The notes beneath the pieces were generated by a model. That model saw nothing but the letters and a program-made list of their open reading frames with translations, was not told where the DNA came from and did no database searches. Position numbers and translations under genes: made by a program. Below are positions 1 through 42,023 of a stretch of 42,023 nucleotides of DNA, in pieces (positions within the stretch are counted from its first letter, which is position 1; every line of letters starts with the position of its first letter). Source of the DNA: Candidatus Pacearchaeota archaeon (GTDB taxonomy: Archaea; Nanobdellota; Nanobdellia; Pacearchaeales; GW2011-AR1); assembly GCA_018221305.1 (NCBI GenBank), contig JAAOYK010000044.1:1-42023 (forward strand). Reading direction: 5' to 3'.

Positions 1-1099
1 GATCAATAGTAATACTGTCCCCAATCTTTAAGGAAGGGCTAAACAATCCCCCAGCATATTCATAAATTTCTTTTACTCCCCGGACAACTCCGCCACCATT
101 AAATCTAAGTTCCCCCCAGTTACTTAAAGGATGAATTAGATTAGGAGCACCAGTAAAAAGTTTCCCTAACAAACGCCCTTCAAGAGGTACATCTCTATCT
201 TTTCCAGGTTGAAGATTTGTTCCAAGATTTTTATTCAGCTTAAACGGCTTATAGATTCCTCTGTTTCCTTTTACATGATGATTCATCAAATGTGCATAAT
301 ATTTAAACTTGTCAAATTCTAATTGTTTATCTTGAAAAATAAAAGCTTCTAAATTATCAATTTCTTCTTTTGTACCAAGCTGTTTTACAACAGGATTTAA
401 CCATTTGTAGAATTGTTCTAAATAATGCTGTACTGAAACCTCCTCTTGCCTATGATTGATGTCTATTTTTATAGAATCATGTCTTCCATTTGGTAAACAT
501 AAACCTTTTATATTAAGGCTAGATCTTGGATACATGAATTTTTCACAATCAGAACTTTTTGCAATATCATATGAACCAAAAAGCAGGGCTGCGGCATTTA
601 TCTGCTCTTCATTATTTATTGAATCTCCTAACAATTCAAGACGTCCCTCATTAAGTTTACAAGTACGCATAGCAATACCTATAGACATTGGAGTCAAAGT
701 AAACATATAAAAAGGTACTGATAAAGGTTGAAAATAATCAGTACAACCCGTGTTGGAATCAGCAGAAAAATTCCAGTGCATAGAATATCCTGTAAAATAG
801 TGTGTAGGAGAAGATTCTAAAACTTTGTTACGTCCAAGAACCAACATGTCAGTAAGCCTTGATGAAAAACCTTTATTTATTGCAATAGGAGGTGTTAAAA
901 TCTCAATCTCATCACCATCAATATAAAACCCATGTCCAGTATCTGTTCGTATAGCTGTAGGTGAAATTTTGTAAACATCCTTAAATTTTTTCTTTAATGA
1001 CCTAAAATGACGTTTTTGAAAAGAAAGACCTTTACTGTTCATAAGACCATCATAAAACATTATTAATTCATTTTCAATACCAATATATCTGTCTGTCAT
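1..1099 (-). CDS. PafA/Dop-like amidoligase paralogue (3' end outside window)
   Basis: Open for 366 codons from the ATG at 1099 to the window edge, so the C-terminus is missing. It is a clear paralogue of the gene at 2210-3568: both start R-Y-I-G-I-E-N-E-L and share RTDTGHGFYID, an EIEI-x-TPPI segment and GYSMHWN. These match in order and approximate spacing the signature of the Pup ligase/depupylase branch of the glutamine-synthetase/GCS fold (GxExE, YxD, ExxTP, HxN), whose acidic and histidine residues bind Mg-ATP. By family knowledge such enzymes make or break isopeptide/amide bonds; the substrate here is unknown. It begins 2 bp after the stop of the beta-lactamase-fold gene and is last of four co-directional genes. 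No signal peptide is seen, so it should be cytoplasmic. Superfamily fairly likely; exact role open. Confidence 0.6.
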   Translation of the reverse strand, partial: MTDRYIGIENELIMFYDGLMNSKGLSFQKRHFRSLKKKFKDVYKISPTAIRTDTGHGFYIDGDEIEILTPPIAINKGFSSRLTDMLVLGRNKVLESSPTHYFTGYSMHWNFSADSNTGCTDYFQPLSVPFYMFTLTPMSIGIAMRTCKLNEGRLELLGDSINNEEQINAAALLFGSYDIAKSSDCEKFMYPRSSLNIKGLCLPNGRHDSIKIDINHRQEEVSVQHYLEQFYKWLNPVVKQLGTKEEIDNLEAFIFQDKQLEFDKFKYYAHLMNHHVKGNRGIYKPFKLNKNLGTNLQPGKDRDVPLEGRLLGKLFTGAPNLIHPLSNWGELRFNGGGVVRGVKEIYEYAGGLFSPSLKIGDSITID

Positions 1100-1101
1100 T
1101 T

Positions 1102-2208
1102 TTATAAATCCCTTTGCAGATCATAATGATCTTTAATAGTTTTCATTAAATTAAAATAAACATCATACACATCAGTGCCTCTACTAGCTCTGTCCTGCCA
1201 AAGATTAAGCCAACCTTTTCTAGGCTTAGTGTCACAAGATTGATAATCACCACTAGATTTTTGGTCAGATTTTTTAATAGAAAATGGTGACAAGCTTGAG
1301 AATGATTCAGATGTTGCCAAACCATCATTTCTCCAATACATTAGATCCTCGTCATCAAAATCATCTCGAAAGTCATCTCCAAAATCATATCTTGATAAAG
1401 TTGGACCGCCAAATATAGATCCAAGAAAAGATGTTTTTACTTTGTTAGCCATCATACAAACAATCAAATCATTATTAATTATCCCTACTTCATGAATATC
1501 ACTACCATCATCATGATCTGAAATATGTCCAACCTTTGCCTTAATATTTTTTTTCTTAAAACCACCGAAGTCAAGAAAAGAAGGCGAAGTGAATGAAAAA
1601 AAGCGATCAGCAGCCTTTCTTATTGGTTCTGCAAGTTTTGAAAAATTTGGATCATAAATATGGCGCATAACTTTAACCATATCATCAGGGGTTGTTATGT
1701 TACTCCCATCAGGATTAATCTTACTAGTATATCGTGGGACACCAGAACATAACAAATGACCAAGCATACTTTTTTTCATACCAAGTTCTCGCATTGTTTT
1801 ATTAATCGTTTGCGGTCCACCAATATAATCTGCAAGTATGTTTGTTGCCTCATTATCTGATGTAACCATCATATGATAAATTAGTTCAGCAACACTTAGC
1901 TTTGTTCCAAGGGGTAATCCAGAAACATAATCAGTATGTTCTAATAAAAATTCATGGTTTATTGGAAGTTTTGTTTTAAGCGATAAGTCTCCATCATATA
2001 TTTCTTTTAAAGCAGAAACCATTACTGGAACTTTAATAATTGAAGCCGCCCAACCGAATTTTTTGCCATTAACACTAGCAATCTCTCCAGTAGTAAGATC
2101 ATGCACACTAACTTTTATATCTGCATCTATTTCATTTTCTGCAAGCTTTACTACCTTTTCCAGGCCTTTTTGCAATGCTTTATTTTTTATTTTTTTTCTA
2201 TTTTTCAT
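1102..2208 (-). CDS. class A beta-lactamase-fold serine hydrolase (penicillin-recognising fold)
   Basis: About 368 residues. The serine nucleophile motif S56-I-I-K59, the S117-D-N119 motif and K225-V-G227 (in place of K-T/S-G) appear in order, with a typical ITTPDDM helix between the second and third. That identifies a class A beta-lactamase/D-Ala peptidase fold. The omega-loop ExxLN motif holding the deacylating glutamate of true beta-lactamases is not visible, so antibiotic hydrolysis is not implied. No signal peptide precedes the domain; the start is lysine-rich, so the enzyme is probably cytoplasmic, unusual for this fold. The region after residue 260 is aspartate-rich and unlike the family. 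The ATG at 2208 was chosen because it lies one base after the upstream TAA, the same TAA-A-ATG junction as at 3570; an in-frame TTG at 2217 is less likely. Confidence 0.75.
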   Translation of the reverse strand: MKNRKKIKNKALQKGLEKVVKLAENEIDADIKVSVHDLTTGEIASVNGKKFGWAASIIKVPVMVSALKEIYDGDLSLKTKLPINHEFLLEHTDYVSGLPLGTKLSVAELIYHMMVTSDNEATNILADYIGGPQTINKTMRELGMKKSMLGHLLCSGVPRYTSKINPDGSNITTPDDMVKVMRHIYDPNFSKLAEPIRKAADRFFSFTSPSFLDFGGFKKKNIKAKVGHISDHDDGSDIHEVGIINNDLIVCMMANKVKTSFLGSIFGGPTLSRYDFGDDFRDDFDDEDLMYWRNDGLATSESFSSLSPFSIKKSDQKSSGDYQSCDTKPRKGWLNLWQDRASRGTDVYDVYFNLMKTIKDHYDLQRDL

Positions 2209-2209
2209 T

Positions 2210-3568
2210 TTATGCAACAGGAATTTCTACCGTTTCGTCCAAAGTTTTAACACCAGTATCAGTTGGATAAGTTGTTTTTATTATGCATTTCGGATCAAAC
2301 GCACTAATTTTAACTCCTTCAAAAGCAGAATCTGGCATATCAAACAACAATACACGATTTGTTCTACCTTTAACTTCATAATCAATCGGTCCAGGGAAAC
2401 ATGGAAAAAATTTAAGGATCGCTTGCCGATTAATATTTTCAATGCCTGTGACATAATAATCATTCAGTTCTAAAAGAACCCTTCCAGGCCCATGCTTTAT
2501 TTGGGAACGTTTAATTGACACCTCATCCCAAGCAATTTTATCAATATCTCTTCCATGTTGTCTGACAAATTCGCCCCATAATTTGTTTTCTAATGGTAAC
2601 TTTGTTTTTCCACTTTTTTGAAGTACTGTCCCTGGAAAATCCGGGTTACTAGTTTTAAAGGGTTCATATACTCCATCATCTTTTAATCCAATTTCTTCTA
2701 TATAATTATAATAATCAAACTTATCAAATTCTAAAGGTTTTTCTCCATAAACAAAATCTTTTAAATTTTTAACTTCTTTTAAAGATCCAAGTTCTTCTAT
2801 AGTAGGTTCTAACCATCTATAAAACGATTCAAAATATTTTTGACCAGTCACCAATTCAGTACAACGGTAAGGAAAAACATTTGTAAACGCTTTAAAAAGA
2901 TCTTTTCGATCATTTAGCATCTCCTTACTAGAAGTTATATCAGGAATATTATACGCAAAAAAAGGAAGTTTAAATGCATTTTTCTCTAATGCAGTCATGT
3001 ATGAACCTAAAAGTAATGCTGTAGCATTAATTTGATCCTCATTATTAATAGAATCACATAAAAGTTCATAACGATGCCACTGTTTCTGTCGTGAGGCTAT
3101 CCCACATGAAATCGGTGTTGTCCCTAAAAATTGAAAAGGAATCCAAACTCCTTGAAAAAGTAAGTTGTAAGGATTTCCCATTCCGCAAAAGTCTTCACTT
3201 CTTTTGGTCAAATTCCAATGCATTGAATACCCTGTATATTCATGCTGCGGGTTTGCTGCAAGAACTTTATCTCTTCCAATAAATAATGAATCTGTAAGAC
3301 GAGACGCAAATCCTGGATTTATTTCAATCGGCGGGGTCACAATTTCAATCTCTTCATCATCAATATAAAATCCATGTCCAGTATCTGTTCGTATAGCAGT
3401 ATGTGAAATATTATAAACATGCTCAAACTGTTTTTCCAAATTTCTAAAATATCTATTATTCTTTAGATTTCTAGGCTCGTCTATATCAAAATCGTCAGGA
3501 TAATCAATCAATTCCCCTTTTTCAAACGTCATTAATTCATTTTCAATTCCAATGTAACGTTTTTTCAT
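2210..3568 (-). CDS. PafA/Dop-like amidoligase (GCS/glutamine-synthetase fold)
   Basis: 452 residues. Putative Mg-ATP ligands: E9 and E11 in GIENE, Y68-I-D70 followed by E75 and T78-P-P80, and H117-W-N119. The order and spacing resemble Pup ligase PafA and depupylase Dop, where the Y-x-D aspartate is the catalytic base. A segment reading R-x-ELL-x-DSINNE-x-QINA is shared with the paralogue at 1-1099. Family members couple ATP to isopeptide formation or, in Dop, hydrolyse the bond. No small Pup-like protein ending in GGE or GGQ is seen nearby. It is sandwiched between the amidase-fold and beta-lactamase-fold genes with 1-bp gaps, so it is almost certainly co-translated. The start at 3568 matches the paralogue's N-terminus; a GTG at 3625 would add 19 residues overlapping the upstream gene. 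Confidence 0.6.
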   Translation of the reverse strand: MKKRYIGIENELMTFEKGELIDYPDDFDIDEPRNLKNNRYFRNLEKQFEHVYNISHTAIRTDTGHGFYIDDEEIEIVTPPIEINPGFASRLTDSLFIGRDKVLAANPQHEYTGYSMHWNLTKRSEDFCGMGNPYNLLFQGVWIPFQFLGTTPISCGIASRQKQWHRYELLCDSINNEDQINATALLLGSYMTALEKNAFKLPFFAYNIPDITSSKEMLNDRKDLFKAFTNVFPYRCTELVTGQKYFESFYRWLEPTIEELGSLKEVKNLKDFVYGEKPLEFDKFDYYNYIEEIGLKDDGVYEPFKTSNPDFPGTVLQKSGKTKLPLENKLWGEFVRQHGRDIDKIAWDEVSIKRSQIKHGPGRVLLELNDYYVTGIENINRQAILKFFPCFPGPIDYEVKGRTNRVLLFDMPDSAFEGVKISAFDPKCIIKTTYPTDTGVKTLDETVEIPVA

Positions 3569-3569
3569 T

Positions 3570-4196
3570 TTATTCATCAAGAAAAAGAGAAAATGATTCT
3601 CCTGGACAGTTTGTAAGTCTTTCACACAAAGTTCTTAAACGCCTATTTAATGGATTTAAAGATTTTGCAAATTCTAATACTTCTCTTGATAATTCTCTAA
3701 AACGTTTCTTACCAACAATTAAATTACTTGTATCAAATACCTTCCCTATGCCTTGTTTTTGTGCAAGATCATTAATATGATCAACTTGTGCTTGAGTATG
3801 TGACTTCATTTTGATGTTAGGATACAAATTCTTAAGAAACTCAATAGATTGCTGCATTCTAACTACATTATTTGGAGAAACTTTACCATTATCTGAATAA
3901 TAACAAAGCCCAATAGATTTAGTATTAAGCCCGAGGGTATGTGCTCCTTCTACATTAAATGGTCGTGTCTGAGATACATTAGCAGTTTTATCAACATACA
4001 AGTGATACCCAACCCCGTTCCAGCCTAAACCCTTATGACACGCAAAAAGATCTTCAAAAGCAGGATATTTATAAGTTGAATGTAATACTAAATATTCAGG
4101 TTTATTTTTCCTTAAACCGGTTTTGTCTAATGCATATATCCTATCATAAAAGACATTACTTTTAGAAGATCCACACCCCTCTAAATGTAATTCCAT
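3570..4196 (-). CDS. N-acetylmuramoyl-L-alanine amidase/PGRP-fold hydrolase
   Basis: 208 residues with the amidase type 2 (T7 lysozyme/PGRP) pattern: LVLHST with H39 as probable first zinc ligand, GWNGVGYHLYVD at 58-69, GAHTLGLN at 84-91, SIGLCY at 94-99 and KSHTQAQ with H133 as second ligand. The CPG normally a few residues after that His is here at C197-P-G199, after an insertion of about 60 residues, so the zinc site may be remodelled. Family enzymes cleave the amide linking muramic acid to L-Ala. There is no signal peptide, so it would act inside the cell, and archaea lack murein. First gene of the amidoligase operon; a TATA element lies 25 bp upstream and a purine-rich GAGGTG lies at 4205-4210. 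Confidence 0.75.
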   Translation of the reverse strand: MELHLEGCGSSKSNVFYDRIYALDKTGLRKNKPEYLVLHSTYKYPAFEDLFACHKGLGWNGVGYHLYVDKTANVSQTRPFNVEGAHTLGLNTKSIGLCYYSDNGKVSPNNVVRMQQSIEFLKNLYPNIKMKSHTQAQVDHINDLAQKQGIGKVFDTSNLIVGKKRFRELSREVLEFAKSLNPLNRRLRTLCERLTNCPGESFSLFLDE

Positions 4197-4217
4197 AGGG
4201 GTAACACCTCAGGGTTA

Positions 4218-4225
4218 TTTATAAA
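4218..4225 (-). promoter_or_regulatory. TATA box of the amidoligase/amidase operon
   Basis: TTTATAAA centred about 25 bp before the ATG at 4196, in the 64-bp gap after the ferredoxin-like gene. The geometry fits a leaderless transcript and suggests the four-gene operon has its own promoter. GAGGTG at 4205-4210 could act as a ribosome-binding site if transcription starts further upstream. Confidence 0.5.
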
Positions 4226-4260
4226 ATTAATGTTTACAAGAATATAATAATTATGCACAT

Positions 4261-4614
4261 TTATTCCTCACTAATAGCATAAATATTGCCGGTTTTGCTC
4301 AAATTTCTGATTAATTCCCTATTTTGTAGGGGATCTTTCTTTTGAGCTACGATAATTTTTCGTGCATTAACAAAAGCTTTGCAAAGTTTTAATTTATAAG
4401 GACATTTATGTTCGCAGGCCTTACATAAAGTACAATCAAAAACAATACGTTCAATATGCTTATTATCCAAAATAATTGCTTTCCCTCTTGGCCCATATTG
4501 TTCTTCATGCATAACTTTGAGTACAGGACACAGGTTTTTACATAACCCACATCTAATGCATCTTTCAACAATTTCATTTATTTCCTCTTTAGCATTTTCA
4601 CTCTCCACGCTCAT
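4261..4614 (-). CDS. two-[4Fe-4S] ferredoxin-like subunit (GlcF N-terminal type)
   Basis: 117 residues with two cluster motifs: C19-x2-C22-x2-C25-x3-C29-P and C61-x2-C64-x2-C67-x3-C71-P. The spacing and the PRGKA segment between them match the N-terminal domain of the glycolate oxidase iron-sulfur subunit GlcF and related (Fe-S)-binding proteins, which pass electrons between a flavoprotein and a CCG-domain protein. In bacteria this domain is usually fused to CCG domains; here it stands alone and the CCG part is at 6753-7610. Its ATG overlaps the end of the flavoprotein gene by 17 bp, so the two are translationally coupled. No membrane segment. Confident as a ferredoxin-like electron carrier; the acceptor is unknown. 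Confidence 0.85.
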   Translation of the reverse strand: MSVESENAKEEINEIVERCIRCGLCKNLCPVLKVMHEEQYGPRGKAIILDNKHIERIVFDCTLCKACEHKCPYKLKLCKAFVNARKIIVAQKKDPLQNRELIRNLSKTGNIYAISEE

Positions 4615-6733
4615 TTTCTTCCTCCTTTGCTTGTTTTTTGTCCTTTGATTCAGATCCTAGCCCAAAGCGGTTACTCATTATCTGATTAATTAAATTTCTT
4701 TCTTCCTGAGAAGTTGATCTTTTACTTTGAGGAATACTTGTTGAAAAATCAGTTTGTTTTTGTTGTGGTGGTTCAGGCAACGAAACATCTTTAATTTGAT
4801 TTTTATCAACACCCTCCACTATAATTTCTTTTGATCTTTCAATTATCGGCTCTTTTTTTGTAGAATAAGTATTAGTCATAATGTTTTGTATCTGCGAATA
4901 ATCAACACCCGGCTTTGTTGCAGGCTTTTCTGAAACTGATGATTCATGCCTTACTTGTTTTTTGTGCACAATCTCTTTTACAACATTTTGCTTTTCTGTC
5001 TTTGTTAAAATTTCTTTATCAAGCCGTCGCGCGGACATATCTTTAGCAACATTTTTTGCAAAATCCTCAATCTTTTTCATACGATCATTTGCAAATTCTG
5101 AATTAAAAGTATCATCATACTCTTTAATTTGTCTGGCCATACGTTTTTTGCGACTTTCTTCCACATTCCTTTGGATAACTGACTCTTGCACAGATTTTTG
5201 ATCAATTAAAGATTCAGGCTTTACTTCTTCACGTTCAAACCGTTTTACTAATTCTCTTGTAGATTTTTCTTCTCCACTAATCGGTTTAGGCAATTGTGAA
5301 AAATCCAGATTCGGTTTTGCAGGCACAGGATCTGGCTCTAAAGAGATTGAAATTGAAGGCTTTATAGGCATTGAAGATCTTACAGGCACTGAAGATGTAG
5401 GGGGCGTAGGAGCGGTTACAGGCTTTGGAGATGTAGATGTTACAGGCATTGGAGGTTTTACCCGAACAATTGGTTTTACAGCAACTTCAGGCCTAGAATA
5501 AACTTCATTAGCACGCTTTGCTTCTTTAACTTCTTTAACATTTTTCAAAATACCCATTTTTTCATCAATCCGGCCAAGTGCCCCTGGAACTTGTTCCATA
5601 CGTTTCAAGGCATTATCTGCCTCAATAATTTTTCCTTTATTTATTTTATAAAAAGGATCATAACGTAACTTTACTCTTTGATAAACTTTTTTTTCGAAAT
5701 TATCTAACAAATATTTTGCTTTAAGACCAATCCCAAAACTTCCTGGTTTTGCTCTCATATTAAAGATAAAATCCATAACTTCTTGTCGCTTATTACCATC
5801 TTCAACCTTAAAAAACGGGTAAACAATTCCTTGCCCAAGATAAGCAAGATAAGGTATTTGACCTTGTTCCAAAAATATCATAAACTCTTTCATTTTGTCA
5901 AAGAAAAATTTAGGATCAATCACATCAATATAATTCTCAGAAAATAAAGACGAAAAAGCTCTTTCAAAAAAACTTGAGACAAGTTCATATTCTTCGCCAT
6001 GTATCTTCCCTCTTTCAGAATCAAAACCAATAATAATATGATATTTTTCTGGAAGCCCAATCAACTTTGCAACATTTGGCTGGAAAAATTGTAACATATT
6101 AACATCTTTTTCAAGTTTAAGCCGCCTTGCAATAGAAAATATTTCTTCCAAATTATCTGTCTGAAAAATTGATGCAGAACGTTTCATCGTAGGTATCACC
6201 TTTAAAGTAGCAGAAACAATAATTCCAGTAATTCCTTCCATACCACAAACATCTGTTAAATCTGCACGGCCTGTTTTTACAATTTCACCACGACCGTTAA
6301 CAAAAACTAACTCTGTAATCCAATCCTTCATTTTTCCATACCTCAGACTAAAACGCCCATTCGCATTAGTAGCAATCATTCCACCAATTGTAGAGATACT
6401 AAGATTAGAAGGGATAATCGGAAATTCAAACCCCTTAGCATTTAGCCTTTCATTTAATTCTTTCAAGGTCATTCCGGCTTCAACAGTCACAGTCCTGGCA
6501 GCAGAACTAAAATTCAAAACCTTATTCATTTTTGTCATATCTACAACAATAGAATTATGCGGGACCGCACCACCAACTAATCCAGTACCAGCCCCCCGAG
6601 GAACAAGATCTTCATGAGGCAGCCGAATAAACTTTTGTACATCTTCAATAACTTTTGGGAATACAACCTTTTTTGCAACACCCAGACTACGTGATGCGTC
6701 AGTATTATATGCAGTCATTTCTTTTTTATTCAT
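4598..6733 (-). CDS. GlcD-like FAD-linked oxidase with long disordered C-terminal extension
   Basis: 711 residues. Residues 1 to about 370 are a GlcD/D-lactate dehydrogenase-type flavoprotein: the FAD-pyrophosphate loop PRGAGTGLVGGAVP at 45-58, a STIGGMIATNANG segment, GMEGITGIIVSATLKVIP, and a C-terminal end reading YDPFYKINKGKII. The family oxidises 2-hydroxy acids such as glycolate or D-lactate. The His-rich metal motif usual in the C-terminal oxidase domain (HxGDGNxH) seems replaced by AYLGQGIVYPF, so substrate use may differ. Residues about 371-711 match no flavoprotein domain I know: first a Pro/Ser/Thr-rich stretch (425-490), then highly charged, probably helical or disordered sequence with recurring D-F/Y-S-Q-like motifs (LDFSQL, VDYSQI, TDFSTS). 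Middle gene of a three-gene operon. Confidence 0.85.
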   Translation of the reverse strand: MNKKEMTAYNTDASRSLGVAKKVVFPKVIEDVQKFIRLPHEDLVPRGAGTGLVGGAVPHNSIVVDMTKMNKVLNFSSAARTVTVEAGMTLKELNERLNAKGFEFPIIPSNLSISTIGGMIATNANGRFSLRYGKMKDWITELVFVNGRGEIVKTGRADLTDVCGMEGITGIIVSATLKVIPTMKRSASIFQTDNLEEIFSIARRLKLEKDVNMLQFFQPNVAKLIGLPEKYHIIIGFDSERGKIHGEEYELVSSFFERAFSSLFSENYIDVIDPKFFFDKMKEFMIFLEQGQIPYLAYLGQGIVYPFFKVEDGNKRQEVMDFIFNMRAKPGSFGIGLKAKYLLDNFEKKVYQRVKLRYDPFYKINKGKIIEADNALKRMEQVPGALGRIDEKMGILKNVKEVKEAKRANEVYSRPEVAVKPIVRVKPPMPVTSTSPKPVTAPTPPTSSVPVRSSMPIKPSISISLEPDPVPAKPNLDFSQLPKPISGEEKSTRELVKRFEREEVKPESLIDQKSVQESVIQRNVEESRKKRMARQIKEYDDTFNSEFANDRMKKIEDFAKNVAKDMSARRLDKEILTKTEKQNVVKEIVHKKQVRHESSVSEKPATKPGVDYSQIQNIMTNTYSTKKEPIIERSKEIIVEGVDKNQIKDVSLPEPPQQKQTDFSTSIPQSKRSTSQEERNLINQIMSNRFGLGSESKDKKQAKEEENERGE

Positions 6734-6752
6734 TGTTTATATTACGCTCCTT

Positions 6753-7610
6753 TCATTTTGACCAATCAACATCTTCAATAGATTCTTCATCATTTATTTC
6801 TTCTTTTAAATTCTTACCCTTTATCACTTCATCTTCTCCATCAATAGCTTCTTCTCGCACTATTTCTTCTTTTTTTATGCCCAAAGCTAATGCTAAAACT
6901 TCACTAAGTTCTAAAATTTCTATCTCAGAACCAACCGCATTTTTTTTCAATAAATCATAATTATCAACAGAAGCAACAATCATTTTTTTAACACCAAGAC
7001 GTTTTGCTTGCACTATTCTCTCTTTAGCAATTTCATCTGCTAATTTAGGGTTACTATAACGCAGCCCTCCACAACTTCCACAACACATAGTATTCATTTT
7101 ATTATCACTCATTTCTACAATTTGATAACCAATAAGTTCTAAAATTTGTCTAGGTTCTTCATAAATGTGCGAATATCGTGCCAAATAACATGAATCATGA
7201 AAAGTTATCATCTCCATTGCTTTAAACTTGATCAATCTTGACTTTTTCGCAAGTTTTTCAGCAATTACTTCCCAAAGATTTCTTATTTCAAGGTCCCAAT
7301 CAGGAAGCAACTCTGAATAATTTTCTAAAAACATTACATATGCGCCAGGAGAATTTGTTATAATACTTTTTATTCCAGCTTCTTTAAAGATTTCAAAATT
7401 ACGTCGCGCGATCTTTCGAGCTTCTTTTTCGTATCCTGCTTCAAATGCCGGAAGTCCAGAACAGACCTTTTTTTCAACCAATTCAAAATCAATACCTAAT
7501 TTTAAAAAGATTTTCTGATAAAGTCCAAAGAAGTCTCTATACTTATGATACGTAGCACATCCTGGAAAGTATGCAACATTACTTTTTCCAAAACCTAAAA
7601 ATTTCCCCAT
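6753..7610 (-). CDS. cysteine-rich CCG-domain protein (HdrB/GlcF C-terminal type)
   Basis: 285 residues with two CCG-type halves. The first has FPGC18ATY and VC50SGLPAFEAG, a variant of the usual CCGxP; the second has FHDSCYLARY near 137-146 and MCCGSCGG near 174-181. These cysteines bind non-cubane iron-sulfur clusters in HdrB, and act in electron transfer in GlcF and LldE. The last 50 residues are acidic and family-atypical. It precedes the flavoprotein gene by 19 bp, so the trio amounts to a split GlcF plus a GlcD, likely one 2-hydroxyacid oxidoreductase complex. An AGGT at 7622-7625 and a TATA-like CTTTAAAAGG (reverse strand, 7651-7660) could drive expression. Confidence 0.85.
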   Translation of the reverse strand: MGKFLGFGKSNVAYFPGCATYHKYRDFFGLYQKIFLKLGIDFELVEKKVCSGLPAFEAGYEKEARKIARRNFEIFKEAGIKSIITNSPGAYVMFLENYSELLPDWDLEIRNLWEVIAEKLAKKSRLIKFKAMEMITFHDSCYLARYSHIYEEPRQILELIGYQIVEMSDNKMNTMCCGSCGGLRYSNPKLADEIAKERIVQAKRLGVKKMIVASVDNYDLLKKNAVGSEIEILELSEVLALALGIKKEEIVREEAIDGEDEVIKGKNLKEEINDEESIEDVDWSK

Positions 7611-7737
7611 TTTTTATATATACCTGTTATTTAATCATAAAAAGTATTTCCTTTTAAAGCATATATATGATTAAAAAGATATTTTTAAAAAGGGGAGTAT
7701 TTTCTTAAAGCAAGCAGCATATAACATAAAATCATCT

Positions 7738-7818
7738 GCCGCCATCGCATAATGGTATTGCAACGGCTTGGAGTGCCGTGCCTTTCGAGGCTCCCAGGTT
7801 CGATTCCTGGTGGCGGCG
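7738..7818 (+). tRNA. tRNA-Ser (anticodon GGA)
   Basis: Complete cloverleaf without intron: acceptor GCCGCCA pairs with TGGCGGC at 7811-7817 and is followed by discriminator G; D arm GCA/TGC; anticodon stem ACGGC/GCCGT around loop TTGGAGT, giving anticodon GGA (codons UCC/UCU). A long variable arm GCCT-TTCG-AGGC, typical of serine tRNAs, and T arm CCAGG-TTCGATT-CCTGG complete it. CCA is not encoded, so it must be added post-transcriptionally. A T-run follows immediately (7819-7822), with a small palindrome at 7824-7836. Confidence 0.95.
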
Positions 7819-7847
7819 TTTTGTTGTATAATACAAAAAGATGTATG

Positions 7848-8300
7848 TTATTTTTTTAAAGAATTATTTGCCAAATCTATAAATGTAGTATGTATTCCTA
7901 ATTGCATTGGAACAGGATAATCATAAATTAATTCTTTAATTACTTCACCATGTTCAACTAATCTACCTATATCTGTATCATGCGCTTCATTAATAACAGA
8001 GGATCCATTTTCCCATCTACTATAACCATGAGATAAACAAATTCCATTATTATCAAAAGAATAAAAGTCAGTAAGCCTTTCCTCTGCTTTTTTCTCCCAC
8101 ATAGCAACAACAAGCGGGAAAATTTTAGATGAAACATTACAAATTTCATAAAAAGTTGTTTTGCAAATTTTTAAATCAAGAGTATGAGTTAAAGAAAAAT
8201 TTTTATGCGCACTGAGTTGTAAAATTCCTGCTTTACCTTCTTGATAAATAGTTTCTGATCCTGGAGCATTAACCCACTCTACAAATTGTTTTAGAGGCAT
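7848..8300 (-). CDS. hypothetical protein, unknown family
   Basis: About 150 residues, not recognised. Soluble, mixed composition, no membrane segment or signal peptide; two cysteines sit in KICKTTFYEICN and a histidine/tryptophan patch reads LSHGYSRWENG. The ATG at 8300 is preferred over the ATG at 8312 because TTTAAATA near 8322-8329 is then centred about 26 bp upstream, the geometry seen at most neighbouring genes. It is convergent with the tRNA, separated by about 30 bp, and a second small gene lies just upstream on the same strand. Confidence 0.6.
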   Translation of the reverse strand: MPLKQFVEWVNAPGSETIYQEGKAGILQLSAHKNFSLTHTLDLKICKTTFYEICNVSSKIFPLVVAMWEKKAEERLTDFYSFDNNGICLSHGYSRWENGSSVINEAHDTDIGRLVEHGEVIKELIYDYPVPMQLGIHTTFIDLANNSLKK

Positions 8301-8339
8301 ATAAACAATCATTAATTAAATTATTTAAAGATTATTGTA

Positions 8340-8651
8340 CTAATGTCCATGATCACTATAATGGTATCGTTTCTCTAATTCATTCATTAATTTTTTAAGA
8401 ACTTTATGTAATGCTTTTGATAAATCCCAATCAGTTTCATCCGCATTAAAATTTCTAGCAGGGGAAACAATTTTTGCCTGAACACTATATCTTTTCCGCT
8501 TACCGTCAGTATCATATGTTTTTACATGAATATCAAGCTTTTGCATTGATTTATCCATTCGCTCAAGTTTGCCATAATATTCATTAGTAACCCTATTAAC
8601 TATCTCTTCTTCTTCACCATTAAGCAACCCTATCCCTTTTATATCTATCAT
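8340..8651 (-). CDS. possible HPF/YfiA-like ribosome hibernation factor
   Basis: 103 residues. The pattern resembles the S30AE fold (beta-alpha-beta-beta-beta-alpha): an N-terminal helix, then strands LDIHVKTYDTDGKRKRYSVQAKIV, then a basic helix WDLSKALHKVLKKLMNELEKRYH. In hibernation factors the equivalent final helix docks in the 30S decoding region. The match is by secondary-structure pattern and the D-x-x-x-A-x-x-x-x-x-x-K-L-x-x-x-L-x-K helix, not by a diagnostic motif. TTAAATA at 8674-8680 is centred 26 bp before the ATG. It could equally be an unrelated small nucleic-acid-binding protein. Confidence 0.45.
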   Translation of the reverse strand: MIDIKGIGLLNGEEEEIVNRVTNEYYGKLERMDKSMQKLDIHVKTYDTDGKRKRYSVQAKIVSPARNFNADETDWDLSKALHKVLKKLMNELEKRYHYSDHGH

Positions 8652-8698
8652 TTTTTAATTAAAGCAATTAGAGTTAAATATCTTTCTATAATCAATGC

Positions 8699-8708
8699 TT
8701 TTTTAAAC
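8699..8708 (+). promoter_or_regulatory. TATA box of the VIT-like transporter gene
   Basis: TTTTTTAAAC centred about 25 bp before the ATG at 8729, consistent with a leaderless mRNA. Confidence 0.5.
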
Positions 8709-8728
8709 TAAATTTTGTACATTATAAT

Positions 8729-9208
8729 ATGAAAAAGTCAATCAAAAAAGGGTTTAGTTTTGGATTAACCTCAGCAATCATTACCACATTGGGCTTAATT
8801 ATCGGTTTAAACTCTACAACACACTCACGCTCTATTGTTATTGGAGGAATTTTAACAATCGCTGTTGCTGACGCATTATCTGATGCACTAGGGGTTCATA
8901 TTTCTGAAGAGGCTTCTTCAAAAAAGATAACAAAAAAACAGGTTTGGGAAGCGACAATTTCCACACTTTTGTCAAAGTTTATCTTCGCTATAACCTTTTT
9001 AGTTCCAGTACTTCTTTTAAAATTAGATACAGCAATAATTGTTAGCATAATTTGGGGCTTGTTTCTAATTTCTATTTTTAGTTATTATATTGCAAAAAGT
9101 CAAAATGCGAGCCCTTACAAAGCATTATTAGAACATTTGGTTATAGCAGGAATTGTTATTGTAATAACACATAATCTCGGATTAATCATTGGGAAATTTT
9201 TTGCGTAA
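8729..9208 (+). CDS. VIT1/CCC1-like small integral membrane protein
   Basis: 159 residues, about five hydrophobic segments. The first pair carries GLTSAIITTLGLIIGL and then ADALSDALGVHISEEAS, which resembles the VIT1/CCC1 iron/manganese transporter pattern, where the aspartate and glutamate on the membrane face bind metal. The second half (LLSKFIFAITFLVPVLLL and later segments) lacks strong family motifs. It is shorter than typical VIT proteins (about 230 residues) and lacks the large cytoplasmic metal-binding loop. The leaderless promoter, and a ZIP-type transporter 1.2 kb downstream on the same strand, fit a role in metal homeostasis. Family call moderate; substrate unknown. Confidence 0.55.
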   Translation: MKKSIKKGFSFGLTSAIITTLGLIIGLNSTTHSRSIVIGGILTIAVADALSDALGVHISEEASSKKITKKQVWEATISTLLSKFIFAITFLVPVLLLKLDTAIIVSIIWGLFLISIFSYYIAKSQNASPYKALLEHLVIAGIVIVITHNLGLIIGKFFA

Positions 9209-9270
9209 CTAGTTTCAAACAAACATTTAAAAATAAAATTTTACTAATTATATCTAGATATAGATATAAA

Positions 9271-9275
9271 AGGTG
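9271..9275 (+). promoter_or_regulatory. ribosome-binding site of the membrane thioredoxin gene
   Basis: AGGTG seven bases before the ATG at 9283. This gene has a leader (TATA-like TTTAAAAATA near 9225-9234 is about 53 bp upstream), so here a Shine-Dalgarno site rather than leaderless initiation sets the start. Confidence 0.5.
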
Positions 9276-9282
9276 CATCAAA

Positions 9283-9642
9283 ATGAAAAAAAACGAAAAA
9301 ACAACTTATATAATATTAGTCGCTATAGTTATTTTAATAATTGTTGTAGTAAATATTGTAAAGAATAACAACGCAAGCATAACAATTGAAGAACTAAAAT
9401 GTATTGCAGAAAAGTCCAAACTAATTCTTTCAAGCACATGCAGTCACTGTATTGAACAAAAACGTATTTTGAAAAGTATTGACTCAAATTATACAGCTTA
9501 CCTTGACCTAATTTACGTAGATGAACACCCAGAAGTTTTTGAAGAGTATGACATCACAGGGGTACCAACCTGGATAATTAATGAAAAAACTTATAGCGGA
9601 GTTCATCAGCCAAAAGAACTAAAAAAGATAGCAGATTGTTAA
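9283..9642 (+). CDS. membrane-anchored thioredoxin-fold protein (C-S-H-C active site)
   Basis: 119 residues: N-terminal membrane anchor at about 9-26, then a glutaredoxin/thioredoxin-like domain with C53-S-H-C56 and the cis-proline motif GVP94TW. The orientation (positive N-terminus, then TM) places the domain outside the cell. CxHC active sites are typical of oxidising or isomerising disulfide exchange. The final residue is a cysteine. It ends 4 bp before the CcdA gene, so the pair likely forms an electron relay in which CcdA passes cytoplasmic reducing equivalents to this domain. Plausible clients are the cysteine-paired surface proteins at 34-41 kb, but that link is inference. Confidence 0.85.
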   Translation: MKKNEKTTYIILVAIVILIIVVVNIVKNNNASITIEELKCIAEKSKLILSSTCSHCIEQKRILKSIDSNYTAYLDLIYVDEHPEVFEEYDITGVPTWIINEKTYSGVHQPKELKKIADC

Positions 9643-9646
9643 AAAT

Positions 9647-10345
9647 ATGGAAACCACATTAATCAAACTCCTAGGACTAGCAATGGTAGATGCCATAAAT
9701 CCGTGCGCATTAGCTGTGATGGTAATAGTTTTAATGAATTTATTATTTCATGACAAAGCTAACAAGAAAAAGGCGCTTTATGGAGGCCTAGCGTTTAGTT
9801 TAGCAGTATTTCTTCTTTATTTCATATATGGCTTAGTACTAACCTTTATTTTTAAGGGAGCCCTACCTAACACAGGAACATATGCAAATTATGCCTTTAA
9901 AGGGTTTGGAGTTTTGGCAATAATACTCGGAATTTTAAACATAAAAGATTACTTTTTCTACAAACCTGGAGGATTAGTAACAGAAATGCCTTTATCAATG
10001 CGGCCAAAAATGCGTGTATGGATCAAAAAGATACGAACACCAAAAGGTGCTTTTATAATTGGCATATTAGTAACATTATTCCTTCTTCCATGCACAATTG
10101 GTCCACTAGTAGTAGCAGCAGGAATTTTATCAAAATTAACATTAACAGATATTTTAATCAAACTATTAATCTATGACCTAGTATTTATTGCCCCAATGAT
10201 TATAATAACATTAGGCATATATTTTGGTGTAACTACAATAGAAAATGTTGGAGGATGGAAAGAGAGAAACATTAAACTAATACATCTTGTAGAAGGACTG
10301 ATTTTAACAACATTAGGCATATTAATGTTCACAGGGATAATTTAA
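9647..10345 (+). CDS. CcdA/DsbD-beta family transmembrane electron transporter
   Basis: 232 residues, about six membrane segments. The two redox cysteines lie in the family motifs INPC20AL and LLPC149TIGP, each at the start of a three-helix half. CcdA-type proteins carry electrons from cytoplasmic thioredoxin across the membrane to an extracytoplasmic thiol-disulfide protein. It follows the membrane thioredoxin gene by 4 bp, the expected partner. No c-type haem motif proteins are seen in the window, so a role in disulfide management rather than cytochrome maturation is likely. The length is typical of archaeal CcdA. Confidence 0.9.
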   Translation: METTLIKLLGLAMVDAINPCALAVMVIVLMNLLFHDKANKKKALYGGLAFSLAVFLLYFIYGLVLTFIFKGALPNTGTYANYAFKGFGVLAIILGILNIKDYFFYKPGGLVTEMPLSMRPKMRVWIKKIRTPKGAFIIGILVTLFLLPCTIGPLVVAAGILSKLTLTDILIKLLIYDLVFIAPMIIITLGIYFGVTTIENVGGWKERNIKLIHLVEGLILTTLGILMFTGII

Positions 10346-10382
10346 AAACGATGATTTCTTACATATTTTAAGGTAATAAAAA

Positions 10383-11120
10383 ATGAGTGTACTATATTGG
10401 ATAATCTTAATGACTTTGCTTAACGGTTTTATTGCTCTAGCAGGTGCTGTCTCATTTCTTCTTACTAAAAAAAATCTTAAAAAAATAACAATATTTTTAG
10501 TATCATTTTCAATCGGCTCTTTGCTTGGAGGCGCTTTTATCCATTTTATTCCTGAAGCTATTGAAGAACTATTACTCACAAAAACAGTAATTTTTGTGCT
10601 TTTAGGAATAGCAGTTTTCTATGTACTAGAAAAAGTTTTGCACTGGCACCACTGTCATGAAGGAGAATGTAAAGTTCATCCTGCAGGATATTTATTACTT
10701 TATGGAGATGCAATACACAACTTCTTAGACGGTTTAATTATCGCAGGCTCATTTTTAATAAACATCCCATTTGGAATCATTACTAGTATTTTAATTATTT
10801 TGCACGAATTTCCTCAGGAAATTGCAGACATAGGAGTTTTGATCCATGGAGGTTTTGCAAAAAAGAAAGCACTATTATATAATTTTATTGCACAATTAAC
10901 TTCAGTGCTTGGTGGAATTGTTGGATTCTTTTTTATTAAAGCATCAAACTATGTAATATTTTTACTACCTTTTGCTGCAGGCGGTTTTATCTATATAGCA
11001 CTTGGCGACTTAATCCCAGAAGTCTTGAAAGAAAAAGATCCAAAAAGACGCATTATTAATTTATTATCAATAATCCTTGGACTTAGCATACTTGTCCTAG
11101 CCAAAGTTTTTGTCGGATAA
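10383..11120 (+). CDS. ZIP family divalent-metal transporter
   Basis: 245 residues with about eight membrane segments. The two metal-binding motifs of ZIP transporters are present: HNFLDG near residue 112 in TM4 and HEFPQE near residue 140 in TM5. A His/Cys-rich loop (HWHHCHEGECKVH) lies before TM4, where ZIPs carry their variable cytoplasmic metal-binding loop. ZIPs import Zn2+, Fe2+ or Mn2+ into the cytoplasm. AGGT at 10371-10374 is 8 bases before the ATG and the gap to ccdA is 37 bp, so it may be read from the same transcript as the thioredoxin/CcdA pair. Confidence 0.9.
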   Translation: MSVLYWIILMTLLNGFIALAGAVSFLLTKKNLKKITIFLVSFSIGSLLGGAFIHFIPEAIEELLLTKTVIFVLLGIAVFYVLEKVLHWHHCHEGECKVHPAGYLLLYGDAIHNFLDGLIIAGSFLINIPFGIITSILIILHEFPQEIADIGVLIHGGFAKKKALLYNFIAQLTSVLGGIVGFFFIKASNYVIFLLPFAAGGFIYIALGDLIPEVLKEKDPKRRIINLLSIILGLSILVLAKVFVG

Positions 11121-11153
11121 AAAATTAAAAAAATTATCGAATTTATGTAGAAT

Positions 11154-11465
11154 TTATATCACTTGAATATCTTTTGCTTTTGAATAATTCCATTTACTAT
11201 GCCCAAATTGAATAATTAGATCAATGCCTAACCTTTCAGTACCAAGCGGTAAATCACAAGCCCCAAAACAGGTATCTATCCAGATTATTGTAGAGCATTT
11301 TCCTTGTTCTTCTATTTCTTTAGAGATAATTGTAGAGTAAGGCTTTAATCCTTCTGGAAATTGCAATAGGACCATTTTTGCTTTTTGTTTTTTAATAGTA
11401 CTTATTGCCTTGTCTAATTCTAAGTCATAAATTTGTTCAATCTCTTGTATTGTATACTTTTTCAT
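11154..11465 (-). CDS. diphthamide synthase Dph2, N-terminal domain only (truncated)
   Basis: 103 residues matching only the first domain of archaeal Dph2: LLQFPEGLKP, then DTCFGACDLP with the first cluster cysteine, then GIDLIIQFGHS. Full Dph2 is about 340 residues and needs three domains, each giving one cysteine to a [4Fe-4S] cluster that cleaves SAM and transfers the aminocarboxypropyl group to EF-2 histidine. The reading frame stops right after domain one, and only 33 bp separate it from the convergent ZIP gene, so the other two domains are not nearby. A TATA element is correctly placed 25 bp upstream. Either a decaying remnant or a retained single-domain protein; classical activity alone is unlikely. 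Confidence 0.75.
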   Translation of the reverse strand: MKKYTIQEIEQIYDLELDKAISTIKKQKAKMVLLQFPEGLKPYSTIISKEIEEQGKCSTIIWIDTCFGACDLPLGTERLGIDLIIQFGHSKWNYSKAKDIQVI

Positions 11466-11486
11466 ATATAATCAATTAAAATAATG

Positions 11487-11494
11487 CTTTTATA
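11487..11494. promoter_or_regulatory. shared bidirectional TATA element
   Basis: CTTTTATA is centred 25 bp from the ATG of the Dph2 fragment (11465, minus) and about 27 bp from the ATG at 11517 (plus). One box thus has leaderless spacing to divergent starts on both sides. Confidence 0.4.
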
Positions 11495-11516
11495 GGTTAT
11501 GGTAAATACCTACACT

Positions 11517-11813
11517 ATGCAAAGACAAAAAATAATCAAATTTAGAGACCAGTTTCAAGCAAGTGTCCGTGGAGTAAAGGATGCAGTACTTGAAGTGATC
11601 ACGTCAGACAATCATCCAATAACAGCAATAAGATTTGATATCTCAGGAATTAAAAAAAGTGATTTTAATGTTAACTGTCTTGCGTACCTAAATAGCATAC
11701 AATCAACTAATGGATGGGGATCTATTAGATTAGTAAATAAAGACCCATTAAATTATAGTAACTCAACACGTTATGTAATGTTTACTGACAAGCAAAGTGT
11801 ATCAAAGCCCTAA
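11517..11813 (+). CDS. hypothetical protein, unknown family
   Basis: 98 residues if started at the ATG at 11517, or 104 from the ATG at 11499. The downstream start is preferred because the TATA element is then at leaderless spacing. Soluble, basic N-terminus (MQRQKIIKFRDQFQ), a predicted strand-rich middle with AIRFDISGIKKSDF, one cysteine and no known motif. Its 3' end overlaps the convergent gene at 11802-12377 by 12 bp. No function can be assigned. Confidence 0.5.
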   Translation: MQRQKIIKFRDQFQASVRGVKDAVLEVITSDNHPITAIRFDISGIKKSDFNVNCLAYLNSIQSTNGWGSIRLVNKDPLNYSNSTRYVMFTDKQSVSKP

Positions 11814-12377
11814 TTTTTTAACTAACTTTTTTGCATCAGGTTTATTTTTGCAATATAATTCTAAGCGAGATTTTGTAAAAACTACTTGCCCCGGCTTTAA
11901 TTTCACAGCAATGTAAGAAGGGCCACCGTTATTTTTGAACGCAGAATACTTATCAATTATTACAGACCTACTTGCATCAATACGCCTTTGATAAGAACTT
12001 TTTTCAACTAAATCAGAATTATCTATTGATAGATAATAATTAACTTTTTCTTCAATATCTAAAAAAGGCAGTTCAAGCTTATATTTTTCTGCAAAAATGT
12101 TTGCTTTTTGTTTATCAGGTATTAATATATCAAGACCGATACGCAAACCTGTTTTTTTATCAACATCTTTTCCATATAAAACCGGAAAGTTAACCTCAAC
12201 CCCCCACCCAGTAAAAGATTTAGACATAGATCTCCATAATCTTTTTATTTGTTTTCCAGTTATAACATTACAAAACCGCTCAGGTCTTTGTTTTTCACCA
12301 TTATAATTAAGAAGGGTATATCTACAAGCATATTGCTTTTTTTCTTGCACTAGATCAATCGGGCTTTGAGTTTCCAT
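11802..12377 (-). CDS. hypothetical protein, unknown family
   Basis: 191 residues, not recognised. Charged and soluble with no signal peptide; motifs include RFCNVITGKQIKRLWRSMSK, a GWGVEVNFPVLYGKDV strand pair and a basic C-terminus (KPDAKKLVKKLGL). TTTAAATA at 12401-12408 is centred about 27 bp before its ATG, so the start is well supported. It is divergent from the aIF5B gene, with 91 bp between start codons, and convergent with the 11517 gene. It reads like a stable expressed gene restricted to the lineage. Confidence 0.6.
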   Translation of the reverse strand: METQSPIDLVQEKKQYACRYTLLNYNGEKQRPERFCNVITGKQIKRLWRSMSKSFTGWGVEVNFPVLYGKDVDKKTGLRIGLDILIPDKQKANIFAEKYKLELPFLDIEEKVNYYLSIDNSDLVEKSSYQRRIDASRSVIIDKYSAFKNNGGPSYIAVKLKPGQVVFTKSRLELYCKNKPDAKKLVKKLGL

Positions 12378-12437
12378 ATTTTAACCCTAACTTTAATGTT
12401 TTTAAATAAATCTATGGCAAAAAGCAAGAATTAGTAA

Positions 12438-12446
12438 CCTTTTTAA
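12438..12446 (+). promoter_or_regulatory. TATA box of the aIF5B gene
   Basis: CCTTTTTAA centred 27 bp before the ATG at 12469. Similar sequence precedes S6e and aIF2-gamma, suggesting a common strong core promoter for translation genes. Confidence 0.5.
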
Positions 12447-12468
12447 CCCAATTATCCTTCCAGATCCT

Positions 12469-14202
12469 ATGACAATTAGACAACCAATAGTCACAGTTGC
12501 AGGTCATGTAGACCACGGAAAAACATCCATACTGGATAGTATAAGAGAAACAAAAGTTCAAACCAGCGAAGCAGGAGGGATAACACAAAAAATCTCTTTT
12601 ACCAAAGTTCCAATAGAGATAGTCTATAAAATGTGTCCAATACTAAAAGGTGGAACAAAATTAGAATTTCCAGGAGTTTTATTTATTGACACACCAGGAC
12701 ATGCTGCATTTTCTCATTTACGAAAACGTGGAGGAAGCTTAGCAGACCTGGCGATATTAGTCATTGATATTAACGATGGAATAAAGCCTCAAACTCAGGA
12801 AGTAATTAATATTTTAAAACATAACAAAACTCCATTTATCATCGCATTAAACAAAATTGATAATATTTCTGGTTGGAGAAAACAAAGCGAGGATTTACGA
12901 AAAAATATAGATTCTCAGGCAACAAACGTTAAATCGCAGTTTCAAGAAAAATTGTTAACACTAATCGGAAGCCTGCACAGTCATGGTTTTAATGCAAAAC
13001 CATACTATGAAGTTAATGATTTTGCTAAAGAATTAGCTTTAGTTCCTTGTTCTGCTAAAACAGGTGAAGGCATTAATGAGCTGACAATGATGTTTTGTGG
13101 GTTATCACAAAAATTCTTAAAAGAAAACCTAGAAATGGGTGACACTGCACGAGGCGTAATTTTAGAAGTAAAAAAAGAAAAAACAATGCAGTACGCAGAA
13201 GCAATACTTTATGACGGAATTTTAAACAGTAATGATGAAATTGCAGTAGCAACATTTGATGAAGAACCAGTAATTACCAAAATTCGTGTTTTAGAAGAAA
13301 TAAAACCAATCTCAAACAAGTTTAATCATGCAAAGAAAGTAAGCGCAGCAACAGGTATTCGAATGCAACTTATTAATTCTAATGGGATACTTCCTGGAAT
13401 GCCATTTACGGTCATTAAAGACAATATTGAACAAATCAAAGAAGAGTTTAAACAAGAAATAGGGTCTACTATGGATACAGATGGTCAAGGAATAATAATA
13501 AAAGCTGACTCGCTTGGAAGTTTAGAAGCACTTAAAACATTATTAAGGCAAGAGAAAGTTTCAATAATTAAATCAGGGATTGGTAAGATCAATAAAAAGG
13601 ATGTAATTTCTGCACAAACAAATTTAAAAGAAGATCCAGAAAATGCAATAATTCTTGGCTTTAATACAGAAATTGATGAAGAAGTCAAAGAAATGGACAC
13701 AAAAAAGATTAAAATATTAACACATGAAGTCATCTATAAACTTATTGAAGAATTGCAAGAGTATCAAAAAGAAAAACGTAGCGAAATAAAAAGACAACGA
13801 ATGCTAGGCCTTGCATCAATTTGTAAACTGTCAATATTACATCAATATGTTTTCAGAAATTCAAATCCTGCAGTATTTGGTATACGTATTGATGCTGGAA
13901 AACTTAAAACCAGAATCCAGCTTATTGATGAGGAAGGCAACAAGATAGCAAAAGTTAAAGATATTCAAGAAAACCAGACAAAAGTTCCAGAAGCAACTAT
14001 TGGTATGGAAATTGCTATGTCTTTACCCGGAACAAACTATGAGCGACAAATAAAAGAAAAAAATGTTTTATATACAGACCTTAGTGAACATCAATTCAGA
14101 GAATTCAAAAAAAATAAAGACCTCTTAACAACTGATGAAGTAAAAGCTCTTCAAAAGATTGCAGAAATAAAAAGAAAAAAGAAAGTTACCTGGGGAGTTT
14201 AA
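12469..14202 (+). CDS. infB: translation initiation factor aIF5B (IF-2 homologue)
   Basis: 577 residues, the normal length for archaeal aIF5B. GTPase motifs: GHVDHGKT (12-19), the switch I segment GGITQKI, DTPGH, NKID and SAKTGEG. After the G domain come the beta-barrel domain II, the alpha/beta domain III and the C-terminal barrel (PAVFGIRIDAGKLK onwards) that binds the initiator tRNA acceptor end and aIF1A. The factor promotes ribosomal subunit joining in the cytoplasm. It starts a group of translation genes with S6e and aIF2-gamma, which are commonly linked in archaea. The leaderless TATA supports the chosen ATG. No intein or truncation is seen. Confidence 0.97.
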   Translation: MTIRQPIVTVAGHVDHGKTSILDSIRETKVQTSEAGGITQKISFTKVPIEIVYKMCPILKGGTKLEFPGVLFIDTPGHAAFSHLRKRGGSLADLAILVIDINDGIKPQTQEVINILKHNKTPFIIALNKIDNISGWRKQSEDLRKNIDSQATNVKSQFQEKLLTLIGSLHSHGFNAKPYYEVNDFAKELALVPCSAKTGEGINELTMMFCGLSQKFLKENLEMGDTARGVILEVKKEKTMQYAEAILYDGILNSNDEIAVATFDEEPVITKIRVLEEIKPISNKFNHAKKVSAATGIRMQLINSNGILPGMPFTVIKDNIEQIKEEFKQEIGSTMDTDGQGIIIKADSLGSLEALKTLLRQEKVSIIKSGIGKINKKDVISAQTNLKEDPENAIILGFNTEIDEEVKEMDTKKIKILTHEVIYKLIEELQEYQKEKRSEIKRQRMLGLASICKLSILHQYVFRNSNPAVFGIRIDAGKLKTRIQLIDEEGNKIAKVKDIQENQTKVPEATIGMEIAMSLPGTNYERQIKEKNVLYTDLSEHQFREFKKNKDLLTTDEVKALQKIAEIKRKKKVTWGV

Positions 14203-14241
14203 TTAGACAATTAAATGAAATAAAGTACCCTTGAACGAAAC

Positions 14242-14250
14242 TTATTTAAT
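14242..14250 (+). promoter_or_regulatory. TATA box of the metalloprotease gene
   Basis: TTATTTAAT centred 26 bp before the ATG at 14272; leaderless geometry. Confidence 0.45.
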
Positions 14251-14271
14251 TACAAAATCTTCTTCTATCAT

Positions 14272-14895
14272 ATGGTTTTTGAAATCAATCAAACAAATAA
14301 TCCAAAATTAGACGAAGCTTACGAAAAATCAATGAAAGAACTAGATTCTTTTTTCAAATTAGGCTGGAAGTATAATCGACCAAATTTGGTTTTAGTTCCT
14401 GATAGAAAAACAATCAATTCCTTAAAAGGCAAAGAAACCCCGGAATGGGTTGTTGGTTGGACCCAAGGAAATACCGTTTATCTTCTTTCTGATAAAAATT
14501 ATGAAACACAAAGCAATCATAAATATTCTGACGATGAATACTTTGCATTATTGAAACATGAACTAGCTCATTGTTTTTCTCATATCATTAGCAAATTTAG
14601 TCAAAAACCGATTTGGTTACTTGAAGGCCTTTCCATATATTTATCTGGCCAACTTAAATTAAGAACAAAACCTGGAAAGTATTCAAAATTCCTTGAATTT
14701 TACGAAAATGGTGGAAAAGGCGTTTATTCAGAATCAGGTTTTGCAGTTGAATTCTTAGTAAAAAAATATGGAAAAGAAAAAGTAATTCAACTTTTAAAAA
14801 AAGCAAAAGAATCTAAATCTAAAGAAGATTTTGCAGATTTGTTCAAATCAATTTACGATTTTGAGTTAAATTATAATAATTTTGAAGTCTTATAA
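14272..14895 (+). CDS. gluzincin-type zinc metalloprotease (peptidase MA-like)
   Basis: 207 residues. H96-E-L-A-H100 is the zinc-binding/catalytic motif, and E118 in WLLEGLSIYLSG is the third ligand, the W-x2-EG-x-A/S-x-Y arrangement of MA-like peptidases. Before it the sequence VYLLSDKNY resembles the edge strand that positions substrates. No signal peptide or membrane segment, so it is likely cytoplasmic. Its substrate is unknown; the position between aIF5B and S6e shows only that it was inserted into, or conserved in, a translation cluster. All three zinc ligands and the catalytic Glu are present, so it should be active. Confidence 0.8.
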   Translation: MVFEINQTNNPKLDEAYEKSMKELDSFFKLGWKYNRPNLVLVPDRKTINSLKGKETPEWVVGWTQGNTVYLLSDKNYETQSNHKYSDDEYFALLKHELAHCFSHIISKFSQKPIWLLEGLSIYLSGQLKLRTKPGKYSKFLEFYENGGKGVYSESGFAVEFLVKKYGKEKVIQLLKKAKESKSKEDFADLFKSIYDFELNYNNFEVL

Positions 14896-14992
14896 CGAGC
14901 ATTTTATTTTACTCTGTAGTCTTTCTTTCGGAAAAATCCTTAGGAACATCTTACAGAAGTTAGGTAACCTTTAAAAACCCATATTATTATCC

Positions 14993-15004
14993 ATATTTAA
15001 TAAA
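14993..15004 (+). promoter_or_regulatory. TATA element of the S6e gene
   Basis: ATATTTAATAAA centred 27 bp before the ATG at 15025. An alternative CTTTAAAAAC at about 14969-14978 with an upstream GGTAAC would give a leader of about 25 nt. Confidence 0.4.
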
Positions 15005-15024
15005 TTAGACATTAATTACATAAA

Positions 15025-15420
15025 ATGCCGTTTAAATATAATATATCACATAAAGGAAAGACTTACAAGACTGAGTCTGAAAGCGAATTTGTTATTGGAA
15101 AAAACATAGGCGATACTATAAAAGGTGAAGATATTAACGCAGATTTAAAAGGTTATGAACTAATAATTACAGGTGCATCAGATAATGCAGGAATTCCTGG
15201 ATTTAAAGGCCTAGAAGGCTCAAGATATCACAGACGATTACTAACTTATGGTCCTGGTATGCATGACAGACGTAAGGGAATAAGATTAAGAAAAACAAAC
15301 CGTGGTGAAGAAATTTCTCAAAAAACAATACAAATTAATACAAAATTAGTAAAAGAAGGCGAGAAAAAGTTTGACGACCTTCTAAAGCCTGCTGAAGCGG
15401 CCCCAGAAGCTGCTGCTTAA
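15025..15420 (+). CDS. rps6e: small-subunit ribosomal protein eS6 (S6e)
   Basis: 131 residues, the usual archaeal length. Family signature: a strand-rich N-terminus (FKYNISHKGKTYK), IGDTIKGEDI, GYELIITGASDNAGIPG, then the basic RYHRRLLTYGPGMHDRRKGIRLRK that contacts 16S rRNA, and VSQKTIQINTKLVKEG-like sequence before an Ala/Glu-rich tail. It belongs to the archaeal/eukaryotic set of ribosomal proteins, which is direct evidence for an archaeal genome. It sits between aIF5B and aIF2-gamma, an ancient archaeal linkage. Confidence 0.97.
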   Translation: MPFKYNISHKGKTYKTESESEFVIGKNIGDTIKGEDINADLKGYELIITGASDNAGIPGFKGLEGSRYHRRLLTYGPGMHDRRKGIRLRKTNRGEEISQKTIQINTKLVKEGEKKFDDLLKPAEAAPEAAA

Positions 15421-15430
15421 AATTGATTAG

Positions 15431-15440
15431 GTTTTTAAAC
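15431..15440 (+). promoter_or_regulatory. TATA box of the aIF2-gamma gene
   Basis: GTTTTTAAAC, itself a palindrome, is centred 26 bp before the ATG at 15461 in the 40-bp gap after S6e. The gene is therefore likely transcribed separately as a leaderless mRNA. Confidence 0.5.
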
Positions 15441-15460
15441 CCTTAAATTTTCTAATATTC

Positions 15461-16615
15461 ATGAAAGATATTGATATGCTAAATGTTGGAATGGTCGGTC
15501 ATATTGACCATGGAAAAACTACACTTTTATCACGTATCACTGGCAAGTTTGCTGACACACATTCTGAAGAACTAAAGCGAGGGATTACAATAAAATTAGG
15601 ATACGCTGACACAATACTTGAAAAGGCAGGCAAGAAAAGATATGTCAGTTTTGTTGATTGTCCAGGACATGAAATGCTTATGGCAACAATGCTTTCTGGT
15701 GCAGCATTAATTGATGCAGCCATATTACTTGTTGCAGCAAATGAAGGAATTAAACCTCAAACAAAAGAACATTTAATAGCTTTGAAAGCTAAAGGTGTAA
15801 ACAAAATATTAATAATTCAAAACAAAATTGATCTTGTAACAGCCCAAGAAGCTCGAAAAAATTATGAAGATATTAAAGCGTTTACAAAATCAACCATTGC
15901 AGAAGATGCACCGATAATTCCAGTATCAGCACAACAAGAAATAAATATCGACAAAATTAAAGACTGGTTACTTAGCCTAGACATCCCAAAAAGAGATTGC
16001 GATACAGAGCCAGAATTCTTAATAGCTAGAAGTTTTGATATTAATAAACCTGGAACAAAAATTGAAAAAATGCATGGAGGGGTTTTGGCAGGCATTTTAA
16101 AAAAAGGAAAATTAAAAGTCGGTGATGAAATTGAAATAAAACCAGGGATAACAGAAAAACATGCTAATAAGATTGAGTATCATTCACTAAAAACAAGGAT
16201 AAAATCAATTTATCGTGGGACTCATGAAATCAAAGAGGCAGGCCCTGGCGGAAGTTTAGCATTTGAAACAGAACTAGACAACATACTTACTAAAACAGAT
16301 TCATTATCTGGAAATTTGGCCTCAATTCCTGGAAGTTTGCCTGAGATTACTGAAACTCTAAAAATCAAATATAAATTATTTACAGACTTAGTTGGTGAAG
16401 AAGAATCAACAAAAATTGAAAACCTTAAACATACAGAATTAATAATGTTATCAATTAATACCACAACTACAGTAGGAAAAATAACAAAACTGAAAAATGA
16501 TGAGGTTGAATTTTCTTTACGTATCCCAATAGTACCAATAAAAGGCGATTCTGTAGGTTTAGCACGAAACATTCATGGTCACTGGCGCCTCATTGGATAC
16601 GGCCAGATACAATAA
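15461..16615 (+). CDS. eif2g: translation initiation factor aIF2 gamma subunit, zinc knuckle absent
   Basis: 384 residues; typical aIF2-gamma has about 410. G motifs: GHIDHGKT (13-20), RGITIKLGYAD (40-50), D66-C-P-G-H (usually DAPGH), NKID (121-124). Domain III closes with HWRLIGYGQI, as in the family. The four-cysteine zinc knuckle that normally sits between the switch I and DxPGH motifs is missing: only 15 residues (51-65, ILEKAGKKRYVSFV) separate them, with no CxxC. The factor carries Met-tRNAi to the small subunit. The THSEELKRGITIKLGYAD signature rules out SelB. The alpha and beta subunits are not in the window. Confidence 0.95.
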   Translation: MKDIDMLNVGMVGHIDHGKTTLLSRITGKFADTHSEELKRGITIKLGYADTILEKAGKKRYVSFVDCPGHEMLMATMLSGAALIDAAILLVAANEGIKPQTKEHLIALKAKGVNKILIIQNKIDLVTAQEARKNYEDIKAFTKSTIAEDAPIIPVSAQQEINIDKIKDWLLSLDIPKRDCDTEPEFLIARSFDINKPGTKIEKMHGGVLAGILKKGKLKVGDEIEIKPGITEKHANKIEYHSLKTRIKSIYRGTHEIKEAGPGGSLAFETELDNILTKTDSLSGNLASIPGSLPEITETLKIKYKLFTDLVGEEESTKIENLKHTELIMLSINTTTTVGKITKLKNDEVEFSLRIPIVPIKGDSVGLARNIHGHWRLIGYGQIQ

Positions 16616-16620
16616 AAGGA

Positions 16621-17013
16621 TTATAAATCCTCAAAATCAAGGTCTAAACCTTCTTCTAAACGATATCTTGTAATATGAGTTAATCCTAAATTATTAGATG
16701 GTGGGGCAACGCCTGCGACATTACAATTCATTGGATCTATATAAGCACGAAGTAACCTTCTAGTAAGTCCCTTTGCAGTATGAATATTCATCATAGATTT
16801 AAACATTCTAGCGCCAGGTTTTTCTAAAAAATAGTTAAATTTCTGCCTATTATAAACCCCTTTCAAATGTAAAGACAAACCTTTCTTACTATCCTTAACT
16901 TTTGTTATAGCACACAATACAGGATAAACAGCACCAAGTTTACGTACATTAACAATACCATTTGGACAATTTGCACAAATGACCCCGGTAGGGTCTGTCG
17001 ATTTATTCATCAT
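16621..17013 (-). CDS. hypothetical protein with N-terminal Cys pair
   Basis: 130 residues, not recognised. CANCPNG near residue 13 looks like half of a zinc-finger, with another Cys in VLCAITKV; the rest is basic with RQKFNYFLEKPGARMFKSMM and LTRRLLRAYIDP. It could be an RNA- or ribosome-associated protein, but there is no diagnostic motif. TTTAAATTGT on the reverse strand near 17033-17042 is centred about 25 bp before the ATG, so the start is supported; a second ATG follows directly. Convergent with aIF2-gamma, with only 5 bp between stops. Confidence 0.55.
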   Translation of the reverse strand: MMNKSTDPTGVICANCPNGIVNVRKLGAVYPVLCAITKVKDSKKGLSLHLKGVYNRQKFNYFLEKPGARMFKSMMNIHTAKGLTRRLLRAYIDPMNCNVAGVAPPSNNLGLTHITRYRLEEGLDLDFEDL

Positions 17014-17038
17014 AAAAGGTATGAGTTATAACAATTTA

Positions 17039-17057
17039 AAAGGCTTATGGAAAGCCT
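17039..17057. other. hairpin AAGGCTT / AAGCCTT
   Basis: Perfect 7-bp inverted repeat with a 5-nt loop, between the divergent gene at 17013 and the small ORF at 17161. It could be an operator or RNA structure; no further evidence. Confidence 0.35.
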
Positions 17058-17160
17058 TATATACTCAAAATGTCACAATTTTCAAAACAAGGTTTAAAAG
17101 CTTTTCCCCTAAATTTCGGCCCATGGCAACCCTTTTAAAGGAAAACGCATTATTTAGACT

Positions 17161-17244
17161 ATGGAAGACGAAGAACCCCCTTCGGAGTCTGGAAAAAAAG
17201 TAAGGATAGATGCTTCTATATTAAATTTAAAAATTCTCTCTTAA
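17161..17244 (+). CDS. possible 27-residue small protein
   Basis: A 27-codon ORF starting MEDEEPPSESGKK, acidic then basic then hydrophobic. CTTTTAAAG at 17132-17140 is centred 25 bp before its ATG, the leaderless geometry seen at confirmed genes here, and its TAA is one base before the GH130 ATG, the same junction as in the amidoligase operon. Against it: the GH130 gene has its own TATA-like element inside this ORF, so the upstream promoter may serve a leader instead. No homologue is recognised. Confidence 0.3.
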   Translation: MEDEEPPSESGKKVRIDASILNLKILS

Positions 17245-17245
17245 A

Positions 17246-18382
17246 ATGGAAAAAAAAGTACTTATAGGTCCTGAAGAAAATCAATATGAGCCTCCTGAAG
17301 GGTTACATGCAGATGAGAATTTCAAAAGATTAGGAGAATTAAACCCCGGGGTTGTACAAGATGAAACAGATCCCAATAAAATTACCTTATTTTCAAGGTT
17401 AATTTATACAGATAAACATGGATTAAACTCATGTATTACTGAAAAAGAGGCAATTTTAGAAGGAAAAGACGTGAAAATACTTCCTGGAGAAACAACTATT
17501 TTTCAAGCAGAAGCCCCACATGGGCAAAGAGGAGTTGAAGATTTTAGTGCAATCAAATTAAATGGGGAAAAACCATTACATGGATTCCTGGTTCATTATA
17601 ATGGATTTGATGCAAGAACAGAGTATGTAAGAACTTCAAAAGACGATCCAGATGACCATACAAAATGGCAAGAATTTGGAATTTATTTTCCAAATATAAG
17701 AGCAAAAAAAGCTATTTCCCTTGTTAAACAAGAAAGATATAAAGAATATTGGGACAGATGTTTTGGTGAAACTGCTATTAAAAAAACAATAGAATTAGGA
17801 AATCCTGTTCCAAAATCTCCTTTTTTAGGAACAAAAGACTGTTGCCTTTTTCCAAGAAAAGTAAAAAGAAAAGATGAAAACGGAGACTTAAGAGAATATT
17901 ATGGAATAATTATAAGGCTTCTTCCAGATATGCAAATGGTTTATGTAAAAGGATTTAAAGAACTTGCTAGTCGTAAATTCTGGAGAAAAACAGTAAAAAA
18001 TCTTGATGATTATGTTTTATTAGAAAGAGAAAATGATTGGGAAAAAAGTCATATTGGGCTTGGAGGAGTTCCATTAGAATTAGATCACGGAATATTAATC
18101 CCCTATCACGGAGTTGTTATGGATCCTAAAAGAAACTATCAATGGGGTGCAGCACTTGTAGATAAAGACGATCCACACAAAATCTTAGCAAGAACAAAAA
18201 AACCAATTATATCTGCAACAGAACCTTGGGAAAAAAACGGAGTAGTTGATGGAGATGTTGTTTTTCCAACAGGTTATGCAATCTCTGATGGAATATTCCA
18301 TGGATTCTACGGTGCAGGGGATAAATATCTTGCACATTTCACAACAACAGAAAGTGAACTATTAAACAGAGTATTTGAATAA
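17246..18382 (+). CDS. GH130-family beta-mannoside phosphorylase/hydrolase-like
   Basis: 378 residues, five-bladed beta-propeller pattern of GH130: NPGVV near 33, GVED99 (the family acid residue, normally followed by P-R; here F-S), KDCCLFPRK, then HIGLGGVPLELDHG, LIPYHGV, WGAALVDKDDPHKILARTKKPI, DVVFPTG and HGFYGAGDKYLAHF. The last four blocks are strongly conserved. GH130 enzymes phosphorolyse or hydrolyse beta-1,2 or beta-1,4 mannosides; those with two basic phosphate-binding residues are phosphorylases, which I cannot settle here. Cytoplasmic, with no signal peptide. It could serve mannan scavenging or mannose-containing storage or compatible glycans. TATATTAAAT at 17217-17226 is centred 25 bp upstream. 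Confidence 0.85.
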   Translation: MEKKVLIGPEENQYEPPEGLHADENFKRLGELNPGVVQDETDPNKITLFSRLIYTDKHGLNSCITEKEAILEGKDVKILPGETTIFQAEAPHGQRGVEDFSAIKLNGEKPLHGFLVHYNGFDARTEYVRTSKDDPDDHTKWQEFGIYFPNIRAKKAISLVKQERYKEYWDRCFGETAIKKTIELGNPVPKSPFLGTKDCCLFPRKVKRKDENGDLREYYGIIIRLLPDMQMVYVKGFKELASRKFWRKTVKNLDDYVLLERENDWEKSHIGLGGVPLELDHGILIPYHGVVMDPKRNYQWGAALVDKDDPHKILARTKKPIISATEPWEKNGVVDGDVVFPTGYAISDGIFHGFYGAGDKYLAHFTTTESELLNRVFE

Positions 18383-18771
18383 TAATACTTACAACCCCAT
18401 TCTAAAATGATAACCTTACAACTATTTTTTGCTTTCAGAAAAACTATTCTTAATATTCTTAGTCTTATTATTAATTAATTAATTAATTAATTTTTTGTGT
18501 TTAACCCCTTATTTTGGTATATTTTAGATAAAAAAATAAAGGTAAGGTCAACTCAAGCAAGTTGGTTATATGAACAAATGAACAGTCCCTATAATCGAAT
18601 AGAAATAATGAGTAACTAATAAACAAAAAAAATACCCCGCAACTCCGAATGGTTTACTTTTTCAACATTTTAGTTTTAATAAGGGAGATTACAAACAAAA
18701 GCAAAGAGCACCATTGGTGACCATTAGTGTAATAAAGCTTAAATCTAAAGTATTTCTTATATTTGTATACA
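18383..18771. other. 389-bp intergenic region, no gene seen
   Basis: Holds the (TTAA)5 tract at 18471-18492 and, further on, a 5-bp hairpin CAACT/AGTTG (18550-18565), a direct repeat-like ATGAACAA/ATGAACAG and a short palindrome CACC-ATT-GGTG near 18710. Stop codons occur in all frames and no tRNA or rRNA is visible. It is large for this compact genome and could hide a small RNA. A weak TATA-like TTAAAT near 18739-18744 may serve the next gene. Confidence 0.4.
18471..18492. repeat. (TTAA)5 microsatellite
   Basis: Five uninterrupted TTAA units, followed by a T-run to 18496. Self-complementary; could vary by slippage or act as part of a terminator for the GH130 gene. Confidence 0.8.
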
Positions 18772-19044
18772 ATGACAAAACAAATAGTAATAAAACTGAA
18801 CGAAAAAAAATTTAAACCAATACTTGACAAATTAATGAATGCATGCCATAAGACATCAAGAAGTTACTCAGACTTAGTAGGAAAATGCTTATTTTTTTCA
18901 CAAAAATATAACAGCGAAGAAATCCCAGAACTAGACAACAAATCTCAAAGAGATTTCATACTTAATAAACTTGGTAAGCCAAAAGACATGGCATTTTTAG
19001 AATTCTTAAAAAAATATACAGAATTTATAGATCAAAAAAGTTAG
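18772..19044 (+). CDS. small hypothetical protein, possibly ribbon-helix-helix-like
   Basis: 90 residues from the ATG at 18772; an upstream in-frame TTG at 18763 is less likely. It opens with a strand TKQIVIKLNEKKFKPILDKLMNACHKTSRSYSDLVGKCLFF, a strand-helix-helix order reminiscent of ribbon-helix-helix DNA-binding proteins, then a charged helical C-terminus. It is longer than a minimal RHH and the turn glycine is not obvious, so the fold is a guess. No toxin-like partner is adjacent; the next gene encodes a PAS protein. Confidence 0.5.
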   Translation: MTKQIVIKLNEKKFKPILDKLMNACHKTSRSYSDLVGKCLFFSQKYNSEEIPELDNKSQRDFILNKLGKPKDMAFLEFLKKYTEFIDQKS

Positions 19045-19110
19045 TAACCATTAAGCACCACAAGTAAACAAATATTTTTATACACAAATTTCCTGGTAAA
19101 CTCCTAGAAA

Positions 19111-19626
19111 ATGGACCAAAAAATACCCTATCAGGAAGATCAAACAATATTTAATGCCGCTCAGCACTTAATATCATCAATTGACAAAAATGGAATCCTA
19201 ATTGATTGTAATAATCAGATAAAAAGAGTTTTAGGCTATGAAAAAAGTGAATTAATAGGTGAATCAATAGCAAAAGTAATGCATCCAAATTATTTAGAAA
19301 AAGCACAAGAATCTCTAAACATAGTCTTAACAAGGGGCTATCTTCATAATCAGGAATATAAAATGATTAAGAAAGACGGAACAATTATTGATGTTAATAT
19401 TAACTCAGGAGCATTAAAAAATAAGCTCGGAGAATTTACAAGAACTGTATGTATTTGTGAGGACGTCACAGACAGGAAAAGGACAGAAAACCATCTTAAG
19501 CAAATAAATAATATAGCAATTGGAAGAGAATTAAAAATGGTCGAGCTAAAAAGAAAAATTAAAGCATTAGAACAAGAAAATGAAGAATTAAAAAAACAAA
19601 GACATGATCCTAATTTTTATTCATAA
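19111..19626 (+). CDS. PAS-domain protein with C-terminal coiled coil
   Basis: 171 residues. A PAS fold spans about 13-125: HLISSIDKNGILIDCNNQIKRVLGYEKSELIGESI is the classic PAS core, and the PAC end carries GEFTRTVCICEDVTDRKR. A coiled-coil helix follows (about 140-165, RELKMVELKRKIKALEQENEELKK), identical in style to the linker that precedes histidine kinases or follows sensor PAS domains in bacteria. No kinase, receiver or DNA-binding domain is present, so it is an orphan sensor or adaptor. PAS domains bind small ligands or haem; no haem-ligating His is evident. The 3' end overlaps the convergent gene by 10 bp. Likely of bacterial style. Confidence 0.85.
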   Translation: MDQKIPYQEDQTIFNAAQHLISSIDKNGILIDCNNQIKRVLGYEKSELIGESIAKVMHPNYLEKAQESLNIVLTRGYLHNQEYKMIKKDGTIIDVNINSGALKNKLGEFTRTVCICEDVTDRKRTENHLKQINNIAIGRELKMVELKRKIKALEQENEELKKQRHDPNFYS

Positions 19627-20975
19627 AGTTCTTTAATCCTTGTCAATAATTCTTGTTTATCATCAATTCCTTCGTCAATCTGAATATCATAAGCATTTTT
19701 TAACATTTCTCCAAAGATTGGCCCAGGAACATAACCTTGTTGAATTAAATCTCTACCCATCAATACCTGAGGAATTGGATCAGGACCATAACTCTCAAAC
19801 AATTCTAAAGCACGATTACTTGTTTCATGCACATCTTCAAGATTTTTACCAGGCCTTCCACATCCATCTGCTTTAGACACATACGCAATAACATTAAGCG
19901 GAACCTTATTATGAAGCCTCCTCCATGCTTTTTCACCTGCCCCCTGACGTTTATGATTTCCTGGCCGCATATGATATTTAACAAGATCAGCCGCCCTTGA
20001 GATTAACTTCTTATCACTAGTTATACGCTTCATAAACGCCCTAGCAGGCTCAAATCCTGCTTCATCATGCCCATGCGCAGTCAAATCTTCTAATGTAGTA
20101 GAGGGTTTTCCAACATCATGCAATAAACATCCAAACATATAAGCAGATTTCCATGAATCAGGCAAATTATGCCTAAGTTTTGCAGCATTATCAATAACTA
20201 ATTGATTATGATTCCATACATTTCCTTCAGGATGCCAACCAAGATTTTGATCTGTATAACGAAGTTTATCAAGCTCAGGATAATGAGTTATCCAATCACA
20301 ATCAACTAAAAATTGTAAACCCAAACTTGGGTTATCACTTTTTAATAAAAGCTTATCCCATTCTTCAAAAACGCGCTCTTTTGCTAAATACTGATAATCA
20401 TCCTTCATAGATTTACACAATTCAATTGTTTCTGGATAAACAGTTTTTCCTTTTCTTGGAAGTAACTGCATTATACGCAATACTCGTAATGGATCGTCAC
20501 TAAATTGATTTGATGTATGCCGCAAAACCCCATTTTTTAAATCAGCCTGCCCATTATACGGATCTGTTAATTCTTTTTTATCTAAATCAAAAAACATAGA
20601 GTTTATTGTTAAATCGCGCCGTTTTGCTGCTTCTAGGGGGGTTATACCTGAACTAAGCTGAAATTCTACTTCAAAATCCTTATGCCCTAAACCAACCTTA
20701 TTTTCAAGACGAGGCACACTAAAGTCATATTCAAAGCTATCAGTTCTAAGCTTAATTATACCAAACTCCTGACCTACAAGACTTGATTTTCCGTGTTTTT
20801 CTAAAACTTCACCTAATTTTTGCAAACTCAACCCATAAACTTCAACATCAAAATCTTTTATAGGATTCCCTTGTAAAGTATCAATAACCGCACCTCCAAC
20901 TAACATGCTCTGTCCGCCAATATTTTTAATATCGCTGACAATCTCTTCAAGTTTTACTGGCATATTTAATTGCAT
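19617..20975 (-). CDS. class II (bacterial-type) CCA-adding/poly(A) polymerase-like enzyme with HD domain
   Basis: About 452 residues from the ATG at 20975; an ATG at 20963 is equally possible and a TTG at 21020 less so. The nucleotidyltransferase head reads LVGGAVIDTLQG then D41-F-D43, the catalytic aspartates, and RRDLTINSM and DDPLRVLR follow as in class II enzymes. A C-terminal HD phosphohydrolase domain has HDVGKP near 286-291. Archaea normally use the unrelated class I CCA enzyme, so this is probably a bacterial acquisition. It could add CCA (the tRNA-Ser here lacks encoded CCA) or act in RNA tail metabolism or repair; the B2 motif (EDxxR) needed for CTP/ATP choice is not clearly read. 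Convergent with the PAS gene. Confidence 0.8.
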   Translation of the reverse strand: MQLNMPVKLEEIVSDIKNIGGQSMLVGGAVIDTLQGNPIKDFDVEVYGLSLQKLGEVLEKHGKSSLVGQEFGIIKLRTDSFEYDFSVPRLENKVGLGHKDFEVEFQLSSGITPLEAAKRRDLTINSMFFDLDKKELTDPYNGQADLKNGVLRHTSNQFSDDPLRVLRIMQLLPRKGKTVYPETIELCKSMKDDYQYLAKERVFEEWDKLLLKSDNPSLGLQFLVDCDWITHYPELDKLRYTDQNLGWHPEGNVWNHNQLVIDNAAKLRHNLPDSWKSAYMFGCLLHDVGKPSTTLEDLTAHGHDEAGFEPARAFMKRITSDKKLISRAADLVKYHMRPGNHKRQGAGEKAWRRLHNKVPLNVIAYVSKADGCGRPGKNLEDVHETSNRALELFESYGPDPIPQVLMGRDLIQQGYVPGPIFGEMLKNAYDIQIDEGIDDKQELLTRIKELYE

Positions 20976-21080
20976 TTTATAGGCATTTTCGTGATTAGAA
21001 AATGAAATTATAGTAAACAAAGACGTATTTAAAATTGTTGGTAATGAAAAATTAAATAAATTTATATTTTTTTGTTTTCC

Positions 21081-23642
21081 TTATTTAGCTTCAGAACTTT
21101 CACCGCTATCTGTTGGGACATCTTTTTCAGTCACAAGTTTTGCAATGTCCACTACTCTGTCTGTTGACTGTAATTTGATTATCCTAACACCACTTGTTGC
21201 CCTACCCATTACCCTAATATCTTTAACACCAGTACGTATTGCAATACCCTTCTTAGTTGATACTACAAATTTGTCCTTGTCTTTAACATCAATAGTTGAT
21301 ACAACATTTCCAGTTTTATCACTAACTTTTAAGTTTATTACTCCTTTTCCAGCACGGCCAGTTTTTCTATAATCATCAATTTTACTTCTTTTCCCATACC
21401 CTTTCTCAGTTATAGTTAAAATTGAGCTTTGAGGATCCTTTACAATCTCTAAACTTACAACTTCATCTCCAGGATTCATCTTTATTCCAGTAACCCCGTA
21501 ACTTGCTCTGCCCATGTTTCTAACACTATCCGAATCAAACTTTATTGCCTGACCTTTTTTTGTAACAAGCATTACTTCCTGGCCTTCTTTAATTCTTTTA
21601 ACACCCACAACAAAGTCAGAATTGTCAAGCGGTAAGTTAACAAACCTAACCCCAGCATTTCGTGGCTTTGCAAAAAGGTCTAGTCTAATCTTTTTCACAT
21701 GACCTTTCTTTGTTGCCATGAAAAGGAAATCTTCAAACTTCTTCACAGACATTACATTAGTAATTTTATCATCTTTAATATTTAACAAATTAATTATTGC
21801 TTGACCTTTTCCTTGACGTTGAGTTTCTGGAACCTTGTATGCTTTTAACCAGAATAATCTTCCACGTTCACTAAACAATAATAATTGATCATGAGTTGAA
21901 CAACTAATAATCTGTTTAACAAAATCTTCAGTAGTAAGCTCTGCCCCGATAACACCCTTACCACCACGTTTTTGTTCATTATATACACGTAAAGGCATTC
22001 GTTTAATATAACCTTTCTCAGTAATATTAACTATTACTTCTTTCTTCTGTACTAAATCCCTTTCATTAATTTCCCTAATAGTTTGCAAGATGCTGCTTCG
22101 CCTTGTATCACCATAATCCTTTTTCAATTCACTTAACTCAAACTTTATAATCTTTAAAATTTCACCCTCATCACCTAAAATTTTACGTAATTTTCCAATT
22201 TTTTCTAATAAATCTTTTTCTTCTTTTTTGAGTTTTTCATGCTCTAGTGATGTTAATTGCTTTAATGTGATTTCAAGAATTGCGTCAGCCTGTTTTTTGC
22301 TTAGTTTAAACTTTTTCTGTAATGCTTCACTAGCTTCACTAGTAATACGACTTCTTCTGATAGTTGTAATAACAGCATCAAGATTTTTCAAAGCGATTAG
22401 TAATCCCTTAACAATATGTTCGCGTGCTTCAGCTTTTCTTAAATCAAACTCAGTACGTTTTCTTATCATCTTACGGCGATGCTTAATATAAACTTCCAGA
22501 ATTTGTTTTAAACTAAGTTGCTTTGGTATTCCTGCAACCAATCCAACAAGAACCGCATCAAAACGTGACTGCAGGCGTGTTGATTTATATAACCTATTAA
22601 TTGTAAATTGACTATTAGCGCCCCTTTTCAAATCAATGACAACACGAACTTTACCCTTACTAGACTCATCCCTAATATCTTTTACATCAGGAAGTTTTTT
22701 GTCTCTAGCAAGCTCAGCAATTTGCTTAACTAATGTAGACTTATTCACCTGATACGGAATCTCAGTAATGATGATAGACTCTTTATCTTTTTTAGCTTCA
22801 ATAAGGGTCTTTCCACGCAAAACAAAACTTGCCCTACCACCTTCATACAATGTCCTTAAATTCTCTGCGACGATCTTCCCACCAGTTGGAAAATCTGGTC
22901 CTGGCATTATATCCATCAATTCTTCAATTGTAACCTGAGGCTTGTTAATAACTTTAATAACCGCATCACATACTTCAATCAAATTATGTGGGGGAATATT
23001 AGTCGTCATACCAACAGCTATACCGCTACTTCCATTAATCAACAAATTAGGAACTTTTCCAGGCAACACAACTGGTTCTTTTAATGAATTATCAAAATTA
23101 GGTACAAACTTTACTGTTTCTTTCTCAATATCTTGAAGCAATTCTGTAGATATTTTTGCAAGCTTTGCTTCAGTATAACGAGAAGCAGCCGCATTATCTC
23201 CATCCATTGAACCAAAATTCCCCTGACCATGAACCAAAGGATATCTTAATGAAAATGGTTGAGCCATCCTTACCATTGAATCATAAATTGCCATATCACC
23301 GTGCGGATGATATTTACCCATCGTATCTCCAACAATTCTTGCACTCTTTTTAGTCATACCCTTTTCTAAGCCCATTTGTTTCATTGCAAACAAGATACGT
23401 CTATGAACTGGCTTTAATCCATCTTCGACACTAGGTAAAGCTCTACTTACAATAACACTCATTGCATAATCAATATACGCTTGCTTCATCTCAGTACTAA
23501 TCTCAGTACCAACAACCCGATTTTCATCCATGTCTCGTAAATTAAGTTCTGACTTCTCTAACTTTTCCATATCACCATTGCTGTTATTCTTAGCTTCTAC
23601 TTCGTCAGTTTCTTCAGTAGTTGTTTGTTCGTCTTTTGCCAT
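21081..23642 (-). CDS. gyrA: DNA gyrase subunit A
   Basis: 853 residues. The N-terminal breakage-reunion domain has the catalytic tyrosine at Y156 in [11 protein letters not shown], the HRRIL and GKYHPHGD blocks, and the C-terminal beta-pinwheel has QKRGGKG near 553-559, a conservative form of the GyrA box QRRGGKG that allows DNA wrapping and negative supercoiling. The E. coli Ser83 position is Met117 here. It has an acidic, disordered extension of about 35 residues at the N-terminus. Archaeal gyrase is considered of bacterial origin. It is the last gene of the gyrB operon, 8 bp after a small orphan, and its stop lies about 100 bp from the CCA-type gene. Confidence 0.97.
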
Positions 23643-23650
23643 TTTTATTT

Positions 23651-23899
23651 TTAATCAATTTTAAAGGGAATAGGAATATACTCGCGGTTTCTTCCATTAT
23701 TACTTATGACCATATTAAAACAGTTTCCTTTATTAAAATAATCAGACCCTACTCGTTCATCCAAATGACCAGTTAGAATTGGCATATAAATCTCCTCACC
23801 ATCTGTATCAACAAAAGATGTATGAGCTACGCCCGGTTCTCTGTCAGTTATTGTCAATCTATAAGTTCCATCCTTTAAACCAATATTATTACTTATCAT
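23651..23899 (-). CDS. hypothetical protein in the gyrase operon
   Basis: 82 residues, not recognised. Beta-strand-rich ([31 protein letters not shown]), acidic/neutral, no membrane segment. It lies between the deoxyribosyltransferase-like gene (2-bp gap) and gyrA (8-bp gap), so it is co-transcribed with gyrase. Nothing in the sequence shows a link to supercoiling; it may be a lineage-specific passenger or accessory. Confidence 0.6.
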
Positions 23900-23901
23900 T
23901 T

Positions 23902-24297
23902 TTAGATATCCAATGCTTTCAATTTATCATACAAATCATTAACATCTTCAAACTCAATTATATCTTCTGTAAAATATCTTACCCTTGTTTCATCAACAGT
24001 TTTATCAACACACAAAATAACTTTTTTGTCTTTACCTAATGCATATCCTAATTCAACTAACATTCCTTCACTTTTTTCACTAGAACTCATATATACAAGT
24101 AAAATATCTGTATCATCCATTTTTCTAAGAGCATCTGTATAAATTTCTTGTTTACTCATTGAACTAGAATCTGAATCTAAAATTGGAGTATAAGTTTCAT
24201 GACCTTTTTCTTCCAAAATTGCAATAATACTTTTTAAAATTTCTTTTAATTTATCTGGATCCTCTCCAGTATATCTGTAAGCTAGTTGTATTTTCAT
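23902..24297 (-). CDS. nucleoside 2-deoxyribosyltransferase-like protein
   Basis: 131 residues. Rossmann-like fold with KIQLAYRYTGEDP at the start, then MDDTDILLVYMSSSEKSEGMLVELGYALGKDKKVILCVD at about 59-98. That D-x2-(I/L)-x3-(S/E)-x-S-E-G-x3-E-x-G-x-A-x-G-K pattern is the catalytic/nucleoside-binding hallmark of the deoxyribosyltransferase family, in which a glutamate attacks the deoxyribose C1 prime. It may instead be a nucleotide hydrolase of the same fold. Cytoplasmic. It starts 2 bp after the gyrB stop, so it is translationally coupled to it. Confidence 0.7.
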   Translation of the reverse strand: MKIQLAYRYTGEDPDKLKEILKSIIAILEEKGHETYTPILDSDSSSMSKQEIYTDALRKMDDTDILLVYMSSSEKSEGMLVELGYALGKDKKVILCVDKTVDETRVRYFTEDIIEFEDVNDLYDKLKALDI

Positions 24298-24299
24298 TT

Positions 24300-26189
24300 T
24301 TATAGATCCACCTCAGCAATCTTTGCATTAGTTTCAATAAATCTACGTCTAGGGCCAACAACATCACCCATAAGCATTGAAAAAGTTTCATCTGCTAAGA
24401 CAGCATCTTCAATGTTTACTTTTTTCAAGATACGTGTCTTAGGATTCATTGTTGTATCCCATAACTGCTGCGGGTTCATTTCACCTAATCCTTTAAATCT
24501 TTGAACATCCCCTCCACCAAGACGTGCAATAGTTCGTTTTAATTCAGCATCACTATAAACATAATAATCCTTTTTCTTTCTAACCCGATATAATGGAGAA
24601 ACTGCAACATAAATATTGCCGTTTTCAATAAGTTCTGGAACATATCTAAAAAAGAAAGTTAAAAGTAACGTCCTAATATGACTCCCATCAACATCCGCAT
24701 CTGTCATAATTATTACTTTACTATATCGGAGTTTTGCCAAATTAAAATTTTCTTTAACCCCAGTACCTATGGCAGTAATCAGGTTAATGATCTCATCACT
24801 AGATAATGCTTTTGTTGGATTAGATTTTTCAACATTTAAGATCTTTCCTTTTAATGGTAATATCGCTTGAAATTCTTTGTTTCGCGCCATCTTACTTGAA
24901 CCCGCCGCACTATCCCCTTCAACAATATAAATTTCAGTATTTTCAGTTTTCTTACTAGAACAATCTGCTAATTTTCCTGGAAGACCTGAAAAACCAACAA
25001 TCGTCTTTCGCCTAACCAAATCTCTAGCTTTTCTTGCTGCACTACGTGCTTTTGCAGAACTTACAGACTTGTCTGCAATCTTTTTAGAAATACCAGGATT
25101 TTCTTCTAAAAATTCTGCTAATGCAACCGAAACAATAGAATCCACTGTTCCTTTCATTTCACTATTTCCAAGCTTTGTCTTTGTCTGCCCCTCAAATTGA
25201 GGCTCACGCATTTTTAAGCTAATAATTGCAGTCAGACCTTCCCTTACATCATCACCACTTAACTTAATATTTTTTAACATTCCTTTTTTATTAGCATAAT
25301 CATTAATTGTACGTGTAAGTGCAGTTTTAAATCCAGAAATATGTGTCCCGCCTTCAGTTGTATTAATAGTATTTACAAAACCAAAAATGTTTTCATTATA
25401 TCCATCATTATACTGCATAGCAACCTCAACAACAGTTCCGTCTGCATTTTCACGTTTAAAATATACGGGTTTATGCAGCGCAGTCTTATTTTTATTAATA
25501 TGCTCAGCAAACTGCATTAATCCGCCCTCATAATGCAATAATTCTTTTTTACCATTTCGCATATCTTCTAAAATAATTTTTACACCAGAATTTAAAAATG
25601 CGATCTCTTGAAGACGTTTTTTCAGAACATTAAAATCAAACTCAACAGTAGAAAAAATACTTTTGTCAGGATGAAAAGTTATTTCTGTACCTGTATCTTT
25701 TTTATCACACTTACCCATAATTTTCAATTTATATTTAGGTTTACCAATATTAAATTCCATTTGATGAATCTTTCCATCACGCCTTACAACTGCTTTTAAG
25801 TTAGTAGACAATGCATTCACACAACTTACACCAACCCCATGAAGTCCACCAGAAATTTGGTATGCAGATTTTTCAAACTTTCCTCCAGCATGAAGTTTTG
25901 TTAAAGCAATTTCAAGAGCTGGTTTTTTAAAAGTTGGATGAATGCCCACAGGAATTCCACGACCAATATCTCTAACAGTAACACTACCATCTTTATTTAT
26001 TGTAACCCAGATAGTATCACAAAATCCGCCCATATGTTCATCAATAGAATTATCAATAACTTCATAAACTAAATGATGGAGACCATCTTTACCAGTTCCT
26101 CCGATATACATTGCTGGCCGCTTCCTAACAGCTTCTAAGCCTTCAAGAACCTTAATATTTTCTGCTTTGTAATCTTTTCCGTCTGACAT
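24300..26189 (-). CDS. gyrB: DNA gyrase subunit B
   Basis: 629 residues, without the large insertion of E. coli GyrB. GHKL ATPase: EVIDNSIDEH, DIGRGIPVG, GGLHGVGVSCVNALS; Toprim metal-binding: VEGDSAAG, DADVDGSHIRTLLL; C-terminal RFKGLGEMNPQQLW. With GyrA it forms A2B2 gyrase that supercoils DNA using ATP. First gene of the operon gyrB - NDT-like - orphan - gyrA. The ATG at 26189 is preceded by a partly duplicated leader (26244-26270), and a TATA-like element lies at about 26208-26215 or 26367-26377. Sequence looks fully functional. Confidence 0.97.
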   Translation of the reverse strand: MSDGKDYKAENIKVLEGLEAVRKRPAMYIGGTGKDGLHHLVYEVIDNSIDEHMGGFCDTIWVTINKDGSVTVRDIGRGIPVGIHPTFKKPALEIALTKLHAGGKFEKSAYQISGGLHGVGVSCVNALSTNLKAVVRRDGKIHQMEFNIGKPKYKLKIMGKCDKKDTGTEITFHPDKSIFSTVEFDFNVLKKRLQEIAFLNSGVKIILEDMRNGKKELLHYEGGLMQFAEHINKNKTALHKPVYFKRENADGTVVEVAMQYNDGYNENIFGFVNTINTTEGGTHISGFKTALTRTINDYANKKGMLKNIKLSGDDVREGLTAIISLKMREPQFEGQTKTKLGNSEMKGTVDSIVSVALAEFLEENPGISKKIADKSVSSAKARSAARKARDLVRRKTIVGFSGLPGKLADCSSKKTENTEIYIVEGDSAAGSSKMARNKEFQAILPLKGKILNVEKSNPTKALSSDEIINLITAIGTGVKENFNLAKLRYSKVIIMTDADVDGSHIRTLLLTFFFRYVPELIENGNIYVAVSPLYRVRKKKDYYVYSDAELKRTIARLGGGDVQRFKGLGEMNPQQLWDTTMNPKTRILKKVNIEDAVLADETFSMLMGDVVGPRRRFIETNAKIAEVDL

Positions 26190-26270
26190 TTTTATGATTT
26201 TCCCAAGATAAAATGACAGGCTCGAAAATTAAAAATTTTCTTTGTCTGACATTTTTATAATCTTTTCCCA
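26181..26270 (-). repeat. duplicated gyrB start region and 7-codon leader ORF
   Basis: The gyrB start segment at 26181-26204 is repeated at 26244-26270 with a 2-nt indel; both contain an ATG followed by Ser-Asp codons. In the upstream copy this gives a complete leader ORF, MSDKENF (26229-26252, stop TAA). It may be a slipped duplication, or a leader peptide affecting gyrB expression. Confidence 0.7.
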
Positions 26271-26507
26271 ATTCAATAAACAAAACTAGATAGATGTGAC
26301 TAACACCTAGTTAGTTAAACTGAATTTTTTTGTAAATATAATCTCCCTCACTCTTAATCTAATCTCTATATTTATATGGAAAACAAAACATCTTCATTTA
26401 TAAAGGTTTCTATACCCCAAACAAGTTTTATCGACGATAAAATAAAAAATCACCAAAAATCAGGGATTTTTAAAAAATCAATAAAATTTCAGGAAAAAAC
26501 CCTTTTT
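26190..26507. other. 318-bp region upstream of gyrB
   Basis: Contains the gyrB leader duplication, a 6-bp inverted repeat ACTAAC/GTTAGT with a 5-nt spacer (26299-26315), a TATA-like TATATTTATAT (26367-26377) and a perfect palindrome (26426-26442). No convincing gene: a 65-codon ORF on the plus strand from 26376 overlaps the end of the large surface gene and has no promoter at the usual spacing. Confidence 0.5.
26426..26442. promoter_or_regulatory. perfect palindrome, putative operator
   Basis: TTTTATCGACGATAAAA: 8-bp arms around a central A. The core 13-mer TTTATCGACGATA recurs exactly at 37524-37536, upstream of the fibre-subunit operon. Both copies sit on the upstream side of a minus-strand TATA-like element. 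This suggests a shared transcription factor, but only two copies are seen. Confidence 0.45.
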
Positions 26508-29500
26508 TTAAGATATCGAAGACTCTTTTTTATATTTCTCTGTTGTTCCCAATACTGTTCGCTTAAACCTTGACCGTTTAAATGCATAATAAGCAATACC
26601 TGCTAAAAATGCAAGAATGGTTGCAAGGATCAAATAATTATTAGTGTTTGAGATGATTTCTTTAAATTTATACCTTGGAGATGCAATTGGTGCCTGAGAA
26701 ATAAACTCTTTACAAGCATCTATTGCAATTTGTGCTTTTTGTTTTGCTTGCTCATAAAGTCCAGCATTAAAAAATCGTTTTGCTTCGTTTAATACTTCTG
26801 TTATCTCAGCACATTCAGGATTTCTTGCAATAAACTCTTCAGTAAAAATTAACATTTCTTCACTTGAAGAAGTATTTCTCTCCAAAACATTAACTTGTAT
26901 AATTGCCCAGTCAGTATACTCAGGATTTTCTGATGTAGCGTTAATAACAATTTCATAAACCCCAGTTTCATTAGTGTTTAGATAAACTGTCAAATTAAAA
27001 TAATGAGACTGCCCTGGAGCTAAACTGCTAAAATAATTATTACTAAACTTTGCTTCAATATCTGGATCTAGTACTCTATCACTATAAACAATATTTTTAA
27101 GAGTGATTTCATTAAAACCCTGAGTACCAGTATTTTGCAATTCAAGAGGAATATCAATATACTGATAAAAAGTAGCAGACACCTGGCCCGGGGCTATAAG
27201 CTTAAAAGATACTGGAACAGGAACACTCCCGCCACCACCACTTGATGGAACAATTTGAGGTTGAGGCGTAGTATCAACATTTAAGGTTAACGTAAAATTA
27301 TTACTAACAACACTACGTATTACAGACGAATCAGTTTCATTAATTTCATAGCCAGTAATCCTATAAAGTGCAACACTATCACTAGATGCAGTAAAAACAA
27401 TCGTAGGGTTAGTACCGTTTGTCCAGTTTGTAATAGCAGTAGTAATATTTCCGCCACCTACGCTTAGCTCTTCATCAATAAATCCGATAACCTGATAATG
27501 CAAACTATCATTAGCATCCAAATCTCTAAAATAATCAGAAAGTGTCAAAGTATATGGCGAAGTCCCAACAACAGTCCCACCACCACCGCCGATATTACTA
27601 TAAAATTGTAAAGGATAATTAGTATAAGCAACAGTAGTATTCCAAGCACGTGTTGCATTTAAGCTTGGATAATCTGCATTGTACACTAATAATGTTAAAT
27701 TCTTTGACCCATTAGTCTCATCATTAAAACCTGGCGTATATGCCCAAGTAAGATTTGTAGAATTACCATAATAATTCATACTAGACCGAAGATTACCATT
27801 AACATAAAAAGCATAAGTCAAATTGTCCTGCATTGTATGCACAGCCCTTACAGTAATATTAGCACTCGTATTTTCAACTAAACTAAACGTATTGCTAAGC
27901 CCAGGAAATTCTATTAAAGGAGTATCATAAACAAAAACCCAAAAATCCACAGATCCAACTTTTCCAACAGAATCATTTGCAGTAATATTCACATGATAAG
28001 ATCCACCCTGACTAGAATTTAAATACGCGTTTATCAACCCAGTCGAAGTATTAAAATTAGTAGAATTCAAAAATCCAGGTGTTAACCCATCATTAACAAA
28101 ACTATAAGAAAACGTTATATTCGGATTTCCTGACGCAGAATCATTAGAATTACCATCTTCAACATCAGTTGCATTTATATGATAACTAAAGGTAGAATTA
28201 ACAGTTAACGTTTGATTTAAAATTTCAAGAAACTCTGGCCCATGATTTATTTCATTCACTGTTAAATTAAAATTCAAAGCAACAGATGCATTATTAATAT
28301 CAGTAATATTTAATGATATTAAATACACTCCAACATCTGTTTTGTTAGGCACAAAACTAGCAACATATTCTGTTCGATTAGGAAAAAGAGGGAAAACTGA
28401 GCCAGTCTTTGTTAATGTAAACAAGTTAGTATTAGGCCCACTAATTGTTAGGTTAACCAAATGTGATTCATTGTACAAAGCTTTGTCCCGGATAAGTATG
28501 TCATCATCATCAATAAAAAAAGTAAAAGAAGTTACATTATCTTCATCAGTAATTTCATTACCTGTAGGACTTTTTATTATTATCGGGGCAGTATTAATAT
28601 TTGATAGGTTAAAAGTGAGAATTGACGAGTTTGTCAAGCCTAATGCATCAGTCACAAGAATCGTCACATTATACATACCAACGTCTAGCTTATACGGTGT
28701 AAAATTAATTAACCCATTAGCGTCCATATTAAAGGATAGCATACTTGATGTCGTATTTTCAAACGTTAAAGTATCTCCAGCATCAATGTCCCAAACATAA
28801 CCTCCACTTTGAAGATCAAGAGTAAATATTTGAGTAGAAGCATATGTAGAATTTGCTGTCCAGTTAAATGTATAACCTTTTGAATCATTCCAAAGAGGAG
28901 CAGTATTATTAATAATAGATAAATTAAACATTCGATTAAAAATTGCACCATCAACATCATTAACAGTAATATTTACAGTATAATTCCCAATATCTGCTTC
29001 CACAGCAGTAAACACAATTTCAGCGGTTGTCTGATTAGTATCACCAACAGGCATAGAAAGCACATCTATATTAAATCCAGTAACACTTTCTGGGTCACTA
29101 AAGTTTGATCTATTAAATACTTGTAATGTAAAATTAGAAATCTCATCAAACCCTCCAAAGCTAGCATTTCTATCTGGAATTAAATGATCATTGTCATATG
29201 CACTAAGATTTATTGTTGTCAAAAAGTCAATAGATGTAATTACATCACTTATAGGATTAAGGTACGGATTAGCATTATAACTTCTGTTAACATAAATATT
29301 AATGCTAGTTGTTGAATTATCCCCAGTAGTTGTATCAGTAACATTTAATTGTATTGTCCAATTACCAACCTCGGCCTTATCAGGTGTAACATTTACAACC
29401 AATATTTTTGTGAAATCTGCAGAAGTAGTAGTAGTGTCAGAATAAAACCAGCTAGTGTTAGCTACATTTCCCACATAATTTCTTAAAAAAGAATGTGTCT

Positions 29501-30398
29501 CAATATCTAATCCATCTGTGGCACCCTTTGTATAAATTGTAATATTACAAGTATTAGACTGATTTTCCTGAAAAATAGAATTTTGACAATCACTAATATC
29601 AACATCTAGAATTGACAACACATTAAAAGTTACAATACTTGAATATGTAGTTTTATTTTCAGAGTAATCATTAGAACAATAACCCGAACTACACGCATAG
29701 TTTGCACCATAATCCATCACAGTAAGATTTGCATAATAAATTCCTACATCATTATAAAGAGCAGTATGATTTATTGATCCGGTTGTATTTGAGGTCGTAT
29801 TTACTGTAAGCAGGGTACAATTTGTTCGATTACTCCACGCAGCAAGGCTACAGTTATCAAAAAATGATATATTAAATCGCAATGGATAATGTGATTCTTC
29901 ATCTGTAGCATCAAAGGACGTACTAAAACTAATATTTTGCACTAAAACATAACTAGAGTTTAATGTTGTAAAGACTGGAAAATCGTTTGTTGCATTAACT
30001 ACAAAATAAAAAGGAGCAGTATCACCCCACCCAGTAGTATTAACAACATTTAAACTCACATTAAAACTCCCAGACTCATTATCCAGAGTAGAATTAATAG
30101 TCATTATCCCAGTATTAGAATCAAGATCAATAAAATAAAAATCAATTGGATCATCTAAAGAAGGATTGATAGGAGTAACATTTAATCCAATAAATGTAAA
30201 ACGATCTCCAGGGCTTAGATCAGTAACATTAGCACTAAAATTATAGGTATAAATTGGACTAGAATCTTCTTGTGTATAATAAACCTTACCAGCCCCAGAA
30301 TTAAAAGTTGGTTTAGCAAGTATAAGAGCCATAAGAATTAGTGCAACTAAAAAGATTGCTAAGAATAGTTTAAATCTAAAAATATTACTTTTTGTCAT
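26508..30398 (-). CDS. giant cadherin/Ig-like repeat surface protein with C-terminal anchor
   Basis: 1296 residues. Hydrophobic N-terminus (8-30) as signal or anchor, then at least six tandem beta-sandwich repeats of about 100 residues, each ending with a D-V-G-x-Y-x-x-N-I-T-V-x-D-like strand (for example ADIGNYTVNITVNDVDG and TDVGVYLISLNITDINN), the cadherin/dystroglycan-like pattern. A NEW3-like domain (APGQVSATFYQYIDIPLELQNTG), a helical segment with two cysteines and a TM helix near 1252-1275 with a basic tail follow. Dozens of N-x-S/T sequons imply heavy N-glycosylation. It is exported and membrane-tethered, probably as an adhesin or S-layer-like component. It starts 14 bp inside the RHH regulator gene, so the two are co-expressed. 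Confidence 0.8.
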   Translation of the reverse strand: MTKSNIFRFKLFLAIFLVALILMALILAKPTFNSGAGKVYYTQEDSSPIYTYNFSANVTDLSPGDRFTFIGLNVTPINPSLDDPIDFYFIDLDSNTGIMTINSTLDNESGSFNVSLNVVNTTGWGDTAPFYFVVNATNDFPVFTTLNSSYVLVQNISFSTSFDATDEESHYPLRFNISFFDNCSLAAWSNRTNCTLLTVNTTSNTTGSINHTALYNDVGIYYANLTVMDYGANYACSSGYCSNDYSENKTTYSSIVTFNVLSILDVDISDCQNSIFQENQSNTCNITIYTKGATDGLDIETHSFLRNYVGNVANTSWFYSDTTTTSADFTKILVVNVTPDKAEVGNWTIQLNVTDTTTGDNSTTSINIYVNRSYNANPYLNPISDVITSIDFLTTINLSAYDNDHLIPDRNASFGGFDEISNFTLQVFNRSNFSDPESVTGFNIDVLSMPVGDTNQTTAEIVFTAVEADIGNYTVNITVNDVDGAIFNRMFNLSIINNTAPLWNDSKGYTFNWTANSTYASTQIFTLDLQSGGYVWDIDAGDTLTFENTTSSMLSFNMDANGLINFTPYKLDVGMYNVTILVTDALGLTNSSILTFNLSNINTAPIIIKSPTGNEITDEDNVTSFTFFIDDDDILIRDKALYNESHLVNLTISGPNTNLFTLTKTGSVFPLFPNRTEYVASFVPNKTDVGVYLISLNITDINNASVALNFNLTVNEINHGPEFLEILNQTLTVNSTFSYHINATDVEDGNSNDSASGNPNITFSYSFVNDGLTPGFLNSTNFNTSTGLINAYLNSSQGGSYHVNITANDSVGKVGSVDFWVFVYDTPLIEFPGLSNTFSLVENTSANITVRAVHTMQDNLTYAFYVNGNLRSSMNYYGNSTNLTWAYTPGFNDETNGSKNLTLLVYNADYPSLNATRAWNTTVAYTNYPLQFYSNIGGGGGTVVGTSPYTLTLSDYFRDLDANDSLHYQVIGFIDEELSVGGGNITTAITNWTNGTNPTIVFTASSDSVALYRITGYEINETDSSVIRSVVSNNFTLTLNVDTTPQPQIVPSSGGGGSVPVPVSFKLIAPGQVSATFYQYIDIPLELQNTGTQGFNEITLKNIVYSDRVLDPDIEAKFSNNYFSSLAPGQSHYFNLTVYLNTNETGVYEIVINATSENPEYTDWAIIQVNVLERNTSSSEEMLIFTEEFIARNPECAEITEVLNEAKRFFNAGLYEQAKQKAQIAIDACKEFISQAPIASPRYKFKEIISNTNNYLILATILAFLAGIAYYAFKRSRFKRTVLGTTEKYKKESSIS

Positions 30399-30567
30399 CT
30401 ATCTCTTTCTCCTTTTTTAAAAATTCATAAACGGCCCTATCAATAAATTGCTTTTTATTTGAAAATCTAAAATGGTTATCACCCTCTTTTATAAAATTAT
30501 CAACATCTTTTAATAAGGATTTATCTATTTTAACAACAGATCCGGCCTCTTTTTGGTTATTCTTCAT
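30385..30567 (-). CDS. ribbon-helix-helix transcriptional regulator
   Basis: 60 residues. After a short basic leader, VVKIDKSLLKDVDNFIKEGDNHFRFSNKKQFIDRAVYEFLKKEKE has the strand-helix-turn-helix of CopG/MetJ-type regulators: a DNA-contacting strand (VVKID), helix A, a turn with FSNKKQFIDRA as in many archaeal RHH proteins, then helix B. It acts as a dimer binding palindromic half-sites. Two inverted repeats lie between its TATA box and start codon, so autorepression is likely. Its 3' end overlaps the start of the giant surface gene by 14 bp, implying that it controls that gene. Confidence 0.8.
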   Translation of the reverse strand: MKNNQKEAGSVVKIDKSLLKDVDNFIKEGDNHFRFSNKKQFIDRAVYEFLKKEKEIDDKK

Positions 30568-30574
30568 TTTAGGG

Positions 30575-30611
30575 TAACTTTAAGTTATTAATAGTTACTC
30601 AAAGTAACTAT
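30575..30611. promoter_or_regulatory. twin palindromic operator of the RHH operon
   Basis: A 9-bp perfect inverted repeat (arms ATAGTTACT 30591-30599 and AGTAACTAT 30603-30611, 3-bp spacer) and a second, TAACTT-T-AAGTTA (30575-30587), share the GTTA/TAAC half-site core. They lie between the TATA box and the ATG at 30567, overlapping the expected transcription start, so a bound repressor would block initiation. Confidence 0.65.
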
Positions 30612-30617
30612 ATAAAT
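30609..30617 (-). promoter_or_regulatory. TATA box of the RHH/giant surface protein operon
   Basis: Reverse-strand ATTTATATA about 45 bp before the ATG at 30567, giving a leader of about 20 nt, longer than for most genes here. The longer leader leaves room for the operator. Confidence 0.55.
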
Positions 30618-30621
30618 CTAT

Positions 30622-32676
30622 TCATTCAAGCCTTTTATACTTGTTCTGCAATTCACGATCAAACTCTTTCTTAGTTCTATTGTATCTAACTACGAAAAAG
30701 ATGATTAATCCAATCGAGATTAATAAAAACAATGAAAAAACAATATAAAACAAAATCTTTTGTACATCTACAGGAATTTCTACAGGGCATGCTGGGCACG
30801 GACCCCCACAATCAATACCTTTTTCTCCTTGGTTAGTAACACCATCAGAACAAGTAGGACACGGCGTGCACGGACCCCCACAATCAACAAAAATCTCACA
30901 ACTGTCGTCATGACAATTTAAAATACCATCAGAACAAGTTGGGTCAAGACTATACTGACATTCACGAAGCACTGCAGGTTTACTTACATTTGTACCACAT
31001 AAATTAACATCAGTAACCTTACGTATCTGAAACCCGCATGCAGCAATGTCCCAACCAAAAAGCGTACACCGAGTCTTTAATAAGCTCATAGACCCTGAAT
31101 CAATTAAACCTTGTGAATATCCATCATCTAATTTTACACATTGCTGCCATTCTTCAAATCCCCATAATTCTTCACAAAAAAGTATTTTCGGGCTCCCACC
31201 ACCACCACCGCCGCTACTATCCCCCCCACTGACAATACACGAAACAGGACTTAAAGTATAGTTCCAAGTTAAGGAAGTATTTAACAAACCATCAGAAACA
31301 TTAACACTAACCTCATGATATCCTGAAGTATCACAACCAAAATTATACCAAAAAGTATCACTACTATTACTATAATTAATTTCTTTTACAACCCCGTCAA
31401 CAAGCCAATAAATATCAGGAATAGTTCCGTCAGGATCATATGTATCTACACTAAAATAAAGATTAGTTGTACTTCCAATAGCATGCGTATAATTTACAGG
31501 AGTATAAGAAATAATTACTGGCGGCCGATTTTGTTCAGTTATTGTTAACCCAAAAGTTTCACAGTCTGAAAGTGGGGTTGTACCTGTTGCAGAACACAAT
31601 CCCAAACTAGGATGTGATGCCAAAAGACCCCGATCAGTAGCACAAATTGTTATATCATAAACTTTCGAAACCCCCCCATCAGTATCATTTGCTTTTGCAG
31701 TATAATTCATCAACCCAGTAGAAGTATTAATCGTGAACAGATCTTCTCCGCCTGCAAAACTAAGATTAATATTTAAATTTCCCCCAGCCAAATTTCCATC
31801 CTCTTCATCAGTTGGGCTTACAGTGTATGTAAACGTAGAATTTGGACCGGCTGTCCAAATGGTCTGAACAGGAATTGGAAGAAGATTTGGAAGATCATTA
31901 ACTTCAATTAATGTAAAATTAACATTTTGAGAATCACTACGATCTGGAAAAGATTGATAATCCTTAATATTAATTTCTCTTTCAAAAGTTCTTGATCCAG
32001 TATGCACACCAAACAAATTTCCACTAGTAAGTGTAGATGAAAATAATAAAAATACTTCAGGGTCAGCCCCAGAAGTATATTCTGGATTAATATAAAAATA
32101 ACCAGTCGAGATATCCAAAGATCTAATAGACGATTGTAAAATATCTAAATCAGTATTATTAACTAAAAAATAATATCCACCAGAATACAAATATCCAAGA
32201 CTATGATCTTCACAAACAAATAATTCATTATTAAGATTATAAATAATTGGCGAAGAATTGTTATAAAATGCTTCAAAATAGACAGTCTCAGTACGAACAT
32301 TTCCTCCAGCATCAGTACCGCTTACATAAAGCAGGTTGCCGCCTTGAACTGCCTGAAACGTAGTGTTTGGAGAAAAAGGTACGCTTTCATTAATTATAGT
32401 CCCATTCGATAAAGTATAATTCCAAGACACAACGTTTCTATTACTTGAAACATTTAAAGGAATTGTATAATTTTGAAAAGTGCTAAAAGTATAAGTAATA
32501 TTTTGAGGCGCACTAACTTGTATCCAAAACCCATCACCAAGCACACCGATTGAAACATTACCGTCGCCATCAGCATGAACTACTTTTAAATTTAACAATA
32601 AAACAAATGATAAAACTAATGCTAAAAAAATAATAATAGCAAAGCTAAAACTTTGTTTAATTTTCTCTTTTTTCAT
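30622..32676 (-). CDS. surface protein with Ig-like repeats, Cys-rich stalk and C-terminal anchor
   Basis: 684 residues from the ATG at 32676; the longer reading from 32781 overlaps the upstream gene and lacks support, whereas TTAAATA at 32699-32705 is centred 26 bp before 32676. Signal segment at about 9-33, then cadherin/Ig-like beta domains rich in N-x-S/T sequons, a Gly/Ser linker (SGGDSSGGGGGG), a Cys-rich part with two copies of a C-x-D-G-x-x-N-x-x-E-x-x-x-DCGGPC-type repeat, then a TM helix near 650-672 and a basic tail. Such Cys-rich repeats are found in archaeal and myxobacterial surface proteins. Exported, membrane-anchored; likely adhesion or envelope. Confidence 0.8.
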   Translation of the reverse strand: MKKEKIKQSFSFAIIIFLALVLSFVLLLNLKVVHADGDGNVSIGVLGDGFWIQVSAPQNITYTFSTFQNYTIPLNVSSNRNVVSWNYTLSNGTIINESVPFSPNTTFQAVQGGNLLYVSGTDAGGNVRTETVYFEAFYNNSSPIIYNLNNELFVCEDHSLGYLYSGGYYFLVNNTDLDILQSSIRSLDISTGYFYINPEYTSGADPEVFLLFSSTLTSGNLFGVHTGSRTFEREINIKDYQSFPDRSDSQNVNFTLIEVNDLPNLLPIPVQTIWTAGPNSTFTYTVSPTDEEDGNLAGGNLNINLSFAGGEDLFTINTSTGLMNYTAKANDTDGGVSKVYDITICATDRGLLASHPSLGLCSATGTTPLSDCETFGLTITEQNRPPVIISYTPVNYTHAIGSTTNLYFSVDTYDPDGTIPDIYWLVDGVVKEINYSNSSDTFWYNFGCDTSGYHEVSVNVSDGLLNTSLTWNYTLSPVSCIVSGGDSSGGGGGGSPKILFCEELWGFEEWQQCVKLDDGYSQGLIDSGSMSLLKTRCTLFGWDIAACGFQIRKVTDVNLCGTNVSKPAVLRECQYSLDPTCSDGILNCHDDSCEIFVDCGGPCTPCPTCSDGVTNQGEKGIDCGGPCPACPVEIPVDVQKILFYIVFSLFLLISIGLIIFFVVRYNRTKKEFDRELQNKYKRLE

Positions 32677-32698
32677 AACTAAATTAAGAAATATTTGC

Positions 32699-32705
32699 TT
32701 AAATA
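32699..32705 (-). promoter_or_regulatory. TATA box of the Cys-rich surface protein gene
   Basis: TATTTAA (reverse strand) centred 26 bp before the ATG at 32676; leaderless spacing and the main reason for choosing that start. Confidence 0.5.
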
Positions 32706-32729
32706 CCTTTTTGTTCTGCGCTAATACAA

Positions 32730-33188
32730 TTATTTTATTGTAGCTTTTTGCGTGTAAACAATAACCTCTCCAAGGTACCACCCACCATCCAGATCACCAG
32801 GGATTACTGTAAATTTTACTTCTTTAATCTCTCCAGGTCCTAAGATAAAATTATTATCAGACACTTGCATTAATTGACTAATATTACCTTCAATATAAAT
32901 TTTTATCTTAACGTTCTTGTCCTCAGAATTATCCAAGATAAGTTTTCGTGTTGCAGAACCCCCACCCCTTTGAACCATTCCAAAAGTTAATGCAGTAGTA
33001 TTAAGATCAATACCAGGATTGTCCCCAACAAAAACTGTTGCTTTAATTCTTTGTTTTTCAACGATTGACAAATATTCTAAAAGTTGACCAAAAAGATATA
33101 TCAGTAAAACTAAAATAATGATCGCCAAAATAATTATAAAAATCATTAAAGATCGTTTATTTTTAAAACGTTTTTTAATTCTGTCCAT
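32730..33188 (-). CDS. single-pass membrane protein with one Ig-like domain
   Basis: 152 residues: basic N-terminus, TM helix at about 14-37, then a single exported beta-sandwich. The stretch TALTFGMVQRGGGSATRKLILDNSEDKNVKIKIYIEGNI resembles NEW3/CARDB-type Ig folds, in which a strand is followed by an N-D-S-x-x-x-K-x-V-x-I motif, and it ends with a W-Y-x-G-E-V-I-V strand. No catalytic motif. It overlaps the end of the anchored Ig protein upstream by 14 bp, so both are made from one message. Likely a partner or adaptor of that protein. Confidence 0.75.
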   Translation of the reverse strand: MDRIKKRFKNKRSLMIFIIILAIIILVLLIYLFGQLLEYLSIVEKQRIKATVFVGDNPGIDLNTTALTFGMVQRGGGSATRKLILDNSEDKNVKIKIYIEGNISQLMQVSDNNFILGPGEIKEVKFTVIPGDLDGGWYLGEVIVYTQKATIK

Positions 33189-34317
33189 TTTTATTTTTCC
33201 TCCTTAACAAAAAAACATAAAGCAATACATTTAGTAAAATCAAAACAAGCACCCCACCAACAATAGAGAGCGTAATAATTACTTTTTTAGTGAAAAAAGG
33301 TTGTTCTAAAGCATAAACTTCTAAAAAAGAATCTTTAGTCGTGTTAACATCTTCATAAATTAAAACAATTTTTGCATCATAAATACCAGGATTAACATTT
33401 TCTACGTCCACATAAGCTGAAACAGTGTCCTTTTGCCAGTTTGGAAGGTCTGTTGGCGAAGTTTTAAAACTTGCAACTTCCCCGGTTTCATTAGTTATAT
33501 TAACCATTGCATAAATTCTGTCAATATTATTATTCCACTTACTTTCGACTTCAACAAGATATGGGCTTAAACCACCTGTTGGAACTTTTTTTGTCCAATT
33601 AATAACATCAACAAAAAGTGTACCAATTAAAAAGTCAAAAGTAGCATTAGCAATTCCCCCACCATAATCAACATATGCATAAGCTTCATAAGGCCCGGGT
33701 GGAAAATCAGTAGTATCAATCGTTGCCTTAAACTCCTTAAAACTACGATTATTAATAAAAGTTTTATCAAACACAACCTTATGAATAAGTTCTCCAGAAG
33801 AGTAAAGTTCAACTAGTGGAGAAACTTCTAAATTTTCCTCCCCCCTATTAATAACTTCCATACCGATATCAGATTTCATACCTTCATTAACAGTTTGTAC
33901 ACCAAAACCTTCAATCTCTGCATATCTTCCAGGATAAGGTACTAATATCTTAATCAATGCACCAACATTAACAATAGTAGAAAAACCAGAACTTTTACGC
34001 TTATTTTCTGTTATATGAATATATAATAAATTCTCACCATATTTTGGAGCTGTATCTGGAAAAGTTAGATTCATTAAAAACCCACCACCACCAGTTATTG
34101 AAGTTTTATCAAACTGAACAGACTTAGAAAAATCACCATCAGCATAGATTCGATAAACATAATCTGGTTGAGTACTAAGGGTAGTATATGTCATGCTCAT
34201 ATATCCGCCAGGATAATAATGAGCAATAACTTTTGCAGGAGTAAGACCTAAGGCAGTGATTGGAGTTATACAAATAACCACAATTAAAATAATCATTACA
34301 CTCTTTTTATAGATCAT
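33175..34317 (-). CDS. multi-Ig-domain surface protein with C-terminal anchor
   Basis: 380 residues from the ATG at 34317; the in-frame TTG at 34332 is rejected because TTTTTATAT at 34339-34347 is centred 26 bp before 34317. Signal segment about 6-24 ends at ALGLTPAKV, then three Ig-like domains, with LVPYPGRYAEIEGFGVQTVNEGMKSDIGMEVINRGEE marking the start of the second, and a TM helix near 352-374 with a basic tail. It is a paralogue of 37649-38860: same LG-[LI]-TPA-x, VPYPG-[RK]-Y and anchor arrangement. The organisation recalls WxL-interacting proteins or fibre-assembly scaffolds, a possibility only. Confidence 0.75.
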   Translation of the reverse strand: MIYKKSVMIILIVVICITPITALGLTPAKVIAHYYPGGYMSMTYTTLSTQPDYVYRIYADGDFSKSVQFDKTSITGGGGFLMNLTFPDTAPKYGENLLYIHITENKRKSSGFSTIVNVGALIKILVPYPGRYAEIEGFGVQTVNEGMKSDIGMEVINRGEENLEVSPLVELYSSGELIHKVVFDKTFINNRSFKEFKATIDTTDFPPGPYEAYAYVDYGGGIANATFDFLIGTLFVDVINWTKKVPTGGLSPYLVEVESKWNNNIDRIYAMVNITNETGEVASFKTSPTDLPNWQKDTVSAYVDVENVNPGIYDAKIVLIYEDVNTTKDSFLEVYALEQPFFTKKVIITLSIVGGVLVLILLNVLLYVFLLRRKNKNGQN

Positions 34318-34338
34318 ATTCTTTAAACTCAATCTTTG

Positions 34339-34347
34339 TTTTTATAT
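34339..34347 (-). promoter_or_regulatory. TATA box of the multi-Ig surface gene
   Basis: Reverse-strand ATATAAAAA centred 26 bp before the ATG at 34317. Confidence 0.45.
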
Positions 34348-34358
34348 CTTTCTACAAT

Positions 34359-35000
34359 TTATGCAGGATATGCTGTTATTAGCAAGGTATCACTTTGCTC
34401 CCCGATATTTGCAGCATCATAAGGCACTGTAATTAACAAATCAATATAAATCTCATCACGGGTCGTAACAACGTCAAATTCATCACAAATAATTGTTCCA
34501 GGACTCGAGGTATTAACATCAATCCATACATTTTTTGTAATACCACCATTACAACTACCAGTTTCTTTATTAGTTATATTCCATTTATATTCTTCATTAG
34601 AATTACTAGAACTTGAAAAAAAAGCATGCGCATCTTTTCCAGCCATTAAATAAATAGTAGCATTAACACTTCCAATATTTTCAAGGATAAGACCTTTTGC
34701 ATTAGCCCCAGACCAGTTACCCTGAAGCACTACACCATCATCATCACGTTGAGTGTACAAGGTAGCATTTTGATACCCGCCAGTCACATTAACAGACCCA
34801 TTACCCCAAACAATAGAATCTCGATTTACAGTAATCCCAACAAAACCTTCAATAGTTAAATTAATCTCTCCGTCAAGAGTAAGCCTCCCATGAATAACTT
34901 GCCTAAACTCAGAAACTTTCATATAAACTGTCATAATATTAGCTAATGATACAAAAACTCCTAAGATTACAATAAACAACAATAGATAACCACTTTTCAT
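34359..35000 (-). CDS. fibre-like surface subunit, paralogue 4 (most divergent)
   Basis: 213 residues: TM segment about 5-25, then the exported beta domain shared by four neighbours: FRQVIHG at the TM boundary, INLTIEGFVGITVNRDSIVWGNGSVN, NWSGANAKGLILENIGSVNATIY, WNITNKETGSCNGG and a second cysteine in TIICDEFDVV, ending in a LLITVPYD strand. The two cysteines likely form a disulfide, and about six N-x-S/T sequons are present. The N-G-S-V-N-x-T motif followed by long beta strands resembles TasA/camelysin-type fibre proteins and archaeal bundling-pilus subunits; this is tentative. It has its own leaderless promoter (35022-35030), unlike the other three copies. Confidence 0.7.
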   Translation of the reverse strand: MKSGYLLLFIVILGVFVSLANIMTVYMKVSEFRQVIHGRLTLDGEINLTIEGFVGITVNRDSIVWGNGSVNVTGGYQNATLYTQRDDDGVVLQGNWSGANAKGLILENIGSVNATIYLMAGKDAHAFFSSSSNSNEEYKWNITNKETGSCNGGITKNVWIDVNTSSPGTIICDEFDVVTTRDEIYIDLLITVPYDAANIGEQSDTLLITAYPA

Positions 35001-35021
35001 TTTAATTAGTTAGTAAAGAAA

Positions 35022-35030
35022 ATTTATAAA
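35022..35030 (-). promoter_or_regulatory. TATA box of fibre-like subunit 4
   Basis: TTTATAAAT (reverse strand) centred 26 bp before the ATG at 35000. Confidence 0.45.
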
Positions 35031-35043
35031 GCTTTTTCATTTT

Positions 35044-35697
35044 TTATGCAACAACTGCTGTAGCAGTTATTGTAGCACTTTGCTCAACATTAATCTTTGA
35101 CGTATCAAAATCATAAGGCACTGCTAATAAAATATCAATAAAAACTTTATTTTTAGAGGCAACAGCACCTAATTGTGCACATGCAACGTCTGAGACGCTC
35201 TTATTAACCTTAATAAACGTATTTAAGAGTATTGTGCCCCCACTACAACTTCCAGGAGCACCATTAGTTATATTCCACTCAAATGCCTGATTAGTATTAC
35301 TTGTACCTGCAAAAAGGTCTGTTGCATTTTTGCTTGAAGAAAGATTCAAACTTACATTAACATTACCAACGTTTTCAATAAGCAAGCCAGAAATATTAGT
35401 AACAGACCAATTACCACCACTAACTTCAGCAGTATTATTCCTACGGGTGATAAGTGTAGCATTAAGATATCCACCACTAACATTGACACTTCCAGGCCCC
35501 CAATTAATATTTCTTGAAGTAAAATTAATATCAATAGAACTTAACACTGTTATATTTAAAGATCCAGCAGTATTTAATGCAAAACCTATTACTTTTTCTC
35601 TAAAATCATTAATTTTTAAATAAGTTACACTAACATGTACAACTGAGACCATTAAAATAATAAAACAAACAGCAACTAAAAAAGATTTAGAGTCCAT
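35044..35697 (-). CDS. fibre-like surface subunit, paralogue 3
   Basis: 217 residues: TM at about 7-28, NDFREKVIGFA, then the beta domain with SLNITVLSSIDINF, NINWGPGSVNVSGG, NWSVTNISGLLIENVGNVNVSLNLSSSKNATDLF, WNITNGAPGSCSGG, a second cysteine in VACAQLG and a C-terminal LLAVPYDFDTSK strand. About nine sequons. It starts 7 bp after the stop of paralogue 2, so it belongs to the same operon. Intermediate between paralogue 4 (shared WG-x-GSVN-V-[ST]-GGY) and paralogues 1 and 2 (shared NDFR, CxQ-[LF]-G). Exported and N-terminally anchored, or cleaved. Confidence 0.7.
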   Translation of the reverse strand: MDSKSFLVAVCFIILMVSVVHVSVTYLKINDFREKVIGFALNTAGSLNITVLSSIDINFTSRNINWGPGSVNVSGGYLNATLITRRNNTAEVSGGNWSVTNISGLLIENVGNVNVSLNLSSSKNATDLFAGTSNTNQAFEWNITNGAPGSCSGGTILLNTFIKVNKSVSDVACAQLGAVASKNKVFIDILLAVPYDFDTSKINVEQSATITATAVVA

Positions 35698-35704
35698 AGA
35701 TTAA

Positions 35705-36361
35705 TTAAGGAGCAACCGTAGCATTAGCATAAATTGCAACCTGTTGATTCAAATTAGCCTTTGCAGCTGCATCATAATCTGCAGGAATCATTATATAGAA
35801 GTCTAAAAAGATTTCATTTTTAGATGAAGCAGAACCTAATTGCGTACACGCAATCTCAGAGACAGTCTTATTAACATCATAAAATGTATTTAACGCCAAG
35901 TTTCCTCCAGCACAAGACCCTGAATCCTTATCAGTAATATTCCATTGTAGCGCAGATAATCCACTTGGAGCTACACCAAACAAATCAGTATGATTTTTAT
36001 CAGTACTGAGGTTTAAAGTTACATTAACACTACCATTGTTAGCAATGATTAATCCATAAACTCCGGACGATGACCAATTTCCACCAACAACAAGACCTTG
36101 CCCATTACCACGCGTTGTTAACGTAGCATTAGGATTTGAATTATTAGTATAAACAACACCAGTCCCCCAATCAATTGCATTTCTTATAAAATTAATATTA
36201 ACACTACCCAAAACAGTAATATTTATAGTACCAGTATCACTTGCTGCAAAACCAGAAAATGCTTCTCTAAAATCATTAATTTTTAAATAAGTAACAGATA
36301 AATTAATAACAGCCACACTAACTGCTAAAAAAGCTAAAATATAAAGAGTACGGTTTTCCAT
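35705..36361 (-). CDS. fibre-like surface subunit, paralogue 2
   Basis: 218 residues, about 70 percent identical by eye to paralogue 1 (36578-37237): TM about 7-27, NDFREAFSGFAASDTGTINITVLGS, IDWGTGVVYTNNSNPNATLTTRGNGQ, NWSSSGVYGLIIANNGSVNVTLNLS, the exact GVAPSGLS stretch, WNITDKDSGSCAGG, a second cysteine in IACTQLGS, and a C-terminal ADYDAAAKANLNQ segment. At least nine N-x-S/T sequons. It overlaps the preceding 64-residue peptide gene by one base (TAATG), a translational coupling. Forms the second half of a duplicated two-gene unit. Confidence 0.75.
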   Translation of the reverse strand: MENRTLYILAFLAVSVAVINLSVTYLKINDFREAFSGFAASDTGTINITVLGSVNINFIRNAIDWGTGVVYTNNSNPNATLTTRGNGQGLVVGGNWSSSGVYGLIIANNGSVNVTLNLSTDKNHTDLFGVAPSGLSALQWNITDKDSGSCAGGNLALNTFYDVNKTVSEIACTQLGSASSKNEIFLDFYIMIPADYDAAAKANLNQQVAIYANATVAP

Positions 36362-36555
36362 TATCCAGCACCAAAACCTTCAGGAGTAGGGCTAATCCTT
36401 AAACTGACACGCCCGCTATCTTCATCAGGCAAATTTAAATTACTAAATCTAGGAATCATTTTTGTATTAACTGTAGAAATAGTCACAGCTATAGAAACTA
36501 CGGATAGCAAAATTGCTACCACAATCAAAGCCACTATAATTTTTTCACTAACCAT
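36361..36555 (-). CDS. 64-residue single-span membrane peptide, copy 2
   Basis: Paralogue of 37246-37437: VSEKIIVALIVVAILLSVVSIAVTISTVNTKMIP is one hydrophobic helix (about 6-30) and the remaining tail (NLPDEDSGRVSLRI, then Pro/Gly-rich) is exported. The tail could supply a beta strand (GRVSLRIS) to complement the neighbouring fibre subunit, in the way donor strands do; this is speculation. It is translationally coupled to the downstream paralogue 2 by a one-base overlap and lies 22 bp after paralogue 1's stop. Confidence 0.75.
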   Translation of the reverse strand: MVSEKIIVALIVVAILLSVVSIAVTISTVNTKMIPRFSNLNLPDEDSGRVSLRISPTPEGFGAG

Positions 36556-36577
36556 TTAATCACACTATTTTTAAGGT

Positions 36578-37237
36578 TTAAGGTGCCACCGTAGCATTTG
36601 CAGAGATAACTACTTCTTGCTCAACATTCGCCTTTGCAGCTGCATCATAATCACCTGGAACCTGAATTAGAAAGTCTAAAAAGATCTCATTAGTACTTGC
36701 TGCAGAACCAAACTGTAGACACATAATATCTGTAGTCTTATTAATACTATAAAAAGTATTTAATCCTGACCCACCAGCACCACTACATGATCCTGTATCT
36801 TTATTAGTAATATTCCACTTAAACTGTGATAATCCACTTGGAGCTACACCAAACAAGTCCGTAGCATTTTTATTAGAAGTTAGGTTTAATGTTACATTAA
36901 CACTACCATTATTAGCAATAACAAACCCATAAACATTAGTCGCTGACCAATTTCCGCCAACAACAAGAGCTTGCCCATTACCACGTGTTGTTAACGTAGC
37001 ATTTGGCTCTGTACCATTAGTATAAACAACACCTGCACCCCAATCAATTGTATCTCGGACAAAATTTAAATCAAGAGTACCTAAAACAGTAATATTTACA
37101 GTACCAGTATCACTTGATGCAAATCCTGTAAGTGCATTTCGAAAATCATTAACTTTTAAAAAAGTAATAGAAACATTAACCAGCGCCACCAAAACAGCAG
37201 CAACCGCCAAAATCATTAAAATATTTTTTTGCTCCAT
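36578..37237 (-). CDS. fibre-like surface subunit, paralogue 1
   Basis: 219 residues: TM about 6-27, NDFRNALTGFASSDTGTVNITVLGT, IDWGAGVVYTNGTEPNATLTTRGNGQ, NWSATNVYGFVIANNGSVNVTLNLTSNKNATDLFGVAPSGLS, WNITNKDTGSCSGAGG, and a second cysteine in IMCLQFGS. About eleven N-x-S/T sequons in the 190 exported residues. Two conserved cysteines per subunit suggest one disulfide, and the DYDAAAKANVEQ/VVISANATVAP end is near-identical to paralogue 2. Preceded by the 63-residue peptide with an 8-bp gap. A homopolymeric or mixed fibre is possible but unproven. Confidence 0.75.
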   Translation of the reverse strand: MEQKNILMILAVAAVLVALVNVSITFLKVNDFRNALTGFASSDTGTVNITVLGTLDLNFVRDTIDWGAGVVYTNGTEPNATLTTRGNGQALVVGGNWSATNVYGFVIANNGSVNVTLNLTSNKNATDLFGVAPSGLSQFKWNITNKDTGSCSGAGGSGLNTFYSINKTTDIMCLQFGSAASTNEIFLDFLIQVPGDYDAAAKANVEQEVVISANATVAP

Positions 37238-37245
37238 CGTATAAA

Positions 37246-37437
37246 CTACTCCGCAGGAGCCACTGGAGGCTCATTAATAATTAAGCTTACTTTGCCTGTT
37301 GATTCATCAGGTATAGTAATTGGATTTAATTTCGGAATCATTTTAGTATTCAAAGTAGAAATAGTCACAGCTATTGAAACAACTGATAACAAGATTGCCG
37401 CAACAATCAAAACCACTAGCATTTTTTCGTTAACCAT
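37246..37437 (-). CDS. 63-residue single-span membrane peptide, copy 1
   Basis: MVNEKMLVVLIVAAILLSVVSIAVTISTLNTKMIPK: one hydrophobic helix then an exported tail with IPDESTGKVSLII and a PPVAPAE end. The hydrophobic segment is nearly identical to copy 2 (ILLSVVSIAVTIST is shared), the tail diverged, implying conserved membrane interactions. First gene of the fibre-subunit operon, promoter at 37486-37494 with a leader of about 25 nt. Too small for a typical pilin and lacking a class III peptidase site; may pair with paralogue 1. Confidence 0.75.
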   Translation of the reverse strand: MVNEKMLVVLIVAAILLSVVSIAVTISTLNTKMIPKLNPITIPDESTGKVSLIINEPPVAPAE

Positions 37438-37485
37438 CTTTTTTTTTAATCACTCAATTTTTCTAAATTCCTAAAAACAATTCCA

Positions 37486-37494
37486 TATATAAAT
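37486..37494 (-). promoter_or_regulatory. TATA box of the fibre-subunit operon
   Basis: ATTTATATA (reverse strand) about 53 bp before the ATG at 37437, giving a leader of about 27 nt that contains a weak GAGTG (37451-37455). The longer leader than neighbours matches the RHH operon. Confidence 0.5.
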
Positions 37495-37523
37495 GTTTCG
37501 TTTTTGTAAAATATATTTTAGAG

Positions 37524-37536
37524 TTTATCGACGATA
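37524..37536. promoter_or_regulatory. second copy of the TTTATCGACGATA motif
   Basis: Exact 13-mer match to the palindrome upstream of gyrB (26426-26442), located about 30-40 bp beyond the TATA box of the fibre operon, an activator-like position. A related half CGATAA lies near 37630. Confidence 0.4.
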
Positions 37537-37648
37537 CAACTAAACCAAAACTTTTCACTAAAAAATTATAAAAGCACTTTGTTACGCAAGAAAAGTAAAA
37601 ATTAAGACAAAGAAAGTTTAAAAACTAAGCAAAATACCCTCGATAAGT

Positions 37649-38860
37649 TTATTTTTTTCTCGCCTTTTTGGATTTAGAATTAATTCTTTTAAAAAATACA
37701 AACCACGCCAAGTTAACAACTAATAAGATCACGACCAAAATCAGTAAGACCATTGTGATGTCCACTCCGTTTCCACCTCGTGGACTGATAGCATACCCGA
37801 CGCCAACAACATCTAAACGGTCCTCGCTAACTTTTAAAACCAAATTTTTATCACTAGACTTTTGCCCATACTTAACCATTAACTTACCGTCGTACTCACC
37901 CTCTTCAACACCGACGGTATCCCAGTATGCTATTAATTCTTTTTTTTCTAAAGAAGGAATATTTTCTGTCGAAGATTTAACATCAGCCATCACTTGATTT
38001 TCATGATTATACACTAATAGATTTGCAAAGACCCCTTTAACTTCCTCCCCCCATTTATTCTCGACTAAGATTTGCAATTTTGCAATTTGACCTAATTGAA
38101 AATTATTAACAAAAATGCTTTCAATAGATAAAGACCTAGATCCAACAGAAAACTGTTTTTCAAACACAAGGGTCTCTCCGTCGTACATTAGTGTCACCTT
38201 TGCGATATAATTACCAGGATTAACATCAACACTCCACTGACCAGAAAGTTCTCGTCGCTGTTTAGCGCCAACCTCTAACAGATCAGTTTCAATGCTTGCC
38301 TTTTTTTCATAATCTAAATTATACACGTCAATCAAAGCTCGTGCACCACCAATACCTAATTTTCCCCTGTTAACAATAGGAACAATAAAATTTGCAACAC
38401 CCCCTTGCTCAGCATTTAAAACATTTAAGTCAGCATCTAAATACTTGCCAGGATACGGAACATTAACATGCACTTGAGTAGCAACAGCAACAGTTGCTCC
38501 AACAAAGTCCCCACCTTCGCTGGTTTGCACTTCTAAGGCCACAACTTCTGCAGTATGCAATCCAGGAGTTAACCCAGAAGGCAAATCTAACTTATATTCA
38601 AAAGTCTTACTTTCTTCGCTTGGCTCAAAAACAAGCTTTGCAGGAGAAACTTTAATTGATTTATTTAGTTCGCCTTGTACCATTAAAACAACTTCAATAT
38701 TTTTATGATCACTATTAAGTACACTAATTGGTACAACAGAATTTTTACCGGTTTCATAATCAATAGTACGCCGGGCAGGAGTTATTCCAAGCGCGCAAAC
38801 ATTACTAATTACAATCAATAACATAACCACACTACATAATATTAAACCAATCTTTTTCAT
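37649..38860 (-). CDS. multi-Ig-domain surface protein with C-terminal anchor, paralogue of 33175-34317
   Basis: 403 residues. Signal segment about 4-22 ends at ALGITPAR; three Ig-like domains follow: a first NEW3/DUF916-like one with LNKSIKVSPAKLVFEPSEESKTFEYKLDLP, a second after NVPYPGKYLDADLNVLNAEQGGVANFIVPIVNRG, and a third near SLSIESIFVNNFQLGQ. A TM helix near 365-387 and a basic tail (RINSKSKKARKK) anchor it. The LG-x-TPA start is typical of secreted DUF916/WxL-interacting-like proteins, which scaffold surface proteins in Gram-positives. ATGA overlap with the 155-residue gene upstream indicates coupling. Confidence 0.75.
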   Translation of the reverse strand: MKKIGLILCSVVMLLIVISNVCALGITPARRTIDYETGKNSVVPISVLNSDHKNIEVVLMVQGELNKSIKVSPAKLVFEPSEESKTFEYKLDLPSGLTPGLHTAEVVALEVQTSEGGDFVGATVAVATQVHVNVPYPGKYLDADLNVLNAEQGGVANFIVPIVNRGKLGIGGARALIDVYNLDYEKKASIETDLLEVGAKQRRELSGQWSVDVNPGNYIAKVTLMYDGETLVFEKQFSVGSRSLSIESIFVNNFQLGQIAKLQILVENKWGEEVKGVFANLLVYNHENQVMADVKSSTENIPSLEKKELIAYWDTVGVEEGEYDGKLMVKYGQKSSDKNLVLKVSEDRLDVVGVGYAISPRGGNGVDITMVLLILVVILLVVNLAWFVFFKRINSKSKKARKK

Positions 38861-39324
38861 TCTGCCTGCCCCCCAGTATAAACACCTTTGTCCTCGACAA
38901 CGTCACTATCACTCGGGTCAAGCACAATATGCCCAACCAAGCTAGTTCCTTGTTTTGTTACATTTAATTTAACATTACCAACATTAACCAAACTGGTCTC
39001 ATTCTCGCCCCTATCAAGCGATAGTGCAGCATTTGAATCAATCTCAAACTCTCCTGCAAATCCCTTAATAAATCCATTTATTGGTTTCCAATAATAATGT
39101 CCAGGATCTAGCCTGATACGCCCGCTTTCTGTTAAGTCATAATAGATAGGGTTTGCAAATCCAGAATCTTTTGAAATCATTATAACATTTACATTCCCGG
39201 AATCAAACAACACAACATTACCACTAACAACATAACTTGTTCGAGGGTACATAAAAAATACAAAAGATAAAGCTAAAACTACAAAAAGTAATTGTGAGAT
39301 AACCAATTTTTTATTAACTTTCAT
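38857..39324 (-). CDS. N-terminally anchored beta-domain protein
   Basis: 155 residues: TM segment at about 8-28, then a short beta-rich exported part with GRIRLDPGHYYWKPINGFIKGFAGEFEID and NVGNVKLNVTKQG, the last similar to the NGxVxVNVT strand of the fibre subunits. No cysteine in the exported part, two sequons. It sits between the 543-residue protein (9-bp gap) and the Ig protein (4-bp overlap), so it is in that operon. Function unknown; likely an accessory of the surface assembly. Confidence 0.65.
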   Translation of the reverse strand: MKVNKKLVISQLLFVVLALSFVFFMYPRTSYVVSGNVVLFDSGNVNVIMISKDSGFANPIYYDLTESGRIRLDPGHYYWKPINGFIKGFAGEFEIDSNAALSLDRGENETSLVNVGNVKLNVTKQGTSLVGHIVLDPSDSDVVEDKGVYTGGQAE

Positions 39325-39333
39325 TTTTATTAT

Positions 39334-40965
39334 TTAATAAGCTTCCCCTAAGCTTGCAGTAAACCAGATAGTAGATTCATAAGACGTAGAGCCAGGCTCA
39401 CTAGGAGGAACAAGCAACGAGATATCAATCAGCGCATCATCACACCCACTTTGATACCCTGCAGTAAAATTTAATCGAGTCAATAATTGTTCATTAACAG
39501 TATTTGCATTATACCATGTATCATTTCTAGCAGAAAAATAACATGACGGTAAACCCTCAGTCCTCACAGTATAATTATAATAATCACTAGGTATAGCGAC
39601 GCTAGCCCACAAGGAAGTAAAATTTACAGTCACATTAACTTCAACGTTCCCGTCGTTACTCAAGTTAAAAGGTGCAGGATTGTCATCAGTTGTATCATTA
39701 CTATTAGTTCTATTCAGGGATCCAAACGCAAGAGCATCAACATTCAAATTAATGTCTACCACAGAATTTACAGAATAATTCCAAGCCGTTGTCCAGGCCC
39801 CATAGTCAGCCCCATCCCAAGCCCGCACAGCCCAATCATAAGAATCAGTATTATCAAGCAAACATTTAAGATACAACGTATTAGGTATAGTATATGTTTC
39901 ACTTGTACTTATCGTCTCTTTACTAACAGTATCACTACCTTTCCAATTATTATCACTACACAAACTTGAAGGGTTTGAAGTCAAATTTAGTTCATAAGTT
40001 AAACCAGCAACATCACCAGAATCATCGTCATCACTTGTCCAGGTAAACGTGGGCGTCCGATCAGTAGACGCTGTATCGTCACTTGGCGTACTTAACGTAA
40101 CAGTCGGGAGCGTATTTTCAATAGTTAAATTTTCTGACTGACTTGACCATGAACTATAATTTGTCCCGTCATACAACCTCATAGAACAGCTCCAATTCTC
40201 AGTTCGAGTAGTATTATCAGAATCCAACATAATAGCAATATTTGCCCCATCAGAATAAACTGTGCTTGGATTTTGAGTATTATCCAGCACACCATTTTTA
40301 TACCATCTTACAGAAGCTGTGGCCGAACTTCCTTCAGGATCATTAATACTTGCAGCCTTACAATAAAGACCTTGCAAAGTTTTGTTTGTCCCAAGGCTTG
40401 AATTAATTGTGGCAGTTGGAGTGTCTGGCCCATAATTATACCAGTCAATGTAAACCTGTGCATAAACTGTTTGATTATTAATAACAGAATAAGCATAACT
40501 ATTAGTTGCGCTTAAATTTGCAGATCCAATTGAGGTAGCATAACTACTATCCTCCCCAAAGTAAGTAATATTCCCTCGATACGTTGTACCGGTAAGTATT
40601 GGCCAACTAATGTTCATAACACCAGTTCTGCCAGCATCACTAGTAAGAGTCACATTAATAATTCTAGGAAGACCAGAATTATTAAACAAATCAATTGCTA
40701 AATTATAACTGCTCCCGTCAACAACTACAGAATAAAATTGTGCATAGTCTGATGGCGGAGGAGCTGGCTGCTGAAAATCATAATTATCATAACCAGATTC
40801 AGCAATGGCGAGTGTTCTTAATCTCCAAGTATCAACAAACCCAGACAGATTACCAGTAAAAGTTTTATCAAGCGCTCCTGCAACCAAACCAACACTTATA
40901 AAAAATAAAACTAAGTAAATTAATAAAATTCCAAATACAATACTTTTTTCCGCTTTTTTGTTCAT
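39334..40965 (-). CDS. surface protein: Fn3-like domains plus C-terminal fibre-type domain
   Basis: 543 residues from the ATG at 40965, chosen because TTTATAAAA at 40987-40995 is centred 26 bp upstream; the TTG at 40980 is rejected. TM near 7-29, then a beta region and Fn3-like segments (PTVTLSTPSDDTASTDRTP, DWAVRAWDGADYGAWT), then a C-terminal domain with NLSNDGNVEVNVTVN, two cysteines (LPSC and SGCDDALIDISLLVPP) and YESTIWFTA, matching the fibre subunits in order. That makes it a candidate tip, base or minor subunit. More than 20 sequons. First gene of the 40965-37649 operon. Confidence 0.7.
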   Translation of the reverse strand: MNKKAEKSIVFGILLIYLVLFFISVGLVAGALDKTFTGNLSGFVDTWRLRTLAIAESGYDNYDFQQPAPPPSDYAQFYSVVVDGSSYNLAIDLFNNSGLPRIINVTLTSDAGRTGVMNISWPILTGTTYRGNITYFGEDSSYATSIGSANLSATNSYAYSVINNQTVYAQVYIDWYNYGPDTPTATINSSLGTNKTLQGLYCKAASINDPEGSSATASVRWYKNGVLDNTQNPSTVYSDGANIAIMLDSDNTTRTENWSCSMRLYDGTNYSSWSSQSENLTIENTLPTVTLSTPSDDTASTDRTPTFTWTSDDDDSGDVAGLTYELNLTSNPSSLCSDNNWKGSDTVSKETISTSETYTIPNTLYLKCLLDNTDSYDWAVRAWDGADYGAWTTAWNYSVNSVVDINLNVDALAFGSLNRTNSNDTTDDNPAPFNLSNDGNVEVNVTVNFTSLWASVAIPSDYYNYTVRTEGLPSCYFSARNDTWYNANTVNEQLLTRLNFTAGYQSGCDDALIDISLLVPPSEPGSTSYESTIWFTASLGEAY

Positions 40966-40986
40966 GCATAAAGAAAACAATAAGAA

Positions 40987-40995
40987 TTTATAAAA
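40987..40995 (-). promoter_or_regulatory. TATA box of the Fn3/fibre-domain operon
   Basis: TTTTATAAA (reverse strand) centred 26 bp before the ATG at 40965. Confidence 0.5.
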
Positions 40996-41027
40996 CTACG
41001 TATCAAAACATTTATCAAGAAAAAAAT

Positions 41028-41795
41028 TTACTCCTCATCAAAACTTAACCAGAACTTTGCGTACACCCCTTCATCTGCATACGTCCCATTAAGCGGCTCA
41101 AGTTCAATCACCCCGTCATTGTAAGAAATAACATCTTTCACATTATAAGCCTGCCCAGCAGTTGGATAAAATTGTCTAAGAGTAACTGTCTTTCCAACAA
41201 AACTTTTCTCATCTAAAAATCTTAACACAAGCGAATTATTTGATTCAATAGCTTCAGGATTTCCGTCATTAGTTATAACTGCAAGTTTTATTTCAATGTC
41301 AGTGAGTGACGCAAGCGGCCTAGAGTCCATCCTTAATTCAACACCATACGGATCACTATAAATCATCAACCATGCTGCATAAGGAGATCCAGGAACATTT
41401 GCCCAAAGAATATCCTCAGAATCACCAGCCTCTAAATAACCATCCTGATGCCTAACCACTAAAGAACTCTTCCCATACTCAGGAGTAGGAACATCATTTT
41501 TAATCTTTAACCCCCCCATACCAACCTCATTTTCAGTAGTTTGCACATTTGAAACACCATGATCTGGCGAACTATCAAATTTTTTAGAGTTATCAACCAT
41601 ATTTAATCCAAACGGATCTGGACCAGAAACACGCATGTTACCAATATTTTTGATTAAATAATAATTAGAATATATTGCTCCGCCTAATGATAAAACCATT
41701 AAAATTGCTAAGATTATAATTAATTTACTAGACATCACGCGCCTTTGCCTTTTTTTCCCTTTTTTCAATCTAGATTTAAAAATCTCCTTTTTCAT
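41028..41795 (-). CDS. membrane-anchored hypothetical surface protein
   Basis: 255 residues from the ATG at 41795; TTTATAAA at 41821-41828 is about 29 bp upstream, while the TTG at 41882 is unsupported. Very basic cytoplasmic N-terminus (KSRLKKGKKRQRRVM), TM at about 25-45, a low-complexity linker (PDPFGLNMVDNSKKFDSSPDHGVSNVQ), and an acidic beta-rich exported domain with SPYAAWLMIYSDPYGVELRMDSRPL and an EGVYAKFWLSFDEE end. No known family, no cysteine in the exported part. Separate transcript at the upstream edge of the surface locus. Confidence 0.6.
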   Translation of the reverse strand: MKKEIFKSRLKKGKKRQRRVMSSKLIIILAILMVLSLGGAIYSNYYLIKNIGNMRVSGPDPFGLNMVDNSKKFDSSPDHGVSNVQTTENEVGMGGLKIKNDVPTPEYGKSSLVVRHQDGYLEAGDSEDILWANVPGSPYAAWLMIYSDPYGVELRMDSRPLASLTDIEIKLAVITNDGNPEAIESNNSLVLRFLDEKSFVGKTVTLRQFYPTAGQAYNVKDVISYNDGVIELEPLNGTYADEGVYAKFWLSFDEE

Positions 41796-41820
41796 CTTTA
41801 AAGTTACTAATAATAAATTG

Positions 41821-41828
41821 TTTATAAA
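41821..41828 (-). promoter_or_regulatory. TATA box of the 41028-41795 gene
   Basis: TTTATAAA about 29 bp before the ATG at 41795, supporting the shorter protein start. Confidence 0.4.
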
Positions 41829-41898
41829 CTTTTGTTGAAAAAAGAAACTATTATCAAAATAAATAAATAAAAATATATTCAAAGATAACTAAGAAAAA

Positions 41899-42023
41899 TT
41901 AAGCAGCACGAGTCCTTCTTTTTTTATTTCTTCGTTTAGCAAAAGCTTGTCTATCTTTATTCACTTGTGCTTTTCGTGCTTCATAGTTATTAGCTTGTTC
42001 TCCACCCTCGCCTTCAGAAACCC
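41899..42023 (-). CDS. C-terminal end of a basic protein (5' part outside window)
   Basis: Open from the window edge to the TAA at 41899: 40 residues, Gly/Glu-rich then strongly basic (RQAFAKRRNKKRRTRAA end). Such an Arg/Lys tail suggests an RNA- or DNA-binding protein; too little is visible to name it. Confidence 0.55.
   Translation of the reverse strand, partial: VSEGEGGEQANNYEARKAQVNKDRQAFAKRRNKKRRTRAA

Follow-up and report, generated by a model that had tools for sequence, protein, structure and literature searches.

Putative PafA/Dop-fold amidoligases encoded beside a PGRP-type amidase and a PBP-A-like serine hydrolase in symbiont-type archaea

The PafA/Dop branch of the glutamine synthetase (GS)-fold ligases is known from actinobacterial pupylation and from a few bacterial relatives. 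The superfamily as a whole is defined by six core strands, of which the first bears a GhExE motif, the second and third bear acidic residues and the fourth bears HxN (PMC2588565), and Dop carries in addition a Dop-loop of 40 to 65 residues before strand 2 (PMC8599861). Iyer, Burroughs and Aravind (2008) described neighbourhoods in which GS-fold ligases go together with peptidases and, in certain bacteria, with membrane proteins as well. Here we describe a putative archaeal amidoligase family (AL) that is tied to two wall-type hydrolases and comes from organisms in which no peptidoglycan pathway can be recognised, which would extend the chemistry of this fold beyond Pup. Amidoligase neighbourhoods with peptidases were reportedly also treated by Iyer, Burroughs and Aravind in 2009; the combination of a PGRP, a PBP-A-like enzyme and AL, with or without a propeller protein, was not found in the literature that we searched.

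The window, that is, the whole stretch of 42,023 nucleotides that was analysed, is an entire contig (G000:C25:1-42023). Four of its ORFs, all on the minus strand and read in one direction, form the cassette:

3570 to 4196, minus strand: PGRP/T7-lysozyme-type zinc amidase, 208 aa (PF01510, PHROG amidases, homologue profile)
4080 to 4082, 3798 to 3800 and 3606 to 3608, minus strand: predicted zinc ligands H39, H133 and C197 of the amidase, by motif
2210 to 3568, minus strand: AL1, putative GS-fold amidoligase, 452 aa (46-49% identity to AL2, whose model matches PafA/Dop)
3536 to 3550, 3329 to 3367, 3212 to 3220 and 3053 to 3073, minus strand: AL1 motifs GIENE, YIDxxxxExxTPP, HWN and RYELLCD
1102 to 2208, minus strand: SxxK serine hydrolase of class A beta-lactamase/PBP-A fold, ∼368 aa (PF13354, Tll2115)
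2208, 2032 to 2043, 1852 to 1860 and 1528 to 1536, minus strand: ATG start and motifs SIIK, SDN and KVG of the serine hydrolase
2 to 1099, minus strand: AL2, putative GS-fold amidoligase, 366 aa, incomplete at the 3' end where the contig stops (AlphaFold2 model, Foldseek)
1067 to 1081, 887 to 925, 770 to 778 and 623 to 643, minus strand: AL2 motifs GIENE, YIDxxxxExxTPP, HWN and RLELLGD

The tight packing given in the preliminary description was recovered exactly, with 1 bp between the amidase end (3570) and the AL1 start (3568), 1 bp between the AL1 end (2210) and the ATG of the serine hydrolase (2208), and 2 bp between the end of the latter (1102) and the AL2 start (1099). Because the window is the entire contig, AL2 is truncated and the operon may extend further. 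In a hydrophobic-segment scan, the four window proteins showed neither a signal peptide nor a transmembrane (TM) segment, in line with the earlier remark that none of them carries a signal peptide.

Both hydrolase assignments made at that stage were upheld by Pfam. The amidase scores over the cut-off for PF01510 (E 3.5e-8) and also matches PHROG amidases, and a profile of eight homologues, in which H39, Y64, H133 and C197-P-G are invariant (zinc ligands and, for Y64, the catalytic Tyr, assigned by motif), matches solved PGRPs and T7 lysozyme. With these enzymes it shares the H/H/C zinc triad, the GYH motif and CPG, but it has an insert of ∼60 residues before the Cys ligand and lacks both a wall-binding domain and a signal peptide. 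The serine hydrolase matches PF13354 (E 1.7e-34) and shares SxxK, SDN and KxG with PBP-A and the class A beta-lactamases; these motifs are conserved across eight homologues, with the catalytic residues invariant. It differs from those enzymes in its archaeal operon, in the missing signal peptide and in having, across the eight homologues, no conserved Glu in the omega-loop region equivalent to Glu166. Its score against the NCBIfam class A beta-lactamase model is 80 of 200 bits, far under the cut-off, and its best solved relative is Tll2115 (E 5e-24), a PBP-A with poor penicillinase activity. We thus predict a PBP-A-like SxxK enzyme in the class A fold.

The two AL proteins are true paralogues (46-49% identity) that fall outside the known sequence families: they belong to no Pfam, NCBIfam or PHROGs family, and phmmer and hmmsearch gave no meaningful PDB sequence match. 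In Pfam, the window ALs had no match at E <= 1, and seven AL members searched at E <= 5 returned nothing except a stray TssN; we set aside the weak matches to TssN, TRI5 and a designed helical protein as not meaningful. The PafA/Dop family profile (PF03136) matched neither window AL, nor anything in the genome at E <= 10. PADLOC returned nothing, and a viral structure library gave weak matches only. A phage origin has no support, since viral, phage and plasmid searches found no AL.

An initial AlphaFold2 run on AL1 from 7 sequences gave no usable model (pLDDT 39); the one used here is of AL2, from a 17-row core alignment (pLDDT 82.1, pTM 0.87), and shows six core strands, with helices following strands 3 and 6. 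The nine best PDB matches to this model in Foldseek are all Dop or PafA (E 1.1e-9 to 5.9e-7), led by Dop 7oyh (E 1.1e-9) and PafA 4bjr (E 1.3e-9) and followed by the YbdK-type 1tt4 (E 4.3e-6) and the GS 4lnn (E 6e-5), each of these four with a probability of 1.00. The best structural match is thus not outside the GCS/PafA-Dop fold proposed in the preliminary description. TM-scores for PafA/Dop (0.49-0.56) are slightly above those for YbdK-type proteins (0.43-0.49). GCS2/YbdK (PF04107) and GS share the fold with AL, and they too have a Glu on strand 6, but they show no sequence-profile match to AL, stand in other gene contexts and have Foldseek E-values orders of magnitude weaker than those of PafA/Dop; in hhalign, AL scored above decoys against none of the single E. 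coli sequences YbdK, GlnA, GshA and PuuA. Direct homology to PafA/Dop is itself weak: only an N-terminal stretch of Corynebacterium glutamicum PafA outscores every one of 75 decoys and 90 shuffles, a result that neither the middle nor the C-terminal part reaches, and a C-terminal 'GEF...DW' resemblance, in register and not significant, is for that reason not counted as proof.

The motifs GIENE, YID-x4-E-x2-TP and HWN, on which the PafA/Dop comparison had originally been built, occur in both window ALs and show little or no variation across 17 aligned homologues. Strand 1 (model residues 5-16) reads GIENE, GVENE or GLENE in every aligned row with an N-terminus. In AL2 numbering, D61 and E66 (strands 57-61 and 64-68) are invariant in 17 rows, as are H108 and N110 on strand 100-112, which fit [HD]x[NH] on strand 4. 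Strands 1 to 4 of AL thus carry, in this order, GhExE, acidic residues (strands 2 and 3) and HxN, and the motifs and modelled topology of AL fit the carboxylate-amine ligase superfamily. On strand 6, where the superfamily pattern is Ex[RK]x2D, AL has an invariant E155 and D159 spaced as E-x3-D, which is shorter by one residue and lacks the Arg/Lys. Of the two superfamily arginines, expected on strand 5 and in the loop before it, AL shows a nearly invariant R145 (strand 143-146; missing in G359) and no second invariant Arg in the loop.

Compared with PafA/Dop in particular, AL shares GhExE, YxDx4-5E, HxN and the arrangement of paralogues in one operon, and the spacing of its YxDx4ExxTP motif is that of Dop. 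In contrast, the motif alignment places an invariant Glu where PafA/Dop have [QH]x4D (RRLHV) on strand 6; HxN and strand 6 are separated by ∼43 residues in AL2 versus ∼90 in PafA, the NTRDEPHA segment/alpha-loop being absent; and the distance from GIENE to YID in the window ALs (∼50 residues) is PafA-like, with no Dop-loop in AL1 or AL2. The PafA/Dop references were PDB sequences, AcDop being joined from two stretches and hence without its Dop-loop. The label 'PafA/Dop-like' therefore stands as a statement about fold and fails as a family assignment: because the PafA/Dop hallmarks are missing (strand-6 His/Gln, TRDEPHA, Dop-loop and Pup), AL is, as judged from the model, a new amidoligase family of GS/PafA-Dop fold with intact catalytic motifs.

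Whereas PafA/Dop are linked to the proteasome, AL occurs in 1-5 copies linked to the amidase and the serine hydrolase. In the core set of carriers, 10 Nanoarchaeota/Woesearchaeota genomes, the PGRP lies beside AL in nine and the serine hydrolase in eight, many cassette junctions being overlapping genes, so that both hydrolases are kept next to AL homologues in most genomes. Five of the ten also encode a beta-propeller-like protein with FG-GAP-like repeats and an N-terminal membrane anchor. PF13354 as such is confined to 18 of the 264 genomes sampled from the class. AL is thus genetically coupled to a PGRP-type amidase, a PBP-A-like hydrolase and, in half of the carriers, a propeller-like protein, and chance is ruled out as an explanation because the cassette is conserved across proteins that are only ∼30% identical. 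Pup (PF05639) gave nothing over the cut-off in 11 carriers and no small ORF is conserved between loci beside the cassette, which agrees with the initial impression that no Pup-like tag is encoded; Mur-ligase domains are absent from 10 of the 11.

The suggestion that AL1 and AL2 oppose each other as ligase and hydrolase, in the manner of PafA and Dop, was not supported by the comparison. Seven carriers have one AL, G258 has two, the window at least two and G055 at least five; the G055 copies are lineage-specific, AL1 and AL2 group together, and every copy keeps the same catalytic residues. With copy numbers of 1-5, no Dop-loop and duplications that appear lineage-specific, an opposed pair is unlikely. 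In the five-copy array, a near-identical catalytic core contrasts with three hypervariable loops (93% amino acid identity in the catalytic blocks versus 11-37% in loops 109-122 and 183-216), at a dN/dS of ∼0.4-0.7. Given their within-lineage origin, their kept active site and the three divergent loops, the extra copies probably differ in donor or acceptor rather than in the direction of the reaction.

Taken at about even chances, our preferred reading of the cassette is a peptide-modification system that is cytoplasmic and associated with the membrane, and in which ATP-dependent amide or isopeptide ligases act together with two muropeptide-type hydrolases. With ATP and Mg2+, AL would phosphorylate a carboxylate, which in the characterised members is mostly the Glu gamma-carboxylate, and join it to an amine, giving an amide or isopeptide bond; a peptide or glycopeptide of the same kind would be cleaved at other bonds by the two hydrolases. 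The candidate substrate is most likely muropeptide-like, because the known substrates of the two hydrolase families are almost all muropeptides (a lactyl-L-Ala amide; D-Ala-D-Ala-like). The reaction probably takes place at the cytoplasmic membrane face, since a TM-like segment is found at the C terminus of some ALs, clearly in G258 AL1 and, as similar segments visible in the same alignment columns, in four further ALs; the four window proteins, which have no TM segment, speak against this placement. The missing Pup and the 10 of 11 carriers without a Mur-ligase domain, which leave no recognised polymer or tag as a target, also count against the reading, as do the weak sequence homology to PafA/Dop and the small TM-score margin over YbdK-type proteins. 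Such a system would mean new peptide-joining and peptide-cutting chemistry in uncultured symbiont-type archaea; the cassette is a small, expressible protein set with which their use of muropeptide-like substrates could be tested, and AL is a possible relative for reconstructing the origin of the Pup ligase. A bolder version, to which we give only slight credence, is that DPANN archaea run their own reversible isopeptide chemistry, independent of Pup and Mur ligases, in which membrane-associated ligases of the PafA/Dop fold, present in arrays and hypervariable in their specificity loops, assemble an envelope polymer or a peptide-linked conjugate, with muropeptide-type hydrolases trimming the product.

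A narrower version of the preferred reading, possible though somewhat doubtful, is muropeptide scavenging or detoxification: the symbiotic archaea would import or encounter bacterial wall fragments, which the amidase and the PBP-A-like enzyme dismantle, while AL caps or re-ligates the gamma-Glu peptide. Both hydrolases do come from muropeptide-cutting families with their active-site residues intact, the stem peptide carries a gamma-glutamyl bond, the bond type of the AL superfamily, and the fragments would be foreign, as 10 of 11 carriers lack a Mur-ligase domain. However, no importer or other recycling gene was seen in the cassettes, catabolism hardly explains the expansion of AL into arrays, and the beta-propeller partner is left without a role. 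We consider it unlikely that the ALs instead act as PafA does, linking lysines or membrane proteins to a small unrelated tag or to the C-terminal Glu of a protein itself, with the hydrolases or some AL copies removing what was attached: PafA/Dop as nearest fold, the Dop spacing of YxDx4ExxTP, loop diversification suited to different targets and the membrane-anchored PafA homologues tied to membrane proteins in planctomycetes and deltaproteobacteria (PMC2588565) all point that way, yet the carriers show no Pup match over the cut-off (11 genomes) and no conserved small ORF beside the cassette, neither hydrolase belongs to an isopeptidase family, and AL lacks the PafA/Dop-specific elements. Equally improbable in our view is a small-molecule or peptide natural product (a gamma-glutamyl peptide or RiPP-like compound) used between microbes, which would suit the structural kinship with GCS2/YbdK and GS, the fast loop evolution and the radical SAM, kinase-like and Fic proteins beside one divergent AL, but finds neither a conserved precursor peptide beside the cassettes nor exporter or synthetase genes within them. 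Release or injection of the two hydrolases against bacterial walls, with AL as an accessory or immunity enzyme, is very unlikely: the peptidoglycan hydrolases of archaea feature prominently in Nanoarchaeota, some two thirds of them without a signal peptide (PMC12352652), but here signal peptides, cell-wall-binding domains and secretion genes in the loci are all missing, and AL would need ATP and in some carriers has a TM segment.

It counts further against the preferred reading that the carriers are rare and patchy and most of their genomes incomplete; three contigs end inside AL arrays. Frameshifts in 3 of the 10 core loci could reflect decay or assembly error. Next to the divergent AL of G549, in which the strand-1 motif is GVEDE, lie the genes for the radical SAM, kinase-like and Fic proteins.

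The window carries a real and conserved gene cassette that includes a new amidoligase family; we found no description of this cassette in the literature searched. On the contig (C25; 42,023 bases, complete as a contig, from an incomplete source genome of 1.26 Mb), its four genes are consecutive, all on the minus strand, with intergenic gaps of 1, 1, and 2 bp:

3570-4196, minus strand: PGRP/T7-lysozyme-type amidase (PGRP), 208 aa, Pfam PF01510
2210-3568, minus strand: glutamine synthetase-fold amidoligase AL1, 452 aa, no Pfam family match
1102-2208, minus strand: SxxK serine hydrolase of the class A beta-lactamase fold (BLA), ~368 aa, ATG at 2208, Pfam PF13354
2-1099, minus strand: amidoligase AL2, truncated by the contig end, no Pfam family match

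AL1 and AL2 share 46 to 49% identity, and hydropathy revealed neither a signal peptide nor a transmembrane segment in any of the four proteins. The preliminary description of these genes (reading frames, gaps of 1 to 2 bp, paralogy, the two hydrolase folds, and lack of signal peptides) holds in every feature. Upstream genes at 4261-7610 specify a 4Fe-4S protein, an FAD-binding_4 oxidase whose long tail is disordered, and a CCG-domain protein, likely a three-subunit oxidoreductase with no relation to the cassette.

The AF2 model of AL2 (mean pLDDT 82.1, pTM 0.87) was built on a core alignment of 17 rows, an earlier model having been unsuccessful with too few sequences. Its nine best Foldseek matches in the PDB are the depupylase Dop and the Pup ligase PafA (E values of 1.1e-9 to 5.9e-7, probability 1.00), as the proposed PafA/Dop-like fold had it, followed by YbdK/GCS2 (4e-6, 3e-5) and another PafA chain and, further down, Bacillus subtilis glutamine synthetase (6e-5) and glutamate-cysteine ligases. 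Of the superfamily features set out by Iyer et al. 2008 (PMC2588565), the ALs possess GhExE, acidic residues in strands 2 and 3, HxN in strand 4, and a fitting order of strands and helices; strand 6 reads E-x3-D where the criterion is E-x-[RK]-x2-D, and only one of the two arginines can be made out. Unlike PafA and Dop, the ALs are not matched by the PF03136 profile, carry an invariant Glu where those enzymes have His/Gln, and lack the TRDEPHA/alpha-loop segment as well as the Dop-loop of Dop (defined in PMC8599861 and PMC7947786). Among the reference sequences, Corynebacterium glutamicum PafA alone outscored all 75 decoys and 90 shuffles, via the GIENE-to-ExxTP stretch, whereas Dop, YbdK, GS, and GCS were not clear of decoys; support at the sequence level is modest. 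The AL is therefore best classed as a new family within this superfamily, with PafA and Dop as the nearest solved structures.

Profile and protein searches in family, order, class, and phylum samples recovered core homologues from ten genomes and a single highly divergent copy from an eleventh (G549). Only ~2% of the sampled genomes are positive. The relatives are titled Nanoarchaeota archaeon or Candidatus Woesearchaeota archaeon; conserved peptides scanned against 84,980 species genomes, an approach that reaches only fairly close relatives, returned Nanoarchaeota/Woesearchaeota only, and phages, plasmids, and viral contigs yielded no homologue.

Gene order in the ten core carriers (TM, membrane-anchored beta-propeller-like protein)
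G000 (window genome): PGRP-AL-BLA-AL
G055 (JAUSIT01): PGRP-AL-AL // AL-AL-AL-TM-BLA, split over two contigs
G166 (JABHNB01): PGRP-AL-BLA
G132 (JANLHM01): PGRP-AL
G571 (KR13, JAHIPG01): PGRP-AL-TM-BLA
G299: PGRP-BLA-AL-TM
G258: PGRP-BLA-AL-TM-AL
G359 (JAFGDD01, Woesearchaeota): PGRP-BLA-AL
G252: PGRP-BLA-AL-TM
G453: AL without partners

The neighborhood survey called for at the outset places PGRP in the cassette of nine of these carriers and BLA in eight, the genes frequently overlapping despite AL identities as low as 26 to 30%; only 18 of the 264 genomes sampled from the class contain PF13354. The TM protein of five carriers is hydrophobic over a stretch at its N terminus, and some members contain FG-GAP/beta-propeller-like repeats. 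By hydropathy, G258 AL1 has a clear C-terminal transmembrane segment, at whose alignment columns G055_E and the ALs of KR13, G299, and G252 also show a hydrophobic stretch. Because archaeal chromosomal genes (ScpA, ribosomal/RNA-polymerase proteins; named by inspection) lie on both sides in G166 and G132, the cassette is not bacterial contamination. These two genomes, of different genera, hold it at the identical place between scpA-like and ribosomal/RNA-polymerase genes (flanks of loci L020 and L021), which suggests inheritance or a single insertion site. Frameshifts in PGRP of G166 (L020 8399-8994) and the ALs of G132 (L021 9122-10167) and G453 (L036 8967-10241) reflect either assembly errors or cassette decay.

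By analogy with PafA and Dop, one would predict two ancient paralogues with differing roles. The opposing activities proposed for the window pair are not supported: a single AL is visible in seven carriers, G258 has a pair, and there are at least two copies in the window and at least five in G055; AL1 and AL2 are sisters (support 94/89); and the catalytic residues are kept in all copies. The G055 ALs are 56 to 69% identical among themselves and at most 50% to any other. Within this array (AL2 numbering), amino acid identity is 93% in the blocks around YxDx4E/HWN (residues 62-108), where DNA identity reaches up to 95%; it is 90% across residues 242-266 and drops to 11 to 37% in loops 109-122, 183-216, and 328-340. 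Since synonymous differences are lower in the constant blocks (0.15 to 0.18) than in most others (0.31 to 0.37), these sequences suggest partial homogenization by gene conversion; whole-core dN/dS is ~0.4 to 0.7. Variable loops around an unchanged catalytic core resemble diversified substrate or target recognition; the plainer alternative is relaxed constraint on surface loops. AL genes are interrupted by three contig ends (G055 C18 and C31, at the ends of L009 and L008, and window position 1), which suggests that the breaks are repeat-caused and the arrays longer than visible. The broken G055 ends are compatible with a single array; C18 ends in the first 37 residues of an additional copy, a fragment that could belong to the first C31 copy as its missing beginning.

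Both hydrolases retain their active sites. In eight homologues of the PGRP-type protein, the zinc ligands H39, H133, and C197 are conserved together with the GYH tyrosine and CPG, and the profile of this protein matches solved structures of PGRPs and T7 lysozyme. For the serine hydrolase, 8/8 homologues retain SxxK, SDN, and KxG but lack a conserved glutamate around the Glu166 position; the enzyme's closest relative among solved structures is Tll2115 (E value of 5e-24), described as a PBP-A with poor penicillinase activity (PMC4331424). A role as peptidase, esterase, or acyl-enzyme amidase is more likely for it than one as beta-lactamase.

In agreement with the preliminary description, no Pup-like tag emerged: the Pup family search of eleven carriers gave no match over the cut-off, and the only small open reading frames adjoining the cassette that are kept between loci are a neighboring protein of ribosomal type and frames read antisense to ScpA. 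In 10 of the 11 carriers the Mur-ligase central domain is missing, and with it a conventional peptidoglycan or pseudomurein assembly line, although many genomes are incomplete; the single occurrence is a Mur_ligase_M match in G258 (C9:18282-18803, E value of 5.8e-11). We propose that the ALs would form an acyl phosphate in an ATP-dependent step and then ligate an amide or isopeptide bond, that the amidase and the PBP-A-like enzyme would cleave a related peptide, and that the reaction site would be the membrane. Given the known substrates of both hydrolase families, the substrate may be muropeptide-like.

Other genes adjoin individual ALs. Directly downstream of the lone G453 AL lies a TldD/PmbA-type protease-like protein (L036 7267-8862, by inspection); TldD/E proteins process peptides in other systems. 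An asparaginyl-tRNA-synthetase paralogue-like gene of the archaeal asparagine synthetase type (L027 11852-12883, by inspection) follows the G359 AL by ~0.3 kb. In G549 (L052, contig C125, 814-7078), genes for a radical SAM protein and a kinase-like protein precede the very divergent AL, as do those for three proteins that have in common an N-terminal segment like LxNxFxQPEKPxEEKKLxV and differ beyond it, with a Fic protein next in the locus; this could be a separate peptide- or protein-modification locus.
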